Part shown: positions 1-64,000 of the stretch, piece after piece
How the letters are laid out: each line of letters opens with the position of its first letter
How positions within the stretch are numbered: position 1 is the stretch's first letter
Source of the DNA: Sphingobacteriales bacterium
Lineage (GTDB): Bacteria; Bacteroidota; Bacteroidia; Chitinophagales; CAIOSU01
Length of the DNA: 64,000 nt
Assembly (NCBI GenBank): GCA_027483645.1
Contig: JAIXUD010000022.1
Span: 186,001-250,000 of the forward strand
Direction of reading: 5' to 3'
The notes under the pieces: model-generated
Database searches by the model: none
Told to the model about the DNA's origin: nothing
What the model saw: the letters and a program-made list of their open reading frames with translations, nothing else
Program-made: the position numbers and the translations under genes

Positions 1-1
1 T

Positions 2-307
2 TGCGCCTACAATACCAGCAATGAAGAATTTGATAAATGCGATAGCTGGGAAGACCACACCCTGTTTATTGTTGATGCCCGCGAAACTAAGTTTGACCAT
101 TACACCGATGATATAAAATCGACCTATTTTATAGACAAGAAGGAGTGGAATGACGACATGGAGATGAACCTGTGGTATGTAACCAGCGATGCTGGCAATA
201 AATATACCTGCATCTTCAATCTGGAGGGGGGTGTTATAGCCATGTTGTATGACAATGGCGACGAAAGCTTCATAGTAACCTTTACGATTACCAAAAAATG
301 GAAGTAG
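2..307 (+). CDS. C-terminal part of an unrecognised protein (cut by window start)
   Basis: An open frame runs from the first bases of the window to a TAG at 305-307, giving 101 residues with no start codon, so the gene begins outside the window. The product is rich in Asp, Glu and aromatic residues and ends in a beta-strand-like run (FIVTFTITKKWK). I recognise no family; the composition would fit the C-terminal part of a secreted or lipid-anchored Bacteroidota protein, but the part that would show a signal peptide is missing. A strong hairpin follows 20 bases after the stop, which supports a real gene end here. Confidence 0.7.
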   Translation, partial: CAYNTSNEEFDKCDSWEDHTLFIVDARETKFDHYTDDIKSTYFIDKKEWNDDMEMNLWYVTSDAGNKYTCIFNLEGGVIAMLYDNGDESFIVTFTITKKWK

Positions 308-327
308 CTTAGAAAAGGCTACCAACC

Positions 328-369
328 AAAACAAGAGAAGCGCCTCATACGGGGCGCTTCTCTTGTTTT
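328..369. terminator. Bidirectional intrinsic terminator
   Basis: A 15-bp perfect stem (330-344 with 353-367) closes an 8-base loop and has A residues before and T residues after it, so it can work on both strands. It lies between the converging genes at 2-307 (+) and 397-840 (-). Confidence 0.85.
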
Positions 370-396
370 ATAAGTTTACTAATGTAGCAGTTAGGT

Positions 397-840
397 TTAC
401 ATTACATCTTGCACGGTTTGCTTTTGCTCACGAAAGTCGAATATTTCGCCCTTCTTTTTGCCATCCATTGCTTGGAAGAGCGGAGAATCGGTAGAAATGG
501 TAAAAAAGGTTTTGCCTTCTACTATCACCTTACCTATGCTCACACCCACCAGTACGTTAGTTTTATCGGTCATTACCAGCGCACCATGCTTTACAGTGCT
601 ATGCGCCTGGTTGGGGTCGATAAGTTTAAGGGTGGCGTATGCGGCCGATGCTTGGTCTAGTTGGCGAGAGTACATATCCACGTCGGCAAGCAGCTGCTCG
701 CGCATGGAGTCGGCTTCATCACCAGCCCCTTTTTCGGCGTTGGCGCTTTCTTGCAATTCCTTTATGGTTTCCTTCAATCGCTTAATGCTATCCTGCTGTT
801 GTTGCAGGCCCACATGTAGTACTTGTTCTTTCAGCTTCAT
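397..840 (-). CDS. GreA/GreB-like protein (transcription elongation factor family)
   Basis: The 147-residue product has the two-part build of Gre factors: a charged coiled-coil N-terminal half (about residues 1-66, with ANAEKGAGDEADSMREQLL) and a C-terminal beta domain with the GreA-like signature STDSPLFQAMDGKKKGE. Gre factors enter the RNA polymerase secondary channel and stimulate cleavage of backtracked transcripts. In Bacteroidota, short members like this are widespread and sometimes mislabelled as 3-oxoacyl-ACP synthase. I chose the ATG at 838-840 because the further 60 residues upstream are unlike the family and begin inside the gap. Whether it acts on RNA polymerase or is a divergent regulator cannot be told from the sequence. 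Confidence 0.7.
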   Translation of the reverse strand: MKLKEQVLHVGLQQQQDSIKRLKETIKELQESANAEKGAGDEADSMREQLLADVDMYSRQLDQASAAYATLKLIDPNQAHSTVKHGALVMTDKTNVLVGVSIGKVIVEGKTFFTISTDSPLFQAMDGKKKGEIFDFREQKQTVQDVM

Positions 841-956
841 AATCGGTACAAAATTATCGAAAATCGCTCGTAACAAAGAATGTTGGGAAGGATAGAAATA
901 AAAAACCCTTCCACAACGTGAAAGGGCTCTATATACGCCAAACGGGTTAGCCTTGA

Positions 957-1139
957 TTAGGCCAACCGGTAATTGGTAAAGAAGCTTTGGTATTGATTGC
1001 CAAAAGTACGTATAACCCAAGCTTGCAGCTCATCCCTATCGTTGGGTATAAGCATGCTAAGCGCCTTACGCAGTTCCTTTTCGAACAATTTGTGGTCGAA
1101 ACTTACTTTCTCTAAGATTACTTTACAGTAATCAAGCAT
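957..1139 (-). CDS. Small conserved Bacteroidota protein of unknown function
   Basis: A 60-residue basic, helical protein starting MLDYCKVILEKVSFD and containing LFEKELRKAL and an ELQAWVIRTFG segment. I recall short proteins with this MLDYxKxxLEKVSFD opening from many Bacteroidota, always without a known role, so I placed the start at 1139. In-frame ATGs at 1151 and 1181 would add 4 or 14 residues. It lies 117 bases upstream of the GreA-like gene on the same strand and may share a transcript with it. Confidence 0.6.
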   Translation of the reverse strand: MLDYCKVILEKVSFDHKLFEKELRKALSMLIPNDRDELQAWVIRTFGNQYQSFFTNYRLA

Positions 1140-1439
1140 GGAGGTACTCATAGCCTGAACTATTTGTGGTGAATAAATCAAGAGTTTTAAAGTAACCGAA
1201 AAAACGGCAGATTAACTAACCATTTATAAGGCTTAACTTGATACGAGTTGCTTGCCTTCGCAACGTACTGGATATATTAATACGCAAAACGCCAGCAGCA
1301 CCTCACATTGATATAAACGGGCGTGCAGACAGTAAATTTTAAGGTAGCAATAGTTTAATGGCTTTTTAACGAGGATTAACTTTTACAAGAACTTATGTAA
1401 AGTGAAATAGTATGTTAGATTAAGCCCTCGCTGGATCAA

Positions 1440-1473
1440 CCCCCTCCCAACCTCCCCCTGAAAAAGGGGGAGG
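1440..1473. repeat. C-rich hairpin repeat in a 347-base gap
   Basis: The gap from 1140 to 1486 has no convincing gene. Near its end lies an inverted repeat: CCTCCCCC (from 1451) and GGGGGAGG (to 1473) pair around TGAAAAA, and a related CCCCCTCCC precedes it. Such C-tract hairpins are common dispersed intergenic repeats in Bacteroidota. It sits just past the argS stop on the minus strand and could slow polymerase there, but it has no T run on that strand. Confidence 0.6.
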
Positions 1474-1486
1474 AGCTCAAAAGCGT

Positions 1487-3268
1487 TTACATACGCTCGG
1501 GCACATTAATGCCGAGCAATTTAAAGCTACCTGCCAATACCTTGGCTGTCAACTGGGCCAAACCAAGGCGCAAGTGCTTGGCTTCGGTGGTTTCGGCATT
1601 GGCTATGGAGTGGTCCACATAAAACTTGTTGAAGGTCTTAGCCAAGTTAAATGCATAACTGGCCAGTACCGACGGGTCGAAGTTTCGGGAAGATTCTTGT
1701 ATAATAGCTGGATACTGATAAAGCTCCACCAGCATTTCCTTCTCTAGTGGCGATAGGGTATAGTCCTCAGGCAAATCCAGATCAACCTCACCAATCTTGG
1801 TTTTGATGGATTGGATTCGTGCATAGGTATATTGAACAAATGGCCCGGTCTGGCCTTGTAGGTCAATTGATTCTTCAGGGTTAAAAAGCATTTTACGCTT
1901 CGGGTCAACCCGAAGCATAAAGTATTTCAGCGCGCCCATGCCTATAGTACAGAACAGCTCTTCGGCTTCAGCGCTCTCTGGGTTTTCCAGTTTGCCCAGC
2001 TCCAAGGTTTGGGCCTTAGCCGTGGCTATCATTTCGCGTATTAGGTCATCTGCATCTACTACATTACCTGTCCGGGTTTTCATCCTACCTTCAGGCAAAT
2101 CAACCAGGCCATATGATAGGTGGTAAATACCGGCAGCATAAGGTTTGCCCAGTTTTTCCAACGTAAGTTGTAGTACTTTAAAGTGGTAATTCTGCTCATC
2201 AGCCACTACATATACGCTACGGTTCATGTGATAATGGCCGTAACGCAAGTCGGCAGTGCCGAGGTCTTGTGTAAGATAAACGGAGGTACCGTCGCTGCGC
2301 AACAATACCTTTTGGTCAAGACCTTTATCGGTTAAGTCGACCCAAATAGAGCCATCCTCTTTTTGGAAGAACACACCGCTTTTTAACCCTTCCAACACCA
2401 AATCCCTTCCCAAAAGATAAGTCTCTGATTCATAATAGTCGCGATGGAAATCCACACCTATTTCCTTGAAAGTAGCTTGGAAACCTTCATAAACCCAGTC
2501 GTTCATTTGTTTCCATAGGGCCATGGTATCAGGGTCGCCTGCTTCCCACTGGCGCAGCATTTCTTGGGCTTCCAGCATTAGCGGCACCTGTTTCGCTGCT
2601 GCCTCTTCGGTTAAACCTTGCTCCACCAGTTCTTTTAACTGTTGCCTGTACACTACATCAAACTGCACGTAGTATTTGCCCACTAGGTGGTCGCCCTTAA
2701 TGCCGCTGCTGGCAGGCGTTTCGCCATTGGCAAACTTTTTCCATATCAGCATTGATTTGCAGATGGCGATGCCGCGGTCGTTGTACATATTTACCTTGAT
2801 CACCTCATTGCCGGCAAACTCTAATATGGAGGCTACCGAATAGCCCAGCAACATATTACGGATGTGGCCTAGGTGCAAGGGCTTGTTGGTATTGGGGCCG
2901 CAATACTCCACGGTAATTTTTTGGCCTGTGCTGCTGCCTTTGCCGTATTCATTATTCAATAAGCCGAGGTTCAAGGCATCAATCCAAAAGCTATCGGCCA
3001 AGGTAACGTTCAAGAAACCCTTGATTACATTGAAGGCTACCACCTGCTTTACGTGCTCTTGCAGGTATGCGCCAAGGTCGTGGCCAGTTTCCTCTGGTTT
3101 CTTTTTGCTCACTTTCAGCAAAGGGAACACCACCACGGTATAATCGCCTACGTGCTCTTTATTAGTGCGCTCCAAAGCAATGGCTGTGGGGTCAATTTCT
3201 GCCCCATATAGTTGCTTTACTGCTTTGGCGCAAGCGGTGCGTATCTGTTGTTCAATGCTGATGTTCAT
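1487..3268 (-). CDS. argS: Arginine--tRNA ligase
   Basis: Class I aminoacyl-tRNA synthetase that charges tRNA-Arg with arginine. The 593-residue length is normal. The N-terminal Add-1 domain (about residues 1-110) that touches the tRNA D-loop leads into the catalytic core with GPNTNKPLHLGHIRN, holding the HIGH-type motif at residues 132-135. The second ATP motif appears as GRMKTRTGN, the usual degenerate KMSKS of ArgRS. The C-terminal part (FVQYTYARIQSI, then a helical DALR anticodon domain ending NVPERM) is complete. It is a stand-alone cytoplasmic housekeeping gene with its own promoter-like box at 3302-3309. Confidence 0.97.
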   Translation of the reverse strand: MNISIEQQIRTACAKAVKQLYGAEIDPTAIALERTNKEHVGDYTVVVFPLLKVSKKKPEETGHDLGAYLQEHVKQVVAFNVIKGFLNVTLADSFWIDALNLGLLNNEYGKGSSTGQKITVEYCGPNTNKPLHLGHIRNMLLGYSVASILEFAGNEVIKVNMYNDRGIAICKSMLIWKKFANGETPASSGIKGDHLVGKYYVQFDVVYRQQLKELVEQGLTEEAAAKQVPLMLEAQEMLRQWEAGDPDTMALWKQMNDWVYEGFQATFKEIGVDFHRDYYESETYLLGRDLVLEGLKSGVFFQKEDGSIWVDLTDKGLDQKVLLRSDGTSVYLTQDLGTADLRYGHYHMNRSVYVVADEQNYHFKVLQLTLEKLGKPYAAGIYHLSYGLVDLPEGRMKTRTGNVVDADDLIREMIATAKAQTLELGKLENPESAEAEELFCTIGMGALKYFMLRVDPKRKMLFNPEESIDLQGQTGPFVQYTYARIQSIKTKIGEVDLDLPEDYTLSPLEKEMLVELYQYPAIIQESSRNFDPSVLASYAFNLAKTFNKFYVDHSIANAETTEAKHLRLGLAQLTAKVLAGSFKLLGINVPERM

Positions 3269-3301
3269 TTCGGCTGGGTGGTATCAATATAAGTAAGGCC
3301 A

Positions 3302-3309
3302 CAAAGTTA
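3302..3309 (-). promoter_or_regulatory. Promoter -7 box of argS
   Basis: Read on the minus strand this is TAACTTTG, an exact match to the Bacteroidota -7 element TANNTTTG, 34 bases before the argS start. No TTTG is seen at the ideal -33 distance, so the call rests on one box. Confidence 0.45.
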
Positions 3310-3484
3310 TGCTTTAGCAAGAAGATTAGCTATTACAGGAATAGGTAACAGTCAAACTGGCGTTGGTAATAGTATGGCTTATGGATAATGAGCTGAAATT
3401 GCCTTTCCTAAAAGCACTGGCTTAATGTAAAGAGTATACTTCAAGCCATTCGGGATATTTAAGGGAACGACGGTAATCATCAAG

Positions 3485-4465
3485 TTACTTTTTCTTGTAC
3501 CAATCAATCACCGTCTTTTTCTTCTTAATGTTGCTAGGGATGGAATATACATGCAACTCATCCGTCCCTACCAACCGCACGCCACCGCCATTGCGGAAGT
3601 GATTGCCATCGGCTACAAAAAACTGCTTGCTGGCCGTTTTCTTTAGGGTAAATTTCTTGGTCTCATTGCTGAAAGATATTTCGAATAAGTCGGCGAAATT
3701 ACCGTCCTTGCTCTTGAAGAAAGCGAACATATACATCTTGCCATCAGCACCGGTAAACAGATTGATACCTTGGTAGCTACGCCACCATTTGTCAATCCAG
3801 TCGTCTTTTTCGCCTTTGGTGGGGGTCCAGGTTTGTATGAGTTCAAATCGGCAAGCTGGGTCGCTGAGGGGTTTGGCGTTACTCCAGTAAAAGTCGATGG
3901 TAGCGGCATCCCAAGTAGCTACTGCCAGCAGGTGTTGCGTATCAAAGTGGGTAATGCCCACTGCCCCGGCAGTTTTGGTTTTAAACTCCCCGCTACGGTC
4001 GATGGTCAACGCAGGCGCAAGGTCGCTAACCCCGGGTTTGCTAATATCGAAGAAGAGAATTTTAGAGCTGTTTTTATCCAAATTATCTTCTACGCCAACT
4101 ACTAGAAAGTCGCCAATAACCTGAATGCCGCCCGCATGGTCGAGTGGTGTAGTTGTCATTTCGTGGTAGCGCACCACTTTTTGGGTGGCAATATCAATCA
4201 TGGCGTAGTACGACGTGCTATCGCTGCTGCCGCTTACTATCATATATTCGGTGATGCCATTGGTGTAGTACTGCACGCCTTGTAGGTGTCCGCCTTCTCC
4301 ACGAATTTTAAAGTCAGGATTGTTGAAGGTGATTTTAGTGCGCTCAACTGCTACGTTTTGGAAGGCGGTCGGTATATCGGTATTGGTGGGGTTTTTATCA
4401 TTGGTTTGGGCCAGTAGCGCCACGCTCTGCAACAGCAACCCAATCAACAGCACATAATATCGCAT
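3485..4465 (-). CDS. Secreted protein of unknown function, probably beta-propeller-like
   Basis: The start at 4465 (MRYYVLLIG) gives a 326-residue protein with a clean signal peptide ending near ALLAQ; an upstream in-frame ATG would put 15 non-signal residues in front. The mature part is made of repeated beta-strand segments with alternating hydrophobic residues and turns (YMIVSGSSDST, LVVGVEDNLDK, LLAVATWDAA), as in proteins that fold as beta-propellers. It ends in a Lys-rich tail. I know no named family for it and no catalytic motif is evident. It is alone between argS and the flavin monooxygenase, all on the minus strand. Confidence 0.7.
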   Translation of the reverse strand: MRYYVLLIGLLLQSVALLAQTNDKNPTNTDIPTAFQNVAVERTKITFNNPDFKIRGEGGHLQGVQYYTNGITEYMIVSGSSDSTSYYAMIDIATQKVVRYHEMTTTPLDHAGGIQVIGDFLVVGVEDNLDKNSSKILFFDISKPGVSDLAPALTIDRSGEFKTKTAGAVGITHFDTQHLLAVATWDAATIDFYWSNAKPLSDPACRFELIQTWTPTKGEKDDWIDKWWRSYQGINLFTGADGKMYMFAFFKSKDGNFADLFEISFSNETKKFTLKKTASKQFFVADGNHFRNGGGVRLVGTDELHVYSIPSNIKKKKTVIDWYKKK

Positions 4466-4541
4466 TGGTAAGTTTTTGATAAAACTACGGAATGGACAGG
4501 GGAATGGCAAGGAATCAACGTTAGTATACCCTAACCCTCAA

Positions 4542-5693
4542 CTATCGCAACTCTGCAAACGTCAACGGCGTTTCCGGCACATAGCTTGGGGTGCGGCCTT
4601 GCAGCACTGGCAACTTAGCCTGCGGCAAATGCGGCAGGATGAGTTTGCTTACATACTCGCACTCCTCTATCAACGGGAAACCGGAGAAGATAAACGAGCG
4701 CATGCCCATGTCCATATATCTATCCAGTTTGCCCAGTATCTGCTCAGCGCTGCCACAAAGGGCGCTACCGCAGCCCGACCACGCTTTGCCAATGCCCGAC
4801 CATACTAGCGGCTCGATAAAGCCTTCCAAATCAGCATTTTTACGAAGTAAATCCTGACGGTATACGCCATAAGAAAACGAATCCTGCCCGCGCGAACGCA
4901 AGGCTAGGCCTTCGTCCTCATCCAGTTTGCTTATCAGTTTGCGGGCGTAGGCTTTGGCCTCTTCCTCCGTTTCGCGCACTATCATATGTATGCGCAGGCC
5001 AAAGTCAAGCTTGCGGCCGAAACGGGCGGCGCGCTCGCTCATGTCGCTCATGGTTTCTGCCATTTGCGCTTCGGTCTCCGGCCACAAGAGGAAAACGTCG
5101 GCTTTCTCTGCTGCCAGTTCCCGTGCTGGTTCGCTCATACCGCCAAAGTAGAGTAGGGGGCCTCCGTTTTGTTGGTAAGGTTTCACGGGGTCCGATGGCA
5201 GTTTAAAGGTATAATTTTCGCCTTTGTGGTCAATCACATCGGTATTCCAGCCCTTCTTCAATATGTCAATTATCTCTCCCGATTTTCGGTATCTATATAC
5301 GTTATCTGTACTGTACCCTGGCAAATCGGAAGAGATGATGTTGATGATAAGCCTGCCCTCCAACTCATGGTCGATGCCTGCCAAAATACGCCCCAGCATG
5401 GGCGGGTGGATCTCGCCCATGCGCACGGCTACAATGGGTTGTATCTGCTTTAGCTCCTTGGCAATACCTGCAGCAAAAAACAGCGGGTCCAACCCAACCG
5501 TATACGCCGATGGCAGTAAAATGCTATCAAAACCCGCTTCATCAGCTTTTTTGATGATGGCAGCACAATGCTCAAAGTTGCTGCGGCGGTCGTTGTCCAA
5601 CTCACCCAAATATTGTGTATCCCCATTGCAAAGATCTACAAACCAACCTACTTCGGCCACACGCTCGTTGGTGCGTATTATGGGTGTATTCAT
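4542..5693 (-). CDS. LLM-class flavin-dependent monooxygenase, alkanesulfonate monooxygenase-like
   Basis: The 383-residue product matches the luciferase-like (SsuD) family in length and layout: an N-terminal strand with EVGWFVDL, the ADEAGFDSILLPSAY segment, the flavin-region motifs RLIINIISSD and LLYFGGMSEPA, and the insertion-region helices. SsuD-type enzymes use FMNH2 from a partner reductase and O2 to oxidise small substrates such as alkanesulfonates. No ABC sulfonate transporter or FMN reductase is next to it, so the substrate is open. Its upstream neighbour on the same strand is a FAD/NAD(P)-binding protein only 75 bases away, suggesting a joint oxidation pathway. Confidence 0.85.
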   Translation of the reverse strand: MNTPIIRTNERVAEVGWFVDLCNGDTQYLGELDNDRRSNFEHCAAIIKKADEAGFDSILLPSAYTVGLDPLFFAAGIAKELKQIQPIVAVRMGEIHPPMLGRILAGIDHELEGRLIINIISSDLPGYSTDNVYRYRKSGEIIDILKKGWNTDVIDHKGENYTFKLPSDPVKPYQQNGGPLLYFGGMSEPARELAAEKADVFLLWPETEAQMAETMSDMSERAARFGRKLDFGLRIHMIVRETEEEAKAYARKLISKLDEDEGLALRSRGQDSFSYGVYRQDLLRKNADLEGFIEPLVWSGIGKAWSGCGSALCGSAEQILGKLDRYMDMGMRSFIFSGFPLIEECEYVSKLILPHLPQAKLPVLQGRTPSYVPETPLTFAELR

Positions 5694-5767
5694 ATCTTAG
5701 GCATAGTATTCAGTGGTCAATGTTTGGTTGCAATTTTTCATATTCCATTGTATAGAGGATTTGGATT

Positions 5768-7153
5768 CTAGGTAACTACTATTGACTTGGCTAAAATTAC
5801 CTTGGGCAAGGCTTCGGCTTGTTGCCGTATCTCCCGCAGGGCCGTGCTTTCCCAAAGGTTTCCTTTCCTCAATGAGCCCATGGCAAACAATCCCTTTTGT
5901 ACTTGCCCGTTGGCATTTATCACTTCGCCTTTTTCGTTGGTGTTCAATCCCATTTCTAGTGGCCCAGTAGCAGCCGCGCCGCTTTGTATAAGTTGTTCCA
6001 TTAGCGGATCGCCGCAGCGGCTAAGATCGGTTACGGGGCCAGTGCAGTTTACTATCAGGTCTGTATCAAAGCTCACTCTGGCTTGGGTGTGGCGTGGGCG
6101 GTAGGTTACCGTTACCTTACCGTTCGTGCTATTGTCAATGTCGGTAATCCTGCCTTTCAACAATTGCAACCTGCCGGCGGCAATCAGGTTTTGTATCAAT
6201 TGGTACGAAAACTGTGGCACTCGGTGGCGGTGTACTTCCCAATAAGGCTGAACGTGGCGTAGAAAACGTTGTTTTTCTTCGTCCGTTAATGCCTGCCACA
6301 GCGCCGGTATTTGCGGGCGGATGTTATGGAATATGGTGCGCCAGCCGCTGCCATGCGCCTCAGCCTCCTTAGCCAAGGCGCGGAAAGCCGTCAACTGCTT
6401 GTAAACCGATGGATTGATAGTTAGCGTAAGGTGGTTGTGCGGCTCGGGAACCTCTGGCAATGGTATTAGCCCATGGCGCGATAGTACGCGTATTTGGCCT
6501 TTAAAACCCTGCTTATCCAGCTCTATAATGGCATCCACCATACTTAGCCCGCTGCCAACAATTAACACTTGTTTTCGCGAATCGATGTGCGGCAAGCCTT
6601 TCCAAGAGTGTACAATCGGCAAATCTAAATCGCGGCAATGCTCAGGCAAAAAGATGGCCTTTTGTGGTGGCACATTACCCGATGCTAGTATAACTTGGTG
6701 GTAATGATTGTTACCCTCGGCCGATTCTACATCATAGCCATCGCCTGCAGGTATTATGGCAGTTACTTTGTTCTTTGCTATTGCTATATGGTGAAGGTCC
6801 CCCGTTTCGGCTACTATATTATTAAAAGTGTCTTTTAGATAATCGCCAAAAACTTTCCGGGGTACGTAGTTGTCTCTTTCAATACCATATATGCAAACCT
6901 TGATGCGTTGCTCGTCTTCCCGAAGCCAGTGGTAAAAGTGGTCGGGCTGGTTGCTGAATAAACTCATGCGGTCAATCGGCACGTTCAGCGGTTGGTAAAT
7001 GTTGTTTTTGGTATAGGCCGCACCGCGGTTTAATTGTTGCGCTTCCTGCTCATAAAGGGTAATGTGCACGGGCACTTCCTGCCTTAAAAGGTTAATGGCT
7101 GTAAGCGTACCGCTAAGGCCGCTTCCTATTATGGCAATGGTGTTATGGCTCAT
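5768..7153 (-). CDS. FAD/NAD(P)-binding protein (NAD_binding_9-type flavoprotein)
   Basis: The 461-residue product starts with a Rossmann FAD motif (IIGSGLSGTLTAINLL, GxGxxG near residue 10), followed by the RGAAYTKNNIYQPLNVP segment typical of this family. A second dinucleotide motif, VLIVGSGLSMVDAI, lies near residue 200 and a late NCTGP motif contacts FAD. Family members are soluble flavoproteins of mostly unknown substrate, often annotated as hydroxylase-like or pyridine nucleotide-disulfide oxidoreductase-like. It lies upstream of the LLM monooxygenase on the same strand, so it might act on the same substrate or supply reduced flavin. The latter is inference only. Confidence 0.8.
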   Translation of the reverse strand: MSHNTIAIIGSGLSGTLTAINLLRQEVPVHITLYEQEAQQLNRGAAYTKNNIYQPLNVPIDRMSLFSNQPDHFYHWLREDEQRIKVCIYGIERDNYVPRKVFGDYLKDTFNNIVAETGDLHHIAIAKNKVTAIIPAGDGYDVESAEGNNHYHQVILASGNVPPQKAIFLPEHCRDLDLPIVHSWKGLPHIDSRKQVLIVGSGLSMVDAIIELDKQGFKGQIRVLSRHGLIPLPEVPEPHNHLTLTINPSVYKQLTAFRALAKEAEAHGSGWRTIFHNIRPQIPALWQALTDEEKQRFLRHVQPYWEVHRHRVPQFSYQLIQNLIAAGRLQLLKGRITDIDNSTNGKVTVTYRPRHTQARVSFDTDLIVNCTGPVTDLSRCGDPLMEQLIQSGAAATGPLEMGLNTNEKGEVINANGQVQKGLFAMGSLRKGNLWESTALREIRQQAEALPKVILAKSIVVT

Positions 7154-7193
7154 ATATTGGATGATGTCAACGAAATTACTAAAAGTCTATGGA

Positions 7194-7224
7194 TTTGGTA
7201 GGGTAATAGGAAAAATTAACTTTG
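7194..7224 (+). promoter_or_regulatory. Bacteroidota promoter for rdgB
   Basis: TTTG at 7194-7197, a 19-base spacer, then TAACTTTG at 7217-7224: an exact fit to the consensus TTTG-N19-TANNTTTG. A second -7-like box (TATTTTTG, 7290-7297) lies 18 bases before the ATG at 7316, so there may be two start points. Confidence 0.65.
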
Positions 7225-7315
7225 AATTAGTAAGTGAGAGTTGTTAACAATTGTGCGAAACGTATACCGATTGAAAGAGTTGAGGGTGATATTTTTGTAC
7301 CAAACCTCTCTCCCC

Positions 7316-7900
7316 ATGTACCAAGGAACCCTCATTTTCGCTACTGGTAACGCCAACAAAGTAAAGGAAGTACAAGTCTTGGTGGGTGATGATGTCCAAA
7401 TAAAAAGCCTCCACGACCTCAACCATTTTGATGAGTTGAGCGAAACCCATGATACGCTGGAGGCTAATGCGCTGGAGAAAGCACAGTTTATCTTTGAAAA
7501 GTACGGACAAAACTGCTTTAGCGAGGATACGGGCTTAGAGGTGGAAGCACTAAATGGTGAGCCGGGTGTTTACTCAGCGCGCTATGCCGGACCCGATAAA
7601 GGGGCGGACGATAACATGGAACTGCTGTTGAAAAATCTCGAAGGCATAACTAACCGAAAAGCGCGTTTCCGTACTGTCATTTCCCTCATTATTGATGCTA
7701 AAGAATATCGCTTTGAAGGGGTGGCAGAAGGGCATGTTTTGGAGGGTAGGAGAGGGGCGCACGGTTTTGGGTACGATCCGGTGTTTCAACCCATTGGTTA
7801 TGAGCGTACTTATGCCGAAATGAGCCTCGAAGAAAAGGCCCCAATTAGCCATCGCGGGAAGGCTGTAAAACAGTTAGTTACGTTTTTGAAAAATTTTTAG
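7316..7900 (+). CDS. rdgB: XTP/dITP diphosphatase (non-canonical purine NTP pyrophosphatase)
   Basis: RdgB/HAM1 enzymes hydrolyse dITP, XTP and ITP to the monophosphates and keep deaminated purines out of DNA and RNA. The 194-residue product has the family's marks in order: FATGNANK near residue 8, SEDTGLEVEALNGEPG with the Mg-binding acidic residues, GFGYDPVFQP and the C-terminal SHRGKA. I chose the ATG at 7316 because the family motif begins seven residues later and a TTG start at 7241 would add 25 residues unlike the family. The promoter upstream and the following gap show a single-gene unit. Confidence 0.95.
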   Translation: MYQGTLIFATGNANKVKEVQVLVGDDVQIKSLHDLNHFDELSETHDTLEANALEKAQFIFEKYGQNCFSEDTGLEVEALNGEPGVYSARYAGPDKGADDNMELLLKNLEGITNRKARFRTVISLIIDAKEYRFEGVAEGHVLEGRRGAHGFGYDPVFQPIGYERTYAEMSLEEKAPISHRGKAVKQLVTFLKNF

Positions 7901-7969
7901 TAAAAAGTTTCAAAAACTATTGTAACTGCGAAAGTTTCTTTGTAATATTAAATCATATTCCCCTCTCTT

Positions 7970-8551
7970 ATGAAATTCGGGTTCATCGGCTCATATTCGG
8001 AAGACCAAATCATCAACGGTTGTATCGTTGGTGACCGTACAGCGCAACAAACGCTGTACAGTAGGTATTCGCCGAAGATGTTCGCCATCTGCCTGCGTTA
8101 CGCCAAAGATTACCACAGCGCTGAGGATATTTTGCAAGAGGGTTTTATCAAAGTTTTCCGCTACATCTCCAACTTCCGCCGTGAAGGTTCTTTCGAGGGC
8201 TGGATGCGCCGCATATTCGTAAATACTGCTATTGAGCACCTGCGTAAAGCAGTTAGCCTCTACTCCATTGTGGATGATGAGGATAAGCCAATGGACATCC
8301 TTGACGAGAGTGCCTTTGATGAGCTGGATTACCAAGATTTGCTTAACATGGTTCAGAGCCTTTCCCCTGGCTACCGCACCGTATTCAACCTATATGTGGT
8401 TGAAGGTTACAGCCACAAAGAAATCGCCAAGTTGCTCAATATCAACGAAGGCACTTCCAAATCTCAACTGGCCCGTGCCCGCATGATTCTCCAAAAGAAA
8501 GTGGAGCAATCACAGCGACTTCCTATGGAGGGAACTTCTGATTGGGGTTAA
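7970..8551 (+). CDS. ECF-type RNA polymerase sigma factor
   Basis: A 193-residue sigma-70 family protein of the extracytoplasmic-function type. Region 2 covers about residues 25-95 (LYSRYSPKMFAICLRYAKDYHSAEDILQEGF split over helices, with the AEDILQE core-binding motif), and region 4 covers about residues 125-180 (LSPGYRTVFNLYVVEGYSHKEIAKLL followed by NEGTSKSQLARAR). It has neither region 1 nor region 3. No anti-sigma factor is adjacent; the next gene is a metal exporter, which might be a target or unrelated. Regulation is not visible. Confidence 0.93.
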   Translation: MKFGFIGSYSEDQIINGCIVGDRTAQQTLYSRYSPKMFAICLRYAKDYHSAEDILQEGFIKVFRYISNFRREGSFEGWMRRIFVNTAIEHLRKAVSLYSIVDDEDKPMDILDESAFDELDYQDLLNMVQSLSPGYRTVFNLYVVEGYSHKEIAKLLNINEGTSKSQLARARMILQKKVEQSQRLPMEGTSDWG

Positions 8552-8684
8552 TTGAGTATCGAATACAGTTCCTCTATTATTTTCATTTACCCATTGTATT
8601 TCTCCCCACGGCAAGGTAGTTTGTTACCGTTACGTTCAATTCTGTTTGCACCGCTGGTACGTCAAAAACCCGTATTTTCACTGC

Positions 8685-9674
8685 ATGTTCCAAAACATAA
8701 AAGTGCGAATACAATTAATGGCGGTGCTAGTTGGCGTGGTGCTGATGGCGGTTAAGTTTTGGGCGTTCTACATTACCAGTTCCAATGCCATCCTTACCGA
8801 TGCGCTAGAGTCGATAGTGAATGTGGTAGCAGGCGGCTTTGCGTTGTATAGCTTGTGGCTGGCTGCCCACCCCAAGGATGAAAACCACCCATATGGGCAT
8901 GGCAAGGTAGAGTTTATCTCAGCCGGTGTGGAGGGTAGCTTGATAGCCATTGCTGGGCTCATCATTTTTGTCAAGTCTATTTACAACCTCATCCATCCAC
9001 AATCAATTGAGCAACTCAATTGGGGCTTGGCGCTTACGGCTGGTGCCGGTGCCATCAATTTTTGCTTGGGCTTATTTTTGGTAAGTAAAGGCAAAAAATA
9101 CCGATCAATGACGTTGCAGGCCGATGGCAAACACTTAATGTCTGATGGCTGGTCGAGCTTAGGTATTGTTATCGGGTTAGGTTTGATGTTGCTCATCCCT
9201 GGCAATCCGTGGATTGACTCGGTTGTGGCTTTATTTTTTGGCGCTTACATTATCTATGCTGGGGTAAAGTTAATTCGTGGCTCTGTAGCGGGCATCATGG
9301 ATGAGGCCGATGTTGAATTGATAGAGCAAGTAGTGGCTATCCTCAACAAAAACCGCCGCCCCAATTGGATTGATATCCATAACCTGCGCATCATTAAATA
9401 TGGCAGCAACCTGCATGTGGATGCGCACGTAACCCTGCCATCGTACCTTACCTTTCAGCAGGTGCATGATGAGATGGAAGCCATTGACGACATCATCAGT
9501 GAGCGCTTCGGTGAAGAAACAGAATTCTTTCTTCATCCTGACCCATGCGTACCGGGTGCTTGTGCCGTGTGCACTACCGATAGATGCTCAGAAAATCAAC
9601 TGCCTTTAAGCGAACGCGAAGCTTGGACGCTGGATAAAGTAATGCAAAATAAGAAGCATGGCAGGGTGAGGTAA
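8685..9674 (+). CDS. Cation diffusion facilitator (CDF) metal exporter with Cys-rich tail
   Basis: CDF proteins are inner-membrane proton/metal antiporters for Zn, Fe, Mn, Co or Cd. The 329-residue product has the six-helix core and a cytoplasmic domain of the CDF fold (about residues 205-285). Helix 5 keeps the metal-site HxxxD (ADGKHLMSDGW). Helix 2 keeps the first Asp (D39 in ILTDALES), but the usual second acidic residue four positions on is Ser43. The tail carries a Cys motif with C-x4-C-x2-C-x4-C spacing (CVPGACAVCTTDRC) that could bind metal. The start at 8685 places the first helix next to the N-terminus; an in-frame ATG at 8646 would add 13 residues. Confidence 0.9.
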   Translation: MFQNIKVRIQLMAVLVGVVLMAVKFWAFYITSSNAILTDALESIVNVVAGGFALYSLWLAAHPKDENHPYGHGKVEFISAGVEGSLIAIAGLIIFVKSIYNLIHPQSIEQLNWGLALTAGAGAINFCLGLFLVSKGKKYRSMTLQADGKHLMSDGWSSLGIVIGLGLMLLIPGNPWIDSVVALFFGAYIIYAGVKLIRGSVAGIMDEADVELIEQVVAILNKNRRPNWIDIHNLRIIKYGSNLHVDAHVTLPSYLTFQQVHDEMEAIDDIISERFGEETEFFLHPDPCVPGACAVCTTDRCSENQLPLSEREAWTLDKVMQNKKHGRVR

Positions 9675-9675
9675 T

Positions 9676-9746
9676 TTCTAATGTGCCAATGTGCCGATTT
9701 GCTGCTTCTTTGTAATGTATACCAATAACCAATAACCAATCCACCA
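9676..9746. repeat. Two short intergenic repeat tracts
   Basis: Between converging genes lie AATGTGCCAATGTGCCGAT (from about 9679), the reverse complement of tracts at 39051 and 41641, and then ACCAATAACCAATAACCAAT (about 9721-9740), the same kind of sequence as the spacers of the 15.7-16.8 kb array and the tracts near 44325 and 63640. Confidence 0.7.
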
Positions 9747-9748
9747 AT

Positions 9749-10903
9749 TCAAAATGCTTCCCCAATAGCCAAATAAAACCCTCTGGAGCCATCCAAGCCG
9801 AAACCTGCATCAAAGCGGATATTGATGCGCTCACGGGCATCGAGCGTAAAGCGCAAGCCACCGCCACCGGCAAACTTAAGGTTATTGAAACTACCTGAGC
9901 TATAGGGCCCAGACGTATTACCTACCCCTGCAAATGCTGCACCCATAAATCGCCAAAAGAGCGGGAAACGGTATTCTGCCTGTAGGGCATACATGTGTTG
10001 ATCTCGGTACCTGCCGTAAAAGTACCCCCTCATTAATTCAGGTCCGCCAAAGGTGGACATCATTTTGAAGGGCGGTGGGTTACTATGTACCTGTGCTACG
10101 CCTTGCACGGCAATCACATGGCCGCCTTTGCCTGGGTTCCAGTATTTGCGCAGGTCGAGCCGTAAGCTACCTATATCGGTATTCCCACCAAAGTAGCGTG
10201 AGTATTGGTGGTGGCTGAATATCATGTACCAACCCGTAAACGGGAACAGGTTGTGGTCGCGGCTATCGTAAATCATGGCAAGGCCCAACCCCGATGCGGT
10301 GAAACCGGGTGTGCCTGGTGGTTCTTGTTGGTCAAAGTATCCGCCCTCCTCAGTCTCAAGGTTGTAAAGATGTTCAAAACGGTACTGCAGCCCTATCTGG
10401 AAGCCTTTGATGAGTTGCTTGGTAATTCGATTACGAACCAGGATGTAATTGGATGAGTATCGCTCGCCGGTTTTGGGAGTTTCGTTACCCAGCCCGAAAT
10501 ACGAATCAGGGTATCGCTGCCAGAGTGCCGCACCCGTTAGCCTGAACTCTTGTTTTCGCCAAAAGATGTCCCATTGCGGGTTTATGATAAACTGTTTCCT
10601 TAGGGTATATATAAGCGTTAGCCCCACGCTGGATAGGTTGCCGGTGCTATCAGTGCTTGGGGTTCTAAACAGGTATTGTGCACTCAGCCCAAACCCCCAA
10701 CTGGTTTCTGGACTGTACGAAAGAAGCGGTACCGGTATTAAACGGCCTTTGTATGGGTCTGTGGATGATTTAAAATACCTAGTTAGCCTTGGTAACTTAG
10801 TTTGCGCGCTGCTAACCAAGGGCAGTATTGCCAAAACCAAAACCACCAGCCAACCCGAAAGGCGCTGTAAACTAAACAGGCTAGAATGTTTGGTGTGGCC
10901 CAT
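9749..10903 (-). CDS. Outer-membrane beta-barrel of the BamA/TamA (Omp85) type, without POTRA domains
   Basis: The 384-residue product has a signal peptide (cleavage near LVSSAQ) and then transmembrane beta-strands with the alternating aromatic pattern of Omp85-family barrels. Family marks are GLAMIYDSRDHNLFPFTGWY, the GGPELMRGYFYGRYRD segment (equivalent of the conserved VRGF/Y loop-6 motif) and a C-terminal Phe. There is no room for POTRA repeats, so it is unlikely to be the essential BamA. Short relatives are common in Bacteroidota with unknown substrates. It is monocistronic, with its 3' end facing the CDF gene. Confidence 0.85.
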   Translation of the reverse strand: MGHTKHSSLFSLQRLSGWLVVLVLAILPLVSSAQTKLPRLTRYFKSSTDPYKGRLIPVPLLSYSPETSWGFGLSAQYLFRTPSTDSTGNLSSVGLTLIYTLRKQFIINPQWDIFWRKQEFRLTGAALWQRYPDSYFGLGNETPKTGERYSSNYILVRNRITKQLIKGFQIGLQYRFEHLYNLETEEGGYFDQQEPPGTPGFTASGLGLAMIYDSRDHNLFPFTGWYMIFSHHQYSRYFGGNTDIGSLRLDLRKYWNPGKGGHVIAVQGVAQVHSNPPPFKMMSTFGGPELMRGYFYGRYRDQHMYALQAEYRFPLFWRFMGAAFAGVGNTSGPYSSGSFNNLKFAGGGGLRFTLDARERINIRFDAGFGLDGSRGFYLAIGEAF

Positions 10904-10916
10904 AGCAGCTATAAAT

Positions 10917-10951
10917 ATAATAGGCTACCCCAAATGAAGGGATAGCCTATT
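10917..10951 (-). terminator. Intrinsic terminator of the small secreted protein gene
   Basis: AATAGGCTA (10919-10927) pairs with TAGCCTATT (10942-10950), extended by CCC/GGG across a one-base bulge. It lies 22 bases past the stop of the 10973-11290 gene, with a T-rich stretch after it on the minus strand. Confidence 0.75.
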
Positions 10952-10972
10952 AAGTATATCAAGCAAATAAGC

Positions 10973-11290
10973 TTAGTTGTTTGGTTTGGTATCTACTTTT
11001 ACCACAGGCTTAGTGGTCTGCACTGGGGCAGTACCATTAATTACAACCTTGGTGCCGGGTGCTACCGCCCTATTGGTACCCACGTTATTTTCTTGGGTAG
11101 TAGAAGGTGCAGTGGTTGGTGTATTGGCAGTTCTAGAAAGTACTGTGGTGGTGGTTGGATTAGGGGTTAAAGGTGCTTCTTTTATCCTAGTACCGTCTTT
11201 TTTAGGGGCATCCTTTTGTGGGGTGGTTTGGGCTTGCACCATAACTACACTACCGAACATCAAAGCTCCAACTACAAATAATTTTTTCAT
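10973..11290 (-). CDS. Small secreted Thr/Pro-rich protein
   Basis: A 105-residue protein with a clear signal peptide (MKKLFVVGALMFGSVVMVQA) and a low-complexity mature part rich in Thr, Pro, Asn and Lys with no predicted fold. It is probably an unstructured periplasmic or surface protein. No family is recognised. It has its own terminator and is separated from psd by 43 bases, so it may be co-transcribed with it. Confidence 0.7.
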   Translation of the reverse strand: MKKLFVVGALMFGSVVMVQAQTTPQKDAPKKDGTRIKEAPLTPNPTTTTVLSRTANTPTTAPSTTQENNVGTNRAVAPGTKVVINGTAPVQTTKPVVKVDTKPNN

Positions 11291-11333
11291 GTTTCTAGTC
11301 TTTTAAAATCTCTATTATTAAAGGTACACTTTT

Positions 11334-12002
11334 TTAATCGTTTGGCATACGGGCTATTACCGTTTTGCCACCGCGTACTTTTTGCTTTAGGTTTACTTCT
11401 ACTTTAGCATCAAGGGGCAGGTACAAATCAATACGCGAGCCGAATTTGATAAAGCCAAACTCAGCACCTTGTATTACCTGCTGGCCTTCCTCTACGTAAT
11501 GTACTATGCGGCGGGCTAGCACTCCTGCCACTTGGCGCACCAGTACTTCCACGCCATCATCTTCTATTACCAACGTGTTGCGCTCGTTGTGGGTGGATGA
11601 TTTTGGGTTATAGGCCACTAAATATTTACCAGGGTGATACTTTACGTATTTCACAATGCCGCTAATCGGGTTCCAGTTGATGTGCACATTGCTAGGCGAC
11701 ATAAATATGGATACCAATAGGCGTTTCTCGTTAAAATATTCTACCTCGTGCGTTTCTTCTATGGTTACTATCTTACCATCGCAAGGGGCTACAATGCACT
11801 GTGCATCAGTCATCATGGCGCGGCGCGGCTTGCGAAAGAAGTATGCCACAAACAGAAAAAACGAGGCAGAAATGCCGATAAGCAAGTACATACCGTTGTA
11901 AGGCAACAACTCCGAGTAGTGGAAGGCTAGGTTGAAAGCCACCAATACCAAGAACGTAACCAGTATTATCTTATATCCTTCTTTATGTATCCTTAATGCC
12001 AT
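11334..12002 (-). CDS. psd: Phosphatidylserine decarboxylase
   Basis: Converts phosphatidylserine to phosphatidylethanolamine at the inner membrane using a pyruvoyl group made by self-cleavage. The 222-residue product is of the short Psd type: the N-terminus opens with ALRIHKEGYKI and two membrane segments (about residues 11-30 and 36-55), then the catalytic domain with VAPCDGKIV, SIFMSPSNVHINWNP, YNPKSSTHNERN and the C-terminal FIKFGSRIDLYLP. The Gly-Ser in FGSR is the cleavage point that yields the pyruvoyl Ser. A phosphatidylserine synthase gene, often next to psd, is not in the window. Confidence 0.95.
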   Translation of the reverse strand: MALRIHKEGYKIILVTFLVLVAFNLAFHYSELLPYNGMYLLIGISASFFLFVAYFFRKPRRAMMTDAQCIVAPCDGKIVTIEETHEVEYFNEKRLLVSIFMSPSNVHINWNPISGIVKYVKYHPGKYLVAYNPKSSTHNERNTLVIEDDGVEVLVRQVAGVLARRIVHYVEEGQQVIQGAEFGFIKFGSRIDLYLPLDAKVEVNLKQKVRGGKTVIARMPND

Positions 12003-12041
12003 CTGCTATTATAATTCGCTACTGAACAACGCTAAAGCCGT

Positions 12042-12049
12042 CAAAATTA
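12042..12049 (-). promoter_or_regulatory. Promoter -7 box of psd
   Basis: TAATTTTG on the minus strand matches TANNTTTG exactly, 40 bases before the psd start. No good -33 TTTG is seen at the usual spacing. Confidence 0.4.
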
Positions 12050-12159
12050 GTACATTTCAACAACATTCCACTTCGGGTTAATGTTTACTAAAGATACCTA
12101 ATGGGCTTCACATTCTGGTAGTCCTTTTTTTAAGTACAGCATAACTAGTGGCACCGTAA

Positions 12160-12756
12160 TTATGCATTGCCTGCCGCAGCAAGCTCTTCATCGGTTAAAT
12201 TGCGGAAAGAGAAGCGGTACCCTTGATAAATGGCAATACCATAAAACAGTAGGTCCATCGGTTGTGCGGTTTCCTGCAACAATGCAAAAGCTGCCGATAC
12301 ATCTATAAAGCCCAATACCTCAAACACACCGACATTTCCTTCGCTGGCGATAAAACCAATAACACTAAAGAAATTGCCTAATACACAACCCAGCAGTGCT
12401 AAAATTGCACCACCGATGCCGAATATTTGCGACATGCCTTTGCCACCAAAACGTACCGCAAAACCTACCATAAAGCCCACGGCAAGTGCCACATAGCCAA
12501 TGGTATAACCGGTACTTACAGCTATCACAGCCCAAAGCACACCACCAACAATAGCGGCTGCAAGGCCTAGCAACAAGCCCAGTAGCAAATTTTCTTCTTT
12601 ATGTAGGCCATCCATATAGCGCTGCACCTTTTCCTGGTACAGTGGGTCAATGTTGAAAGCCGCAGCGGGTGAGTTATCAGGTATTGCAGCCTCTAGCGGT
12701 GTTGGTTCTGCGGCTGTGGTTTGCAGTTGGTCATTTTCGTGTTGTTGCCCTTCCAT
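12160..12756 (-). CDS. Multi-pass membrane protein of unknown function
   Basis: The 198-residue product has a 50-residue acidic, Pro/Ala-rich cytoplasmic N-terminus, a YQEKVQRYMDGLHKEEN helix, and then about four hydrophobic segments (roughly residues 57-80, 83-104, 112-135 and 150-175) rich in Gly, with GYVALAVGFMVGFAVRFGGKG in the middle. It ends in a short cytoplasmic tail. I recall similar unnamed proteins in Bacteroidota but no function. It is single and transcribed away from the pterin dehydratase. Confidence 0.75.
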   Translation of the reverse strand: MEGQQHENDQLQTTAAEPTPLEAAIPDNSPAAAFNIDPLYQEKVQRYMDGLHKEENLLLGLLLGLAAAIVGGVLWAVIAVSTGYTIGYVALAVGFMVGFAVRFGGKGMSQIFGIGGAILALLGCVLGNFFSVIGFIASEGNVGVFEVLGFIDVSAAFALLQETAQPMDLLFYGIAIYQGYRFSFRNLTDEELAAAGNA

Positions 12757-12890
12757 TTTTTTAGGTTTAGTTAGTTTGAAAATGGAAGGTAGTAATAATT
12801 ATACAAAGCGGAAAAAATATCCTTGATGTGTTGTCCAATGGCGGTAGTTTTCAAACCTTATCTTTACCAAACTTAAATCCAAAACAGACT

Positions 12891-13121
12891 ATGTGGACCG
12901 AAACCGATAATAAACTGCACCGCGCCTTTAAATTCAACGATTTTTCCCAAGCATTTGCCTTTATGACTCGGGTAGCCCTACTTGCCGAAAAGCAAAACCA
13001 TCACCCCAACTGGAGTAATACCTACAACCAAGTGGACATCTACCTTACTACCCACGATGACGGCAACACTGTTACCGACAAAGACCGTAAGCTGGCTAAG
13101 GCGATTGATGGTTTGGTATAA
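12891..13121 (+). CDS. phhB: 4a-hydroxytetrahydrobiopterin dehydratase (pterin carbinolamine dehydratase)
   Basis: Dehydrates the 4a-carbinolamine left after a tetrahydrobiopterin-dependent hydroxylase acts, and so recycles the cofactor. The 76-residue product is slightly shorter than usual but carries the family signature [19 protein letters not shown], with the two catalytic His residues followed by Pro, and the late ATDKD-like acidic helix ([13 protein letters not shown]). The start at 12891 fits the family's N-terminus (a further upstream start adds 21 unlike residues). No aromatic amino-acid hydroxylase is adjacent. The alkylglycerol-monooxygenase-like genes at 47.5-49.8 kb belong to a family known in animals to need this cofactor. 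Confidence 0.92.
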
Positions 13122-13151
13122 AGGTGGTAGCTACGGTGTTCAAGAAATGAA

Positions 13152-13184
13152 AAGAGGCCATCCCACAGTATGAGACAGCCTCTT
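13152..13184. terminator. Hairpin between converging genes
   Basis: AAGAGGC (13152-13158) pairs with GCCTCTT (13178-13184). It lies between the stops of the pterin dehydratase (+) and the fasciclin gene (-), so it can serve both. Confidence 0.6.
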
Positions 13185-13207
13185 GGCATTCCAATCAAAG
13201 CAAAAGT

Positions 13208-13729
13208 TTATTTCTTAGGCATAATCACGCCATCAATTACGTGTATTACACCGTTGCTACCTTCCAAATCGGTGGTAGTTACATAGGCGCTTGCACCGGT
13301 GGCGTCGGTCAGTTTCACCTTACCTTTGTCCAAGGTTGCGGTTAGCTTCTCGCCTTGTACTGTTTCTACTACCAATTTGCCTTTGCCTTTTTCAATACCG
13401 GCCAATACATCGGCAGCTTTAAATTTACCAGCAATTACGTGGTAGGTAAGTATTGAAGTAAGTTTGGCTTTGTTCTCAGGCTTCAACAACGTTTCCACAG
13501 TGCCTTTTGGCAATTTCTCAAAAGCGGCATTTGTTGGGGCAAATACGGTAAAAGGGCCAGCGCTTTTCAAAGTTTCTACTAAGCCAGCAGCTTTTACAGC
13601 GGCTACTAGGGTAGTATGGTCTTTAGAACCTGCAGCAATATCTACTATATCGCCACCTTGGTTTACAGGGGTAACAAATGCGGTAGAGATTACACCTACC
13701 ATAAAGAGCATTACAATTGACTTCAACAT
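13208..13729 (-). CDS. Secreted fasciclin (FAS1) domain protein
   Basis: A 173-residue protein with a signal peptide and one complete FAS1 domain. The domain shows both conserved boxes: H1 as FTVFAPTNAAFEKLP and H2 as GVIHVIDGVIMP near the C-terminus, with LTYHVIAGK between them. FAS1 domains mediate adhesion or ligand binding; free-standing secreted versions are very common in Bacteroidota and their role is mostly unknown. Monocistronic, converging with the pterin dehydratase gene. Confidence 0.93.
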   Translation of the reverse strand: MLKSIVMLFMVGVISTAFVTPVNQGGDIVDIAAGSKDHTTLVAAVKAAGLVETLKSAGPFTVFAPTNAAFEKLPKGTVETLLKPENKAKLTSILTYHVIAGKFKAADVLAGIEKGKGKLVVETVQGEKLTATLDKGKVKLTDATGASAYVTTTDLEGSNGVIHVIDGVIMPKK

Positions 13730-14124
13730 AATTATCGGGTTTTGGATTTGATTAATGATAGAACAACCGCGCGCACCTCATTTTGTTTAGCTCAAGGGTA
13801 TTATTTTACAATTTAATAACACTTTCTACTATTGCGAATATCTAGAAATAGATAAAGTGAGTAGGTTACTTGCGCCGCGCTTAACTCCTGAAAGTAGGGT
13901 GTATATGGGCATCTAGCTATCCTTCAAATGGCGATATACCTTGCCAATGTGCTATTAATTGCATTTTGCAATCCATTGCCAATCAACGAATTAATCAATC
14001 AACCTATCAGCCCTGTAACCATATTCAACAAATATTTCGCGCAACCCCGTAACCTTTGCCTACGCATAGCCGTAGAAGATGAGTGTGAGATGATATGGAG
14101 TGTTAATCTATTAACATAGTGAGG
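13730..14124. other. 395-base divergent intergenic region
   Basis: This gap separates the fasciclin gene (-) from the sigma fragment gene (+) and must hold both promoters. I see no exact TTTG-N19-TANNTTTG pair on either strand. A tract AATCAACGAATTAATCAATCAACC (read here as two overlapping parts, 13980-14004) resembles the dispersed TTGATTGGTT repeats. No gene is supported. Confidence 0.5.
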
Positions 14125-14688
14125 ATGAGGATCGAGAAAAAAGAAAATGGCTTGCGTGAGCGCCGGTCGAAGACAGTACGTGCTTACCTAACAGAATATA
14201 CGGCCAAACATGCCGTGAGCGAACAGGATACCCTCGGCCTTGCTGAGGCTGCCCGAAACGGCGACCTGAACGCACTTAATACCTTGGTAAATGCCCACCT
14301 TAGTTTAGTAAAAACGGTGGCCCGCAAGTATCAAAATCAAGGTCTTTCTTTCCAAGAACTTTGTTATACCGGCAACATTGGCCTTATTAAGGCTGCCAAT
14401 CGGTACGATGAGAGCAAAGGCGTAAGTTTTCGCACCTATGCTATCTGGTGGATTCGCCAAACAGTTTCCAAAGCATTGCAAGAACACCTGCGCATTAGCG
14501 AAGTACGTGAGGTAAGCCTTACCGACCTGTGGGTGATACCCGAAAGTTTCAACTCTTGGGAGCAAATGGGCGAACTGGAGCCTTCTCGCAAGCAGATGCA
14601 TGCTTTCTTGGAAACAAAAGTATACGAAATAGCCAAGCTTAACCCAAAGGCCCACCCGGACCGCTTTGCTTGGTTGCCCCGCGCCTAG
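14125..14688 (+). CDS. Sigma-70 family protein truncated after region 2
   Basis: The 187-residue product has sigma region 1.2 and all of region 2 (about residues 38-130: AEAARNGDLNALNTLVNAH, VKTVARKYQNQGLSFQELC, GNIGLIKAANRYDESKG, TYAIWWIRQTVSKALQEH). It then leaves the family and ends in an unrelated 55-residue tail (SWEQMGELEPS to RFAWLPRA). Regions 3 and 4, needed for the upstream promoter box, are absent. Region 2 binds core RNA polymerase and the -7 box, so it could compete with or modulate full sigma factors, or be a decaying copy. The frame is intact and lies 147 bases before a complete sigma gene on the same strand. A GTG two codons earlier (14119) is an alternative start. Confidence 0.85.
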   Translation: MRIEKKENGLRERRSKTVRAYLTEYTAKHAVSEQDTLGLAEAARNGDLNALNTLVNAHLSLVKTVARKYQNQGLSFQELCYTGNIGLIKAANRYDESKGVSFRTYAIWWIRQTVSKALQEHLRISEVREVSLTDLWVIPESFNSWEQMGELEPSRKQMHAFLETKVYEIAKLNPKAHPDRFAWLPRA

Positions 14689-14835
14689 CGCACTTAAAAC
14701 CCCAACCTTTTTTAGAAAAGCTATTACCACAGCCAATTGCCCGGCAATACCCTCCGCATGCCCACGCGGAAGCCAAGCCATTGCTGTACCATTACACACA
14801 TTGATTAGGGTTTTAAAAATTGAGGAGTAAGATTT

Positions 14836-15696
14836 ATGAGGCAGTTGAAAATCAACCAACGATTCACCACACGTGATTCGTTAGCGCTCGAAAAATATTT
14901 TAAAGAAGTAAGCAAAGAGTCGGCCATTACCGCCGAAGAGGAAACCATGTTGGCCAAACGCATCCGCATGGGGGATATGCAAGCCCTGGATAGTTTGGTA
15001 CGGGCCAACCTGCGCTTTGTAATATCGGTTGCTAAGCAGTATGAAGGGTTCGGTATGAACTTGGAAGACCTGATAAGCGAAGGTAACATTGGCTTGATGA
15101 AAGCTGCGCGCCGCTTTGATGAGAGTAAAGGATACAAGTTTATTAGCTATGCAGTGTTCTGGATTCGCCAGTGCATACTGAAGTCGCTAAACGAGAATGC
15201 CCGGATTATAAGAATGCCGAGCAACCAGTTGGCGCAGATGCAGAAATTGCATAGCACCTTCAGCCGCCTGGAGCAAACGTTTGGCCGTGAGCCATCTGCC
15301 GAAGAATTAGCATTGGAGCTTGACCTTACGCCAGCAGAAGTGAATAAGGTATTGATGCAATCGCAATCGCCGCTGTCTATTGATAGGCCAATTGGCAGCA
15401 ATGAGGACGATGTAACCTTGCTAGAGCGCATTAAAAACGAGGCCGAAGCACCCGATGAGGAGTTGATGAAAGATTCGGTTTCGCAAGAGCTTACCCGCTG
15501 CTTGGATAGGTTGAATGTGCGGGAAGCGGAAGTAATACGGTTGCACTTTGGCCTTGATGGCCGGATGCCACTTAAGTTTGAAGAAATAGCCGATACTATG
15601 GGCTTGGGCAAGGAGCGTGTGCGCCAACTAAAGGTGCAAGGTATACGAAAGTTGCAAAAGCTTACACAGCGCAGCGGCCTCTTGAGTAAAATATAA
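14836..15696 (+). CDS. RpoD-like sigma factor, divergent paralogue
   Basis: A 286-residue group 1/2 sigma factor with no region 1.1, the usual length for Bacteroidota RpoD. It has region 1.2 (SLALEKYFKEVSKESAITAEEE), region 2 (NLRFVISVAKQYEGFG, GNIGLMKAARRFDESKG, SYAVFWIRQCILKSLNENAR), region 3 (about 145-205) and region 4 (LNVREAEVIRLHFGLDG, then MGLGKERVRQLKVQGIRKL). The start MRQLKI is identical to typical RpoD, but region 2.4 (FWIRQCILKSL) and the recognition helix of region 4 depart from the housekeeping version (LTRERVRQIKEKAIRRL). I infer an alternative sigma with shifted promoter preference. The hairpin array starts right after its stop. Confidence 0.9.
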   Translation: MRQLKINQRFTTRDSLALEKYFKEVSKESAITAEEETMLAKRIRMGDMQALDSLVRANLRFVISVAKQYEGFGMNLEDLISEGNIGLMKAARRFDESKGYKFISYAVFWIRQCILKSLNENARIIRMPSNQLAQMQKLHSTFSRLEQTFGREPSAEELALELDLTPAEVNKVLMQSQSPLSIDRPIGSNEDDVTLLERIKNEAEAPDEELMKDSVSQELTRCLDRLNVREAEVIRLHFGLDGRMPLKFEEIADTMGLGKERVRQLKVQGIRKLQKLTQRSGLLSKI

Positions 15697-15811
15697 TTTG
15701 GTGGATTGGTTATTAGTTGATTAGTTATTGGTTGATAGGTAAAAGTATTTTGTCCCAATAACTAATAACCAGTAACCAATAACCCTGGAGAATCATGGTT
15801 GGTTTTGAGAC

Positions 15812-15873
15812 CTAGAAGCAAAACGGGGGTTGCATAGCCTTTGTGCCACGATGGCGGCAACCCCTGCTTTTAG
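15812..15873 (+). ncRNA. Hairpin element A of the array
   Basis: Outer helix CTAGAAGCA with TGCTTTTAG (9 bp, one G-T pair); 5' bulge AAAC; inner helix GGGGTTGC with GCAACCCC; about 23-base apical loop. Preceded by the box GGTTGGTTTTGAGAC at 15797-15811. Its outer stem is longer than and different from those of B-E. Confidence 0.45.
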
Positions 15874-16024
15874 GATTGTTATTAGTTGATTGGTTATTGG
15901 TAAATAACAGTTAAACCAGAAGCAAACAGCACAACAAAAGAATAAGGTAAATTATAAAAACATAAGGGTACTAGTTAACCAATAACCAATTAACTAGTAC
16001 CAAAGATTGAGGTTGGTTTTGAGA

Positions 16025-16087
16025 CTTGAAAGTAATGGGCTGCTACTTGGCAGGCTAAAAAAACTGCGGTAGCGGCCCTCTTTTAAG
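16025..16087 (+). ncRNA. Hairpin element B of the array
   Basis: Outer helix CTTGAAAG with CTTTTAAG (one G-T pair); 5' bulge TAAT; inner helix GGGCTGCTAC with GTAGCGGCCC (one T-G pair); apical loop with a possible GCAG/CTGC mini-stem. The same box precedes it. Confidence 0.45.
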
Positions 16088-16247
16088 ATAGTTATTAGTT
16101 GATTGGTTATTGGTTGATTGGTAAATAACAGTTAAACCAAAAGCAAACAGCACAACAAAAGAACAAGGTAAATTTTAAAAACATAAGGGTACTAGTTAAC
16201 CAGTAACCAATTAACTAGTAACCAAAGATTGAGGTTGGTTTTTGAGA

Positions 16248-16307
16248 CTTGAAAGATATGGCTGCTGCCGACGGGGCGAAAGCTTGCTGCAGCAGCCCAC
16301 TTTCGAG
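16248..16307 (+). ncRNA. Hairpin element C of the array
   Basis: Outer helix CTTGAAAG with CTTTCGAG: relative to B the 3' strand changed twice but pairing is kept (G-C in place of G-T, T-G in place of T-A). 5' bulge ATAT; inner helix GGCTGCTGC with GCAGCAGCC; 20-base loop. Confidence 0.45.
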
Positions 16308-16432
16308 ATAGTTGATTGGTTAACTAGTTATTGGTTAATTGGTTGATTAAAAAAAGGACCATGAAAATATAGCAGTACTAGTTAACTAATAACCCATTAA
16401 CTAGTAACTAAAGATTGAGGTTGGTTTTGAGA

Positions 16433-16489
16433 CTTGAAGGAACAGGGGCTGCCGATGTAGACCCATTGCATTGCAGCCCCACCTTTAAG
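16433..16489 (+). ncRNA. Hairpin element D of the array
   Basis: Outer helix CTTGAAGG with CCTTTAAG, a compensated A-T to G-C change relative to B; 5' bulge AACA; inner helix GGGGCTGC with GCAGCCCC; 20-base loop. Confidence 0.45.
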
Positions 16490-16610
16490 ATGGTTAATTG
16501 GTTGACTAGTTATTGGTTGATTGGTTGACACAAAAACAAAAAAACATAACGTTACTAGTTAACCAATAACCAATTAACTAGTAACTAAAGATAGAGGTTG
16601 GTTTTTGAGA

Positions 16611-16668
16611 CTTGAAGGAGATAGGGCTGCCGTGTGATGGCTCCACCATACCGGCGGCCCCCTTTAAG
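16611..16668 (+). ncRNA. Hairpin element E of the array
   Basis: Outer helix CTTGAAGG with CCTTTAAG; 5' bulge AGATA; inner helix GGGCTGCCG with CGGCGGCCC (one T-G pair); loop with an ATGG/CCAT mini-stem. No 3' bulge. Confidence 0.45.
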
Positions 16669-16790
16669 GTTGGTTTATTGGTTTACTAGTTATTGATTGA
16701 TTTGTTAATACAAAAACAAAAAAGAACATAATGTTACTAGTTAACCAATAACCAGTCAACAAGTAACTAAAGATAGAGGTTGGTTTTGAG

Positions 16791-16826
16791 ACAGTACTAC
16801 AGGCTCCTTTTAGGGGCCTTTACTGT
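16791..16826 (+). ncRNA. Hairpin element F, last of the array
   Basis: Outer helix ACAGTA with TACTGT, unrelated in sequence to the other outer helices; 5' bulge CTAC; inner helix AGGCTCC with GGGGCCT (one T-G pair); 5-base loop. It is shorter, follows the same box directly and is followed by TTTT, so it may be the terminator of the array. Confidence 0.5.
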
Positions 16827-16888
16827 TTTGGGTTGGACTGAGATTGATCTGTCTACTTTTTTGCGGTCGGTTGTCTGTGGGCCGTTTT

Positions 16889-17671
16889 CTATTTATAGTT
16901 CCGCAAATCTTGGCTCCAATCGTATTCTTTGTATGCTATCTTATAGTCGGTGAAATCCTTTTGCAGGTATTTTTTGAGGATGTTCTTTATGCCGCGCTCA
17001 CCTCCGAAATCTCCTTTAAACCACTGCATAATCTTGGTTACGCGCACTATTTTTTTGGCGTCGTCTACCTCCGCATCCTGGGTTATGAAAGATATGGCGG
17101 CCGTTTCTAGTTGTTCCTCTAGGTTGTCGTAGTCGTAAAAGGCAATAGGCGGGCAGCTCTTCGCCCCACAGTTCAGGGCAAAATGTATTCGGTAGTCAAT
17201 AGTGGTTACAGCCAGTTTCTTTATGTGCGGTGCAGGCCAAAAGCTGGGCAGATAACCCATACTGAGTTTCCATCGGTATTTTCTCAGTATTCCGTGCTCC
17301 ACATCGTCAAGGCTTAGCTGCATGCTGCCTATGGTTATGGCTTTATCTGTAAATATGTCGGGTGTGGTTTTCTTTTCGCGGGTGGCTAGCAGTTGGTAGT
17401 AAGCATTGTAAATGTTTATCCAAAAAGCCTTGCGCGCGTTATCGTTGGTCAGTGCGTTTATCAATCCTTGCTTGGTCATGCCCGCCAGTACCGCTTCAAT
17501 ACTATCGGTAGTGGCCTCTGTTTTTACAGCATACAGCAGGTTACCTGAAAGGGCCACCAAATCTACTTCTGGTGGCATCGTATCATCTCGGTATGCGGGC
17601 ATAGCGCTTACTGTCCACACCAGTAGAAACAAGAATGTTATGCCGAGCAGCGCAATCAATGTTTTTCTCAA
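16889..17671 (-). CDS. DUF547 domain protein, membrane-anchored or secreted
   Basis: The 260-residue product has an N-terminal hydrophobic signal or anchor segment (residues 5-23) and a DUF547 domain with its marks: KAFWINIYNAYYQLL, LSLDDVEHGILRKYRW and IHFALNCGAKSCPPI, the last with the conserved Cys, His and Asn residues. DUF547 is widespread in bacteria and plants and of unknown activity; the conserved polar residues suggest an enzyme. It is transcribed towards the hairpin array and ends 63 bases from its last element, so that hairpin could also act on its transcript. Confidence 0.88.
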   Translation of the reverse strand: MRKTLIALLGITFLFLLVWTVSAMPAYRDDTMPPEVDLVALSGNLLYAVKTEATTDSIEAVLAGMTKQGLINALTNDNARKAFWINIYNAYYQLLATREKKTTPDIFTDKAITIGSMQLSLDDVEHGILRKYRWKLSMGYLPSFWPAPHIKKLAVTTIDYRIHFALNCGAKSCPPIAFYDYDNLEEQLETAAISFITQDAEVDDAKKIVRVTKIMQWFKGDFGGERGIKNILKKYLQKDFTDYKIAYKEYDWSQDLRNYK

Positions 17672-17709
17672 ATCGGAACGGAAGTTAACCTATGACGGTA
17701 TAAGTTAAA

Positions 17710-17717
17710 CAAAGATA
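17710..17717 (-). promoter_or_regulatory. Promoter -7 box of the DUF547 gene
   Basis: TATCTTTG on the minus strand, an exact TANNTTTG match 39 bases before the start at 17671. Confidence 0.45.
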
Positions 17718-17728
17718 TTAAGCTGGCA

Positions 17729-17762
17729 AAAAAACGGCCACCCAAATAGGTAGCCGTTTCTA
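17729..17762 (-). terminator. Intrinsic terminator of the lipoprotein gene
   Basis: AAACGGC (17732-17738) pairs with GCCGTTT (17753-17759), with further ACC/GGT pairing inside. It lies 20 bases past the stop of the 17782-18639 gene and has an A/T run on the distal side for the minus strand. Confidence 0.75.
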
Positions 17763-17781
17763 TTGAGGTATACTGAAGTGA

Positions 17782-18639
17782 TTATTGTATTACTACCACA
17801 ATCGTTTGGCCATTAAAGGTAAGGTTGCCCAAAGCATCGCAGTTGCCACCGCCATAGTCTATCGTTGCAATATCGGTACCATCAACTGTGTAAGTTACTA
17901 TGCCTTCAGTAAGGTAAGGGCAGCATACGTTTTTCCTTACCGGGGTTTCGGTACGTATGCCATATGGGGTACCATCGCTAATTTCTCCGCTAGCAGTGCC
18001 GGTTATGTCGTACACATCATCGCAAATAGCTAGTGGGGTGCTTTCGCCTTCCGCCCACACATGGGTACGTGTCGATTCCCAAGTAATAATGCCGCCATCT
18101 GGTTTGGTTATGGTGCCATTGTTATCCACGACACTGTAGGCTAGTTTTTGCTGTGCATTGCGGCCCTGGTTGGTAATTAGTTTAGTGCCGCCTACTTCAT
18201 GGTTATTTACAAAGTAGTTATCAAATGTAACGGTAACAGTAGTACCTGCACTTGTATAGAAACCAGTAAACACGCCAATTACCTTGCCTTTGCGCTGTAC
18301 ACCGTAGCTATCAGTGCACCCGCTACCAAAATCGATAGTTAAGGTCATGGGGAAGTTGCCGCCATTGGTGTTGAGGGTAACTATGGCGCAAGTATCTACG
18401 GATGATACCCACTGTACAACACCCAACGAGGTCTTGCCAATATCTTCACTGTAGTTGCCTGAGCGAGACTCTTGGTCAACAATGCGATAGGTATCGCTAT
18501 TTATTGACTCGGATACGTTGGCATCGGTAGCTAAAAGCTGATAGTCCACATCCTTCGGGCGCTTGTTCTCTACTTCGCAAGAAGTAAAGGCGATGCCTAG
18601 CATTGAAATTGCTCCAAGTAATACGTGCTTTATGTTCAT
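17782..18639 (-). CDS. Lipoprotein of unknown function
   Basis: The 285-residue product has a lipoprotein signal (MNIKHVLLG and a lipobox ending FTSC near residue 20). The mature part is all beta-rich, with Asn/Gly/Thr-heavy strands, five or more further Cys residues (DTCAIV, GSGCTD, AICDDV, VCCPYL, GGNCDAL) and a repeat-like FNGQTIVVVIQ end. The CCPYL...DYGGGNCD...GQT pattern recalls unnamed lipoproteins seen in many Bacteroidota. No enzyme motif is present. It is flanked by its own promoter box and terminator. Confidence 0.8.
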   Translation of the reverse strand: MNIKHVLLGAISMLGIAFTSCEVENKRPKDVDYQLLATDANVSESINSDTYRIVDQESRSGNYSEDIGKTSLGVVQWVSSVDTCAIVTLNTNGGNFPMTLTIDFGSGCTDSYGVQRKGKVIGVFTGFYTSAGTTVTVTFDNYFVNNHEVGGTKLITNQGRNAQQKLAYSVVDNNGTITKPDGGIITWESTRTHVWAEGESTPLAICDDVYDITGTASGEISDGTPYGIRTETPVRKNVCCPYLTEGIVTYTVDGTDIATIDYGGGNCDALGNLTFNGQTIVVVIQ

Positions 18640-18664
18640 GGCGGTGGGAGGTTGATTCGATTTC

Positions 18665-18672
18665 CAAATTTA
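18665..18672 (-). promoter_or_regulatory. Promoter -7 box of the lipoprotein gene
   Basis: TAAATTTG on the minus strand, an exact TANNTTTG match 26 bases before the start at 18639. A TTTG lies 12 bases further upstream, closer than the usual -33 spacing. Confidence 0.4.
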
Positions 18673-18883
18673 CAAAAGGTATGCCAAATATTCTCGTTTC
18701 GATTATACAACCCGTTTTTCCCCAACTTGTTGGTGTTTGAGCAAACATTACCACGAAAGTAGTTGATAGTATTTTGGTTATCAGTATATGCTTAGCTGTT
18801 GGTATCAAACGGTTTCCGAGCAAGCAACAAGTTTATGCTGATCTTGGCAGGGTGTTCGCTAGAAAGGGTGGAAATCAACAACC

Positions 18884-19057
18884 ATGAAGGCATTCATCTT
18901 AATACTTGTTACGGCTACCATTTTTGGGTTAGGGTCTTGTAGTAAGTGCTATACCTGCAAAAGCCAATTAGGCACTGAAACCGATTGCTGTGGCGATAAG
19001 GAGGAATGCGAGCTATTTCGTGACGATTGCACTTTAACAGGCGGAACCATTGATTGA
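18884..19057 (+). CDS. 57-residue Cys-rich lipoprotein, copy 1
   Basis: A very small gene: signal peptide MKAFILILVTATIFGLGSC with the lipobox Cys, then CSKCYTC-like spacing, TDCCGDKEEC and DDCTLTGGTID. It is 57 residues long, as is the next gene, and the two align over their whole length with all seven Cys in the same places, so they are a tandem duplication. The mature 38 residues are probably held by three disulfides after lipid attachment at the first Cys. Similar small Cys-rich lipoproteins occur in Bacteroidota without known function. Confidence 0.8.
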   Translation: MKAFILILVTATIFGLGSCSKCYTCKSQLGTETDCCGDKEECELFRDDCTLTGGTID

Positions 19058-19110
19058 ATTCGATAATTAGAACCGAACCATATAAATTATTCAACCTCAA
19101 AACCGAAACT

Positions 19111-19284
19111 ATGAAGACTTTGATTATTACTTGTGTAGCGGCTGTAGCCTTAACTTTTGCCTCTTGCGAAAAATGTTATGAGTGCGAAGGTGCTTTCAAC
19201 ATTACCACTGATTGTTGTGGTAAAAAAAGCGATTGTGAAAAATACCGTGGCGACTGCGATCTTGCCGGTGGTAGGATCAAATAA
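19111..19284 (+). CDS. 57-residue Cys-rich lipoprotein, copy 2
   Basis: Starts at 19111 (MKTLIITCVAAVALTFASC); the frame is open further upstream but the homologue next door fixes this start. The mature part has EKCYECEG, TTDCCGKKSDC and RGDCDLAGGRIK, matching copy 1 Cys for Cys with about half of the other residues identical. The intergenic gap is 53 bases, so both are likely on one transcript that ends at the strong terminator at 19329-19367. Charge differs: copy 1 is acidic and copy 2 has more Lys/Arg, which suggests divergence of partner or ligand. Confidence 0.82.
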   Translation: MKTLIITCVAAVALTFASCEKCYECEGAFNITTDCCGKKSDCEKYRGDCDLAGGRIK

Positions 19285-19328
19285 CTGTCCTAATCAAGGA
19301 TAAAAATACCCAATCCCAATTCCCCTGT

Positions 19329-19367
19329 GGAGGCCGATTTTCTGAAGGAAGTCGGCCTCCCTTTTTT
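19329..19367 (+). terminator. Strong intrinsic terminator of the Cys-rich pair
   Basis: GGAGGCCGA (19329-19337) pairs perfectly with TCGGCCTCC (19352-19360), followed by CTTTTTT. Confidence 0.92.
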
Positions 19368-19370
19368 GTA

Positions 19371-19403
19371 GTATCAAGTAGTGAGTATCAAGTATCAAGT
19401 ACC
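19371..19403. repeat. AGTATCAAGTA repeat tract
   Basis: Three near-repeats of AGTATCAAGTA, one with a GTG insertion. The same sequence recurs at 50291-50321 and inverted at 50401-50428. Confidence 0.75.
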
Positions 19404-19417
19404 CAGATATTTCATGC

Positions 19418-19453
19418 AAAAAAGCCAGACACGGTGATGTGTCTGGCTTTTTT
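19418..19453 (-). terminator. Intrinsic terminator of SprB-repeat gene 1
   Basis: A perfect 15-bp stem (19418-19432 with 19439-19453), AAAAAAGCCAGACAC and its complement, around a 6-base loop. It is 33 bases past the stop at 19487 and flanked by A and T runs, so it can work on both strands. Confidence 0.9.
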
Positions 19454-19486
19454 GGTATTGCAAAAATATTCTTTCTAGTCTTGATA

Positions 19487-22057
19487 CTATCGAATCAAAG
19501 TAATTGAACCCGTTTTTTGTTCTTTAGCACCATCTTCGTAAACTATGTTTACCATGTACACGTAAGTGCCTTCTATTGCTGGGTCACCATTGTGTTCACC
19601 GTTCCAACCATCGCTATCTGCTTGGTTTGCATTATAATAAACTTGTGAGCCAAAGCGGTTGAAGATAAATACTTCTACACTAGTGGTTTTGTTCAGCCAG
19701 AATTGGAATATATCGTTTACTTGATCATTATTAGGGCTAAAGGCATTTGGTATAGCTACATAAGCACTGGTATCGTTAACTGTTCCATTACCGCATGAGC
19801 CACCTGGTGCTAGTTCAGCAATGGTTACGGTATCAATTCGTACGCAGCCTTGGCCATCAGTTATCACCACACTATAGGTGCCAGCAATAAGGCCTGTTAC
19901 GTTTTGGGTAGCCGCAAAGTTCGACCAGAAATAGGTGTATGGTGCAGTGCCGCCACTTACAGTAAGGGTGGCCGTACCGGTAATGCTATCGGCACAGTTG
20001 GCATCGGTTTTTACAATGCTCGATACGATAGAATCTGCGGGGCCGCTTACTGTATCTGAATCAATAACGGTACAACCGTTGGCATCAGTAATGGTTACTT
20101 GGTAAGTGCCAGGCAAAGCGCCAAACAACTCTTCAGATGTTGAAGCATCAGACCATAAGTAAGTATATGGCGAGGTGCCACCTATTACGCTCAATCCCAC
20201 AGCACCATCATCCGATGATTGGCAGCTTGCATTGCGAACGTTGGTAGATGAGCTGAGTATAGAAGGTTCTGTAACCACAAAGCTGGCGCTTTGAGTACAG
20301 CCTACATTATCTGTTACCACTACATTGTAAGTGCCCGGCGCTAAGCCTGTTAAGTCTTCAGTAGTTGGCAAGGTAGCAGGTGGATTACTGGTCCAAGCAT
20401 AGCTATATGGAGCATCACCGCCCGTTACATCCATGCTTATAGCGCCGTTGTTGGCACCAAAGCAGGTAATGTTGGTAGTTGAAACTGGGGTGATTACCAC
20501 CGTGGTAGTTTGTGCAACAGTAGCAGTTGCAGTTACAGTACAACCGTTAAAATCGGTTACTGTTACAGTATAGGTACCTGCTGGCAGGTTTTGTGCGGTT
20601 TGTGCACCTTGCGTCGGGTTGGAGTTCCAATTGTAGAAATAAGGAGCTTGACCGCCAGATGGGATAGCTGTAGCCGAACCATCGCTAGCGTTTCCGCATG
20701 ATACGTTGGTAGCGGTAGTAGTAGCACCAATTGATACTGGCTGGGTAATGGTGCCAGTGGCGGTTGTTTGGCAACCTTCGCTATCACTTACAGTTACGCT
20801 AAAAGTACCAATCGGCAAGCCACCAGTTGAGTCAACCGGGGCTAGGCCACCACTCCATTGGTAAGTGTATGGTGGCACACCGCCTGTAGCATTTACTTGT
20901 ATGGTACCATCGCTACCACCAAAACATGATACTTGCTCTGTTACTACAGTTGCACCAAGTGAGAAGCTAGGGTTATCCTCCACCGTAAGAGTAAAAGTGC
21001 CCAAGTCAGCCAAGGTAGCACCGTCAACCACTACATAGTAGCGGCCAGTGGCGCAAAGGGCTTTTGAGATAATGGCTGGGTTGGTACAGGTGCCGTTGCG
21101 GGTACTATCCACGGTACAGTTGTTTTGCAAAAGGTTCAATTGCACATTGAAAGTACCAGTGCCGCCTGGGCAATCAGCCGTTACCCGAACAGTTACACCA
21201 AGTGGGTTATTAATCTGGAAGGTGTAGTATACATCATTACCCGGTGCACCCGCAAACACGTTGCCGTAGCACTCGTTACTATTAAAGTGGCTAATGCTAG
21301 TACCAGGGCTGATGGTACCTAAATCTATAGCTGCGGTTGGGGAGCAAGCAGTACCACGAGTGTAGCGCCAGAAAGTTTTAATCTCTGGGCGATAGAAGTT
21401 ATTAGAACATCCGCTACCTGCTATAAAGCCGCGAGAAGTAGTTTGGCAAGGTGGACCTTGACGGTAGTTGATGTTGGTGGCATATGGGTTGGCATCGCAC
21501 AGGTAATCGTCACCTTCATCAAACACACAACCGAAAAGGTTTAAACAACATACACTTGATTCATAAGTACAACGGGTACCTGATGAGGTTCGTCCGCAAG
21601 CAGTAAGACCTGAAATGATGGAAAAATCCTCAGGTACATCATCTTCCCATGAGCGCTGGCGAATATTAACAAATTGAGGAACGGTAGCTCCGGTGTAGGT
21701 AGTAAAGAATAAGGTAGTATCAAAATCGCCTGTAATGTCGGGACCACCGCTGCTCATGGCCAATTCGTCGGTAAGGCAGAAGCCGCCTTGCCAAGGCAGG
21801 GTGCTTACATTGGCATTATCCTGTGCCCAAAAGTAAAAAGTGAGCTCATCATCTTGTAGGTTCGGGGCCAACTGATTACAAAAGCTTCCGCAAGCAATAG
21901 CAAAGTCGGATGAGTTGTTGCCTGAGTAAGCAACCCGCACTTCGCCTACTTTTACCCTCAATTGTATTGGGCCGTCGCTGTATGTTTGGGCATTAGTTAA
22001 ACTGTTAACAATCAATGCGCTTATCAATAATAGCGTAATACGTAAGGTTTGTTTCAT
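19487..22057 (-). CDS. SprB-repeat cell-surface protein with T9SS type B sorting domain (1 of 3)
   Basis: An 856-residue exported protein. It has a signal peptide (residues 1-24) and an N-terminal domain opening with DGPIQLRVKVGEVRV and rich in paired Cys (about 25-215). A second beta domain follows (FWRYTRGTAC, HFNSNECYGNVF, NDVYYTF, TGRYYVVVDG; about 220-355), then five SprB-type repeats of about 75-80 residues (pattern: CxGxxDG...GGxxPYxYxW...LxAGTYxVTVTDxxGC). The end is the gliding-motility/type B CTD (IPNAFSPNNDQVNDIFQFW, VFIFNRFGSQVYY, EGTYVYMVNIVYEDG). It would be secreted by T9SS and attached to the surface as an adhesin. Genes of the T9SS apparatus are not in the window. Confidence 0.93.
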   Translation of the reverse strand: MKQTLRITLLLISALIVNSLTNAQTYSDGPIQLRVKVGEVRVAYSGNNSSDFAIACGSFCNQLAPNLQDDELTFYFWAQDNANVSTLPWQGGFCLTDELAMSSGGPDITGDFDTTLFFTTYTGATVPQFVNIRQRSWEDDVPEDFSIISGLTACGRTSSGTRCTYESSVCCLNLFGCVFDEGDDYLCDANPYATNINYRQGPPCQTTSRGFIAGSGCSNNFYRPEIKTFWRYTRGTACSPTAAIDLGTISPGTSISHFNSNECYGNVFAGAPGNDVYYTFQINNPLGVTVRVTADCPGGTGTFNVQLNLLQNNCTVDSTRNGTCTNPAIISKALCATGRYYVVVDGATLADLGTFTLTVEDNPSFSLGATVVTEQVSCFGGSDGTIQVNATGGVPPYTYQWSGGLAPVDSTGGLPIGTFSVTVSDSEGCQTTATGTITQPVSIGATTTATNVSCGNASDGSATAIPSGGQAPYFYNWNSNPTQGAQTAQNLPAGTYTVTVTDFNGCTVTATATVAQTTTVVITPVSTTNITCFGANNGAISMDVTGGDAPYSYAWTSNPPATLPTTEDLTGLAPGTYNVVVTDNVGCTQSASFVVTEPSILSSSTNVRNASCQSSDDGAVGLSVIGGTSPYTYLWSDASTSEELFGALPGTYQVTITDANGCTVIDSDTVSGPADSIVSSIVKTDANCADSITGTATLTVSGGTAPYTYFWSNFAATQNVTGLIAGTYSVVITDGQGCVRIDTVTIAELAPGGSCGNGTVNDTSAYVAIPNAFSPNNDQVNDIFQFWLNKTTSVEVFIFNRFGSQVYYNANQADSDGWNGEHNGDPAIEGTYVYMVNIVYEDGAKEQKTGSITLIR

Positions 22058-22154
22058 AGCAAAGCGAGTTTGTACTTACTTTATACAGTTTGTGAAGATA
22101 CATCATTTCCTTTTAAAAATTGAAAGGTGAAATCCGTGAAAATGTTGAATAAAC

Positions 22155-22186
22155 AAAAAAGCCCCTCGCAACTGCGAGGGGCTTTC
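22155..22186 (-). terminator. Intrinsic terminator of SprB-repeat gene 2
   Basis: GCCCCTCGC (22161-22169) and GCGAGGGGC (22174-22182) form a perfect stem with loop AACT, flanked by six A residues on the left (a T run for the minus strand). It is 20 bases past the stop at 22207. Confidence 0.9.
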
Positions 22187-22206
22187 ATTTGAAATTATTT
22201 TTGTGA

Positions 22207-25200
22207 TTAGCGTATCAAGGTGATGCTACCAGTTGCTTGGCGCTTTTCGCCATTCGCATACACCACATCAATTACGTATACATAGGTTCCTTCTTGGGCT
22301 TCATCACCATTGTGCGTGCCGTCCCATCCAGCGGCTTCCGATTCTTGGTTAGCGTTGTAATATACTTGTGCACCCCAACGGTTGAATACCCTTACCTCGG
22401 TAACCACCGCACCGAAAGAATAGAATTGGAATTGATCGTTGTTGTTGTCTCCGTTCGGGCTAAAGATGTTTGGTATCGCTAGGCGGAAGTCGTCGTTTAC
22501 AAATACAGTCACAGTTGTGGTTACACTACATCCATTAGTGTCGGTGGCTGTTACTGTATATAGTGTAGTTTCACCTGGGCTGGCAACCGGCTCAAGGCAA
22601 TCCGTGCAGCTCAAGCCTGCTTGTGGTGTCCATGAAATAGACGATAGCGGTGTATCGCTAGGGTCAAGTTGTGCAAATAGGGTATCTTCCTCGCTAAGCG
22701 TAATGTTTAGGTCGTCGTACTCCAGCGTAAAAATGCTGCCATCATTTATGCTCACTGCCCCTGTAGATGTTATGCAACCTTCAGCATCGCGCACCGATAT
22801 TACGTAAGCACCAGGCACAAGGTTGTTAAACACACTGTCTACTTGGTAAGCAGCGCCGTTCAATGAGTAGCTATATGGAGCTGAGCCACCGTTTACATTC
22901 ACGGTAAGTGTTCCATTGCTGCCACCTGCGCAGGTTACTGTACCGGTAATAGTAGCGTTCACTACCAACGCTGCCGATTCACTCACCGTTGCAGTAATGG
23001 TTTCAGAGCATCCGTTTGCATCGGTCACCGTTACCGTGTAGTTACCTCCCGGCAACTCGTTAATGTCTTCGGTAGTGGCGCCGTTGGTCCAAAGGAAGGT
23101 ATAAGGTGCGGTACCTCCATTTATGGTTATATCTACTTCGCCATCGTTAGCGCCATTGCAGCTCACATTGTCGATACTAGCTACATTTAAGAAGATTGGT
23201 GGGGTTTGACCTACAACTACTGCTAGTACTTCATCACAACCATTACCGTCTGTTACGGTTACAGTGTAGTTGCCGCCAGCTACGTTTTGCGGGTCTTGAA
23301 CTGCAGGCAAGCCACCAGACCAGTTGTAGGTATAAGCTCCGGTACCGCCAGTCACGTTAATATCAATAGCACCATTGCTTACGTTGAAACAAGCAGCATC
23401 GGTAATATTCACAACAGTAGCTACCAAATCGGTAGGTGATGTTATGGTGATGATGGTATCCTTTTGGCAGCCGTTAGTATCCTGTACCCTTACGGTATAT
23501 GAACCCGCGGCTAGGTTTGTAAAGTTGCCGTTATTGCCCAAAGTACCGCCATTAAGCGAGTATTGGAAAGGTGGATTACCCGTGTTGCCAGTGGCGTTAA
23601 TAGTGCCCGAGCTATCGCCAAAGCATAAAACATCTGTACTGGTTACGGTTATGCCAATGCTACTCACAACGCCTACTGCAAAGGTGAAGTTCTCTTCACA
23701 TAAGTTCACGTCGCGTACGCTGAAGTTGTAAGTGCCAGTTGCCAAATTGCTAAAAGTGCTATCGGTAGAGAACAAGCCTCCAGCAGTAGCGTAACGATAT
23801 GGCGGTGTTCCACCTGTTGCGTTAATAACTATTTGGCCATCAGTAATACCTTGGCAAGTAGCTGGGGTAATGGTGGCTGTTGCCGAAATGACCGCTGGGT
23901 CGATAACCGTAATCAATGTGCTATCAATACAGCCGTTGAAATCCCTAACATAGAAACGGTAAGTACCGCCTGGCAGGTTACTGAATGCTGCATTGTTTAC
24001 ATAGGTTATGCCATCATCAGAGAAATCGTAAGGTGGTGTACCGCCCGATGCTGATACCACAGCAATACCATCACTCAAGCCATTGCAACTTACATCCACC
24101 CTGAACAATTGACCTGCATCAAGCAAGAATGGTTGGGTAATGGTTGCAAATATTTGTACCGTACAACCGCGCGCATCTGTTACATCAATGGTGTAGTTGC
24201 CTGCGAGTAGGCCATTGAAGGTGTTGCTTCCTTGTGGTGTACCACCGTTGAGACTAAACTGATAAGGGGTAGTACCGCCCGAGCCAGTAATGGTAAGCGT
24301 GCCAGTAGCCGTGCCGAAACACAGCGCACTGCCATTGTTGCTTACCAAAGCACCCAATGTTTGTGGCTGTGTGATGCTGAAAGAAGTATCAACTAAACAG
24401 CCCAATGCATCCTGTACCCTTAAGGTATATAGGCCCAAGGCCAGATTACTAAAGGTGCCGTTGTTTACAAAACTTGCTCCGTTCAATGAGAATTGGTAAG
24501 GGGCATTGCCATTGCTAGGGGTAGAGGTAAAGGTACCGTCGCTTAGGCCATTGCAGCTAATGTTGGTGATGGCTACATTCGGCTGTATGCTCGCTGGAGG
24601 ATCTACTAAAGTAACTGCAGGGGTAACGATGTATACGCAGTTGTTGTCGTCCCTAATTTGTATAGCGTAATTGCCAGCAGGCAGGTTGCTCAATACGTTT
24701 CCAGCTTGGTAGGTAGAACCGGTATCGGCTGAGTACTCATAAGGGGCAGTGCCACCGCTTAATGTTACAGTGATGGTGCCTGTGCTGCTGCCATTACAAA
24801 TTGGGTTGGTGCTTGTAGTTGAGGATACAAATGGAGGTGGCGTACCTACTACTATGGTTTTGGTTCGGGCGCAACCGTTTACGTCGGTAACCGTTACCGT
24901 GTAGGTGTCAGCACTCAAGCCTGTTAACGATGATGTGGTAGGCAAAGTGCCTGGTGCCCAAGCATAAGTAAATGGACCGAAACCTTGGGTTGTGGTAACC
25001 GATGCAGTACCATCAGTGCCGCCTGGGCAAGATACTGGGGTGCTGGTGGTGGTAAAATCAACATATGCCGAAGGCGTTTCACTAACAAACAATGTAAATA
25101 AACCTTGTGCGCCAGGGCTAGTAGCATCTACTACTATAGTATAAGTGCCAGGTGTGCAAATGGTAGTAACTATCTGCGACTGGTTGCCACATGAGTTGTC

Positions 25201-26067
25201 ATTAGAGTTAATGATGACGTTGCAGTTGGCATCCAAAAGATACAAGTAAGAGTCGAAAGTAGCTGCAGGATTGCACAAAGAGATAGTGATACCGATAGGG
25301 GTGGTAACAGTAAAGTTATAGAACACATCATTGCCAGTGCTATTAGGCCATACATTGCCGTAGCACTGGTTGCTATTGAAATGGGTAACAGTACTGCCTA
25401 CACCTATACTGCCTAAGGCTATAGCATCGGTACAGCTAGTACCCCTGGTGTAGCGCCAGTAGCTCTGTATACGTGGGCGGTACACATCATTAGCACACGC
25501 ACCTGGAGTCATTTGAACGAAACCATGGTCATAGGTTTGGCATGGTGGGCCCAAGCGATAATCAATCTGTGTTTGAAACGGGTCGGCAAAACAATCAAAG
25601 TCATCACCTTCTTGCACAACCAAAGCACAAGTAAAGTTTGGCACATAAGTACACCTTGAGCCATTATTACACGGTCCATCTTGTACATCGGATTCGTGTG
25701 CCTCCAAACGCAAATCGAAGCTGGCAGGTACACCTGGCCCTGGATAAATTTGGTTGAGCATTACATAGTTGAAATCGGTAGAGTTGGTACCGGTGTTTGA
25801 TGGTTGAAAATCCGATGTCAAACATTGTCCACCTAGCCAGCCTTGCCCTAATAAGTCGTTATTAGCCCGGGTCCATACTTTGTATGTAAGTTCATCATCG
25901 CCAAAAAGAAAGCTGAGGTCCGATGCATCGTAGAAAGTCCGCACCTCTCTCACTCTTACTTCAAGTTGAATAGGCCCATCGTTAATAACTTGGGCTTGCA
26001 ATTGCTGAAGGGAGAGCGTGGTGAAGATGGTGACGAATACGAAGAAAAGTTTGGTGATTCTTTTCAT
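22207..26067 (-). CDS. SprB-repeat cell-surface protein with T9SS type B sorting domain (2 of 3)
   Basis: A 1286-residue paralogue of the flanking proteins. It has a signal peptide, the DGPIQLEVRVREVRT N-terminal domain, the FWRYTRG-like YWRYTRGTSC domain, and about ten SprB-type repeats. Two repeat forms alternate: one with PYxYxWSGG and one with PYQFSLNGG. A closing module (SWTPQAGLSCTDCLEP) and a complete type B CTD (IPNIFSPNGDNNNDQFQFY, VRVFNRWGAQVYY, GTYVYVIDVVYANG) follow. The CTD routes it through T9SS. The number of repeats (10 against 5 and 11) is the main difference between the three paralogues, consistent with growth by internal duplication. Own terminator; not obviously in an operon with its neighbours. 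Confidence 0.93.
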   Translation of the reverse strand: MKRITKLFFVFVTIFTTLSLQQLQAQVINDGPIQLEVRVREVRTFYDASDLSFLFGDDELTYKVWTRANNDLLGQGWLGGQCLTSDFQPSNTGTNSTDFNYVMLNQIYPGPGVPASFDLRLEAHESDVQDGPCNNGSRCTYVPNFTCALVVQEGDDFDCFADPFQTQIDYRLGPPCQTYDHGFVQMTPGACANDVYRPRIQSYWRYTRGTSCTDAIALGSIGVGSTVTHFNSNQCYGNVWPNSTGNDVFYNFTVTTPIGITISLCNPAATFDSYLYLLDANCNVIINSNDNSCGNQSQIVTTICTPGTYTIVVDATSPGAQGLFTLFVSETPSAYVDFTTTSTPVSCPGGTDGTASVTTTQGFGPFTYAWAPGTLPTTSSLTGLSADTYTVTVTDVNGCARTKTIVVGTPPPFVSSTTSTNPICNGSSTGTITVTLSGGTAPYEYSADTGSTYQAGNVLSNLPAGNYAIQIRDDNNCVYIVTPAVTLVDPPASIQPNVAITNISCNGLSDGTFTSTPSNGNAPYQFSLNGASFVNNGTFSNLALGLYTLRVQDALGCLVDTSFSITQPQTLGALVSNNGSALCFGTATGTLTITGSGGTTPYQFSLNGGTPQGSNTFNGLLAGNYTIDVTDARGCTVQIFATITQPFLLDAGQLFRVDVSCNGLSDGIAVVSASGGTPPYDFSDDGITYVNNAAFSNLPGGTYRFYVRDFNGCIDSTLITVIDPAVISATATITPATCQGITDGQIVINATGGTPPYRYATAGGLFSTDSTFSNLATGTYNFSVRDVNLCEENFTFAVGVVSSIGITVTSTDVLCFGDSSGTINATGNTGNPPFQYSLNGGTLGNNGNFTNLAAGSYTVRVQDTNGCQKDTIITITSPTDLVATVVNITDAACFNVSNGAIDINVTGGTGAYTYNWSGGLPAVQDPQNVAGGNYTVTVTDGNGCDEVLAVVVGQTPPIFLNVASIDNVSCNGANDGEVDITINGGTAPYTFLWTNGATTEDINELPGGNYTVTVTDANGCSETITATVSESAALVVNATITGTVTCAGGSNGTLTVNVNGGSAPYSYSLNGAAYQVDSVFNNLVPGAYVISVRDAEGCITSTGAVSINDGSIFTLEYDDLNITLSEEDTLFAQLDPSDTPLSSISWTPQAGLSCTDCLEPVASPGETTLYTVTATDTNGCSVTTTVTVFVNDDFRLAIPNIFSPNGDNNNDQFQFYSFGAVVTEVRVFNRWGAQVYYNANQESEAAGWDGTHNGDEAQEGTYVYVIDVVYANGEKRQATGSITLIR

Positions 26068-26166
26068 AAATTAACAGGTTAGCAGGTTTATTACGTTGCG
26101 AGGTCTAAAATAGTGTTTTTTAGCTATTCTAGGGTATAATTTTCTTATTATTTACTGGCCAATTAA

Positions 26167-26219
26167 CCCACCAGAAGCAAAAAGCCCCCGCTCAGCGGGG
26201 GCTTTTTGCTTCTGGTGGG
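26167..26219 (-). terminator. 26-bp perfect palindrome, terminator of SprB-repeat gene 3
   Basis: Bases 26167-26192 and 26194-26219 are exact reverse complements around a single C at 26193. The core AGCCCCCGCT with AGCGGGGGCT carries A5/T5 runs on each side, so terminators for both strands are nested in one palindrome. It begins 10 bases past the stop at 26230. The stem is much longer than termination needs. Confidence 0.9.
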
Positions 26220-26229
26220 CATAGATAGC

Positions 26230-29200
26230 TTAGCGGACTAGTGCAACTGTACCTGTTTGAGAAAACTCTTTTCCATCTCGGAACAGGCCTTTAACATTGA
26301 ACAGATAACTATCAGGTGATAATAATTGGCCTTTGTAGGTGCCATCCCAACCTTTCAATATATCGTTGGTTTCGTAAACTTTCTCTCCCCATCGGTTAAA
26401 TATTTGGATGTCTATTTCGCTAGTAGCACTAAAGTCTATTGGCAACCAAGTATCATTTCTACCATCGCCGTTCGGTGAGAAGGCATTCGGGAAGAATATT
26501 TCGTAGCGGTTTTTAATCACCACTGCGGTTTGCATACTGCTCTCGCAACCATTGCTATCTATTAGGCTTACAGTGTAAGTGGTAGTTTCCAGAGGGGATG
26601 CGCTTGGGTTTATACAGTCTGTACAGCTCAATCCATCCGCAGGGCTCCATTGGTAAGATGCGATGCCAACAGTGTTGGTGTGCTTAGGTTCTAGTGTTAC
26701 CGAGCCGCCACGCGAGGTGAACACATAAGGATCGTCAAAGTACACTTCCCAATCTGCCGGTTCAGTAATGGTAAATGGCAATATCGCGCGGCAATTATTG
26801 GTATCCAATACCAAAACGGTATAGTCACCTGCTTCCAAATCAGCAAATGAAGGGCTACCTTGGAAAACGTTGTTCTGCACCGAGTAGATGTAGTTTGGCG
26901 TACCGCCTGTGGCATTTAGGTACAAGCGGCCATCATATCCATCATAGCAACTTACATTAAACAGGCTATCAATGGTTACTGTCAATTGGGCTGGGCCGTT
27001 AATATTGCCGCTAGCGGTTACGCTACAGTTGTTACCATCCGTAATTGTTACTGAAATTGGGCCTGCACCTAGGCTATTGGCTACTACTGTATTTTGCCCG
27101 TCGCTCCAGTTATAGATGTAGTTTGGCGTACCTCCGTTTAGGGTAGTGGTGGCCATGCCATCCTCATCGCCAAAGCAGGTTACATCAGTAGTATTGATGG
27201 TTAAGCTAAGGGCGGTAGCCTCTTGCACTTCATAGCTAAAGGTGGCCGAGCAACCTTGTACATCGGTAATGGTAACATCATATAAACCACCTGAAAGACC
27301 TGTAATGTTATTTGAGTTGGCATTAGCTGGGCTCCAATTAAAGGTGTAAGGTTGTGTTCCTCCAGTTACTGCAAGGTCAATACTGCCATCAGCAGTTCCA
27401 TTGCAAGGCAGATCAACAATGGTGGCAACCGCTATTATTTCGCTGGCATTTGATAGGGTGATGGTATCCGTTTTTACACAGCCTTGCACATCGGTAACAA
27501 TAGCCGTATAAGTGCCAGATCCTACGTTACTCAGGTTTGGTGTAGTTGCGCCGTTGCTCCATAAGTAGGTGTATGGAGGGGTTCCACCACTAGCTATAAG
27601 CACTATGCTACCATTTGCAAGGCCTGGGCAGCCCGGGTTAGTACCACTAAGGAACGTGGCCAAAGGTTGCGGCTCAATTATGGCAGTATTGGCACTCGCG
27701 GATACACAGTTCTGAGCATCGCGAACGCTTAGTTGATAGAAACCTGCCGGTAGGTTTACAAGGTCTTCATTGCTGCTTCCGTTGGTCCATAGGTAGGTAT
27801 ATGGTTGCGTACCACCGGTTACATCTACACTTATGGCACCATCGCTACCACCACTACAACTTACATCTACGGTATTAGTTATGGTTGCGGTTAACGTGCC
27901 TGGTTCTGCTATCGTAACACTAGTTGAATCCGAACAACCATTTGGGTCGGTTACCGTTACGGCGTAAGTGCCTGCTGGCAGGTTGGTTGGGTTTTGTCCT
28001 GTTACTGCTGGGTTCGACCAGTTGTAAGTGTAGTTCACCCCTGTACCACCGCTTACCGTTAACGCTATAGCGCCCGTGGCATTGCCATTGCAATCAGCAT
28101 TGGTAGTTGAAGCCACGGTTACTTCCACTTTCGGATCGGTAAACAATACGGCAAAATCAAAGTATAAGCAGCTGTTGCTATCAGTAATTAGCACACCATA
28201 CACTCCATCCCCTAGGCCATATATATCCTTGGTTGTTTCTGCATTCGTCCATGCGTAGGTGTAAGGGGTGGTGCCACCAGTTACTGCCAGTTCAATGAAG
28301 CCGTCAGTTTGGGCAAAGCATGTAGGGTTTTGCGTCGTCCAAATAATGTTCAGCGGTGCAGGCTCATTAAGGGTTTGGGTGGTGATGGTGGTACATCCTT
28401 GGGCATCAGTTACAGTAAGGGTATAAGTGCCGGCACTTACATTTAGTAAGTTAGGGTTAGTACGGCCATTGCTCCACAAGTATGTATATGGAGGGGTGCC
28501 GCCGTTTGTAATGGTAGTAATGATGCCATCGCTGCCGCCGTTGCAGCTAAGTTGCAGCGTGTCAATAATTGCAGTTTCCAATAATGTAGGCTCGGTAATG
28601 TTATAGATGCCAATTACGAAACAACTGTCTTGGTCATAAGCGGTTACGCTGTATTGCCCCGGTGCTAGGTTGGCAACATCTTCAGTAGTTGGGCCATGAG
28701 ACCAATTATATGTATATGGCAAGTTACCACCTGCTAGCGATAGGTTTATGTATCCATCGGCAACGCCATTACAGGTTACATTGCGCACCGTATCTAGCGT
28801 AAGGATAATTTGAGTATTGGTACCTATGGTTACCGAATCAGTAATCACACAACCGTTATCGTCAATTACATTTACCGAGTAGGTTCCAGCGCCGAGCGCC
28901 ACTGCGGTTTGAGTTGCCTGTAGCGGGAAGGTTATCCATAGATAAGTATAAGGCGGGGTGCCACCACTAGGTATGGCAGTGGCCGTGCCATCGGTATAGC
29001 CACTACATTGTACATTGGTAGCGCTTAGGCTTACTTGCAGCGGGGTAGGTTCAGTAATGGTTACACTTTCGGTTACCGTACAACCTTTAAAATCAGTTAC
29101 TGTTACCGAGTGTACGCCTGGTGCTAGGCCGTAAACCGAATCGGTAGTAGTACCTCCAGTACCCGATGACCATAAATAGCTATATGGTGGGAAGCCTCCA

Positions 29201-30366
29201 TTTACGTTGGTTTTTGCCCAACCATCATCAGCGCCAAAACACAATACATCACCCTTCACAATAGGGGCGCGGAAGGTGAAGTTGGTGTCTTCGGTCAAAT
29301 TAAGAGTAAAGGTACCTTGTGCATTTGCAGTATTGCCATCCACCACTAGGAAATAAGTACCAGGCTGACAAAGGTAATATGATACCGTTGACTGGTTGCC
29401 GCAACCATCGTTATTTGATGTTTCTACGGTACAGTTCGGGTTCAATAAGTAGAGCTGGCTATCAAACTGGGCGCCGTTTACGCCGCAAAGGCTGGCATTG
29501 ATACCTAGTGGGCCAGTAAGCGTGAAGCTGTAGAATACGTCATTACCCGGGCTATTCGGGAAGTTGTTGTTGTAACAGGTATTGTTGTTGAAGTGGGTGA
29601 TTTGGGTACCGGCATACATGGTACCTAAGTCGATAGCATCGGCACAACTGTTGCCCCTGGTGTAGCGGAAAAACGTTTCAATCCGGGGGCGATAAAAATT
29701 ATTAGTGCAACCACTACCTTGCACATAGCCATGGTCGAACCACAAACAGGGCGATATGCGCTGCATGGTGGTTGAATCTAAGCGATAGTCAAGTTGAGGT
29801 TGGAATGGGTTTGCATTGCATCGCAAATCATCTTCTTCATCAAATAGACAGCCAAAAAGATTTAGGCAGCAAACACTGGTTTCGTAGGTGCACCTGCTGC
29901 CAGTGCTTCCGCAAGCGGTTACGCCGCTTATCAAAGCAAAATCCGTAGGTACATCATCTTCCCAAGCATCTAATCTAAGAGATGCATATTGAGGAACAAT
30001 ATTGGTTGGGTAGGTGTAGTTAAAAAGTACTGTGTTATAATCGGGCGTAAAATCAGGGCCACCGTTCAGCATTTGCAAGCTGGGCTGCCTGCACGTGCCG
30101 CCTTGCCATCCCAAACCGCTTACGCCTGAATTATCTTGTGCCCAGATAAATATGGTAAGTTCATCATCTTCAAAATTAGACAGCCCCAACGAGCCTACAC
30201 TTAGATTCAAATCAGAAGAACTGTTGCCACTATACCTAATCCTTACATCGCGCAGGCGTATTTGTAGCTGGATAGGTCCATCACCATAAGACTGTGCAAT
30301 GGCAATTGGAAGATCCACTAAACATAGGGTGACCAATATTAGCAGGAAGGCAAGACGTTGTTTCAT
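26230..30366 (-). CDS. SprB-repeat cell-surface protein with T9SS type B sorting domain (3 of 3)
   Basis: The largest paralogue, 1378 residues. After the signal peptide comes the DGPIQLQIRLRDVRI domain, including SVCCLNLFGCLFDEEDD which is shared almost word for word with protein 1. Then comes the FFRYTRGNSC domain with HFNNNTCYNNNF, and eleven SprB-type repeats (for example CFGADDGWAKTNVNGG, CNGGSDGIITTITNGG). The end is a SWSPADGLSC-like module (YQWSPADGLSCTDC) and a type B CTD (FPNAFSPNGDGRNDTWLP, IQIFNRWGEKVYE). Proteins of this kind are exported by T9SS and, in gliding Bacteroidota, SprB moves along the surface. Whether this strain glides cannot be told here. Confidence 0.93.
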   Translation of the reverse strand: MKQRLAFLLILVTLCLVDLPIAIAQSYGDGPIQLQIRLRDVRIRYSGNSSSDLNLSVGSLGLSNFEDDELTIFIWAQDNSGVSGLGWQGGTCRQPSLQMLNGGPDFTPDYNTVLFNYTYPTNIVPQYASLRLDAWEDDVPTDFALISGVTACGSTGSRCTYETSVCCLNLFGCLFDEEDDLRCNANPFQPQLDYRLDSTTMQRISPCLWFDHGYVQGSGCTNNFYRPRIETFFRYTRGNSCADAIDLGTMYAGTQITHFNNNTCYNNNFPNSPGNDVFYSFTLTGPLGINASLCGVNGAQFDSQLYLLNPNCTVETSNNDGCGNQSTVSYYLCQPGTYFLVVDGNTANAQGTFTLNLTEDTNFTFRAPIVKGDVLCFGADDGWAKTNVNGGFPPYSYLWSSGTGGTTTDSVYGLAPGVHSVTVTDFKGCTVTESVTITEPTPLQVSLSATNVQCSGYTDGTATAIPSGGTPPYTYLWITFPLQATQTAVALGAGTYSVNVIDDNGCVITDSVTIGTNTQIILTLDTVRNVTCNGVADGYINLSLAGGNLPYTYNWSHGPTTEDVANLAPGQYSVTAYDQDSCFVIGIYNITEPTLLETAIIDTLQLSCNGGSDGIITTITNGGTPPYTYLWSNGRTNPNLLNVSAGTYTLTVTDAQGCTTITTQTLNEPAPLNIIWTTQNPTCFAQTDGFIELAVTGGTTPYTYAWTNAETTKDIYGLGDGVYGVLITDSNSCLYFDFAVLFTDPKVEVTVASTTNADCNGNATGAIALTVSGGTGVNYTYNWSNPAVTGQNPTNLPAGTYAVTVTDPNGCSDSTSVTIAEPGTLTATITNTVDVSCSGGSDGAISVDVTGGTQPYTYLWTNGSSNEDLVNLPAGFYQLSVRDAQNCVSASANTAIIEPQPLATFLSGTNPGCPGLANGSIVLIASGGTPPYTYLWSNGATTPNLSNVGSGTYTAIVTDVQGCVKTDTITLSNASEIIAVATIVDLPCNGTADGSIDLAVTGGTQPYTFNWSPANANSNNITGLSGGLYDVTITDVQGCSATFSYEVQEATALSLTINTTDVTCFGDEDGMATTTLNGGTPNYIYNWSDGQNTVVANSLGAGPISVTITDGNNCSVTASGNINGPAQLTVTIDSLFNVSCYDGYDGRLYLNATGGTPNYIYSVQNNVFQGSPSFADLEAGDYTVLVLDTNNCRAILPFTITEPADWEVYFDDPYVFTSRGGSVTLEPKHTNTVGIASYQWSPADGLSCTDCINPSASPLETTTYTVSLIDSNGCESSMQTAVVIKNRYEIFFPNAFSPNGDGRNDTWLPIDFSATSEIDIQIFNRWGEKVYETNDILKGWDGTYKGQLLSPDSYLFNVKGLFRDGKEFSQTGTVALVR

Positions 30367-30494
30367 AGCAGGTTGTCTCGGCGATAAAGACTGGGTTGCA
30401 AAATAACCAATTGGTTGTAGCAGGTACGGGGCTTACCTACTACAAACTGCCTGTAAGATACGAACTTGATTTTAATCTGCCAAGAGTCTCCATA

Positions 30495-32822
30495 TCAAAT
30501 ATTAATTTTATACTGAACAACAAAGTTCAGAGGAGCTTCCATACGTGCCGGGCGATAAGATATTTCGCTGTTCAATACGTTATTTACTATAAAGCTAATT
30601 TTCCCATATTTATTCAGTGAATAGCCCATGCGAAGGTTAAGCAGGAAGGCGCCCTTGTCATTCTCAGCCCTGTATTGCTCTAGCCCTGGTATATATGCCA
30701 CAAATATAACGTCCACTTTTTCTACGCTGCCATAAAAGCGGGTATCGATACCCCAAATGAACTGCTTGTACTCAATTTCAATGTCGTTTTTCACCGAATG
30801 GCGCATACGGTACTTTAGCAATGGAGCTAGTACATCCTCGTCATCAGAACCGATACTTTTGAAAAATTTGCCCAAGAAAGTGCCCACATTGCTTACTTCA
30901 GGGTTTTTGGCCAAATCTACTCCATAAGTGTAGGTGTACCCACCTTGCCAACGTAAGGTTACGTTATCGTTAATTTTGCCTTCGCCAAATAGCGATACCT
31001 CGAAACCGGCAATACGGGCACGGCTTACATTGACCGCTTTAAAGCCAATAAAGTCACCAGGTGAGCTACCTTCTGGAAGTGGATCGGGTATATATACGTC
31101 GAAAGTAAACTCTGTCATATCCCAATATTCCATCCAGAACATCGAAACATCGGCAAAGGCTAAAAACTTACCGATTTGAAAACCTTGTTTCAACCCAATC
31201 TCGCTATTGAAGCCATACTCTGGCTTTAAATCGGGGTTGGAGAAGATGTTGATGCCTTCCAAGGTTTCGTCGATAAACCTTTCAGCAATGCTTGGGAAAC
31301 GGAAGCCTTGGCCAAACGAACCGCGCAAATAGGTTGCTTTTCCAGCTTGATAGTTAATACCAACCGATCCTACTGGCCTGCCATTGGAAGTAGTAGTATC
31401 TAGCTTGAAGTATTCATAACGGAAACCAGCAGTTAGATTCACTCGGCCTATTTTTTGGTCGAGCTGGGCATATGCAGCCATGTTGTAGCCATTGTGGCTT
31501 CCAAAGGCATCATCATTCAGGTTGAAACGTTGCACCAGATAACCGGCTGTGGTAGTTAACCCTAGGCGATACTTTCGCTGGTATTGGTACTCGCCAAGTA
31601 CTTGGTCGGCAATATTGTTGTCACCAGTAAAGTTTAGGTTAACGTGGTAGTAGCGGAACCGCAAGGTATGTTTGTTGCCTGCTTTATCAAAGTAGTTTAC
31701 CCAAGGGTCAATCATTACACTACGTCGGCGTTGTGCGCTAATGGAACCGCGGTCGTTATTACCATCGCTGCCAAATGCTATGTAGGCGCTGGTTTCGGCG
31801 TTTTTCCAAAAGAAATAGTCCCCTTCTTGGCTATCCATTAAGTTGGCTAATACACCATATGAAAGGCCTTTTGCGTTAACGGGCCTATGGCGGTACTGTA
31901 GGGTAAGGCGTGTGTGGCCCACATCTAGAGATCGGATAAATCCGATTGTTTTGTTGTAGCTGCCACCAATCGATAGATCGTGTGCGCCGATGCGCTGCTT
32001 GGTACTAAACTGCCCACCGTAGCGCACTGGGTTGTTAGCGGCCTCGGTCCACCAGGCATAATCTTTATTACGAGGTTTGGCATATGCATTATAGTAAATA
32101 AGGGCCTCGGTTTTGGGCTCATTGGTGGCGTAGCCTGTCCGCACATTTACCACCCCGTTAAGGGCTGAGGCACCATACAGCGCTGATGAGGCCGATTTTG
32201 TAACCTCTACTTGATCTACTATTTCAAGCGGCACAAAGTTCCAGCGTATTTCTCCACGGTCAACGCTCATTAAGGGTAAATCATTGATAAGTAGCAGTAC
32301 CCTGCTACCCGCGCCGAATGAGTAGCCACTGCCACCACGTATGGTTACTTGGTTGTCGAATATGGTTACACCAGCTACCTTATCAATCGCTTCGGCAAGA
32401 GTTACACTATTGGTATTGTCAATTAGGTCGCTTCTCAGTATTTCGATGCTCACTGTTTCCTCGGGTAGGCGGCGCTCGGTTTTGGAGCCGCTCACCGTTA
32501 CCAAGTTTAGCTCTTCTGCACCTTCAAGCAAGCGTATGTCGAATGTTATTGTTTCGCCATCCTTAGCCCTGCCGTCTTTTTCTAGGTCTTTATAGCCTAG
32601 GAAGCGATAAGTAAGTTTAAACGTACCTTCTGGAACAGTAAGGCTGTAATTGCCATCTATATCGGTAGTAGTACCGGTGGAGTCATCCAACATAACACTT
32701 ACGCCAGGCAAGGTTTCCTTGGTCTTTTGGTCGTAAATAGTCCCTTTAATTACAGCCGTTTGAGCGAATAAGATTGAAGGTATTAGGCAAACGAATAGGG
32801 TGAAAAAGTGCACCTGTTTCAC
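30495..32822 (-). CDS. TonB-dependent outer-membrane receptor
   Basis: The 775-residue product has a signal peptide, a carboxypeptidase-regulatory-like domain (about 22-108: VIKGTIYDQKTKETLPGVSV, DIDGNYSLTVPEG), a plug domain (about 115-235: VTIRGGSGYSFGAGSRVLL, VEVTKSASSALYGASALNG) and a barrel. The late FRFPSIAERF and NPDLKPEYG motifs are typical of siderophore, metal or vitamin receptors. It takes up a bound substrate through the outer membrane with energy from TonB/ExbBD. No SusD partner is next to it, so it is probably not a glycan SusC. Neither a substrate nor a regulatory site is evident. Confidence 0.93.
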   Translation of the reverse strand: MKQVHFFTLFVCLIPSILFAQTAVIKGTIYDQKTKETLPGVSVMLDDSTGTTTDIDGNYSLTVPEGTFKLTYRFLGYKDLEKDGRAKDGETITFDIRLLEGAEELNLVTVSGSKTERRLPEETVSIEILRSDLIDNTNSVTLAEAIDKVAGVTIFDNQVTIRGGSGYSFGAGSRVLLLINDLPLMSVDRGEIRWNFVPLEIVDQVEVTKSASSALYGASALNGVVNVRTGYATNEPKTEALIYYNAYAKPRNKDYAWWTEAANNPVRYGGQFSTKQRIGAHDLSIGGSYNKTIGFIRSLDVGHTRLTLQYRHRPVNAKGLSYGVLANLMDSQEGDYFFWKNAETSAYIAFGSDGNNDRGSISAQRRRSVMIDPWVNYFDKAGNKHTLRFRYYHVNLNFTGDNNIADQVLGEYQYQRKYRLGLTTTAGYLVQRFNLNDDAFGSHNGYNMAAYAQLDQKIGRVNLTAGFRYEYFKLDTTTSNGRPVGSVGINYQAGKATYLRGSFGQGFRFPSIAERFIDETLEGINIFSNPDLKPEYGFNSEIGLKQGFQIGKFLAFADVSMFWMEYWDMTEFTFDVYIPDPLPEGSSPGDFIGFKAVNVSRARIAGFEVSLFGEGKINDNVTLRWQGGYTYTYGVDLAKNPEVSNVGTFLGKFFKSIGSDDEDVLAPLLKYRMRHSVKNDIEIEYKQFIWGIDTRFYGSVEKVDVIFVAYIPGLEQYRAENDKGAFLLNLRMGYSLNKYGKISFIVNNVLNSEISYRPARMEAPLNFVVQYKINI

Positions 32823-32875
32823 GATCGGATTTTTTAGTAAGACCCTTTTGGATAAGGGTGAATTTTGTCCCAGTG

Positions 32876-32883
32876 CAAAGCTA
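32876..32883 (-). promoter_or_regulatory. Promoter -7 box of the TonB receptor gene
   Basis: TAGCTTTG on the minus strand, an exact TANNTTTG match 54 bases before the start. The rest of the 32823-33108 gap shows no further gene. Confidence 0.4.
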
Positions 32884-33082
32884 CAGAATAATCAATCAGT
32901 TATTAAAACGCAAGTTAGTAACATCGGTTGCCTCATTTGATAAGTTTCTATATAATTCACTGTTAAACAGGGACTATAGAAATGTACACAACGCCTGAAG
33001 TTTCCGTATTGATAATATTCGTTTATTGGTGTGACGAAAATGGGATGGGTGATATTGTAAGTGACGGGAGAAAAACGAAGAC

Positions 33083-33105
33083 GAAATGAAAAAAGCCAGT
33101 AGGCT
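33083..33105 (-). terminator. Weak terminator of the PhoD gene
   Basis: On the minus strand AGCC-TACT-GGCT is followed by TTTTTT. The stem is only 4 bp, but the T run directly follows and it lies just past the stop at 33109. Confidence 0.35.
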
Positions 33106-33108
33106 CAA

Positions 33109-34635
33109 TTACTCTGTAGGAGTGGCCCTAAGCTGCCAATCCCATCTATTGGCCCCGTCGCGCACTTGCAACCCAATGCCGAATTGCTCTTGCGTAGTGG
33201 GGTAAAGGATAGGTGAGTACCACATTTCGGCTATGATGCGGTCGGGCGTAATGTCCAGTATGCCGTAGCCGTGCTGTATAAAATCGGTAAATACATGGTG
33301 AGGGTTGGTGCGCATGCTCACTTTGCGGATGACTTCTATGGCGGGTTTAGGAACACCAGCCTCATCAAAATTGCCGCGGCTAATACTGCCTGTTAATATC
33401 TCCACCCCTATTGAACCTTTGCCCGTGCGGCGCTTATACACCTTCCGGCTATGTGGGCTGGGGGAGAGGTTCATGGCAAAGGTCATGTGCATATCGCCGC
33501 TTAGCACTACTAGATTATTAATGGCGCTATCAGCAAAGAATTGCAACAAAGCATCGCGCTCTTCGTGGTAGCCATCAAAGCTACTATCATCCCAAAAAGT
33601 ACCGTCGCCAGGCAGCCCTAGCCACTTAGGTATTCCTTTGCTATACCAGCCGCCAATCATCTTTTGGCTGCCAATTACCTTCCATTTAGCGGTGGATGCG
33701 GTTACTTCGTTCTTCAACCATTGCAACTGCGCCTTACCCATAAAGGTACGGTCTTGCCCTTCGGTAATCACGTAGCTATCCATATCCAGCATAAACAAAT
33801 CGAACAGCCCGCCGAAGGAAAACTTGCGATAGATGCGGTATGGCTCTTCTAATGTTACCTCGCGTATGGGCAGATACTCAAAGAAGGCTTGCTTAGCTTG
33901 TTTGTCAATTTCAGGTTTGCGTACCTCAATATCATGGTTGTCCCAAATGGCGATCCACGTTTGCTGCTGGCGGGCATAGCGCAGGTCTGGGTCAGCCAGG
34001 TAATATCTATGCCGCTCTCGGAAGGTAGCAAGATCATTTGGGTTTTTTGGATAAGGAGATGGCACCCTATATTGCTCGCTTTTGTCCACAAAATCATAAA
34101 TGTAGTCGCCCAGGTGTACTACCACATCTAGATCGTTGCGCTCACCAATCCTTCTATAGGCGTTGAAAAAACCGGAGTAAACGCTGCTGCAGCTCATGCT
34201 AGCGATTCGGAAATGGGTAGCACCTTCAGCTGGTGCGGTTTTAGCACGGCCGATGGGGGAGTAGTTATCATCAGGGGAAATGAACCGATAATAATAGTAT
34301 GTACCTGGCTTTAATCCATCAGCATCTACCTTTACGGTAAAATCTTTTGAGCTAGAGGTTTCAGTGCCACCACTGTTTACTAGGTTTTTGAAGGTGCTAT
34401 CACTAGCCATTTCCCACCTTACTTGTAGAGGGCTTAAGTCAGCATTGGGGCTGATGCGGGTCCAGATGATTACCCTATCGGTAAGGGGGTCGCCACTGGT
34501 TACGCCAAATAGGAAAGGGGCGTGGGCAGTATCTAAATAGATGTTAGCAGGGAATGAATCAACCGAGGGCAGCTCTTTTTGAGCAAGGAGACCAAGTGAA
34601 ACGAGTAACGATAATATGATTGTTATTGGCTTCAC
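33109..34635 (-). CDS. phoD: PhoD-like alkaline phosphatase
   Basis: A 508-residue exported phosphatase that would release phosphate from mono- or diesters using Fe/Ca. It has a signal peptide (to about residue 18), the PhoD N-terminal Ig-like domain (FLFGVTSGDPLTDRVIIWTRI), then the metallophosphatase domain with metal-ligand motifs VVVHLGDYIYDF, IAIWDNHDIEV and VVLSGDMHMTF. Length fits the family. Its start overlaps the stop of the gene upstream by four bases (ATGA), so the two are translationally coupled. No Pho box could be identified. Confidence 0.92.
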   Translation of the reverse strand: MKPITIILSLLVSLGLLAQKELPSVDSFPANIYLDTAHAPFLFGVTSGDPLTDRVIIWTRISPNADLSPLQVRWEMASDSTFKNLVNSGGTETSSSKDFTVKVDADGLKPGTYYYYRFISPDDNYSPIGRAKTAPAEGATHFRIASMSCSSVYSGFFNAYRRIGERNDLDVVVHLGDYIYDFVDKSEQYRVPSPYPKNPNDLATFRERHRYYLADPDLRYARQQQTWIAIWDNHDIEVRKPEIDKQAKQAFFEYLPIREVTLEEPYRIYRKFSFGGLFDLFMLDMDSYVITEGQDRTFMGKAQLQWLKNEVTASTAKWKVIGSQKMIGGWYSKGIPKWLGLPGDGTFWDDSSFDGYHEERDALLQFFADSAINNLVVLSGDMHMTFAMNLSPSPHSRKVYKRRTGKGSIGVEILTGSISRGNFDEAGVPKPAIEVIRKVSMRTNPHHVFTDFIQHGYGILDITPDRIIAEMWYSPILYPTTQEQFGIGLQVRDGANRWDWQLRATPTE

Positions 34636-35369
34636 ACATCTCTGTGTTTAAAGTAAATTTCATCAATAAAGAGTCGTTCATGCTCCACAATGTAATCCAC
34701 CATTCGGTCTTTGGTTTTTTCAGGATATTTGCTGAATAGGGCCAGGCCTTTCTTCATAATGTTTAGCCCCATATTTATGCCCGCTATCTCGTCGGTACTA
34801 TACAGTTTGGGTTTGCTTTCCATCTTTACGATTACGTCTTTCATAATCTCAATGGTTTTAGAGAGCAATTGGGTATTGGCCATAGAGCGGAACAGGCGGC
34901 CCACATCCAGCGCAAACGAATCGAGCTTCTCGCGCGGAAGATTCCTCAAGCAATCCATAAACTGTTCATCGGTAAGCGGCAAGGTATACTCAGAGGCAAT
35001 GGCGGCCTTCTTCATCGTCTGCTCAAAATTCTTGGCTGAAGAAAAAGCTTCCATTGAAACAATACCCGTTTTTAACGCTGCCGGCAACATAGTACCGAAT
35101 CTAAAAATGGCCCCGGTGAGGTTACCCAATATGCCCCAAACCTTGGCGGGCTGGTGCACATAGCTTTGCAACTGTGCAAAGGCCGCATCCAATTCGTGGC
35201 GCTTGGCTGGTTCGGGGTATATGCTATTGAGAAAGTAATCGCGTATTTCTTCCACCGTTTCTTTAGTAATACCTTCTGGTAGCGGTTTTCTGGCCGTTAA
35301 CTTATCATAATCATACCTATTGGCAATGATTTGGCGGTATCTCTCTATTAGGTGGTCCTCTAAGTTCAT
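34632..35369 (-). CDS. Protein of unknown function coupled to phoD
   Basis: A 245-residue mostly helical protein without a signal peptide or clear membrane helix. It has an NRYDYDKL segment near the N-terminus, a moderately hydrophobic stretch (VWGILGNLTGAIFRFGTML, about residues 77-95) and a long helical C-terminus. I know no family. The four-base overlap with phoD and a TACCTTTG box 70 bases upstream suggest a two-gene unit. A role linked to the membrane or phosphate is only a guess from context. Confidence 0.7.
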   Translation of the reverse strand: MNLEDHLIERYRQIIANRYDYDKLTARKPLPEGITKETVEEIRDYFLNSIYPEPAKRHELDAAFAQLQSYVHQPAKVWGILGNLTGAIFRFGTMLPAALKTGIVSMEAFSSAKNFEQTMKKAAIASEYTLPLTDEQFMDCLRNLPREKLDSFALDVGRLFRSMANTQLLSKTIEIMKDVIVKMESKPKLYSTDEIAGINMGLNIMKKGLALFSKYPEKTKDRMVDYIVEHERLFIDEIYFKHRDV

Positions 35370-35438
35370 ATACCCTTACTGGTGGTTAGTATTGTTTTTC
35401 ATTTCCATAACACCTGCTGCGAGCCATGTGTTCAGCCG

Positions 35439-35446
35439 CAAAGGTA
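35439..35446 (-). promoter_or_regulatory. Promoter -7 box of the two-gene phoD unit
   Basis: TACCTTTG on the minus strand, an exact TANNTTTG match 70 bases before the start at 35369 and directly after the stop of the acyl-CoA synthetase gene. Confidence 0.4.
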
Positions 35447-35447
35447 A

Positions 35448-37217
35448 TTAGGCCACGTTGTATATTTCGTCAACCTCTTTCTGGTACTTCTCCATGACCA
35501 CTTTGCGCTTCACCTTCAGGGTAGGGGTAAGCTCACCGCCTTCCATCGACCATTCTTTAGGCATTACTTTAAAGCGCTTCACCTGCTCCACATGGCCGAA
35601 ATTTTTATTAAAGCCTTCTACTTCGTCTTTAAACAATTTGAGCACAGCCGGGTCTTTCAGTAGCTCTTCATTGCTTCGGGTAGCATCCACATCGTGGCGC
35701 TTGGCCCATTCTTTAATTGCTGGGAAGTTGGCAATAATCAATGCCGATACAAATTTTTGGTTTTCGCCTATTACCATTATTTGCTCAATGTAAGGGCTCT
35801 CTTTCATTTTGTTTTCTATTACTTGTGGTGCCACATATTTGCCACCACTGGTTTTAAAGAGCTCCTTCACGCGGTCGGTTATCTTCAGGTATTTGCCATC
35901 AACAAATGTACCCACATCGCCGGTATGCAGCCAACCATCTTTTATGGTTTCGGCAGTAAGATCGGGGCGCTTGTAATAACCCATCATAATATTCGGGCCC
36001 TTGGCTAATATCTCGCCATTAGCTGGGTCAAGTTTTATCTCTACCCCAGGTATCACCTGGCCAACGGTACCAAGGTAGTACTCTCCATCTTCAAACTTAT
36101 CAACTGTAAGTACTGGCGAGGTTTCTGTTTGGCCATAACCTTGGCGAACCCTGATACCTGCTGCGCTGAAAACCTTGGATAAACGGTTTTGTAAAGCAGC
36201 CGCACCAGTTACTATACCTAGCAGATTGCCACCGAGCGCCTCTTGCCATTTGCTGAAGATAAGCTTGCGTGCAATGGCCAGCTTTAAGTTATAGATAGGG
36301 CCATTCTTACCTTGGTCGTCAAACTCTAGCCCAAGGTTGAGTGCCCAAAAGAAGAGCGATTTCTTAATACCGGTTAGGGTGTGGCCCGTCCCTACAATTT
36401 TGTCGTACACTTTTTCTAGCAGGCGCGGCACGCTAGAGAAGAAGTGTGGTTTTACTTCTTTAATGTTTTCGCCTATTGTTTCCATGCTTTCGGCATAGTA
36501 GATGGATGCACCTGTATAGAAGTAGGTATAAACCACCACCCGCTCAAAAATATGGCACAGTGGCAAAAAACTCAAGGCCCTATGCGTGCTTTCAAGCGGC
36601 AAAATATCGGATACGGAAAGTATGTTGCTAATAATGTTGCGGTGGGAAAGCATTACCCCTTTAGGTGTACCGGTAGTGCCCGAGGTATAGATGATGGTAG
36701 CCATTTCTTCGGCATCAACTTTGGCGAAAAGGGCATCTACCTCCAGTTGGTTGCTATTGTTATCTAAAGCTAAGAAATCCGTGAAATGCTTAGCGCCGCT
36801 TACCTTATCGAAAGTAAAAATGTCCCTTAGGCTGGGCACTTCGCCACCAATGTGAGATACTTTTGCATACAACCCACCATCAGATACGAAAGCCAACTTT
36901 ACCTCCGCATCGTTAAAAATAAACTTGTATTCGCCTTCGCTAATGGTAGGGTAGATAGGCACCACTACCGCACCAATGTTTAAGATGCCAATATCTACAA
37001 AGTTCCACTCCGGGCGGTTGTTGGCTATCAAGGCAATCATATCGCCTTTTTGGATACCGTACTGTAATAGCGCACGGCTTACTTTGGCGGCATTGTCAAT
37101 TACCTCTTGGGTGCTGTACGTTTTCCACTGTCCGGCCTCTTTGTAGGCGATAGCATCGGATTGTGGGTGTTTCTTTAGCTGGTAGGGCAGTAGGTCAATG
37201 ATGCGTTTTACTTCCAT
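35448..37217 (-). CDS. Long-chain acyl-CoA synthetase (AMP-forming)
   Basis: A 589-residue member of the ANL superfamily that activates fatty acids to acyl-CoA through acyl-AMP at the inner membrane. Visible motifs are the P-loop-like IIYTSGTTGTPKGVMLSHRN, the A5 motif VRQGYGQTETSP, and the hinge region with GWLHTGDVG and LKITDRVKELFKTSGGKYVAPQ. The C-terminal domain (HVEQVKRFKVMPKEW...GELTPTLKVKRK) keeps the catalytic Lys region. The start at 37217 (MEVKRIIDLLPYQ) gives the family's usual N-terminus; a start ten codons earlier is possible. A TATTTTTG box (minus strand, 37245-37252) lies 28 bases before it. Confidence 0.94.
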   Translation of the reverse strand: MEVKRIIDLLPYQLKKHPQSDAIAYKEAGQWKTYSTQEVIDNAAKVSRALLQYGIQKGDMIALIANNRPEWNFVDIGILNIGAVVVPIYPTISEGEYKFIFNDAEVKLAFVSDGGLYAKVSHIGGEVPSLRDIFTFDKVSGAKHFTDFLALDNNSNQLEVDALFAKVDAEEMATIIYTSGTTGTPKGVMLSHRNIISNILSVSDILPLESTHRALSFLPLCHIFERVVVYTYFYTGASIYYAESMETIGENIKEVKPHFFSSVPRLLEKVYDKIVGTGHTLTGIKKSLFFWALNLGLEFDDQGKNGPIYNLKLAIARKLIFSKWQEALGGNLLGIVTGAAALQNRLSKVFSAAGIRVRQGYGQTETSPVLTVDKFEDGEYYLGTVGQVIPGVEIKLDPANGEILAKGPNIMMGYYKRPDLTAETIKDGWLHTGDVGTFVDGKYLKITDRVKELFKTSGGKYVAPQVIENKMKESPYIEQIMVIGENQKFVSALIIANFPAIKEWAKRHDVDATRSNEELLKDPAVLKLFKDEVEGFNKNFGHVEQVKRFKVMPKEWSMEGGELTPTLKVKRKVVMEKYQKEVDEIYNVA

Positions 37218-37478
37218 AATGGCGATATTGTTTTGTAAGAGCCTCAAAAATAGCGTATTTGATGTAAAGGTGTAGGGCTGTGTAATTTTTATCTTTGTCG
37301 CCTGTTGAGATTCTGCCTGCTGATATTTTGTAAAGGATGAAAAGCCAAAGTAATTGACAAACTAACCCACAACCAATCCTCAATGCGCCGATAACCTTTT
37401 TACTGGCCCCCATGCAACCCCAAGCCACTTTCCCTCGTTTAAGTAAGCACACTCTGTTACCGCTGAAACCTACTGTTA

Positions 37479-38930
37479 ATGAGTATTAAACCGTTTATGG
37501 TGGACCTCCATTGCCACCCTAACCTAAAGTCTTTCCATTCCGGACATCCTGACCCTACTTGCGACCTTTGGCAATGCATTGATCATAGCGAGGCCAAAAC
37601 CGGTTTTCTGCGCATGATTCGGCAAAACAGTAAAATGGTGTTAAAGCATTCTCAGTGCAATATGTATGCGCTGCACGAAGGTGCCGTTAGGGTTATAAAC
37701 CTCTCGCTTTACCCCATGGAGCATGGCTTTCTAAGGGTACGCGATGTACCAAGCTTTATGCTGGGCAAAAATAATAGCGAGCAGATGATTTCGCTGATAA
37801 CAGGCATGGACAGCAAGCGCATTAAATACCTGCGCAATACCGATGACCGCTACTTCGATGACCTGCAAAAAGAATATGAGTACGTGGCGAAAGGCCAAGG
37901 CCGCTCGCCCGATGGTAAGTTGGCTTATAAAATAGTGAACAACTATGCCGAGCTGAAGCATGTGGTGGAGAAAGAACCCGATACCATAGCCATCATAATG
38001 AATATTGAGGGCGCCCATGCTTTTGGATGTGGCGTACAGGCTACTGAAAAAATACCGCTGGAAGAGCTGAAAACCCTAATGAGTGCGAATATACGTACGG
38101 TGAAAAACTGGGAGCACCCACCCTTAACGGTGAACTTGGCCCACCACTTCTGGAACCAACTAAGCGGCCATGCCACTAGCCTTAAAGGGGTGTTGAATGG
38201 TTTGATAAATCAAAGCAAAGGCCTGGATAAGGGGCTTACAGAACTGGGCCGCCACGTTTGCCGGGAGTTGCTGAGCCGTGAAAACGGCAAACGCATCTAT
38301 ATTGATACCAAGCACATGAGCGTGGCAGCACGTATGGAGTATTATGGCTTCATCCGCAACTATAATTACCTAAACCCGAACGACAAAATACCGGTAATAT
38401 GCAGTCACGGCGGCGTAAACGGTTATAAAGATTTGTCTACTTCCCTCAAGCAGAAAGATACTTTAAAGAAGAGCGCTAAAGGCAACTTCCATAAGTGGAG
38501 CATCAACGTATGCAACGAGGAAATCCGCATCATCCATGAATCGGAAGGGTTGATAGGCATTATGATGGATAAAGGCAACTTGGGTAGCGTGGAGCTCATT
38601 AAGCGAGTTTCGGCCATAACCGACCCAGCCAAACAACGCGAGGAATTTGCCAGGGTTATCCTCAACAACATTTTCCAAGTAGTGAAGGCAGTGGAAGCCA
38701 AAAGCGGGTGGGACATTGTTTCCATCGGCACTGATTATGACGGCACCATTACCCACGTTGACCCTTACGATACTTCGGCTAAAATGCCATTGCTACGTGA
38801 GGACTTGGTGGCATACTTATACCGCCATAACTTCCATAAAGAGCTATGGTACGGCTACACGCCCGAGCAACTGATTGATAAAGTTTTCAGTGGCAATGCG
38901 ATGCGGTTTTATGAGAAGTATTTTGTTTGA
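37479..38930 (+). CDS. Membrane dipeptidase family protein (peptidase M19)
   Basis: A 483-residue protein of the amidohydrolase-like M19 family, zinc enzymes that cleave dipeptides. Metal-site motifs appear in order: VDLHCHPN near the N-terminus, NIEGAHAFG, NLAHHFWN, ICSHGGVNGY and the late SIGTDYDGTI. It lacks a signal peptide and is longer than typical 350-400-residue members because of extra segments at about residues 80-150 and 270-330, so it may act in the cytoplasm on a different substrate. The last 50 residues (LREDLVAYLYRHNF, GNAMRFYEKYF) match the family's end. Confidence 0.85.
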   Translation: MSIKPFMVDLHCHPNLKSFHSGHPDPTCDLWQCIDHSEAKTGFLRMIRQNSKMVLKHSQCNMYALHEGAVRVINLSLYPMEHGFLRVRDVPSFMLGKNNSEQMISLITGMDSKRIKYLRNTDDRYFDDLQKEYEYVAKGQGRSPDGKLAYKIVNNYAELKHVVEKEPDTIAIIMNIEGAHAFGCGVQATEKIPLEELKTLMSANIRTVKNWEHPPLTVNLAHHFWNQLSGHATSLKGVLNGLINQSKGLDKGLTELGRHVCRELLSRENGKRIYIDTKHMSVAARMEYYGFIRNYNYLNPNDKIPVICSHGGVNGYKDLSTSLKQKDTLKKSAKGNFHKWSINVCNEEIRIIHESEGLIGIMMDKGNLGSVELIKRVSAITDPAKQREEFARVILNNIFQVVKAVEAKSGWDIVSIGTDYDGTITHVDPYDTSAKMPLLREDLVAYLYRHNFHKELWYGYTPEQLIDKVFSGNAMRFYEKYFV

Positions 38931-38934
38931 AATA

Positions 38935-39088
38935 AAGACACAAGACGCAAGACTCAAGACATAAGATTGCTTCAAAAACTGATAGATTGAACCTTTGGTA
39001 TAACGATTCTATAATTCTTTAATTCTGAAAATTCTGATTCAGACAAAATCATTGGTACATTAGCACATCGGTACATCAGCACATTAAC
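38935..39088. repeat. Two simple-repeat tracts between genes
   Basis: 38935-38967 holds four AAGACNCAAG-like units. 39051-39088 holds GGTACATTAGCACATCGG followed by a variant copy. The second type also occurs at 41641-41676 and, inverted, at 9679. Between them are AATTCTGAAAATTCTG repeats. Confidence 0.7.
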
Positions 39089-39091
39089 ATT

Positions 39092-40561
39092 ATGGCCAAG
39101 AAAGATATTCGCCCCCGTTATAAATTCCCAGAGAAGGGCCGCGATGCGGAGACCTTGAATAAGGCTTTACGAGAAGCAGGCGAGAGGGATGCGCTTTGGA
39201 AAGACGGCAAGACCTTCAGCCTAGTATTTTATGCGGGCGAAGATGTGAGCGAGGTAACCCGAAATGCCTACGATGCTTACCGAAATGAGAACGGCCTTAA
39301 CCCAACCGCCTTCCCTAGTTTGCGCAAGTTTGAGAACGAGGTAGTTTCGCAAACCATCGATTTGATGCATGGCGATGACGACGTAGCAGGCAACATGACT
39401 TCGGGCGGTACGGAGAGTATACTATGTGCCGTAAAGGCTGCTTACTCTTGGGCCAAAGCCAACAAACCGCACATTACCCAACCCGAAATGGTGGTGCCTA
39501 TAAGCGTGCACCCAGCCTTTGATAAGGCGGCGCACTACTTCGGCATTAAGATGGTACACGTACCTGTGAACGCAGTGGATATGCGTGCCGACGTAAAGGA
39601 AATGGAGGCGGCGATTAACGCGAACACGATACTAATTGTAGGCTCAGCCCCGGCCTACCCCCATGGCGTGGTAGACCCAATTGAAGAACTGGGTGCCCTT
39701 GCCGAGAAAAATAACCTGTGGCTGCACGTGGATGCCTGCGTGGGCGGCTATATTTTGCCGTGGGTAGAGCGCTTGGGCTATACAGTCCCTAAGTTCGATT
39801 TCAGGGTGAAGGGTGTGCACTCCATGAGTATGGACCTGCATAAGTACGGCTACTCTGCCAAAGGCGGCTCGTGTGTGCTTTATAAGAATAGCGAACTGCG
39901 CAAGCACCAATACTTTGTATACACGGGTTGGACAGGTGGCATTTATGCCTCGCCATCGGTAGCGGGTACCCGACCTGGTGGTGCTATTGCGGCGGCTTGG
40001 GCAGTGTTGCAGTATTTAGGGGAAGAGGGCTATATGCGCCTCGCCAAAGATGTGATGGATGCCACTATGAAAGTGCGCCGGGCGGTGGAGAGTATTGAAG
40101 GTATCCACATCATTGGCAACCCGCATATGTGTGTATTGGCCATCGGTTCTGATAAATTGCCTATATATAATGTGGGCGATGAGCTTACAGCCAAAGGCTA
40201 TCATATCGATAGGCAGCAAAACCCTAGCAGCTTACACCTTACCATTTCGTGGGGCAATGTGAAGGCTATTGACCAGTTTATTATTGACTTGCAAGAAGCG
40301 GTGACCAAAGTGGGCAAATTCAATATGCACAAGCTTTCCACCCAGTTTACGATAGGTTTGGTAAAGACGGCGGGCAAAGTGCTGAACGACGACCAGATGA
40401 GCAAGTTCACCAACTTCCTAGCCAAAATGGGCGGCGGCGACGGCCCACCGAAGCGCACCGCAGCTATGTACGGCATGATGGGCGCCCTACCCAACAAAGG
40501 CGATCTGGACGACCTTATCCTAGATATGCTGGATGGCCTGAATAAGCCGGAAAAACTATAG
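39092..40561 (+). CDS. Sphingosine-1-phosphate lyase-like PLP enzyme
   Basis: A 489-residue pyridoxal-phosphate enzyme of the group II decarboxylase fold. It follows the S1P lyase family closely: FPSLRKFENEVVSQTIDLMHG, GNMTSGGTESILCAVKAA, HVDACVGGYILPW and the Schiff-base segment SMSMDLHKYGYSAKGGS with Lys251. S1P lyase splits phosphorylated sphingoid bases into a fatty aldehyde and phosphoethanolamine. Many Bacteroidota make sphingolipids, so a degradative lyase is plausible, but no serine palmitoyltransferase is in view. There is no N-terminal membrane helix, unlike the eukaryotic enzyme, so it is probably soluble. Confidence 0.9.
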   Translation: MAKKDIRPRYKFPEKGRDAETLNKALREAGERDALWKDGKTFSLVFYAGEDVSEVTRNAYDAYRNENGLNPTAFPSLRKFENEVVSQTIDLMHGDDDVAGNMTSGGTESILCAVKAAYSWAKANKPHITQPEMVVPISVHPAFDKAAHYFGIKMVHVPVNAVDMRADVKEMEAAINANTILIVGSAPAYPHGVVDPIEELGALAEKNNLWLHVDACVGGYILPWVERLGYTVPKFDFRVKGVHSMSMDLHKYGYSAKGGSCVLYKNSELRKHQYFVYTGWTGGIYASPSVAGTRPGGAIAAAWAVLQYLGEEGYMRLAKDVMDATMKVRRAVESIEGIHIIGNPHMCVLAIGSDKLPIYNVGDELTAKGYHIDRQQNPSSLHLTISWGNVKAIDQFIIDLQEAVTKVGKFNMHKLSTQFTIGLVKTAGKVLNDDQMSKFTNFLAKMGGGDGPPKRTAAMYGMMGALPNKGDLDDLILDMLDGLNKPEKL

Positions 40562-40677
40562 TTTTTAGACCTTGTAATACTTCATAATACTTCCGTGTTT
40601 TTCCGTGCCTTTTTCCGTGTTCTCCAGCTTGCCTCGCCTCGGGCGATGGTGGTTAAAACACAAAATGCAGGAATCAC

Positions 40678-41280
40678 TCACCTATACATATACACCGTAA
40701 AATCATTCGGCAGATAGCCTTGCACAAGCTTTACGTTAGGCGTAAGGGTTTTGCAATATGCTACTATTGCTTGCGGATTATAACTATTATGGAACCCGTC
40801 ATCGGCGGCCAATTCGCTTAGCAGATTAAAGGCCAGCCCTATTCTGCTTGCTGCAAAGAGCTTCTCAATCATTTGGTACAAAAACTGCCCATCGCTATGG
40901 CGATAACTTAGCGAGCCTGATGCTAACACGTAATCGGCCTGGGGTAAGGTTGAACTCCAAAAATTGCCGAGTTGGAACGTAACGTTTTGAAGGCTAAAGT
41001 AGCGGGATATTGCCACGTCCAAGAAGGCCGGAGATTGCTCGACGCCCACATACTTTAACTCGCCATACTTCTCGAAAAGGAAAGGGGCAAGGTCGCCATG
41101 GCCGCAGCCTGCGTCCAAAACTTCCTTACCTCTTAGGTCAGCTATTTCAGCCAATACAGCAAAACGTATTTGCTGCGTTTCTGCTGACGTCCAGCCCAAA
41201 GCCTCTACAGTTCCTCCACCGCTTTTCAGTGCTAGGGCTTTATAGAACAATACTAGCTTGGCGGTATCAATTAGGCTCAT
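40678..41280 (-). CDS. Class I SAM-dependent methyltransferase
   Basis: A 200-residue protein with the Rossmann-type SAM site: motif I EVLDAGCGHGDLAPF, acidic motif II YVGVEQSP and ADYVLASGSLSYRH as motif IV region. The N-terminal helix region and the short length fit small-molecule methyltransferases. The substrate is unknown. Its relatives in Bacteroidota are mostly annotated only as methyltransferase. It is transcribed alone after acylphosphatase on the same strand. Confidence 0.85.
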   Translation of the reverse strand: MSLIDTAKLVLFYKALALKSGGGTVEALGWTSAETQQIRFAVLAEIADLRGKEVLDAGCGHGDLAPFLFEKYGELKYVGVEQSPAFLDVAISRYFSLQNVTFQLGNFWSSTLPQADYVLASGSLSYRHSDGQFLYQMIEKLFAASRIGLAFNLLSELAADDGFHNSYNPQAIVAYCKTLTPNVKLVQGYLPNDFTVYMYR

Positions 41281-41298
41281 GTTGAAGGGTATTACTAG

Positions 41299-41317
41299 TC
41301 CTCGCTTCTAGCGAGGA
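41299..41317. repeat. Short hairpin repeat
   Basis: TCCTCGC and GCGAGGA pair around TTCTA, between the acylphosphatase stop and the methyltransferase start. No T run follows on the minus strand, so it is more likely a dispersed repeat or weak attenuator than a terminator. Confidence 0.5.
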
Positions 41318-41343
41318 TGATACAATGTGGAGCTTTCAGTTCA

Positions 41344-41613
41344 TTATCTGCGTATCTCAAAGCCTTCAAAACCCGTTTCTGCGGCTTCGGTAGCAGCCAC
41401 GGTATCCACAACCGCCATGTCGGGCCCTTGGTAGCACCAGGCTACTATATTGTCCAATAATTCTTGCTCACCTTCCACCTCGGCATATACGCTACCATCG
41501 GGTTGGTTGCGCACGAAGCCATTTACTCCCAGCTCATGCGCTTTCTGCCGCATACTCTCGCGGTAATATACGCCCTGCACTTTGCCGGTGATGTGGAGGT
41601 TAAGGTGTGGCAT
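41344..41613 (-). CDS. acyP: Acylphosphatase
   Basis: An 89-residue enzyme that hydrolyses the carboxyl-phosphate bond of acylphosphates such as acetyl- or carbamoyl-phosphate. It has the full signature GKVQGVYYRESM, with the catalytic Arg in the phosphate loop, and FVRNQPDGSVYAEVEG, with the catalytic Asn. The C-terminus GFEGFEIRR matches the family. It is 65 bases downstream of hflX on the same strand. Confidence 0.96.
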   Translation of the reverse strand: MPHLNLHITGKVQGVYYRESMRQKAHELGVNGFVRNQPDGSVYAEVEGEQELLDNIVAWCYQGPDMAVVDTVAATEAAETGFEGFEIRR

Positions 41614-41640
41614 GGGAAATAGGTTTAATCAAAAATCAAA

Positions 41641-41676
41641 TTGGTACATCCGCACATTAGCACAACGGCACATTAA
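41641..41676. repeat. GGTACATCCGCACATTAG repeat tract
   Basis: A two-unit tract of the same family as 39051-39088, between hflX and acyP. Confidence 0.65.
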
Positions 41677-41678
41677 GC

Positions 41679-42908
41679 TCACCCCACATTATAATCACTC
41701 TTTCCACCGGCCAGCTTAAAGATGTCGCTCTCGTAAGGGTAGCGCTCTTGGTAGAGCATACGTACCTCGTCGGCCACTTTTTGGCGCAGCTCTTCAATGT
41801 TTTCTTTGTTAATGGCGGATATAAACACCGCGTTGCCGTTGCTACGCTTTTCCCATGAGTCCCTTAGCTCTTGCAGCATTTCGGTTTTCACTTCTTCTTC
41901 TAGAAACTCATCAAAGTGGCGCTCGCGGTATTGGTCCATTTTATTGAAGATCATCATAATGGGTTTGTCCGTAATCTTCAGTTCGGCCAGGGTTTTGTTT
42001 ACTACATCTATTTGGTCTTCGTGGGCGGGGTGGCTAATGTCTACCACGTGCAGCAGAACATCGCTCTCGCGTACCTCATCAAGGGTCGATTTAAAGCTCT
42101 CCACCAAGTGATGGGGAAGCTTTCGGATGAAACCAACCGTATCCGATAATAGGAAAGGTACCATGTCCATCACTACTTTGCGCACCGTAGTATCCAGCGT
42201 CGCAAATAGCTTATCCTCTGCAAATACATCCGATTTGCTTAACAGGTTCATTAAGGTCGATTTACCCACATTGGTATAACCCACCAGCGCTACGCGGATA
42301 ATTTTGCCACGGTTTTTGCGCTGGGTGAAGCTCTGCTTATCTATTTTCTGCAACTGCACTTTCAGCTTGGCAACCTTATCGCGCATCACCCGGCGGTCGG
42401 TCTCAATCTCTTTCTCGCCCGAACCACGCATACCGATACCCCCTTTTATCCTATCCAAGTGTTGCCACATACCACGCAGGCGGGGTAGCAGGTATTGGGT
42501 TTGGGCCAGCTCCACTTGGGTGCGGGCCTGTAGGGTTTGGGCACGGCTGGCAAAAATATCCAATATCAGCATCGGCCTATCCACCACCTTGCACTTTAGC
42601 TCAGCTTCTAGGTTACGCTGTTGGCTAGGGCTTATCTCATCATCAAATATTACCAAGTCAATCTCTTTGGCCCGCACATACTCTACAATTTCTTCCATTT
42701 TGCCCTTGCCCACGTAAAACTTCACATCGGGGTGGGGCAACTTTTGGAAGAAACGTTTGTAGGTTTCGGCACCGGCCGTCATGGCTAAAAACTCTAGCTC
42801 ATCGAGGTATTCGCGCAGCATGGTCTCATTTTGTTGTGGGGTTATCAGGCCCACCAACACAGCTTTTTCTGGCTCTAGCTTATCTAGGGGTTTGTGTTCT
42901 TTCGTCAT
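41679..42908 (-). CDS. hflX: GTPase HflX
   Basis: A 409-residue ribosome-associated GTPase that splits stalled or heat-damaged 70S ribosomes. The N-terminal HflX domain holds DDEISPSQQRNLE and the glycine-rich RIKGGIGMRGSGEKEIE linker, followed by a coiled helix. The GTPase domain has G1 ALVGYTNVGKSTL, G3 SDTVGFIRKLP, G4 IFNKMD and G5 FISA. Length and order are typical. It probably heads a transcript with acyP. Confidence 0.96.
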   Translation of the reverse strand: MTKEHKPLDKLEPEKAVLVGLITPQQNETMLREYLDELEFLAMTAGAETYKRFFQKLPHPDVKFYVGKGKMEEIVEYVRAKEIDLVIFDDEISPSQQRNLEAELKCKVVDRPMLILDIFASRAQTLQARTQVELAQTQYLLPRLRGMWQHLDRIKGGIGMRGSGEKEIETDRRVMRDKVAKLKVQLQKIDKQSFTQRKNRGKIIRVALVGYTNVGKSTLMNLLSKSDVFAEDKLFATLDTTVRKVVMDMVPFLLSDTVGFIRKLPHHLVESFKSTLDEVRESDVLLHVVDISHPAHEDQIDVVNKTLAELKITDKPIMMIFNKMDQYRERHFDEFLEEEVKTEMLQELRDSWEKRSNGNAVFISAINKENIEELRQKVADEVRMLYQERYPYESDIFKLAGGKSDYNVG

Positions 42909-43125
42909 ATAGCAAAAGTTGCGGCAATGATTATGCCGATTGGGTTCAAACGTAATAAATACTTATTAAATAACAGAGGCTCTCGCTGTGCGAGATAAAA
43001 AAGAGGAGAAAAGAATTGACTACTTCATTGCTATGGGTACCTCGTTTTGGGCTTTGGAGACCCCTTATATTGGTAATATTACAAAGAGTTTTACAAAATG
43101 GAAAGGGGGATGTTTCCAAAACCAA

Positions 43126-43163
43126 TAAAAAATCCCCACAACATTTCTGAAACGGGGACTTTG
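43126..43163 (-). terminator. Terminator of ychF
   Basis: TCCCC and GGGGA pair around a 16-base loop with A-rich sequence on the left, a T run on the minus strand. It lies about 20 bases past the ychF stop. The rest of the 42909-43181 gap holds a CTCGC/GCGAG hairpin near 42985 and no gene. Confidence 0.5.
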
Positions 43164-43181
43164 TTTATTGGTCAACGGTGT

Positions 43182-44282
43182 TTACACGTTAAACAAGAAG
43201 TGCATCACATCGCCGTCTTGCACTACATATTCCTTGCCTTCTATGCCCAGCTTGCCATTGTCGCGGCAAGCGCTCTCGCTGCCGAACTTCACAAAATCGG
43301 CATAATGAATAACTTGGGCACGGATAAAGCCTTTCTCAAAATCGGTGTGGATTACGCCCGCTGCGCCTGGCGCTTTAGTGCCTTTTGAAATGGTCCAGGC
43401 ACGTACTTCTTTTACGCCGGCGGTAAAATAGGTAATAAGGTGCAGTAGGCTGTAAGACTTCTGAATCAAACGAGTAACGCCCGATTCGGTAAGGCCCATT
43501 TCCTCTAGGAACATCTGGCGGTCATCATAGCTTTCCAGCTCGGCTATATCAGCCTCGGCAGCCGCGCTTACAAACAATACTTCAGCGTTCTCATCCTTCA
43601 CCGCTTCCATTACGGCACGGGTGTGCTCGTTGCCGCTGATTACCGATTTATCGTCAACATTGCAAACATACAAGGTTGGCTTGCTGGTAAGCAATTGGTA
43701 TTCGTCGATAATTAATTGGCCGTCTGCTTCGGTTTGGAAACTGCGGGCAGATTTGCCCTGCTCCAAGTGCTGTTTCAGGCCGTTCATTACTTCGTATATG
43801 CGCTTAGCTTCTTTGTCGGCACCAGTGGTAGCTTGGCGGTACACTTTGCTCACCACTTTTTCCACAGTTTCCAAATCTTTCAATTGTAGTTCTGTATCGA
43901 TAATTTCTTTGTCGCGCACTGGGTTTACGCTGCCGTCCACGTGCACTACGTTATCGTTGTCAAAGCAGCGAAGCACGTGAATAATGGCATTGGTGCTGCG
44001 GATGTTGCCCAAAAACTGGTTGCCCAGCCCTTCGCCCTTGCTGGCGCCTTTTACTAGGCCGGCAATGTCAACTATCTCAATGGTAGTAGGCACTACGCGC
44101 TCAGGGCTTACCAAACTTTCCAGCTTTATCAAGCGATCATCTGGTACGGTAATGGTACCAACGTTGGGCTCTATGGTGCAAAACGGGTAGTTGGCCGATT
44201 GCGCCTTAGCGTTGGATAATGCGTTGAAAAGGGTCGATTTACCTACGTTCGGTAATCCTACTATGCCACATTGCAAAGCCAT
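43182..44282 (-). CDS. ychF: Redox-regulated ATPase YchF (Obg/OLA1 family)
   Basis: A 366-residue P-loop protein of the Obg superfamily that prefers ATP and associates with ribosomes; it is linked to oxidative-stress control. Motifs: G1 GIVGLPNVGKSTLFNAL, G2/G3 region YPFCTIEPNVG and IEIVDIAGLVKGASKGEGLG, the coiled-coil insertion (about 130-165), and a C-terminal TGS-like domain with TISKGTKAPGAAGVIHTDFEK and FIRAQVIHYADF. Complete, with the typical end DVMHFLFNV. It is monocistronic. Confidence 0.97.
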   Translation of the reverse strand: MALQCGIVGLPNVGKSTLFNALSNAKAQSANYPFCTIEPNVGTITVPDDRLIKLESLVSPERVVPTTIEIVDIAGLVKGASKGEGLGNQFLGNIRSTNAIIHVLRCFDNDNVVHVDGSVNPVRDKEIIDTELQLKDLETVEKVVSKVYRQATTGADKEAKRIYEVMNGLKQHLEQGKSARSFQTEADGQLIIDEYQLLTSKPTLYVCNVDDKSVISGNEHTRAVMEAVKDENAEVLFVSAAAEADIAELESYDDRQMFLEEMGLTESGVTRLIQKSYSLLHLITYFTAGVKEVRAWTISKGTKAPGAAGVIHTDFEKGFIRAQVIHYADFVKFGSESACRDNGKLGIEGKEYVVQDGDVMHFLFNV

Positions 44283-44308
44283 GTTGTGTGCTGTTTTTTA
44301 TGAGGCTG

Positions 44309-44316
44309 CAAAGGTA
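44309..44316 (-). promoter_or_regulatory. Promoter -7 box of ychF
   Basis: TACCTTTG on the minus strand, an exact TANNTTTG match 27 bases before the ychF start. Confidence 0.45.
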
Positions 44317-44319
44317 CGA

Positions 44320-44368
44320 AATTAGTTGTTTGGTTGATGCTTGGTTATTAGTTATTGGTTAATGGTCG
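44320..44368. repeat. TTATTGGTT-type repeat tract
   Basis: GGTTATTAGTTATTGGTTAA and neighbouring partial copies. It belongs to the same family as the spacers of the hairpin array, but here no hairpin element is attached. Confidence 0.65.
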
Positions 44369-44414
44369 ATTGGGTCCACGGTCGATGGTCTACGGATGCT
44401 TTTGGTGTTATGTC

Positions 44415-44569
44415 CCCTCACCTAGCCTCTCCCATAGGGAGAGGGACTTATGCCTTCTTGCCGTTGGCATGAAGATTCTGCTAAAGTTTCCCCAAAACAA
44501 ACAGTTTTATAACGAGTCGAAGGCGAGGCGTACAAAGTCCCTCTCCCTCTGGGAGAGGCTAGGTGAGGG
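44415..44569. repeat. 155-base MITE-like element with 34-base inverted ends
   Basis: Bases 44415-44448 and 44536-44569 are inverted copies with one mismatch in 34. Each end also folds on itself (CCTCTCCC with GGGAGAGG). The 87-base centre is unrelated and codes for nothing. Non-coding elements of this shape are usually moved by a transposase elsewhere or spread as palindromic repeats. I could not see target-site duplications with certainty. The right end touches the stop of the NfeD-type protease gene (minus strand), where it could act as terminator. Confidence 0.75.
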
Positions 44570-44578
44570 ATCGTAATA

Positions 44579-46015
44579 CTACGCCTTCCGCACCTGCAAA
44601 TAGTTTCCTCTGGAGCGTAGCACTATTATTTCTGTACCCTTTTCAATCCATTCGCCGTCGGTAGAGGCTTCATGGTAATCGTTGCCAAGGGCTATTTTGC
44701 CTGTTGGCTTTAAGTCGGTTTGGGCGATGCCGTGCTGCCCGGCCAAGCCGTCCAGTTCGGTTAGTTTAGCGGTGTAGTCATCGCCGCCCAAGGTATCTTG
44801 AAGGGTCAGTTTTTTAAAGGCAGGGCTATTGGCTATCCGCTCATGGAACACCAAAAAGCCGATTATAGAAACCGTGAGAATCACCGTTACTTGCAGCACT
44901 GCGCGGGTAAGTTGTGCGCCATCGGCAAAGGTAAAATCAAAGCCATCGATATTGGCCAACAGTGACAGTATCAACGACCCAACGATCAAAACAATACCCG
45001 TGATGCCGAAAATACCAAACCCTGGTATAACAAAGAGCTCCACAATGATGAGCACTACCCCGACCATAAATACCAGTATCTCCCAATAAGCAGCCAATCC
45101 ATCCAAATACAAGGGGGCAAAATACAACACCGCACAAAGCACTGCTACCCCAAGCGGGAAACCGATGCCTGGGGCTTGCATTTCCATATAGATGCCACCG
45201 ATAATGCCCATTAATAGCAAAGAACTGATAAGTGGGCTCATCAAAAAGCCAATTATCGATTCCATGTTGCCCGGCTGATACTCTTCAATCTCAAAATCGG
45301 TAATGCCCAACTGTGCTATTACCTCGTCACGGTTTTTACTGATGCCCTCGCAGTAGCCATATTTCATCGCTTCTGAGCTGGTAAAGGTTAGCGTATAGCC
45401 GCTGTCGATAATGCCAGGTATTACAATACGGTCATCCACCATTGCCTCGGCAATAATCGGGTCGCGGCCATTGGTTTCAGCAGTGCTACGCATGGTACTG
45501 CGCATGTAGCTTTGGTATTTGTCGGGCATTTGGGTGCCGTCTTCGCCACTTACTACCGTTGCCGCACCTATGCTAGCACCGGGTGCCATAAAAATACTAT
45601 CGCAAGCTATTGATATCAACGCCCCTGCTGACGCGGCATTATCATTAACAAATACCACGGTAGGTACCGGGGCGTTCAGCAGTTTGTTACGTATCTCATC
45701 GGCAATGTCCACGCGGCCCCCGAAGGTGTTCAGTTCCATTAATACTACGGTTGCACCCCAAGCTTCTGCTTCCGCCAAGGCTTTCTCCACCAATCGGCCA
45801 GCGGGCGGCATTATATCCTCATCCAGCTTAAAGTAGTAAACCTTCTGCTTGCCCTTAAAGCCAGTATCTACGGTGGTGGTATCCATAGCCACTGGTGCTA
45901 CAAAGCCAGTATCGGCAGCAGTATTGGGCTCGTCTTGCGCGGGCAGTAGGGTAGTGAGCATGACCATAATGCTGAACACCCAAATTGGCAAAAGTTTGTA
46001 AAACCTAGTTTTCAT
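44579..46015 (-). CDS. NfeD-like membrane-bound serine protease
   Basis: A 478-residue membrane protein with a signal or anchor segment at the N-terminus, then a ClpP/crotonase-like protease domain (about 55-250: VVLMELNTFGGRVDIADEI, and FVNDNAASAGALISIACD with the nucleophile Ser). Four to five hydrophobic helices follow (about 265-400), then the soluble OB-fold NfeD domain (GLAGQHGIAQTDLKPTGKIAL to NYLQVRKA). Such NfeD1b-type proteins cleave stomatin-like partners and affect membrane quality control. No stomatin/SPFH gene is adjacent. The start at 46015 is chosen because it puts the signal segment at the end; an ATG 17 codons upstream is less likely. Confidence 0.92.
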   Translation of the reverse strand: MKTRFYKLLPIWVFSIMVMLTTLLPAQDEPNTAADTGFVAPVAMDTTTVDTGFKGKQKVYYFKLDEDIMPPAGRLVEKALAEAEAWGATVVLMELNTFGGRVDIADEIRNKLLNAPVPTVVFVNDNAASAGALISIACDSIFMAPGASIGAATVVSGEDGTQMPDKYQSYMRSTMRSTAETNGRDPIIAEAMVDDRIVIPGIIDSGYTLTFTSSEAMKYGYCEGISKNRDEVIAQLGITDFEIEEYQPGNMESIIGFLMSPLISSLLLMGIIGGIYMEMQAPGIGFPLGVAVLCAVLYFAPLYLDGLAAYWEILVFMVGVVLIIVELFVIPGFGIFGITGIVLIVGSLILSLLANIDGFDFTFADGAQLTRAVLQVTVILTVSIIGFLVFHERIANSPAFKKLTLQDTLGGDDYTAKLTELDGLAGQHGIAQTDLKPTGKIALGNDYHEASTDGEWIEKGTEIIVLRSRGNYLQVRKA

Positions 46016-46126
46016 GTAGTGCTGGTATAATAATATGCCCGTAATTTTGTTGAATAGTAGTGGCACGTGTTTTGTCCACTTGTTGTTACCCTATCAATAC
46101 AACCAAATTTAGCCATTTTGTATAAC

Positions 46127-47155
46127 ATGTTGCGCCGATATTTATTAGCCGTTTTATTTCATGTCTTCTTGTTGTTTAGCACAGCCGCCTTTGCGCAAGG
46201 TGGCAAGGTAACGGTAGACGGCAAAGTGTATACCGTACACCAAGTGCTTACCGGCGAAACGTTCTACTCCATTTCGCTTACCTATAATGTACATGTTGAT
46301 ACCCTGCGCGGCGTAAACCGCCTATTGGATGCCAACGCTGCCATACGCCCTGGCGATATGCTGATAATACCCCTTTACGCAGTGCGCGGTGCGGCCAGTA
46401 CGCCATCGGTTGTACCAGTAGTAGCAAAACCAGCCACCCCGCCCGCAACCCCACCAGTGGCGACTACACCATCAGTAACCAATGGCTCGTATTTACGGCA
46501 TACGGTTGCCACGGGCGAAACTTTGTACTCTGTAGCGCGGCTGTACCCCCATACAACTGTGGCCGAGATAAAAGAGCTGAACCAGTTGCAGATAGAAAGC
46601 CTAAGCATTGGGCAAGTGCTGCTGATACCTGCTATAAAAGGTACGCCAGGCGTAAGGCCTACCACTCCACCATCTACCCAACCGGTTGATACCCATGCCA
46701 TCTATAAGCCTTCTGGCGCCATACTTACTAGTGACAGTAACGTGACTGCCGCACCCAACCGTGCCGACAGCAGTGCTGCCTCGGCCGCATCGTTTGATTT
46801 AAACATGCTGCAAGATTTAGAGCGCAAATATACAGCGGTACTAAGCGCAGGCACCGAGCAAACCGTAACGGGCACCGCCACTTGGATTACCGACCCTTCG
46901 CACGAGAACCAGTACCGCTTTTATGCCATGCACAAAACCGCCCCCATTGGCAGTATATTGAAGGTAAAGAACCTGATGAACGATCGAGTGGTGTATGCCA
47001 AGGTGATTGGCAAACTGCCCAACACACAGGCCAATGCCAAAATCATCGTTAAGCTATCCGGCGCTTCTGCGCGGTACTTGAATGTGCTAGATGATAAGTT
47101 TATGATTGAGCTTTCTACTGCAACTAAGACGCCGGTGGTTACGGGTGAGCAGTAA
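46127..47155 (+). CDS. LysM-domain protein with a C-terminal RlpA-like barrel
   Basis: A 342-residue exported protein: signal peptide to about residue 23, LysM 1 (YTVHQVLTGETFYSISLTYN...IRPGDMLIIP, about 30-80), a Pro/Thr linker, LysM 2 (LRHTVATGETLYSVARLYP...LSIGQVLLIP, about 122-170), and a further linker. The C-terminal domain (about 255-330) has YRFYAMHKTAPIGSILKVKN and VYAKVIGKLP, as in double-psi beta-barrels of RlpA type. The usual catalytic Asp of lytic RlpA is not evident, so it more likely binds peptidoglycan than cuts it. The start at 46127 puts the signal peptide first. Confidence 0.88.
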   Translation: MLRRYLLAVLFHVFLLFSTAAFAQGGKVTVDGKVYTVHQVLTGETFYSISLTYNVHVDTLRGVNRLLDANAAIRPGDMLIIPLYAVRGAASTPSVVPVVAKPATPPATPPVATTPSVTNGSYLRHTVATGETLYSVARLYPHTTVAEIKELNQLQIESLSIGQVLLIPAIKGTPGVRPTTPPSTQPVDTHAIYKPSGAILTSDSNVTAAPNRADSSAASAASFDLNMLQDLERKYTAVLSAGTEQTVTGTATWITDPSHENQYRFYAMHKTAPIGSILKVKNLMNDRVVYAKVIGKLPNTQANAKIIVKLSGASARYLNVLDDKFMIELSTATKTPVVTGEQ

Positions 47156-47510
47156 GTTTTTGGACGACAGACAACTGACCACGGACCACGTGCCGCAATT
47201 TATAATTTCTTTGCGTTCGTTGCGATTGAACTTTCTGAAACCGAATAACCAGTATCAGTTACTTCCAAATTCACCTCGCCAGTCTAACCATGATTGCTGC
47301 CAACACGGCTAGGTATATATTCTTCATGGCCCTTTTGTATTTATTGGGGCGAATTTAATGCATTTGCAATAATTTGGAAAGGTTTTATGGGCTTGCCACC
47401 CCTAAATAGGCTATTATTATCATAAAGCACTTAAATCATCTTGCCTTTTGAAACTTCATTAGCGAATTTTTGTTTTAATTTGTAGGCAATCAGCGGTTTA
47501 GACACTCCTC
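47156..47510. other. 355-base intergenic region
   Basis: This lies between the LysM gene and the sterol-desaturase-family pair. No gene is supported. A 22-codon frame at 47290-47358 (MIAANTARYIFFMALLYLLG) is hydrophobic enough for one membrane helix but too short to claim. A promoter-like TTAATTTG (one mismatch to TANNTTTG) lies about 40 bases before the next start. Confidence 0.4.
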
Positions 47511-48794
47511 ATGGACAAAGCGAGCTATATAGTATTAGCCATTCCAGTATTCTTCCTACTCATCGGGATAGAGCTGCTATTCGACCGCCTGAAAAAAACC
47601 AATTATTACCGCTTCAATGATGCTATTACCAACCTTAGCCTGGGGGTAGGTTCACAGGTTTTTGGCATTTTCCTAAAGCTGGTTATCAGCCTAGGCTATC
47701 TGTACATCTACAAGCACTACCGCATTACCGACATGCCGGGCATGGAAACCGACCACGCCACTTTGGCAGTGGTGCTTACTTTTGTGGCATTGTTTATAGG
47801 GGTTGATTTCTTTTATTATTGGTTTCACCGCTTAGCGCACGAGATTAGCGTACTGTGGGGCAGCCACGTGGTACACCACCAAAGTGAGGAGTACAACCTT
47901 ACCGTGGCGTTACGCCAAGCATGGCTGCAAGGGGCTTTTTCGTGGGTATTTTATCTGCCGTTGGCATTCTTGGGTTTCGACCCGATAATGTTTGTGGTGG
48001 TGAGCCAGTTTCAAACCCTATATCAATTTTGGATTCATACCAAGGCCATCAACAAATTGCCACACTGGTTTGAATATGTGTTCAATACGCCAAGCCACCA
48101 TCGGGTGCACCATGGGGTAAACCCAAAATACATCGACCGCAACCACGGCGGTACACTCATCATTTTCGACCGCATGTTTGGCACTTTCCAAGAAGAGGAA
48201 GAGGAAGTGGTGTACGGCATTACCAGCCAAACCAAAAGTTGGAATCCGCTTTGGGTTAACTTCAATTATTGGGGCGATTTGTTTAAGGAAGTGGCTAAGG
48301 CCAGCAACGTAAGCGATGCCCTGAAAATGCTGGTATTTAAGCCCGGTTGGCGCCCCGATTACCTGGGCGGCGTGCAGCCATTTAAAGAAGTTACCCCACA
48401 ATCTTTTCATAAATACGATACCGCCATTACACCAGGCTTGGCTTACTACATCTTCTTTCAGTTTGTATTGATGTTGGCGGGTGCTACTGGCTACCTTATT
48501 GCTGCTGGTGGGCTAGATTGGCCTGCTCGTATTGGTGTGGCCTTATTGATTATTTTGGCGCTAGTTACTTTGGGCGGATTATTGGAGCAGCGGCGCTGGG
48601 CACTGTTTATGGAAGTGCTGCGGCTGCTTGCTACCGCGCCGGTAGCCATCATATTGCTCCAATCCATCGCGAACCCTATAGCCCTTGCCATTGTTGTAAC
48701 AGCCATTACTTTGTTTTCCATTGCTTGGTTGGTACCTTACCATAACAAGTTAGGCACTGCTATTGGCGATGGGCATATTGTAGCTAACGTTTAA
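47511..48794 (+). CDS. Sterol desaturase/fatty acid hydroxylase family membrane enzyme, alkylglycerol-monooxygenase-like (1)
   Basis: A 427-residue multi-pass di-iron enzyme. The histidine clusters are intact: WFHRLAHE (H106, H110), GSHVVHHQSEEYN (H119, H122, H123) and NTPSHHRVHHGVN (H196, H197, H200, H201) followed by DRNHGG. The arrangement and the YIDRNHGGTLIIFDRMFGTF segment match the branch with animal alkylglycerol monooxygenase, which breaks the ether bond of alkylglycerols using tetrahydrobiopterin. The extra C-terminal part (about 310-427) adds four membrane helices not present in the next gene's product. The substrate in bacteria is unproven. First gene of a run with its paralogue 12 bases downstream. 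Confidence 0.88.
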   Translation: MDKASYIVLAIPVFFLLIGIELLFDRLKKTNYYRFNDAITNLSLGVGSQVFGIFLKLVISLGYLYIYKHYRITDMPGMETDHATLAVVLTFVALFIGVDFFYYWFHRLAHEISVLWGSHVVHHQSEEYNLTVALRQAWLQGAFSWVFYLPLAFLGFDPIMFVVVSQFQTLYQFWIHTKAINKLPHWFEYVFNTPSHHRVHHGVNPKYIDRNHGGTLIIFDRMFGTFQEEEEEVVYGITSQTKSWNPLWVNFNYWGDLFKEVAKASNVSDALKMLVFKPGWRPDYLGGVQPFKEVTPQSFHKYDTAITPGLAYYIFFQFVLMLAGATGYLIAAGGLDWPARIGVALLIILALVTLGGLLEQRRWALFMEVLRLLATAPVAIILLQSIANPIALAIVVTAITLFSIAWLVPYHNKLGTAIGDGHIVANV

Positions 48795-48806
48795 TTACTA
48801 TCCTCA

Positions 48807-49784
48807 ATGTCGTTTTTCGAATCCCTTGAACCTTCAGATGCCGTAATCATGTTCGCCATCCCGCTGTTTCTCACAGCGATAGTGTTGGAGCTTATATTCA
48901 ACTTCGTGCACGATAGGCACCTTTATCACGGCAAGGATAGTATTGCCTCTATATCTATGGGGATTGGTTCCTTATTTATGAATCTGGGTATGAAGGCCCT
49001 TGCCATGTTGGCTTATGGCTTTTTATATCAGTTTAGGATTTTTGAAGGTTTGGAAACCTATTGGTGGGCTTGGGTTATCTTGTTTTTTGCCGATGATTTT
49101 AGTTTCTACTGGCACCACCGCTTGAGCCATGAGGTGCGCATACTTTGGGCGGCGCACGTAAACCACCATAGCAGCGTAAACCTAAACTTCAGTACCGCCT
49201 TGCGCCAGAGCTGGACGGAGCTGTTCCATAAATACATCTTTTGGCTTTGGCTGCCCATTGTGGGCTTCCCGCCTTGGATGATATTGACTATGATGAGCTT
49301 CAGCCTTATTTTCCAATTTTTGCAACATACTAGGCTGGTGGGCAAGCTTGGGCCAATAGAATGGATTTTCAATACGCCGAGTAGCCATCGCGTACACCAT
49401 GCCAGCAACATACGCTATATGGATCGCAACCACGCTGGCGTACTCATTATTTGGGATAGGCTGTTTGGCACCTACCAAGAAGAGTTGGATGAGGACGAGC
49501 CAGTTTATGGCATTACCACCAACATATATACTTACAACCCCATCAAGATTGCCAGCCACGAGTATAGCGCCATTTGGAGCGATTTGAAAACCATGCCCAC
49601 CTTTAAGGATAAGGTAAAACTATTGCTGTACCCACCGGGCTGGAGCCCCAATGGCCCTGACCAAACCGCGAAGTTCCTTCAAAAACAGCTACATTTGGAG
49701 GAAGAAAGAACCGGGGTGGTGAAACCTACGCATAAAGATGCCAGCAGGCATACCGCACCCCAAGCAGAAACTATAGCAGCATGA
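48807..49784 (+). CDS. Sterol desaturase/fatty acid hydroxylase family membrane enzyme (2)
   Basis: A 325-residue paralogue of the previous gene with the same His clusters: YWHHRLSHE, AAHVNHHSSVNLNFS and NTPSSHRVHHASN then YMDRNHAGV. It has about five membrane helices before and around the clusters but lacks the C-terminal helix block, ending instead in a charged 60-residue tail (KQLHLEEERTGV). Tandem retention of two diverged copies suggests different substrates or a heteromer. Its stop overlaps the start of the lipoprotein gene by four bases (ATGA), so the three are one operon. Confidence 0.88.
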   Translation: MSFFESLEPSDAVIMFAIPLFLTAIVLELIFNFVHDRHLYHGKDSIASISMGIGSLFMNLGMKALAMLAYGFLYQFRIFEGLETYWWAWVILFFADDFSFYWHHRLSHEVRILWAAHVNHHSSVNLNFSTALRQSWTELFHKYIFWLWLPIVGFPPWMILTMMSFSLIFQFLQHTRLVGKLGPIEWIFNTPSSHRVHHASNIRYMDRNHAGVLIIWDRLFGTYQEELDEDEPVYGITTNIYTYNPIKIASHEYSAIWSDLKTMPTFKDKVKLLLYPPGWSPNGPDQTAKFLQKQLHLEEERTGVVKPTHKDASRHTAPQAETIAA

Positions 49785-50287
49785 GTTTAAAGTATTTGAT
49801 GATGTTGGCGCTTGCAGCCGTTACTATTGCTGGTTGCAGTTACCCGGAGGGTTTACAGGAAAAAGAAGTGGCAGGCCGTTTTAAAATGAGCGTAGTAGGC
49901 TACGTAAGCGAAACCGATGAGCTGCACCCGAAAGGTATTTTTCAATACCAAAACGAGTTTCGTACCGTATACTTGTTGGTGCTGGATACCCCCCGGATTG
50001 ACTTGAGCCTAGCTGAATATGGAAAATTTGCCAGCGAAAAGATAGCGACCGTTCTTACCGACTCCTTAATTACCCCTATTGACAGCATTACCAGCATAAA
50101 CGGCGCACCTGCGCTAGAGTACGAACTGGAGGGCAACATAACCAACGAGCGCGTTTGGTACCGCTTGGCAGTAGTGGAAGGCAAACAACACTACTACCAA
50201 ATACTCGGCTGGACGATATTGCAACGGAAGGATAAGTATGGGCAAGATATTGCAGATATGATAAGGTCGTTTAAATTGGCGGAGTGA
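49781..50287 (+). CDS. Lipoprotein, possibly PsbP-like
   Basis: A 168-residue protein with a lipoprotein signal (lipobox TIAGC near residue 19). The mature part alternates strands and helices, with the strand-pair WYRLAVVEGKQHYYQILGWT and a final helix (DIADMIRSFKLAE). This resembles the PsbP/DUF1795-type fold, but the match is by eye only. It is translationally coupled to the hydroxylase-like gene, so it may be an accessory protein of that enzyme at the membrane. Confidence 0.65.
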   Translation: MSLKYLMMLALAAVTIAGCSYPEGLQEKEVAGRFKMSVVGYVSETDELHPKGIFQYQNEFRTVYLLVLDTPRIDLSLAEYGKFASEKIATVLTDSLITPIDSITSINGAPALEYELEGNITNERVWYRLAVVEGKQHYYQILGWTILQRKDKYGQDIADMIRSFKLAE

Positions 50288-50290
50288 TTT

Positions 50291-50428
50291 GAGTATCAAG
50301 TAGTGAGTATCAAGTATCAAGACTTGCTGCAATGATATTATGAGTGCATTTCTGCTAAAAGATCTCTATTCCAGCTTTTGCCCTTAAATGTATTATGAAA
50401 GGTACTTGATACTCACTACTTGATACTA
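50291..50428. repeat. Inverted pair of AGTATCAAGTA tracts
   Basis: GAGTATCAAGTAGTGAGTAT and two further half-units at 50291-50321 are mirrored by ACTTGATACTCACTACTTGA at 50401-50428, with 79 bases between. The left part is the same sequence as at 19371-19403. The pair could fold as a long hairpin between the lipoprotein and the lysoplasmalogenase genes and may separate two transcripts. Confidence 0.75.
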
Positions 50429-50435
50429 TAAAAAA

Positions 50436-51152
50436 ATGAAACCCCTCTCCCTCTTCTACTGGCTAATTGCCATCATCCACTTGGTTTTCGAGGCATTGTT
50501 GATTGCCGATGTGCCCAGTGCCCTGTTTCCGGCAATGGTAAGTAAAACGCTGCTGATGCCGGTGTTGGTTTGGTACTACCTGAAAGCCACTGGGCCAAGC
50601 ATGACAGGTGCACAGAAGCTGATATTGGTTGGCTTAGTTTTCTCTTGGAGTGGAGATGTAAACCTAATGATGCCCCAGCTTGAAAGCTGTAAGCCTTATG
50701 AAGAGTTATTCTTCCTGGCTGGATTGGTTTCGTTCTTAATTACCCATGTGCTATATATCCTGTCCTTTAAAAAAGACTTTGCCAATAAAAACCAATCGGC
50801 CATTCTTAAATCCAAACCATGGTTGGTGCTGCCGGTGCTAGGCGCTTATGCTGGTTTACTGGCCATCCTCATCCCTACCATACAGGCCAATGAGCCCGAT
50901 ATGTTGATACCAGTGCTGGTTTATGCCTCGGTTATCACTATTATGGTCATTTTCGCCATCAATCGCTGGGGCAAGGTTTCGGCCGCAAGTTTTGGTATTG
51001 TATTGGCTGGCGCACTGCTATTTATGTTTTCTGATGCCAATATTGCCATCAATAAGTTTCATACGCCATTTGCCTTGGCGCCGCTGGTTATTATGTCTAC
51101 CTACATCACATCGCAGTATCTATTCGCCTATGGCACACGCAAGGGTGTATAA
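50436..51152 (+). CDS. Lysoplasmalogenase-family membrane protein (YhhN/TMEM86)
   Basis: A 238-residue protein with about eight hydrophobic helices and the family's conserved polar residues: VSKTLLMPVLVWYYLK, LVFSWSGDVNLMM (the conserved Asp in the GD motif) and ALLFMFSDANIAINKF (the second conserved SD). TMEM86-type enzymes hydrolyse the vinyl-ether bond of lysoplasmalogens. With the two alkylglycerol-monooxygenase-like genes just upstream, this suggests a local ether-lipid breakdown set. This is an inference from context and not shown for any Bacteroidota enzyme that I know of. Confidence 0.88.
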   Translation: MKPLSLFYWLIAIIHLVFEALLIADVPSALFPAMVSKTLLMPVLVWYYLKATGPSMTGAQKLILVGLVFSWSGDVNLMMPQLESCKPYEELFFLAGLVSFLITHVLYILSFKKDFANKNQSAILKSKPWLVLPVLGAYAGLLAILIPTIQANEPDMLIPVLVYASVITIMVIFAINRWGKVSAASFGIVLAGALLFMFSDANIAINKFHTPFALAPLVIMSTYITSQYLFAYGTRKGV

Positions 51153-51241
51153 CTTTAGCTAGGGTTGATTTAGGCAATATCACCCGAATTGCTATATTTA
51201 CGCCACATAGCACGATGCAGTAGGCCGATTATTGAGTATAC

Positions 51242-51856
51242 ATGGAGTGGTTGTCATACATTTTATTGCCTTTAATTGCGGCCGCCATCGGGTGGCTTAC
51301 CAATTGGACCCTTATCAAAATGCTCTTCCACCCGCGGAAGAAAGTACGCATTCTGTTTTTGGAGATTCAAGGCGTATTCCCCAAACGCCAATACTTGATT
51401 GCGGAGCGCATAGGCAAAATGGTGGCGCAAGAGGTGCTCTCGTTTAGCGACCTAAAGCACCGCATCAACGATCCGCGCAATATGGAGTCCATCAACCAGA
51501 ACATTGAGGCCAAGGTGGACCAGTACCTTGATGAGACCTTGCCCGCCAAATACCCCCTAATGAGCATGTTGCTGGGCAAAAAAGTACGCTCAAAAATGAA
51601 GAACGACCTGCTTAAGGAAGTACAAGAAATAGCGCCTGTAGTAATAAACGGCTACGTAGATAAGCTGGAAGACAATTTTGATTTGGAGAAGCTAGTTCGC
51701 CAGAAAGTTTCGCTTCTCTCACCCATAACTTTGGAGCATCTGATAATGGGTACCCTCAAAAAGGAGTTCCAGTTCATTAAGCTCACCGGGGCCTTGCTCG
51801 GCTTCTTAATAGGGCTGATACAAGTGCTGTTGGTAGTATTGGGCGACCACCTGTAG
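51242..51856 (+). CDS. DUF445 family membrane protein
   Basis: A 204-residue protein with the DUF445 opening AAAIGWLTNWTLIKMLFHPR, a basic QGVFPKRQYLIAERIGKMVA segment, a helical middle (about 60-150) and a C-terminal membrane helix (LLGFLIGLIQVLLVVLG). DUF445 proteins are inner-membrane proteins of unknown role. It is shorter than the 370-450-residue members in Firmicutes but typical of the short form. It starts 89 bases after the lysoplasmalogenase-like gene on the same strand. Confidence 0.9.
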   Translation: MEWLSYILLPLIAAAIGWLTNWTLIKMLFHPRKKVRILFLEIQGVFPKRQYLIAERIGKMVAQEVLSFSDLKHRINDPRNMESINQNIEAKVDQYLDETLPAKYPLMSMLLGKKVRSKMKNDLLKEVQEIAPVVINGYVDKLEDNFDLEKLVRQKVSLLSPITLEHLIMGTLKKEFQFIKLTGALLGFLIGLIQVLLVVLGDHL

Positions 51857-52103
51857 TGGCATTTGCCCCCAAATACTTGTTTTTGATGATTACTCCCGCC
51901 CCTTCTGCCGTAAACATCAGAATAACCGAGCAGCAAATTTTACAACCTGCCACATAAGACCCATCCACCTCCCCCCACACACAAGGCTAGAGGCTAACTA
52001 GGCAATAATATACGTATTGCTTCCCATTTATGGTATGGTCTTATTTGCCATTCGGTGGTGTTTGCACCCAAGGAAGAAATTGCCCTAAAATTGTCCTAAA
52101 ACA

Positions 52104-52130
52104 AAAGACAACCCTTTTGAGGTTGTCTTT
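52104..52130 (+). terminator. Hairpin with T run
   Basis: AAAGACAACC (52104-52113) pairs with GGTTGTCTTT (52121-52130) around CTTTTGA. It lies about 250 bases past the DUF445 stop, which is far for its terminator, and may mark the end of a lost gene. Confidence 0.7.
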
Positions 52131-52165
52131 AATTAGATGATAAAGTATTTACTATCAACGCTCTG

Positions 52166-52221
52166 GTGAATCTCGAAGAAATTGATTCAAACTTACTGAG
52201 GATGTATGCCGAGTTGGTTAA
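52166..52221 (+). repeat. 56-base direct repeat, left copy
   Basis: Matches 63707-63762 at 48 of 56 bases. Most differences are at third codon positions, and the shared reading frame encodes LEEIDSNLLRMYAELVN here against LEEIDSNLLKMDAELVN at the other copy. The frame is open from 52133 to a TAG at 52241. It looks like the end of a coding sequence whose rest is gone. Confidence 0.65.
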
Positions 52222-52577
52222 TAAAATCTTTGCTATTAGATAGCATGTTCTCGACGTCTTTTTTGCTGTAATATCTATAGATATGCAATATTGGCAACTA
52301 GCAGATGCGATGGCCGTTGCATCGTCGTCAGCAGAGGAGGAAGAGTTGTGAAAGGTGTATCGGGTTTATCCCTTAATTTGAAAAGCACTTTAACTACCCA
52401 CAAGCTACATCAGTTTACTCGCAGGCACAAAAGTACAAGGTTATCAAACCAATAATCCCCATTACAAGCGGTACATTGCCTACTACAGCTTACTTTCAGC
52501 TTTATACTAAAAAATTACCCTAATTTAAGTAGCTGTCTATACCCTTTTGAAAAGTATAAATTAAAAATTTTATAAAT

Positions 52578-52593
52578 TACCTAACATTAGGTA
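52578..52593. promoter_or_regulatory. Palindromic operator before the collagen-like gene
   Basis: TACCTAACATTAGGTA, a 16-base inverted repeat with one central mismatch, 106 bases before the start at 52700. Half-sites TACCCTAA and TTAGGGTA lie 54 bases to the left and 9 bases to the right. The same palindrome precedes the kinase and response-regulator genes. Confidence 0.6.
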
Positions 52594-52699
52594 TAGCTAT
52601 GGTTAGGGTACATAATAATTTTATTGTTTTTACTACTGTCAACCCTTTAGGGCACCTCTGCGCAAAATGATACCTCCAAAGTTAACACCAACTTACATC

Positions 52700-54220
52700 A
52701 TGAAACTATTTACTACCGCTTCATTTCTTGTAGCAGCGCTGCTGCTCTGTTCATTAGGGTCAGTAGCACAAGCACCCCAGGCCTTCAACTACCAAGCCGT
52801 GGTGCGCAACGCCGCGGGGCAGGTGGTGGCCAACCAAGTTGTGGCCATACGCACCAGTATTGTTGACGGCAGTGCCACCGGCACGGTGGTATACACCGAA
52901 ACCCACCAGCCTACTACCAATGCCTATGGCTTGGTTACCCTTGCGGTGGGCAATGGCACTGCTACTTTAGGCAACTTTGCAACCATTGCCTGGGGAAGCG
53001 CAACCAAGTACTTAAAGGTAGAGGTAGATGTAAACGGCGGTAGCGCATACATTGATATGGGCACTACCCAATTGCTGAGCGTACCCTATGCATTGTATGC
53101 CGAAACCAGTGGCAATGCTGGTGGTGCTACCGGCCCAACCGGGCCTACTGGTGCTGCGGGCATACCTGGCGCAACGGGTGCCACAGGGGCTACTGGTGCT
53201 ACGGGTGCAACAGGCTCGTTTACCCCAACAGGTACCAATGGCCTTACCATAAGGCATAATGGTACTAGCTGGGTTTCAACATCGTTTTTGTTTAATACTG
53301 GCAGCCGTATTGGCATCAACACCACAACACCGGTTGCTGGGCTGCATGTACAAGATAGTAGTGTATTGTTTTTTAGGCCGGGAGTTATACCGTTCACCAT
53401 TACCGAGGACCCCCCAGTAAGCGCGGCTGGCCGCAAAATGTTTTGGTACTCCCAACTTGCGGCGTTTAGGGCAGGATATGTTGACGGTACACAATGGAGC
53501 TCAGGTAACATTGGAGCATACTCAACTGCATTCGGGGTAAACACCAGGGCCAGTGGATTTGCTTCTTTTGCAATCGGCACTGAAACTACGGCCAGTGGGC
53601 AATATTCTTTTGCCAGCGGAAATGCAACCACGGCCAATGGACTGAGCTCTTTTGCAAGCGGAGAGTTAACAACTGCCAGTGGGAATGGTTCTTTCACAAG
53701 CGGATATGCATCCTTGGCCAGTGGCTCGTTCTCTTTTACAAGCGGAATTCGAACAACTGCCCCAAGCTACGCAGAAGTAGCTATTGGCACCTACAACACC
53801 ACCTATACTCCAAGTAGCAATAGTGCTAGTATCGGCACGGATAGGGCTTTTGTGATAGGCAACGGATTAAGTGGTGGTACTTCAAGGAGCGATGCATTTA
53901 CCGTTTTAAAGTCTGGCGATGTAAAGATTGGCAATAAGGGTACCTTTTTCACCAATATGCAAGAAGGGGAGATAAGTGCAGGCTCTAGCACCTCAGTAAC
54001 TAAAGATATAACCATTACTTTCCCTAATTCGGGCTTTAACAGTGGCACTCCCGTTAGGCTTATAGTGCAAGCGGTAAACGAGCAGGCAGGTTTTTTTGAT
54101 GAGTTCGTGGTAACGGTGCGGTCCATTTCAAACCTAATAGCAGTAGTCAGGATAAGGCGGTTGGATGTATCAAGTGGCTGGTCGCAAAACCTAAAACTGC
54201 AATGGATGGCATGGCAGTAG
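52700..54220 (+). CDS. Surface protein with collagen-like and YadA-head repeats
   Basis: A 506-residue exported protein with a signal peptide (to about residue 24). It then has the N-terminal domain common in Bacteroidota surface proteins (PQAFNYQAVVRNAAGQVV, ending TQLLSVPYALYAETSG), a collagen-like G-x-y stretch of GATGPTG and GATGATG triplets (about residues 141-170), and a linker. A left-handed YadA/Hep_Hag-type head follows, of about seven 14-residue repeats (ASGFASFAIGTETT, ASGQYSFASGNATT, and so on). The C-terminal 110 residues are beta-rich. The build suggests a trimeric stalk and head that binds outside the cell. There is no T9SS domain and no YadA anchor, so how it is fixed to the cell is unclear. 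The start at 52700 places the signal peptide first. Confidence 0.88.
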   Translation: MKLFTTASFLVAALLLCSLGSVAQAPQAFNYQAVVRNAAGQVVANQVVAIRTSIVDGSATGTVVYTETHQPTTNAYGLVTLAVGNGTATLGNFATIAWGSATKYLKVEVDVNGGSAYIDMGTTQLLSVPYALYAETSGNAGGATGPTGPTGAAGIPGATGATGATGATGATGSFTPTGTNGLTIRHNGTSWVSTSFLFNTGSRIGINTTTPVAGLHVQDSSVLFFRPGVIPFTITEDPPVSAAGRKMFWYSQLAAFRAGYVDGTQWSSGNIGAYSTAFGVNTRASGFASFAIGTETTASGQYSFASGNATTANGLSSFASGELTTASGNGSFTSGYASLASGSFSFTSGIRTTAPSYAEVAIGTYNTTYTPSSNSASIGTDRAFVIGNGLSGGTSRSDAFTVLKSGDVKIGNKGTFFTNMQEGEISAGSSTSVTKDITITFPNSGFNSGTPVRLIVQAVNEQAGFFDEFVVTVRSISNLIAVVRIRRLDVSSGWSQNLKLQWMAWQ

Positions 54221-54312
54221 AACATTGCAATTGCAAGCAATTTACACCAATAGCAAAGCGCTTTTTCAAACTTTAAACCATCTTTTTTAAAACCTCCAAA
54301 ACCAAACCTACA

Positions 54313-54897
54313 ATGAAAACCACTTATTCCTTCTTCTTGTTTACTGCAATCCTTACCGTATTGCTCTTTTCCTCAGCTTGCGAAAAAGAAGGCCCTGCTG
54401 GCCCTCCAGGAGCGGATGGTATTAATGGTACCACTGGTACTAATGGTATGGATGGTGAAGACGGTAATGCTAATGTGCAATTATTTCTTTTTGAAGCCGA
54501 TAATGTATTTAGCCCGCCAACCTACGGTAAAAAATACGAGCACCCGAATTTCAACCAAGGTCTTATCGATTCTAGCTTAGTATTGGTTTATTGGCAAATT
54601 GATGCAGGTCTTGCTCCAGGTTCTTGGAGATTGGTAGGCACCAATCTTGGTACCGAATATTCTACTAGGTGGAATTGGGTAGACAGTGTCCCATTTACAG
54701 GCGCAGCGGCTGGGTTTTTTATTGAAATAGACAATGCTAGTGCTGACGGTGAATATGTAAGCGCACCTTCAGGGTTAAATGTTACCTGGGACAAAGTAAA
54801 ATTCATTATTGCTCCTGCCAATGTATTTGTAGGCAAGCGTGAAGTGGACTTTACCAATTACGAAGAAACGATGCTACAACTTGGCTTGCAGCCATAA
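54313..54897 (+). CDS. Collagen-like lipoprotein
   Basis: A 194-residue lipoprotein with lipobox LFSSAC (Cys near residue 23), then ten Gly-x-y triplets (EGPAGPPGADGINGTTGTNG and onward) directly after the anchor, and a beta-rich C-terminal domain of about 140 residues. The same order (lipid anchor, short collagen-like stalk, domain starting NVQLFLFEAD) is common in unnamed Bacteroidota lipoproteins. The short stalk probably trimerises and lifts the domain from the membrane. It is 92 bases downstream of the other collagen-like gene and likely on the same transcript. Confidence 0.85.
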   Translation: MKTTYSFFLFTAILTVLLFSSACEKEGPAGPPGADGINGTTGTNGMDGEDGNANVQLFLFEADNVFSPPTYGKKYEHPNFNQGLIDSSLVLVYWQIDAGLAPGSWRLVGTNLGTEYSTRWNWVDSVPFTGAAAGFFIEIDNASADGEYVSAPSGLNVTWDKVKFIIAPANVFVGKREVDFTNYEETMLQLGLQP

Positions 54898-54908
54898 AAC
54901 CCTGCTCC

Positions 54909-55163
54909 ATGAAGTATCTATTGTACATACTATTTCCGCTCATGTAAGTAGCTACCTGTTGCAGCGACGATGAGGACGACAACCCCACCTTGCAAGAGAT
55001 AACGCTCGATTGCAAGAGCATAACCGCTGATAGGATATTGGATAGGGCAATCTACTTAGTAGATTGCCCTAACACCATCACCAACGACGCTTTGCTTACC
55101 ATAGCCGCTGCTTCGGTCAATACCTTTGCTGATAATGCATTAGGCACTTTTAAATTTAACTAA
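54909..55163 (+). pseudogene. Truncated, nonsense-bearing copy of the beta-helix lipoprotein gene
   Basis: From an ATG at 54909 the frame has a TAA after 12 codons (54945-54947) and is then open to 55161-55163. The part after the stop reads CCSDDEDDNPTLQEITLDC then ITADRILDRAIYLVDC and ITNDALLTIAAAS. This follows the N-terminus of the intact 420-residue lipoprotein at 59076-60338 (LETLTLDC, ITADKTLKKAIYIVDC, VTNDAILTIDAGS). The match ends at about residue 84, so the fragment has lost over 330 residues, and the stop lies inside the signal peptide just before the lipobox. Confidence 0.85.
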
Positions 55164-55177
55164 ATCCGATTTGCCGT

Positions 55178-56062
55178 ATGCTTAAAATATGCCTTATATG
55201 GTCTATAATCTTTGTGAGTTGTGCTGTCCTAGCTGGCGACGGTGCTTCGGCGAAGGATGAGAAACACACTATAACCACACCTTACTACCGACCGCTTTTC
55301 CCCGTAAAAAAGCCTGCGGATTATGGCACAAGCTACCAAACCTATACCGGCTGGATGCCCCGTATAGGGCTTATTGTAGCCGCGCCCCGTAGCGATTTCA
55401 AGGCTACATCGGGTAGTTATGCAGGTGGTTTCACCTTGGGGTTTAGTTACCAGCCTTGGCAAAAAGCCCCTGTGAGTTTTGGCTTTGATGGCGGGTTGAT
55501 GTGGTATGGGTACAATGTAAAGGATATATCGCCGGTTATTGAAATCACCTCGGGTGGGGTGGTGGTAGACCGTATAGTGCTAGAAATGGAAATGCAGCTA
55601 CAAAACCGCATGTGGCCTATGCTAGGGCATATGGAGGTATGGGCACCCACGCCGGTAGCACAACCCTTTGTGGGTGCTTATGGTGGCATGAATATGCTTA
55701 CTACCGTAACCCGAATTATGGACCGCACGGGCAACAATATCTTCTCTGACGAGGATAGCGATTTGATACTGCGCAAAACCAACAAACTATCGGCCACTTG
55801 GGCGGCTGGTGTTGGCGGTGGCTTAAGGGTAGACCTTACGCATAGTGCCATGCTCGACCTAATGGCCGTATACATGTGGGGTGGCAGGGCCAAATACTAC
55901 GATGCCGATGACACTGAAAGTTGGGACATCAGATATGCGGGTACCTTATCCAATTATAACCCAGCCACCTTGAGCAAAGATGACCTGCAAATAGGCATTG
56001 ACCCCAAACAATCAACTACCGACATGCTATTTTTTCAATTGAAACTAGTGGTTCGAATTTAA
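55178..56062 (+). CDS. Outer-membrane beta-barrel protein
   Basis: A 294-residue protein with a signal peptide (to about residue 25), then a stretch of amphipathic strands with aromatic girdle residues and Gly-rich turns (PRIGLIVAAPRSDFKATSG, FGFDGGLMWYGYNV, FVGAYGGMNMLTTV, AAGVGGGLRVDLTHSAMLDLMAVYMWGG), ending in the hydrophobic strand FFQLKLVVRI. This fits an eight- to ten-stranded outer-membrane barrel. No family is recognised. It lies between the pseudogene and the membrane-protein operon on the same strand, 19 bases before the latter. Confidence 0.8.
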   Translation: MLKICLIWSIIFVSCAVLAGDGASAKDEKHTITTPYYRPLFPVKKPADYGTSYQTYTGWMPRIGLIVAAPRSDFKATSGSYAGGFTLGFSYQPWQKAPVSFGFDGGLMWYGYNVKDISPVIEITSGGVVVDRIVLEMEMQLQNRMWPMLGHMEVWAPTPVAQPFVGAYGGMNMLTTVTRIMDRTGNNIFSDEDSDLILRKTNKLSATWAAGVGGGLRVDLTHSAMLDLMAVYMWGGRAKYYDADDTESWDIRYAGTLSNYNPATLSKDDLQIGIDPKQSTTDMLFFQLKLVVRI

Positions 56063-56081
56063 CCACAGCTATCTCCAAACT

Positions 56082-57008
56082 ATGTCAACCAATCCATTTA
56101 CAAATGCACAAGAACCCGTTGAAGACCCACGCGGATGGCGCAAGGGTGGCCGAAACACCTGGTTTTTTATAGCCCTGGCGCTAATGGTAGGCGGATGGTT
56201 TTTCTTTATATCAAAGTATGTTGTATCGGGCGCTAGCTCAATCAACAAAGATTTTACCTCGGCATATTTGATGGGTGACCCATGGAACGGAAAAATAGTA
56301 TATATGAATACTACCACGGCCATGACTTGGGAGTTTGGTATATATGATACCAAAACCGAAACCTACAACAACTTTGCTACCTACAAAATTAATTTAGATC
56401 CCCATTATGACTTTCACTTTATCGGCGACAATAAGGTGGTGCTGGCAGATTATGATGGCAGTTACCCAGTAACATTTTATTTTGACAATGAAGGCAAAGT
56501 AATCCGCACCATCAATAGCGCTGATTTTAACCTTGAACAATCGGGCGGAAATTATTATCGGAAACAACCTCGGGATGATTATTGCTTGGGTATTGGTGAT
56601 GATGGATATGAGAACAACGAAATAGGATTGGATGCACCCAGCCTTAAGGCTATGGGGGTAACTGATTTTAAAGGTTTTGCAGGCCTTGACTACAGCTATT
56701 GGGTATCAGACAACTACGCTCGCAAACGCATAGCAAACGCCGCTGGAGATCGTTTGGTTTTAGTTGAAATGCTAAACCAAACATCCAGCAACAGTACTAC
56801 CAGCTTTTTTGCCCTTATTGACAGCAGTAACATAAAAATGAAGCTAACCGGCTACCCGGATAATATGTTTAGCGGAGCTGGATATTTGCACGGGCATGCA
56901 CTTAACGGTAGGCAGGTGGACGCGGATCATTTCATCTGCCTTACCCGAGATAAAGTGCTGAGAGTACAAATATCCACTTGCAAAATTGAGGAGCTAGCAA
57001 CATGGTAA
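56082..57008 (+). CDS. Single-pass membrane protein, operon gene 1, unknown function
   Basis: A 308-residue protein with a cytoplasmic 25-residue start (PVEDPRGWRKGGRN), one membrane helix (about 27-47) and a large outer domain. That domain has beta-propeller-like strands (IVYMNTTTAMTWEFGIYD, KVVLADYDGSYPVTFYFD, DRLVLVEMLNQTSS). It lacks known motifs. Its stop overlaps the start of the next gene by seven bases. It opens a tight set of four genes running to 58943 with gaps of 7 and 3 bases, which indicates a single complex or pathway. I do not recognise the set. Confidence 0.75.
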   Translation: MSTNPFTNAQEPVEDPRGWRKGGRNTWFFIALALMVGGWFFFISKYVVSGASSINKDFTSAYLMGDPWNGKIVYMNTTTAMTWEFGIYDTKTETYNNFATYKINLDPHYDFHFIGDNKVVLADYDGSYPVTFYFDNEGKVIRTINSADFNLEQSGGNYYRKQPRDDYCLGIGDDGYENNEIGLDAPSLKAMGVTDFKGFAGLDYSYWVSDNYARKRIANAAGDRLVLVEMLNQTSSNSTTSFFALIDSSNIKMKLTGYPDNMFSGAGYLHGHALNGRQVDADHFICLTRDKVLRVQISTCKIEELATW

Positions 57009-57571
57009 ACTTAAGTAAAGCGAGAGATTTTGCACTTACGGTATCGCTTGCTGTAGCAAAACAGCGGCTAGCGAGCATTGCTAATGCTGAACCTATGGGA
57101 AAGGACGGCATTTCAAACCCTTTCAAGGGGAAGCTGCTGCATAATGGAACCGTTGCTTCACTTACCGAACCTGCCAGAACCATAAAGGACAAATACATTG
57201 AAGTAGAGCTGCGCGAATCGGAAAACGAAACCTGGGTGCGGATAACCGTTGGCCCTACCAAAACGGCACTCGCAATTTTTGCCCTACTGCTAGCCATCGC
57301 CCCATTGGCGCTTGTATTAGGAAGCCAGCTATTGGGCTATTCAATTCCTTTGCTTATAATTTTGCCTTACATCCACTTTTTAGGTTACGGAAATCAACGC
57401 CAAAAGGTAGGTATGTTAATCGACCCGCTATATTTTAACAGCCCTGCCGTGTTAGCGGCATCAAGCAAAAGTATATTATCGATAGCAACTTTTACCAACA
57501 ATGCCTTTATGTGGATTGGGATAGCAACTGCTATAGGAGTTATTGCTTGGGCTGCATTCCGAATGTTATAA
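57002..57571 (+). CDS. Membrane protein, operon gene 2, unknown function
   Basis: A 189-residue protein: a soluble N-terminal part of about 85 residues (KDKYIEVELRESENETWVRI) and about four hydrophobic segments (roughly 87-106, 110-128, 145-160 and 168-188). No conserved motif is known to me. It overlaps gene 1 by seven bases and precedes gene 3 by seven bases. Confidence 0.7.
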   Translation: MVNLSKARDFALTVSLAVAKQRLASIANAEPMGKDGISNPFKGKLLHNGTVASLTEPARTIKDKYIEVELRESENETWVRITVGPTKTALAIFALLLAIAPLALVLGSQLLGYSIPLLIILPYIHFLGYGNQRQKVGMLIDPLYFNSPAVLAASSKSILSIATFTNNAFMWIGIATAIGVIAWAAFRML

Positions 57572-57578
57572 CACTACC

Positions 57579-57914
57579 ATGTCGAAAGTAACAATTTTAG
57601 GTATCATTTGGGTGTTTATGGTCATAGCCACGGTTATTGGCCTTTCCGTGTACGGTTCGCTTGTCGGCTCCGACCCTATGGCATTCTTGCGCAACGGCAA
57701 AGGGGGTCTGTTAATAAGCGGTGGCATTATGTTTGGCTCAGTTTTGATGATGCTAGGCGGTATTTTCAATAACAATAAATATTACAAATTGCTTACCCCA
57801 ACTAAAAAAGACCTTAATGCTGAGCAACGAGCATACTTTGAGGGGTTATTAGCCAATAATGAGCTAAACCCAGAAGAGAGAAAGGCTATTGAACGCAAAC
57901 TAAGTGAACTGTAA
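57579..57914 (+). CDS. Small membrane protein, operon gene 3, unknown function
   Basis: The start at 57579 (MSKVTILGIIWVFMVI) gives 111 residues: two hydrophobic helices (about 6-26 and 44-63) and a charged helical C-terminus (TKKDLNAEQRAYFEGLL...NPEERKAIERKLSEL) that looks cytoplasmic. A longer frame starting 12 codons upstream would overlap gene 2, so I reject it. Confidence 0.72.
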   Translation: MSKVTILGIIWVFMVIATVIGLSVYGSLVGSDPMAFLRNGKGGLLISGGIMFGSVLMMLGGIFNNNKYYKLLTPTKKDLNAEQRAYFEGLLANNELNPEERKAIERKLSEL

Positions 57915-57917
57915 AAA

Positions 57918-58943
57918 ATGCAGCAAACAAATAACCAGCTTGGTAATGGCAATATAGGCAAATTGCCTACCGATGGCTATCAAGTGCTGTTGGCTCAACA
58001 CAGAGCCAGTAGAAAGAGCCTTGACAAATTGGTTGATGCGGGTATAATGCCCGGCAAGATGACCAAACAGGGCACGATTTGGAAATTTGGTAGTTGGATT
58101 TACGTAGTAGGCATGTTGCCGCTATGTTTTACAGTGCTATGGGTAGTGGCTATATTCACAGGTATAGCAGATAAGATATCTTTAAGCTGGAACAGTTTTA
58201 TATATGACAACCCACAAGCCGGCAAATTTGCGGCTATATTTATTTCGATAGGGGCAGTAGGTTTGCTGGCCTTAATGATGTTTGGTCCGCTAATGAAGCT
58301 TGGTATTATTTCCTTTAACCGGAAAAAAGAGCCCAGCCTGGAGGAGCAGGAAGCCGATATGCAAAAGTGGTTTTTCGAACTCCCAATGCGCACGTTTAGT
58401 GGGTATAATACGATGGTTCTTATTCCTATTTCAATAACATCGGTTCTCTTAGGTATCGTTGTGTCATTGATGAAGCCTATTATCGGCACCATTATCATCG
58501 CTACCGTATTGCTGGTAGTTGTATTTTGGTGGTATTGGCAGCGGGTATCAAGACCATACTTTGGTTTTAAACAGAGCGGAGCGGTATTTGCCAAATACGC
58601 TAATAGCTCATGGGAACTTCAACTTACCGATTGCCGAAGTGTAGCTATGGCCTATGCCGACTCAAGCTACTTCAGTGTATGGTACGATCGCCCATTTTTA
58701 AGGGGTGTAGTACAAGCCGCTGGGGCAACATCGTTGTTTCCATTTAGGTTAATCTTTGAGCTTAACACCGGAGATACCAAAAACTTGGTTATCTACAATG
58801 CCAAGTTTGACAACAACGAGCACATCAATGCACAAGAGGTTGAAATTTTGGTAGCTCAAAAATTGAACTCATTGGGCTTTCATATTCAGCTGCATTACCA
58901 AGATAATAACATAGCCGGTTGGACTGCTATACCCAAACTATAA
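57918..58943 (+). CDS. Multi-pass membrane protein, operon gene 4, unknown function
   Basis: A 341-residue protein with a cytoplasmic N-terminus of about 55 residues (VLLAQHRASRKSLDKLVDAG), four hydrophobic helices (about 60-82, 106-128, 163-182 and 185-205), and a soluble C-terminal domain of about 130 residues (WELQLTDCRSVAMAYADSSY, RLIFELNTGDTKNLVIYN). The strand pattern of the latter could be PH-like, but I would not assign a family. It starts three bases after gene 3 and ends the operon; the next gene is on the other strand. Confidence 0.72.
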   Translation: MQQTNNQLGNGNIGKLPTDGYQVLLAQHRASRKSLDKLVDAGIMPGKMTKQGTIWKFGSWIYVVGMLPLCFTVLWVVAIFTGIADKISLSWNSFIYDNPQAGKFAAIFISIGAVGLLALMMFGPLMKLGIISFNRKKEPSLEEQEADMQKWFFELPMRTFSGYNTMVLIPISITSVLLGIVVSLMKPIIGTIIIATVLLVVVFWWYWQRVSRPYFGFKQSGAVFAKYANSSWELQLTDCRSVAMAYADSSYFSVWYDRPFLRGVVQAAGATSLFPFRLIFELNTGDTKNLVIYNAKFDNNEHINAQEVEILVAQKLNSLGFHIQLHYQDNNIAGWTAIPKL

Positions 58944-59075
58944 AGCTATTTAAAGGCATTGTTAGCCAGTATGGCGTTTTACCATTATCAACTTTAGCAG
59001 CACCGTTAAATAATAATTTTTCGCTTAAAGGCTAGCTATAATTGATTTTTGGTACTAGGCTTTTATTAGGATAAA

Positions 59076-60338
59076 TTATTGGCATAAATAGTTTCCACTG
59101 CTGTTATCCTCAAATTGATTGTTGACCATAAGTGCAGTGTAAACATCATTGCTATTAGCCGGACAATTAGTGGCAACGTCATTAATGAAAGAAGATACAT
59201 AGTGCTCATAAATAAAAAACCCATACCCAGCTGAGTGGCTAATGCGGCTATTTTTTATGCTTAACCTAACTTGGTTGTTGATACCTTTAGCGCAAACAAT
59301 CGAATTTTGGACATCACTAGCATGTTTGGCACCTCCGCCATATTCAATTATACAATACTCCAACTTGTTTAATGGGCTATTGGTATCTTCAAAAAACAGT
59401 TGGCCCCAATAGCCAGCCACTTGCTGCTTGCCAGTAATAGTTATCTTTTGTGTTGCGGTACCGGTTGCGTTAAGCGTGCCACCGGTTTTTATTAGCAATA
59501 TACGTTCAGTTCCCATCACTAATTTCACGCCGGGCTCTACGGTGGCGGCTACATTATCAATAATGTAGAGCTTGACGCCATTATCATCAAAAAGCAAGTA
59601 GGGCACATTAAGTTTAGGGATGGTAAAGTCAGTGCTAACTTGATTCACCAAAATTTTCACATAGCTGTTTAATGAATCGCCATAGTTATTATTGGCCGGT
59701 ATGTTACCTATTTCCGACCAATAAGTAACCAATGGAAACGCGTTATCGGCGAACACATTACTTTCAAAGTCGTCTAGTATCGAAGTCTTTCCTAAGTGAA
59801 CTCCAGCCCCGGCACTATACTTTATAGTTGAGTTGGTCATATTCAACCTGCCGATAGCATTCACATAGTAGGCGGTAGCGTATCCGTAATCGCCGACCGA
59901 AATTAAGGCACCTGAGGCAGCGCCGCCGTAACTAAAATCGCAATAAGCGAACTGATTGTTGTTGGTGTTACTAAATATTTTCAACCCCTTCCAAGAGCCC
60001 GGCACATCTTGTTTACCCGTAAAAGTGATGCGCTTGTCGCTTGCCCCAAGGGCTTTAATGCCACCGCCGTTGGTAGTTTTAAAGCCTCCGCTAGTGCCAA
60101 ATTTGAAAATACTGCCTGCGTCAATTGTAAGTATGGCGTCGTTGGTAACAAGCACTTCGCAATCCACTATATAGATGGCCTTTTTTAGGGTTTTATCAGC
60201 AGTTATATTGGTACAATCCAGCGTTAACGTTTCCAAATCGTCGTCAATCCTATTGTCATCAGCCTCGTTGCAACTAAACGATAGGGTGAGTAAGGCAAAT
60301 AGAAAAAATAATTTACACTGTCGTTGTATGGCTATCAT
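59076..60338 (-). CDS. Lipoprotein with right-handed parallel beta-helix repeats
   Basis: A 420-residue lipoprotein (lipobox LSFSC near residue 23) with an acidic spacer and then two long copies of a beta-helix module. Each carries GGxxxAxGxxxxxITxTGKQxVxGxWxxL and, some 30 residues later, YCxxxYGG (IKALGASDKRITFTGKQDV / GTLNATGTATQKITITGKQQV; YCDFSYGGAA / YCIIEYGGGA). Parallel beta-helices often bind or cut polysaccharides, but no catalytic triad is evident. It is divergent from the histidine kinase gene and shares the 60339-60487 control region with the palindrome. The pseudogene at 54909-55163 is a second, decayed copy of its N-terminus. Confidence 0.83.
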   Translation of the reverse strand: MIAIQRQCKLFFLFALLTLSFSCNEADDNRIDDDLETLTLDCTNITADKTLKKAIYIVDCEVLVTNDAILTIDAGSIFKFGTSGGFKTTNGGGIKALGASDKRITFTGKQDVPGSWKGLKIFSNTNNNQFAYCDFSYGGAASGALISVGDYGYATAYYVNAIGRLNMTNSTIKYSAGAGVHLGKTSILDDFESNVFADNAFPLVTYWSEIGNIPANNNYGDSLNSYVKILVNQVSTDFTIPKLNVPYLLFDDNGVKLYIIDNVAATVEPGVKLVMGTERILLIKTGGTLNATGTATQKITITGKQQVAGYWGQLFFEDTNSPLNKLEYCIIEYGGGAKHASDVQNSIVCAKGINNQVRLSIKNSRISHSAGYGFFIYEHYVSSFINDVATNCPANSNDVYTALMVNNQFEDNSSGNYLCQ

Positions 60339-60433
60339 CGCTTTATTTATATTAACTGTTAGAGCGGTTATCGTTCAATATTTATCGGGGGCATTTAGAG
60401 GATTAAATTTAAATTAACTATACTCGCATATAA

Positions 60434-60449
60434 TACCTAAGATTAGGGA
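60434..60449. promoter_or_regulatory. Palindromic operator between the beta-helix gene and the kinase gene
   Basis: TACCTAAGATTAGGGA, two mismatches from the perfect palindrome at 62611, 39 bases before the kinase start and 96 bases before the divergent lipoprotein start. Confidence 0.5.
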
Positions 60450-60487
60450 TTTCTAGGCCTCGTTTTGTTTGGAATTTTATGTAGCAT

Positions 60488-62527
60488 ATGAAAAACCGCT
60501 TCCAGAAAGTAAAACGTTGGCTTTCCGAATTAGCGGTGGTGGTTTTTTTATTACTGGCATATCGTCATATGAGCATAGAATATGACATATATCAAGCGCC
60601 CAACACTTACAAAAGTTCGTTCCATAAGTTTATAGGTATTGCAGAACAATACAAGCGCACCGTGCCCGATACGCTGTTGCTGAACCTGGAAAGAACGCAA
60701 GAGCATCTAGGCAAATATTACATGTGGTGGGGCACGCCTGTTAAAAATATGGAGGTGGATAGTGTGCTGCAGCATTTCCGCAATGGCGAGTTTCAACCTT
60801 GGAGAAGAAACCCATTTGCACAGCCAGCAAACAACCTTAACTATTGGTTCTACCTAAATATTAAGAACCCCTTCCCTAAAGATGTTGATTTATTTTTTGG
60901 CTTGGGCCATGGTGGATATACGGTTACCCTGTATAAATTAAACAACAACGGCACATACCAAAAAATTGATAGTACTAGTGTACATGCCCCTATCTCAAAA
61001 AGACCATATCCTACATCCAACTTACGGATACCAATTACTGTACCTGCCAATGAACTGCACACATACCTGTTTAAAATACAGAAAACATCGGTGCGAAGTT
61101 TGTTGGTAACATTTGCCCTTGCAAGATTCGATGACCCATCGCTCTATCCACAAAGCTTCGTAAACTTAGAGTCGGTGGTATTTGGCCTGTTTCCGTTTGC
61201 TATTGTACTGCAATTAATGCTCTTTTTAATATTCCGAGATCGGCTATACATCTACCAAGCGCTATACATTTTTAGCATGGGTATTATGGCTATCAACAAT
61301 TACAATATGCTCACCGTTTTACTGCCCGAAGGGCTTTACATACCGCTAAGCTACATGCCGCTATTATTGCCCGCAACTGCCTCGGCCATATTTATGTGTA
61401 TCATTTTTAGGCGCTTTACTAAGTTCAACGTACTATTGCCAAAGTTAGATAAGGGCTTAACCTTCATCATGTGGTTAAATTTGGCTTCCGTAGCCATCCA
61501 CTTAATATTGTATCTCCTGTACTTTCAGCTAAGTGAAGATATTTTTTGGGGAATTGCAGATATAGCCAGATGGGTGCCAATAGCATCGCTGGTAGTTTTT
61601 ATCCCGTTCATGATGATTTGTTCGGTGATAACTTACATCTATACCAAAGAAGTTACCCTAAAGCTATATACTGGCGCATTGTTTTTTGCGCTTTTATTAT
61701 GGGGTTTCCACCTCACTAACCTTTCAGGGGTCACCAATCGGTCCTTTTATCAACAGAACAACCTACAAAGCGCACTGGTAGTGGAGATATGTATTTTCAC
61801 CGCCCTTATGCTTATACGCTTTTACAATGAGCGCAGAGAGCGCATTACGCTGCTTGAAAACCAGTTGCTGATAAAAGAAACACATACCCTGGCGGTGATT
61901 GAAGCGCAGGAAAGCGAAAGAAAACGTATTGCCCAAGAACTGCACGATGGCTTGGGCGGCTACTTAGTAGCAATGAGGTTGATGGTAAATAAAAAGAAGA
62001 ACTCTCTTACTGAAGCCTCCTTGCCCGATGCATTGACCACCCTAACGGAAATGCAAAACAAGCTGGATACAGTGATAAAAGATGTGCGCGATATTTCGCA
62101 CAACCTGATGCCCAACGAGTTTGACTCGAAAGATTTTTCGGATATACTTAAAGAGCATATCAGCTATTTCAATGAAAACGGTGATGTGGAGATTCAGTAT
62201 TTCTTTGATGGGAAAGTAAACATGTTGGCCAAAGAAATACAGATAAACTTGTACCGTATAATTGCTGAACTGATTAAGAACATCGAAATGCACGCAAAAG
62301 CTACCCAAGCCACCATACAATTGATAGCACACGACCAAACCGTGGTGCTGCAGGTAGAAGATAATGGCATCGGTTTCGAACCACAATATAACATGAAGAG
62401 TGGCCTTGGGCTTAAAAACATACGGTCGAGAGTGGTATTTATGAGCGGCAATATGAACATCGATTCAAGCAAGATAGGCTCTACGCTTACTATTGAGATC
62501 CCAGTAGTATACCGCCCAAGCCATTAA
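60488..62527 (+). CDS. Sensor histidine kinase with 7TM-DISM sensor (NarL-type partner)
   Basis: A 679-residue membrane kinase. A first membrane helix (about 12-27) leads to an outer domain of 7TMR-DISMED2 type (about 60-235: NNLNYWFYLNIKNPF, VDLFFGLGHGGYTV), then seven membrane helices (about 240-440, starting VFGLFPFAIVLQLMLFLIF). A coiled linker with ERRERITLLENQ follows. The HisKA_3 domain has ERKRIAQELHDGLGGYLVAM with the phospho-accepting His486, and the HATPase has ELIKNIEMHAKA, VEDNGIGFEP and SGLGLKNIRSRV. HisKA_3 kinases pair with LuxR-type regulators, and one is encoded 203 bases downstream. The DISM sensor family usually binds small ligands, often sugars. Confidence 0.93.
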   Translation: MKNRFQKVKRWLSELAVVVFLLLAYRHMSIEYDIYQAPNTYKSSFHKFIGIAEQYKRTVPDTLLLNLERTQEHLGKYYMWWGTPVKNMEVDSVLQHFRNGEFQPWRRNPFAQPANNLNYWFYLNIKNPFPKDVDLFFGLGHGGYTVTLYKLNNNGTYQKIDSTSVHAPISKRPYPTSNLRIPITVPANELHTYLFKIQKTSVRSLLVTFALARFDDPSLYPQSFVNLESVVFGLFPFAIVLQLMLFLIFRDRLYIYQALYIFSMGIMAINNYNMLTVLLPEGLYIPLSYMPLLLPATASAIFMCIIFRRFTKFNVLLPKLDKGLTFIMWLNLASVAIHLILYLLYFQLSEDIFWGIADIARWVPIASLVVFIPFMMICSVITYIYTKEVTLKLYTGALFFALLLWGFHLTNLSGVTNRSFYQQNNLQSALVVEICIFTALMLIRFYNERRERITLLENQLLIKETHTLAVIEAQESERKRIAQELHDGLGGYLVAMRLMVNKKKNSLTEASLPDALTTLTEMQNKLDTVIKDVRDISHNLMPNEFDSKDFSDILKEHISYFNENGDVEIQYFFDGKVNMLAKEIQINLYRIIAELIKNIEMHAKATQATIQLIAHDQTVVLQVEDNGIGFEPQYNMKSGLGLKNIRSRVVFMSGNMNIDSSKIGSTLTIEIPVVYRPSH

Positions 62528-62610
62528 TTAGAAGATTGGTTAGATACAGATTCTGCATCGAGCCCACTCACCATTAATAGCTAAAATTTGGTATAAATAA
62601 TAACAAAATA

Positions 62611-62626
62611 TACCTAATATTAGGTA
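62611..62626. promoter_or_regulatory. Perfect palindromic operator before the response regulator
   Basis: TACCTAATATTAGGTA is a perfect 16-base palindrome 105 bases before the regulator start. Its TACCTAA half resembles the TACYYMT heptamers bound by NarL-family regulators. The same palindrome with one or two changes is at 52578 and 60434. Confidence 0.65.
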
Positions 62627-62730
62627 ATTTTATGAATCAGTTAAATGTCATTTTTACACTTTCGTGAGAAGTAATTAAGCCATTCTGCCTGAATGGGGAT
62701 AAGGTTAGCTATTCCAAGTACATCTGCTTT

Positions 62731-63351
62731 ATGAAAAATTACAAAATAATAATTGCTGATGACCATCCATTGCTGATTGACGGCATCCGTTCCATCATAA
62801 GTTCGGAAAAGGGTTTCGACCTTTGCGCCGTAGCGAGCAACGGTAAGCAACTACTACAGATTATTCCCCTACATAACCCCGACTTGATAATATTGGATAT
62901 TAACCTACCAGAGATTGATGGAATAGAAGCGGCAACCTTTATTAAGAATACGCATCCTGAAATCCTGATACTTTGCATCTCTACATACTATAGCAAAAGC
63001 CTGCTCGACAAGCTTAGGGCCATTCCTGTAGAGGGCTTTATACCCAAGCAAAGCGATAGCCGGGTAGTGCTGCAGACGATAAAACAAGTGATTGATGGAG
63101 GGCATATTTTTATAAAAAGCCCTAAAGACAACATCTACAAAAAAGAAGACCCGGTAGAAATAGCCCTCCTATCCACCCGCGAAAAGGAAATAGTAAGGCT
63201 TATTAAGAAAGGACTAAGTACCAAAGAAATTGCGGAAGGACTCTATCTAAGTGCCTATACGGTAGATACTCACCGCAAAAACATCTGCCAAAAATTGAAT
63301 ATAACCACTCCGGGGGCGCTACTTAGGTATATTAGCGAGAAGGATTTTTGA
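62731..63351 (+). CDS. Response regulator, NarL/FixJ (LuxR-HTH) type
   Basis: A 206-residue two-domain regulator. The receiver domain has IIADDHPLLIDG (Asp10, Asp11), LIILDINLPEIDG with the phospho-acceptor Asp56, the conserved Thr/Ser as CISTYYS and Lys in FIPKQSD. The C-terminal LuxR HTH (about 147-203) has LSTREKEIVRLIKKGLSTKE and YTVDTHRKNICQKLNI. It is the cognate partner of the HisKA_3 kinase just upstream. The palindrome 105 bases before its start suggests self-control. Confidence 0.95.
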   Translation: MKNYKIIIADDHPLLIDGIRSIISSEKGFDLCAVASNGKQLLQIIPLHNPDLIILDINLPEIDGIEAATFIKNTHPEILILCISTYYSKSLLDKLRAIPVEGFIPKQSDSRVVLQTIKQVIDGGHIFIKSPKDNIYKKEDPVEIALLSTREKEIVRLIKKGLSTKEIAEGLYLSAYTVDTHRKNICQKLNITTPGALLRYISEKDF

Positions 63352-63853
63352 TTTATTAAAGTAGGTAGCATTATTACTGAATCGGTTCAAAAAGGATAAT
63401 CTCGTACCTATCTACAGGATAACACAACTAGAGTTGAGAGCTGTGCCTTGCTTTCTGCCTTAGCAGAAAAAAGCGCTGGGTAGTGAGGCTACAATAGCAT
63501 GTCTACTTCAATCACTGACGGCAGCCCTGCATAATTGGTCGCACTGCTGTCAAGGTAGTGGGCAGGCTGGGCTATGATGCGACAATATCAAAAAGCTCCA
63601 TCTCGATTTACATGAGACAGGGCTTATAAAACATCGTTTACCAATCAACCAATCAACCAATAACCCTCGCCCTAAGCGAAGCAAGCTAATCAACCAGTAA
63701 CCAAACGTGAAGCTTGAAGAAATTGATTCGAACTTATTAAAGATGGATGCGGAGTTGGTTAACTTAAAATGGCAGAACTCATAAATCCTACTCAAGCGCT
63801 ACTGACGAGATAGAAAAGAAATTCTTTAATCCTTGTATTGAAGTCTCAGTACT
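63352..63853. other. 502-base gene-poor region
   Basis: It contains CCAATCAACCAATCAACC-type repeats (about 63640-63704, same family as in the hairpin array spacers), the right copy of the 56-base repeat, and a short palindromic GGCAG/CTGCC region near 63520. No gene is supported on either strand. Confidence 0.55.
63707..63762 (+). repeat. 56-base direct repeat, right copy
   Basis: Same orientation as the copy at 52166-52221, 8 differences in 56 bases, mostly synonymous. The frame here reads from GTG at 63707 to TAA at 63782 (25 codons; a stop lies three codons upstream), so it is a fragment and not a gene. Confidence 0.65.
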
Positions 63854-64000
63854 CTATATCTGGCGCATATATCTTTCGTAGTTGTGCCTTTTTATGGGGA
63901 AAGTATTTACATACACCGCGCATTGATAATCATTCCAACCAACTTTACTATTCCATCGCATGTAACCCAAAGTAAAAATCTCTAAATCGTCGTTTTGCAA
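63854..64000 (-). CDS. C-terminal end of an unrecognised protein (cut by window end)
   Basis: On the minus strand a frame is open from the window end to a TAG at 63854-63856, giving 48 residues with protein-like composition (LGYMRWNSKVGWND, FPIKRHNYERYM). No start codon need be inside the window. The length is short, so this could be chance; no family is recognised. Confidence 0.4.
   Translation of the reverse strand: MQNDDLEIFTLGYMRWNSKVGWNDYQCAVYVNTFPIKRHNYERYMRQI

Follow-up and report, generated by a model that had tools for sequence, protein, structure and literature searches.

A tandem array of box and hairpin units behind a sigma factor gene, a possible RNA sponge in a genus of the Chitinophagales

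Directly behind the gene of an RpoD-type sigma factor, an uncultured bacterium of the order Chitinophagales carries six tandem units, each made of a common box and a two-helix hairpin. The stems keep their pairing through compensated changes, the strand of the sigma gene gives the more stable hairpins, and the arrangement is conserved behind the orthologous gene in related genomes. We propose, with a probability of roughly 40%, that the array forms a structured, non-coding 3' tail on the sigma transcript and would act as a multi-site sponge for a factor that binds the box.

The sigma genes and the array

The window, i.e. the whole stretch of 64,000 nucleotides that was analysed, holds the six box and hairpin units at 15797-16830 on the + strand, the first of them 100 bases past the stop codon of the sigma gene (Table 1). 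Direct reading of the window confirmed the place and the arms that an earlier note, made from the sequence alone, had given for these units. The alternative sigma factor that it had placed before the array is borne out as a complete sigma-70 protein with regions 1.2, 2, 3 and 4. This protein has six matches in its own genome, including itself and the short upstream one, and its orthologues in the four congeners G001, G002, G003 and G004 are 86%, 87%, 88% and 90% identical, respectively. The sigma-like gene with region 2 only precedes the complete one in all five genomes. Its dN/dS of about 0.03-0.11, with synonymous changes prevailing (six pairs among G001-G004, the window copy left out), indicates that it is under selection.

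Each unit begins with the box GGTTGGTTTTGAGAC, which is followed directly by an outer helix, a 5' bulge and a G+C-rich inner helix. The earlier note had listed both the box and the linkers as common to the units. The box does belong to the unit and is exact in four of the six, those at 16233 and 16596 having one extra T; the linkers are intergenic filler of the genome and lie outside the unit. A 19-nt piece of this filler is found at 78 places with at most 2 mismatches in the 4.27-Mb genome (7 in the array and 71 outside; reversed control 3), e.g. between two genes that we read by eye as groES and groEL, and the linker sequences in the congeners are largely different. Filler of the AGTTATTGGTTGATTGGTT kind is spread over the genome, often as facing inverted arms. 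The ORF list of the window has no frame of at least 80 aa between the units.

The last unit of the window was flagged as terminator-like by the scan, and in all four arrays the last unit has the same build, namely the box, ACAGTA, an inner GGCTCC stem with a short loop, the partner strands and a short T-run. Units 1-5 are without a U-tract, and by eye solely the final unit of each array has one. Behind the array the window has a gene for a DUF547 protein (16889-17671, - strand), and other DNA stands there in the congeners. The array thus stays with the sigma side.

Table 1. Positions of the sigma genes, the units and linkers of the array, and the second element
Feature	Position	Strand	Basis
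Sigma-like gene with region 2 only, possible partner	14119..14688	+	domain match
Complete RpoD-type sigma factor gene, 286 aa	14836..15696	+	sigma-70 regions 1.2, 2, 3, 4
Filler, sigma stop codon to first box	15697..15796	.	direct reading
Unit 1: box, outer helix, 5' bulge, inner helix GGGGTTGC/GCAACCCC	15797..15874	+	fold z -5.3
Linker 1-2, intergenic filler, outside the unit	15875..16010	.	congener comparison, genome repeat count
Unit 2: box and two-helix hairpin	16011..16087	+	fold z -5.2
Linker 2-3, intergenic filler, outside the unit	16088..16232	.	congener comparison, genome repeat count
Unit 3: box (one extra T) and two-helix hairpin	16233..16307	+	fold z -4.7
Linker 3-4, intergenic filler, outside the unit	16308..16418	.	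congener comparison, genome repeat count
Unit 4: box and two-helix hairpin	16419..16489	+	fold z -6.5
Linker 4-5, intergenic filler, outside the unit	16490..16595	.	congener comparison, genome repeat count
Unit 5: box (one extra T) and two-helix hairpin	16596..16668	+	fold z -5.2
Linker 5-6, intergenic filler, outside the unit	16669..16777	.	congener comparison, genome repeat count
Last unit: box and terminator-like hairpin (outer ACAGTA/TACTGT, inner AGGCTCC/GGGGCCT, then TTTT)	16778..16830	+	terminator scan, fold z -3.6
Conserved non-coding element of ~160 nt, box before hairpin at its 3' end	own genome, contig 9, 82507-82665		found in five of five genomes

Structure, covariation and strand

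Each of the five long hairpins folds better than all of 200 shuffles (z -4.7 to -6.5), the hairpin of the last unit is matched by one shuffle in 200 (z -3.6), and chance is excluded as the source of the hairpins. Since the hairpins are palindromes, their opposite strands too give better folds than average, though to a smaller degree (z -1.7 to -3.6).

The covariation set was built from the 15 long units of four genomes, which give 12 distinct rows after identical ones are merged; the four terminator units were left out. MAFFT alignments of the units slid the 3' arms and were kept out of the pair counts. In a register set by hand on the structure, which makes the counts lean towards structure, standard pairs fill 176 of 179 cells (98.3%; 0 of 2000 shuffles reach that) and 9 of the 15 stem pairs show a double change between Watson-Crick types (reached by 9 of 2000 shuffles), figures that, with related and paralogous units as rows, are not probabilities. 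Extra pair types occur in an unremarkable number, which 348 of the 2000 shuffles reach. When the 3' arm is slid by 1-3 columns, pairing is 38-72% and the pairs with a double change number 0-2.

G-T pairs number 15 in the stems against 2 A-C, and the hairpin of the + strand, which is the sigma strand, is the more stable one in 18 of 19 units, as would suit an RNA transcribed in the same direction as the sigma gene. Selection on structure, as the earlier note had claimed, is thus supported by the compensated changes, the shuffle-tested folds and the strand asymmetry. The hairpins vary in loop and inner helix between units, so that the unit is not a fixed site throughout.

Distribution of the array

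The exact box occurs in 4 of the 20 genomes searched, i.e. the own genome and three of its four congeners, and within the own genome the exact 15-nt box is confined to the array. An array stands behind the orthologous sigma gene in three of the four congeners (4 units in G002, 5 in G003 and 4 in G004), while the contig of G001 ends 39 bases past the sigma stop codon, inside filler. The numbers of units are 6, 4, 5 and 4 across the four genomes, two adjacent units of G003 being nearly identical. Over its 15 nt the box is exact in 13 of the 19 units, the rest having one T more (3), a final T (2) or the first two bases changed (1); such conservation is weak evidence since the five genomes are close relatives. 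That the number of units is free and the unit itself fixed is as expected of a multi-site binder. In G003 the first box lies ~20 bases past the sigma stop codon, which leaves hardly any space for a separate promoter.

Our model R1 found 5 matches in the own genome, all in the array (150 of 669 first-look candidates scored), and in the family it found units in 4 of 7 genomes, all of this genus (150 candidates scored per genome). Across the order, model R2 found the array in the same four of 396 genomes (12 candidates scored per genome). Eight non-genus genomes match R2 weakly, with E values from 1.7e-4 to 0.0087; TTGGTTT(T)GA is on neither strand at these eight loci, and four of them (L063, L064, L066 and L068) resemble plain terminators. 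L066 (~1501), which belongs to another genus, has one TTGTTTTTGAGAC ahead of a terminator-like hairpin, much like box and terminator. By eye the array is absent in the 2 kb behind the nearest sigma relative in G005 (51%). In a sample of 395 genomes from the phylum that lacks the four congeners, the 17-nt GAGG-box is found in the own genome alone, and on two IMG/VR contigs it lies inside coding frames.

Rfam 15 gave 0 matches at gathering score over the whole window, and all matches for 15600-16900 at E up to 5 are far below the gathering scores. Nothing of such form was found in the literature searched, and the samples searched gave no convincing relatives outside the genus for either the array or the second element described below. 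These results fit the view of the earlier note that no such family has been described.

A second locus with the same box

A search for the complement of the box led to a second, single-copy locus (own-genome contig 9, base 82610), which is present in all five genomes and which the earlier note had missed, as it had the origin of the linkers. The element there has 93% mean column identity over the five genomes, holds GAAGAACGAT twice and ends in a 13-nt box with a strong hairpin that by eye resembles a terminator; ~100 nearly invariant bases precede the box. It sits behind a 320-aa frame, for which no Pfam family was found above cut-off. The own-genome copy folds better than 200 of 200 shuffles (z -3.4). 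In the consensus fold the box pairs with an upstream AAACCAGCC strand, AAACC(A/G)GCC at the 5' end, in all five genomes, and nine pairs of this helix are kept in all five, one of them through a change from A-T to G-T. Per genome 2-4% of shuffles reach this duplex, five fractions that amount nearly to one reading given the close kinship.

Model R3 recovered the full element in 5 of the 396 genomes of the order, the five of the genus (7 candidates scored per genome). Another 17 genomes outside the genus match weakly; 7 loci were rescored and 4 alignments read, three of which cover essentially the hairpin, and the best one, L159, runs end to end but has neither the box nor the conserved 5' part. 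An Rfam search with the own-genome copy gave nothing near gathering score. We infer that the element is transcribed as a small RNA.

A possible sponge at the 3' end of the sigma transcript

In the reading that we prefer, RNA polymerase would continue past the end of the sigma gene, transcribe 3-5 box-hairpin units and stop at the terminator-like last unit; the short gap in G003 and the nature of the last unit point to co-transcription with the sigma gene. Next to each G/U-rich box (GGUUGGUUUUGAGA), one hairpin would serve as a stable scaffold of two helices. The tail would then present 4-6 near-identical binding sites and titrate a factor shared with the single box of the second element. This factor may be the second element itself, its 5' strand AAACCAGCC pairing with the box, or an RNA-binding protein, e.g. 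the RRM protein of the genome, which has one RRM_1 protein. A sponge explains best that the unit is fixed, that its number is free and that the box recurs once in the second element. Against this reading, in local folds of the arrays the box is not unusually accessible (mean unpaired 0.28-0.58 vs 0.39-0.44 for whole arrays), and the second-locus box is mostly paired (unpaired 0.18-0.33).

With distinctly less confidence we speculate that the two loci form a two-part circuit. The 3' sponge of a genus-specific sigma mRNA would open or sequester a conserved small RNA by displacing its internal helix between the box and AAACCAGCC, and the expression of the sigma factor would set the activity of that small RNA.

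Other explanations

The tail could instead be a precursor that is cut between the units, each piece consisting of the box as a seed and a protecting hairpin and base-pairing with target mRNAs, which we consider rather unlikely. Each unit does have a conserved 5' stretch and a stable hairpin, and a seed followed by a terminator hairpin has been reported for the FopS small RNAs of Bacteroides (PMC11697453). In G001, G002 and G003 the ATG of a ~210-aa frame is preceded, at a distance of two bases, by a 13-nt near-complement of the box, CCCAAAACCAACC, which forms 11 consecutive pairs with the box, at -17.4 kcal/mol in G002 and G003. However, the site is absent in the own genome, where the leader of the orthologous frame (71% identity) is unrelated and gives a duplex of -8.2 kcal/mol, and a counterpart of the frame was not found in the stretches of G004 that were fetched. 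Five of the six units lack the U-tract, and in three of the five genomes the box complement of the sigma leader does not surpass shuffled leaders in strength, both of which speak against small RNAs of this kind. The fractions of shuffled leaders reaching the leader-box duplex are 0.69, 0.62 and 0.37 for G001, G003 and G004, and weakly better in the own genome (G000, 0.10) and G002 (0.05). The leader pairing through ACC(C)CAACC, which is present in all five leaders and complementary to GGUUGG, was dropped on this test. The first codons of the sigma gene in the window contain AACCAAC, which is not conserved in the other genomes.

We searched the five genomes for a 13-nt complement of the box with at most 1 mismatch and found 140 places, of which 15 belong to arrays and 5 to the second locus, while the reversed control gave 85; composition may account for the surplus of the remaining 120 over these 85. 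The 30 places in the own genome were all inspected: 4 lie in the array, one is the second locus, one is in a coding frame and 24 are others. Among the 110 places of the congeners, about ten loci and 8 regions were inspected beyond the arrays and the second locus. In 31 of 40 regions (32 of the own genome and 8 of the congeners) a frame of at least 100 aa contains the best box match. A CTGAAAACCAACC site near the RRM gene was rejected, as it is part of a frame and its words recur in the congeners inside other frames.

The hairpins might also slow the decay of the sigma mRNA or buffer read-through, with the box as a site for the termination or decay machinery, and this too appears doubtful to us. 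It would account for the box preceding terminator-like hairpins at both loci and for the array keeping with the sigma gene while the DNA behind it differs between the window and the congeners, but a general 3'-end signal would be expected at many genes. With at most 2 mismatches in 15, the box has 22 matches in the own genome, i.e. 4 in the array, 1 at the second locus and 17 others, none of which has a unit-like hairpin directly behind it. At L125 (own-genome contig 17, ~35432) a GGTTGCTTTTGAGTC with 2 mismatches lies 43 bases behind a gene, with a terminator-like hairpin ~26 bases further; it is a loose relative of box and terminator, or chance.

The earlier note had inferred tandem small RNAs with the box as promoter or processing site, of which the RNA part is supported and the promoter part is not. 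The -7 element of Bacteroidota is TAnnTTTG. The box contains TGGTTTTG, which is near to it, and the sigma gene adjoins the array, as would suit a box read by the adjacent sigma factor with each hairpin starting a transcript. This is nevertheless quite improbable: what precedes the box varies from unit to unit and from species to species, no common partner element is seen upstream by eye, and by eye nothing common at a fixed distance is found upstream of GAGG before most boxes. Moreover, the box of the last unit stands directly before the terminator, that of the second locus lies at the 3' end of a conserved element, and a promoter directly before such terminator-like hairpins would serve nothing. 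The confinement of the exact box to the array in the own genome also speaks against it.

Least probable is a DNA-level recognition array or a mobile repeat (attC-like, REP-like or MITE), which tandem imperfect palindromes with bulges and a varying copy number might suggest, but there is one array per genome with the same gene before it in the four genomes where it is seen, the stems tolerate G-T over A-C on one strand, and the other-strand hairpins are less stable in nearly all units. The strand asymmetry likewise weakens the structured DNA recognition array that the earlier note had offered as an alternative. That note had also named copies scattered at random as a finding that would overturn its reading; the model matches lie in arrays alone (150 candidates scored per genome), all R1 matches of the own genome being in its array, and it is the linkers that form the dispersed part.

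Comparison with known systems

CsrB has GGA motifs in hairpin loops. The invariant motif here stands beside the hairpin and not as GGA in the loop; by eye no GGA is kept in the loops, which vary from unit to unit. No match to PF02599 (CsrA) was found in the own genome, which is 97.85% complete, with the control matched in 3 of 14 named genomes. If the array is a sponge, it would resemble the CsrB/RsmZ RNAs (e.g. PMC4005645) in its many hairpins and a repeated motif that titrates a factor; a CsrB reading is disfavoured.

The FopS and GibS small RNAs of Bacteroides and the protein RbpB offer another parallel, with the same phylum, a conserved stretch followed by a hairpin and multiple copies (PMC11697453). 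In that text FopS comprises 14 paralogous small RNAs with a terminator hairpin, and RbpB is an RRM_1-domain protein that binds them; our genome also has one RRM_1 protein. In contrast to FopS, five of the six units here are without a U-tract and the units stand in tandem behind one gene, and by eye on the four arrays a seed with an intrinsic terminator is not present in each copy. Intrinsic terminators are resembled by the last unit (scan) and the second-locus hairpin (by eye), and differ in that units 1-5 have no U-tract and a box precedes every stem.

Implications

To our knowledge, few RNA regulators are known in Bacteroidota. Should the sponge reading be true, the array would be a tandem RNA array with compensated stems whose motif is common to a second conserved element. 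A defined bait of 14 nt could serve to fish out the partner. The genus would then have a natural titration device of compact form, bound to a single sigma gene and with a copy number that varies between sister species.
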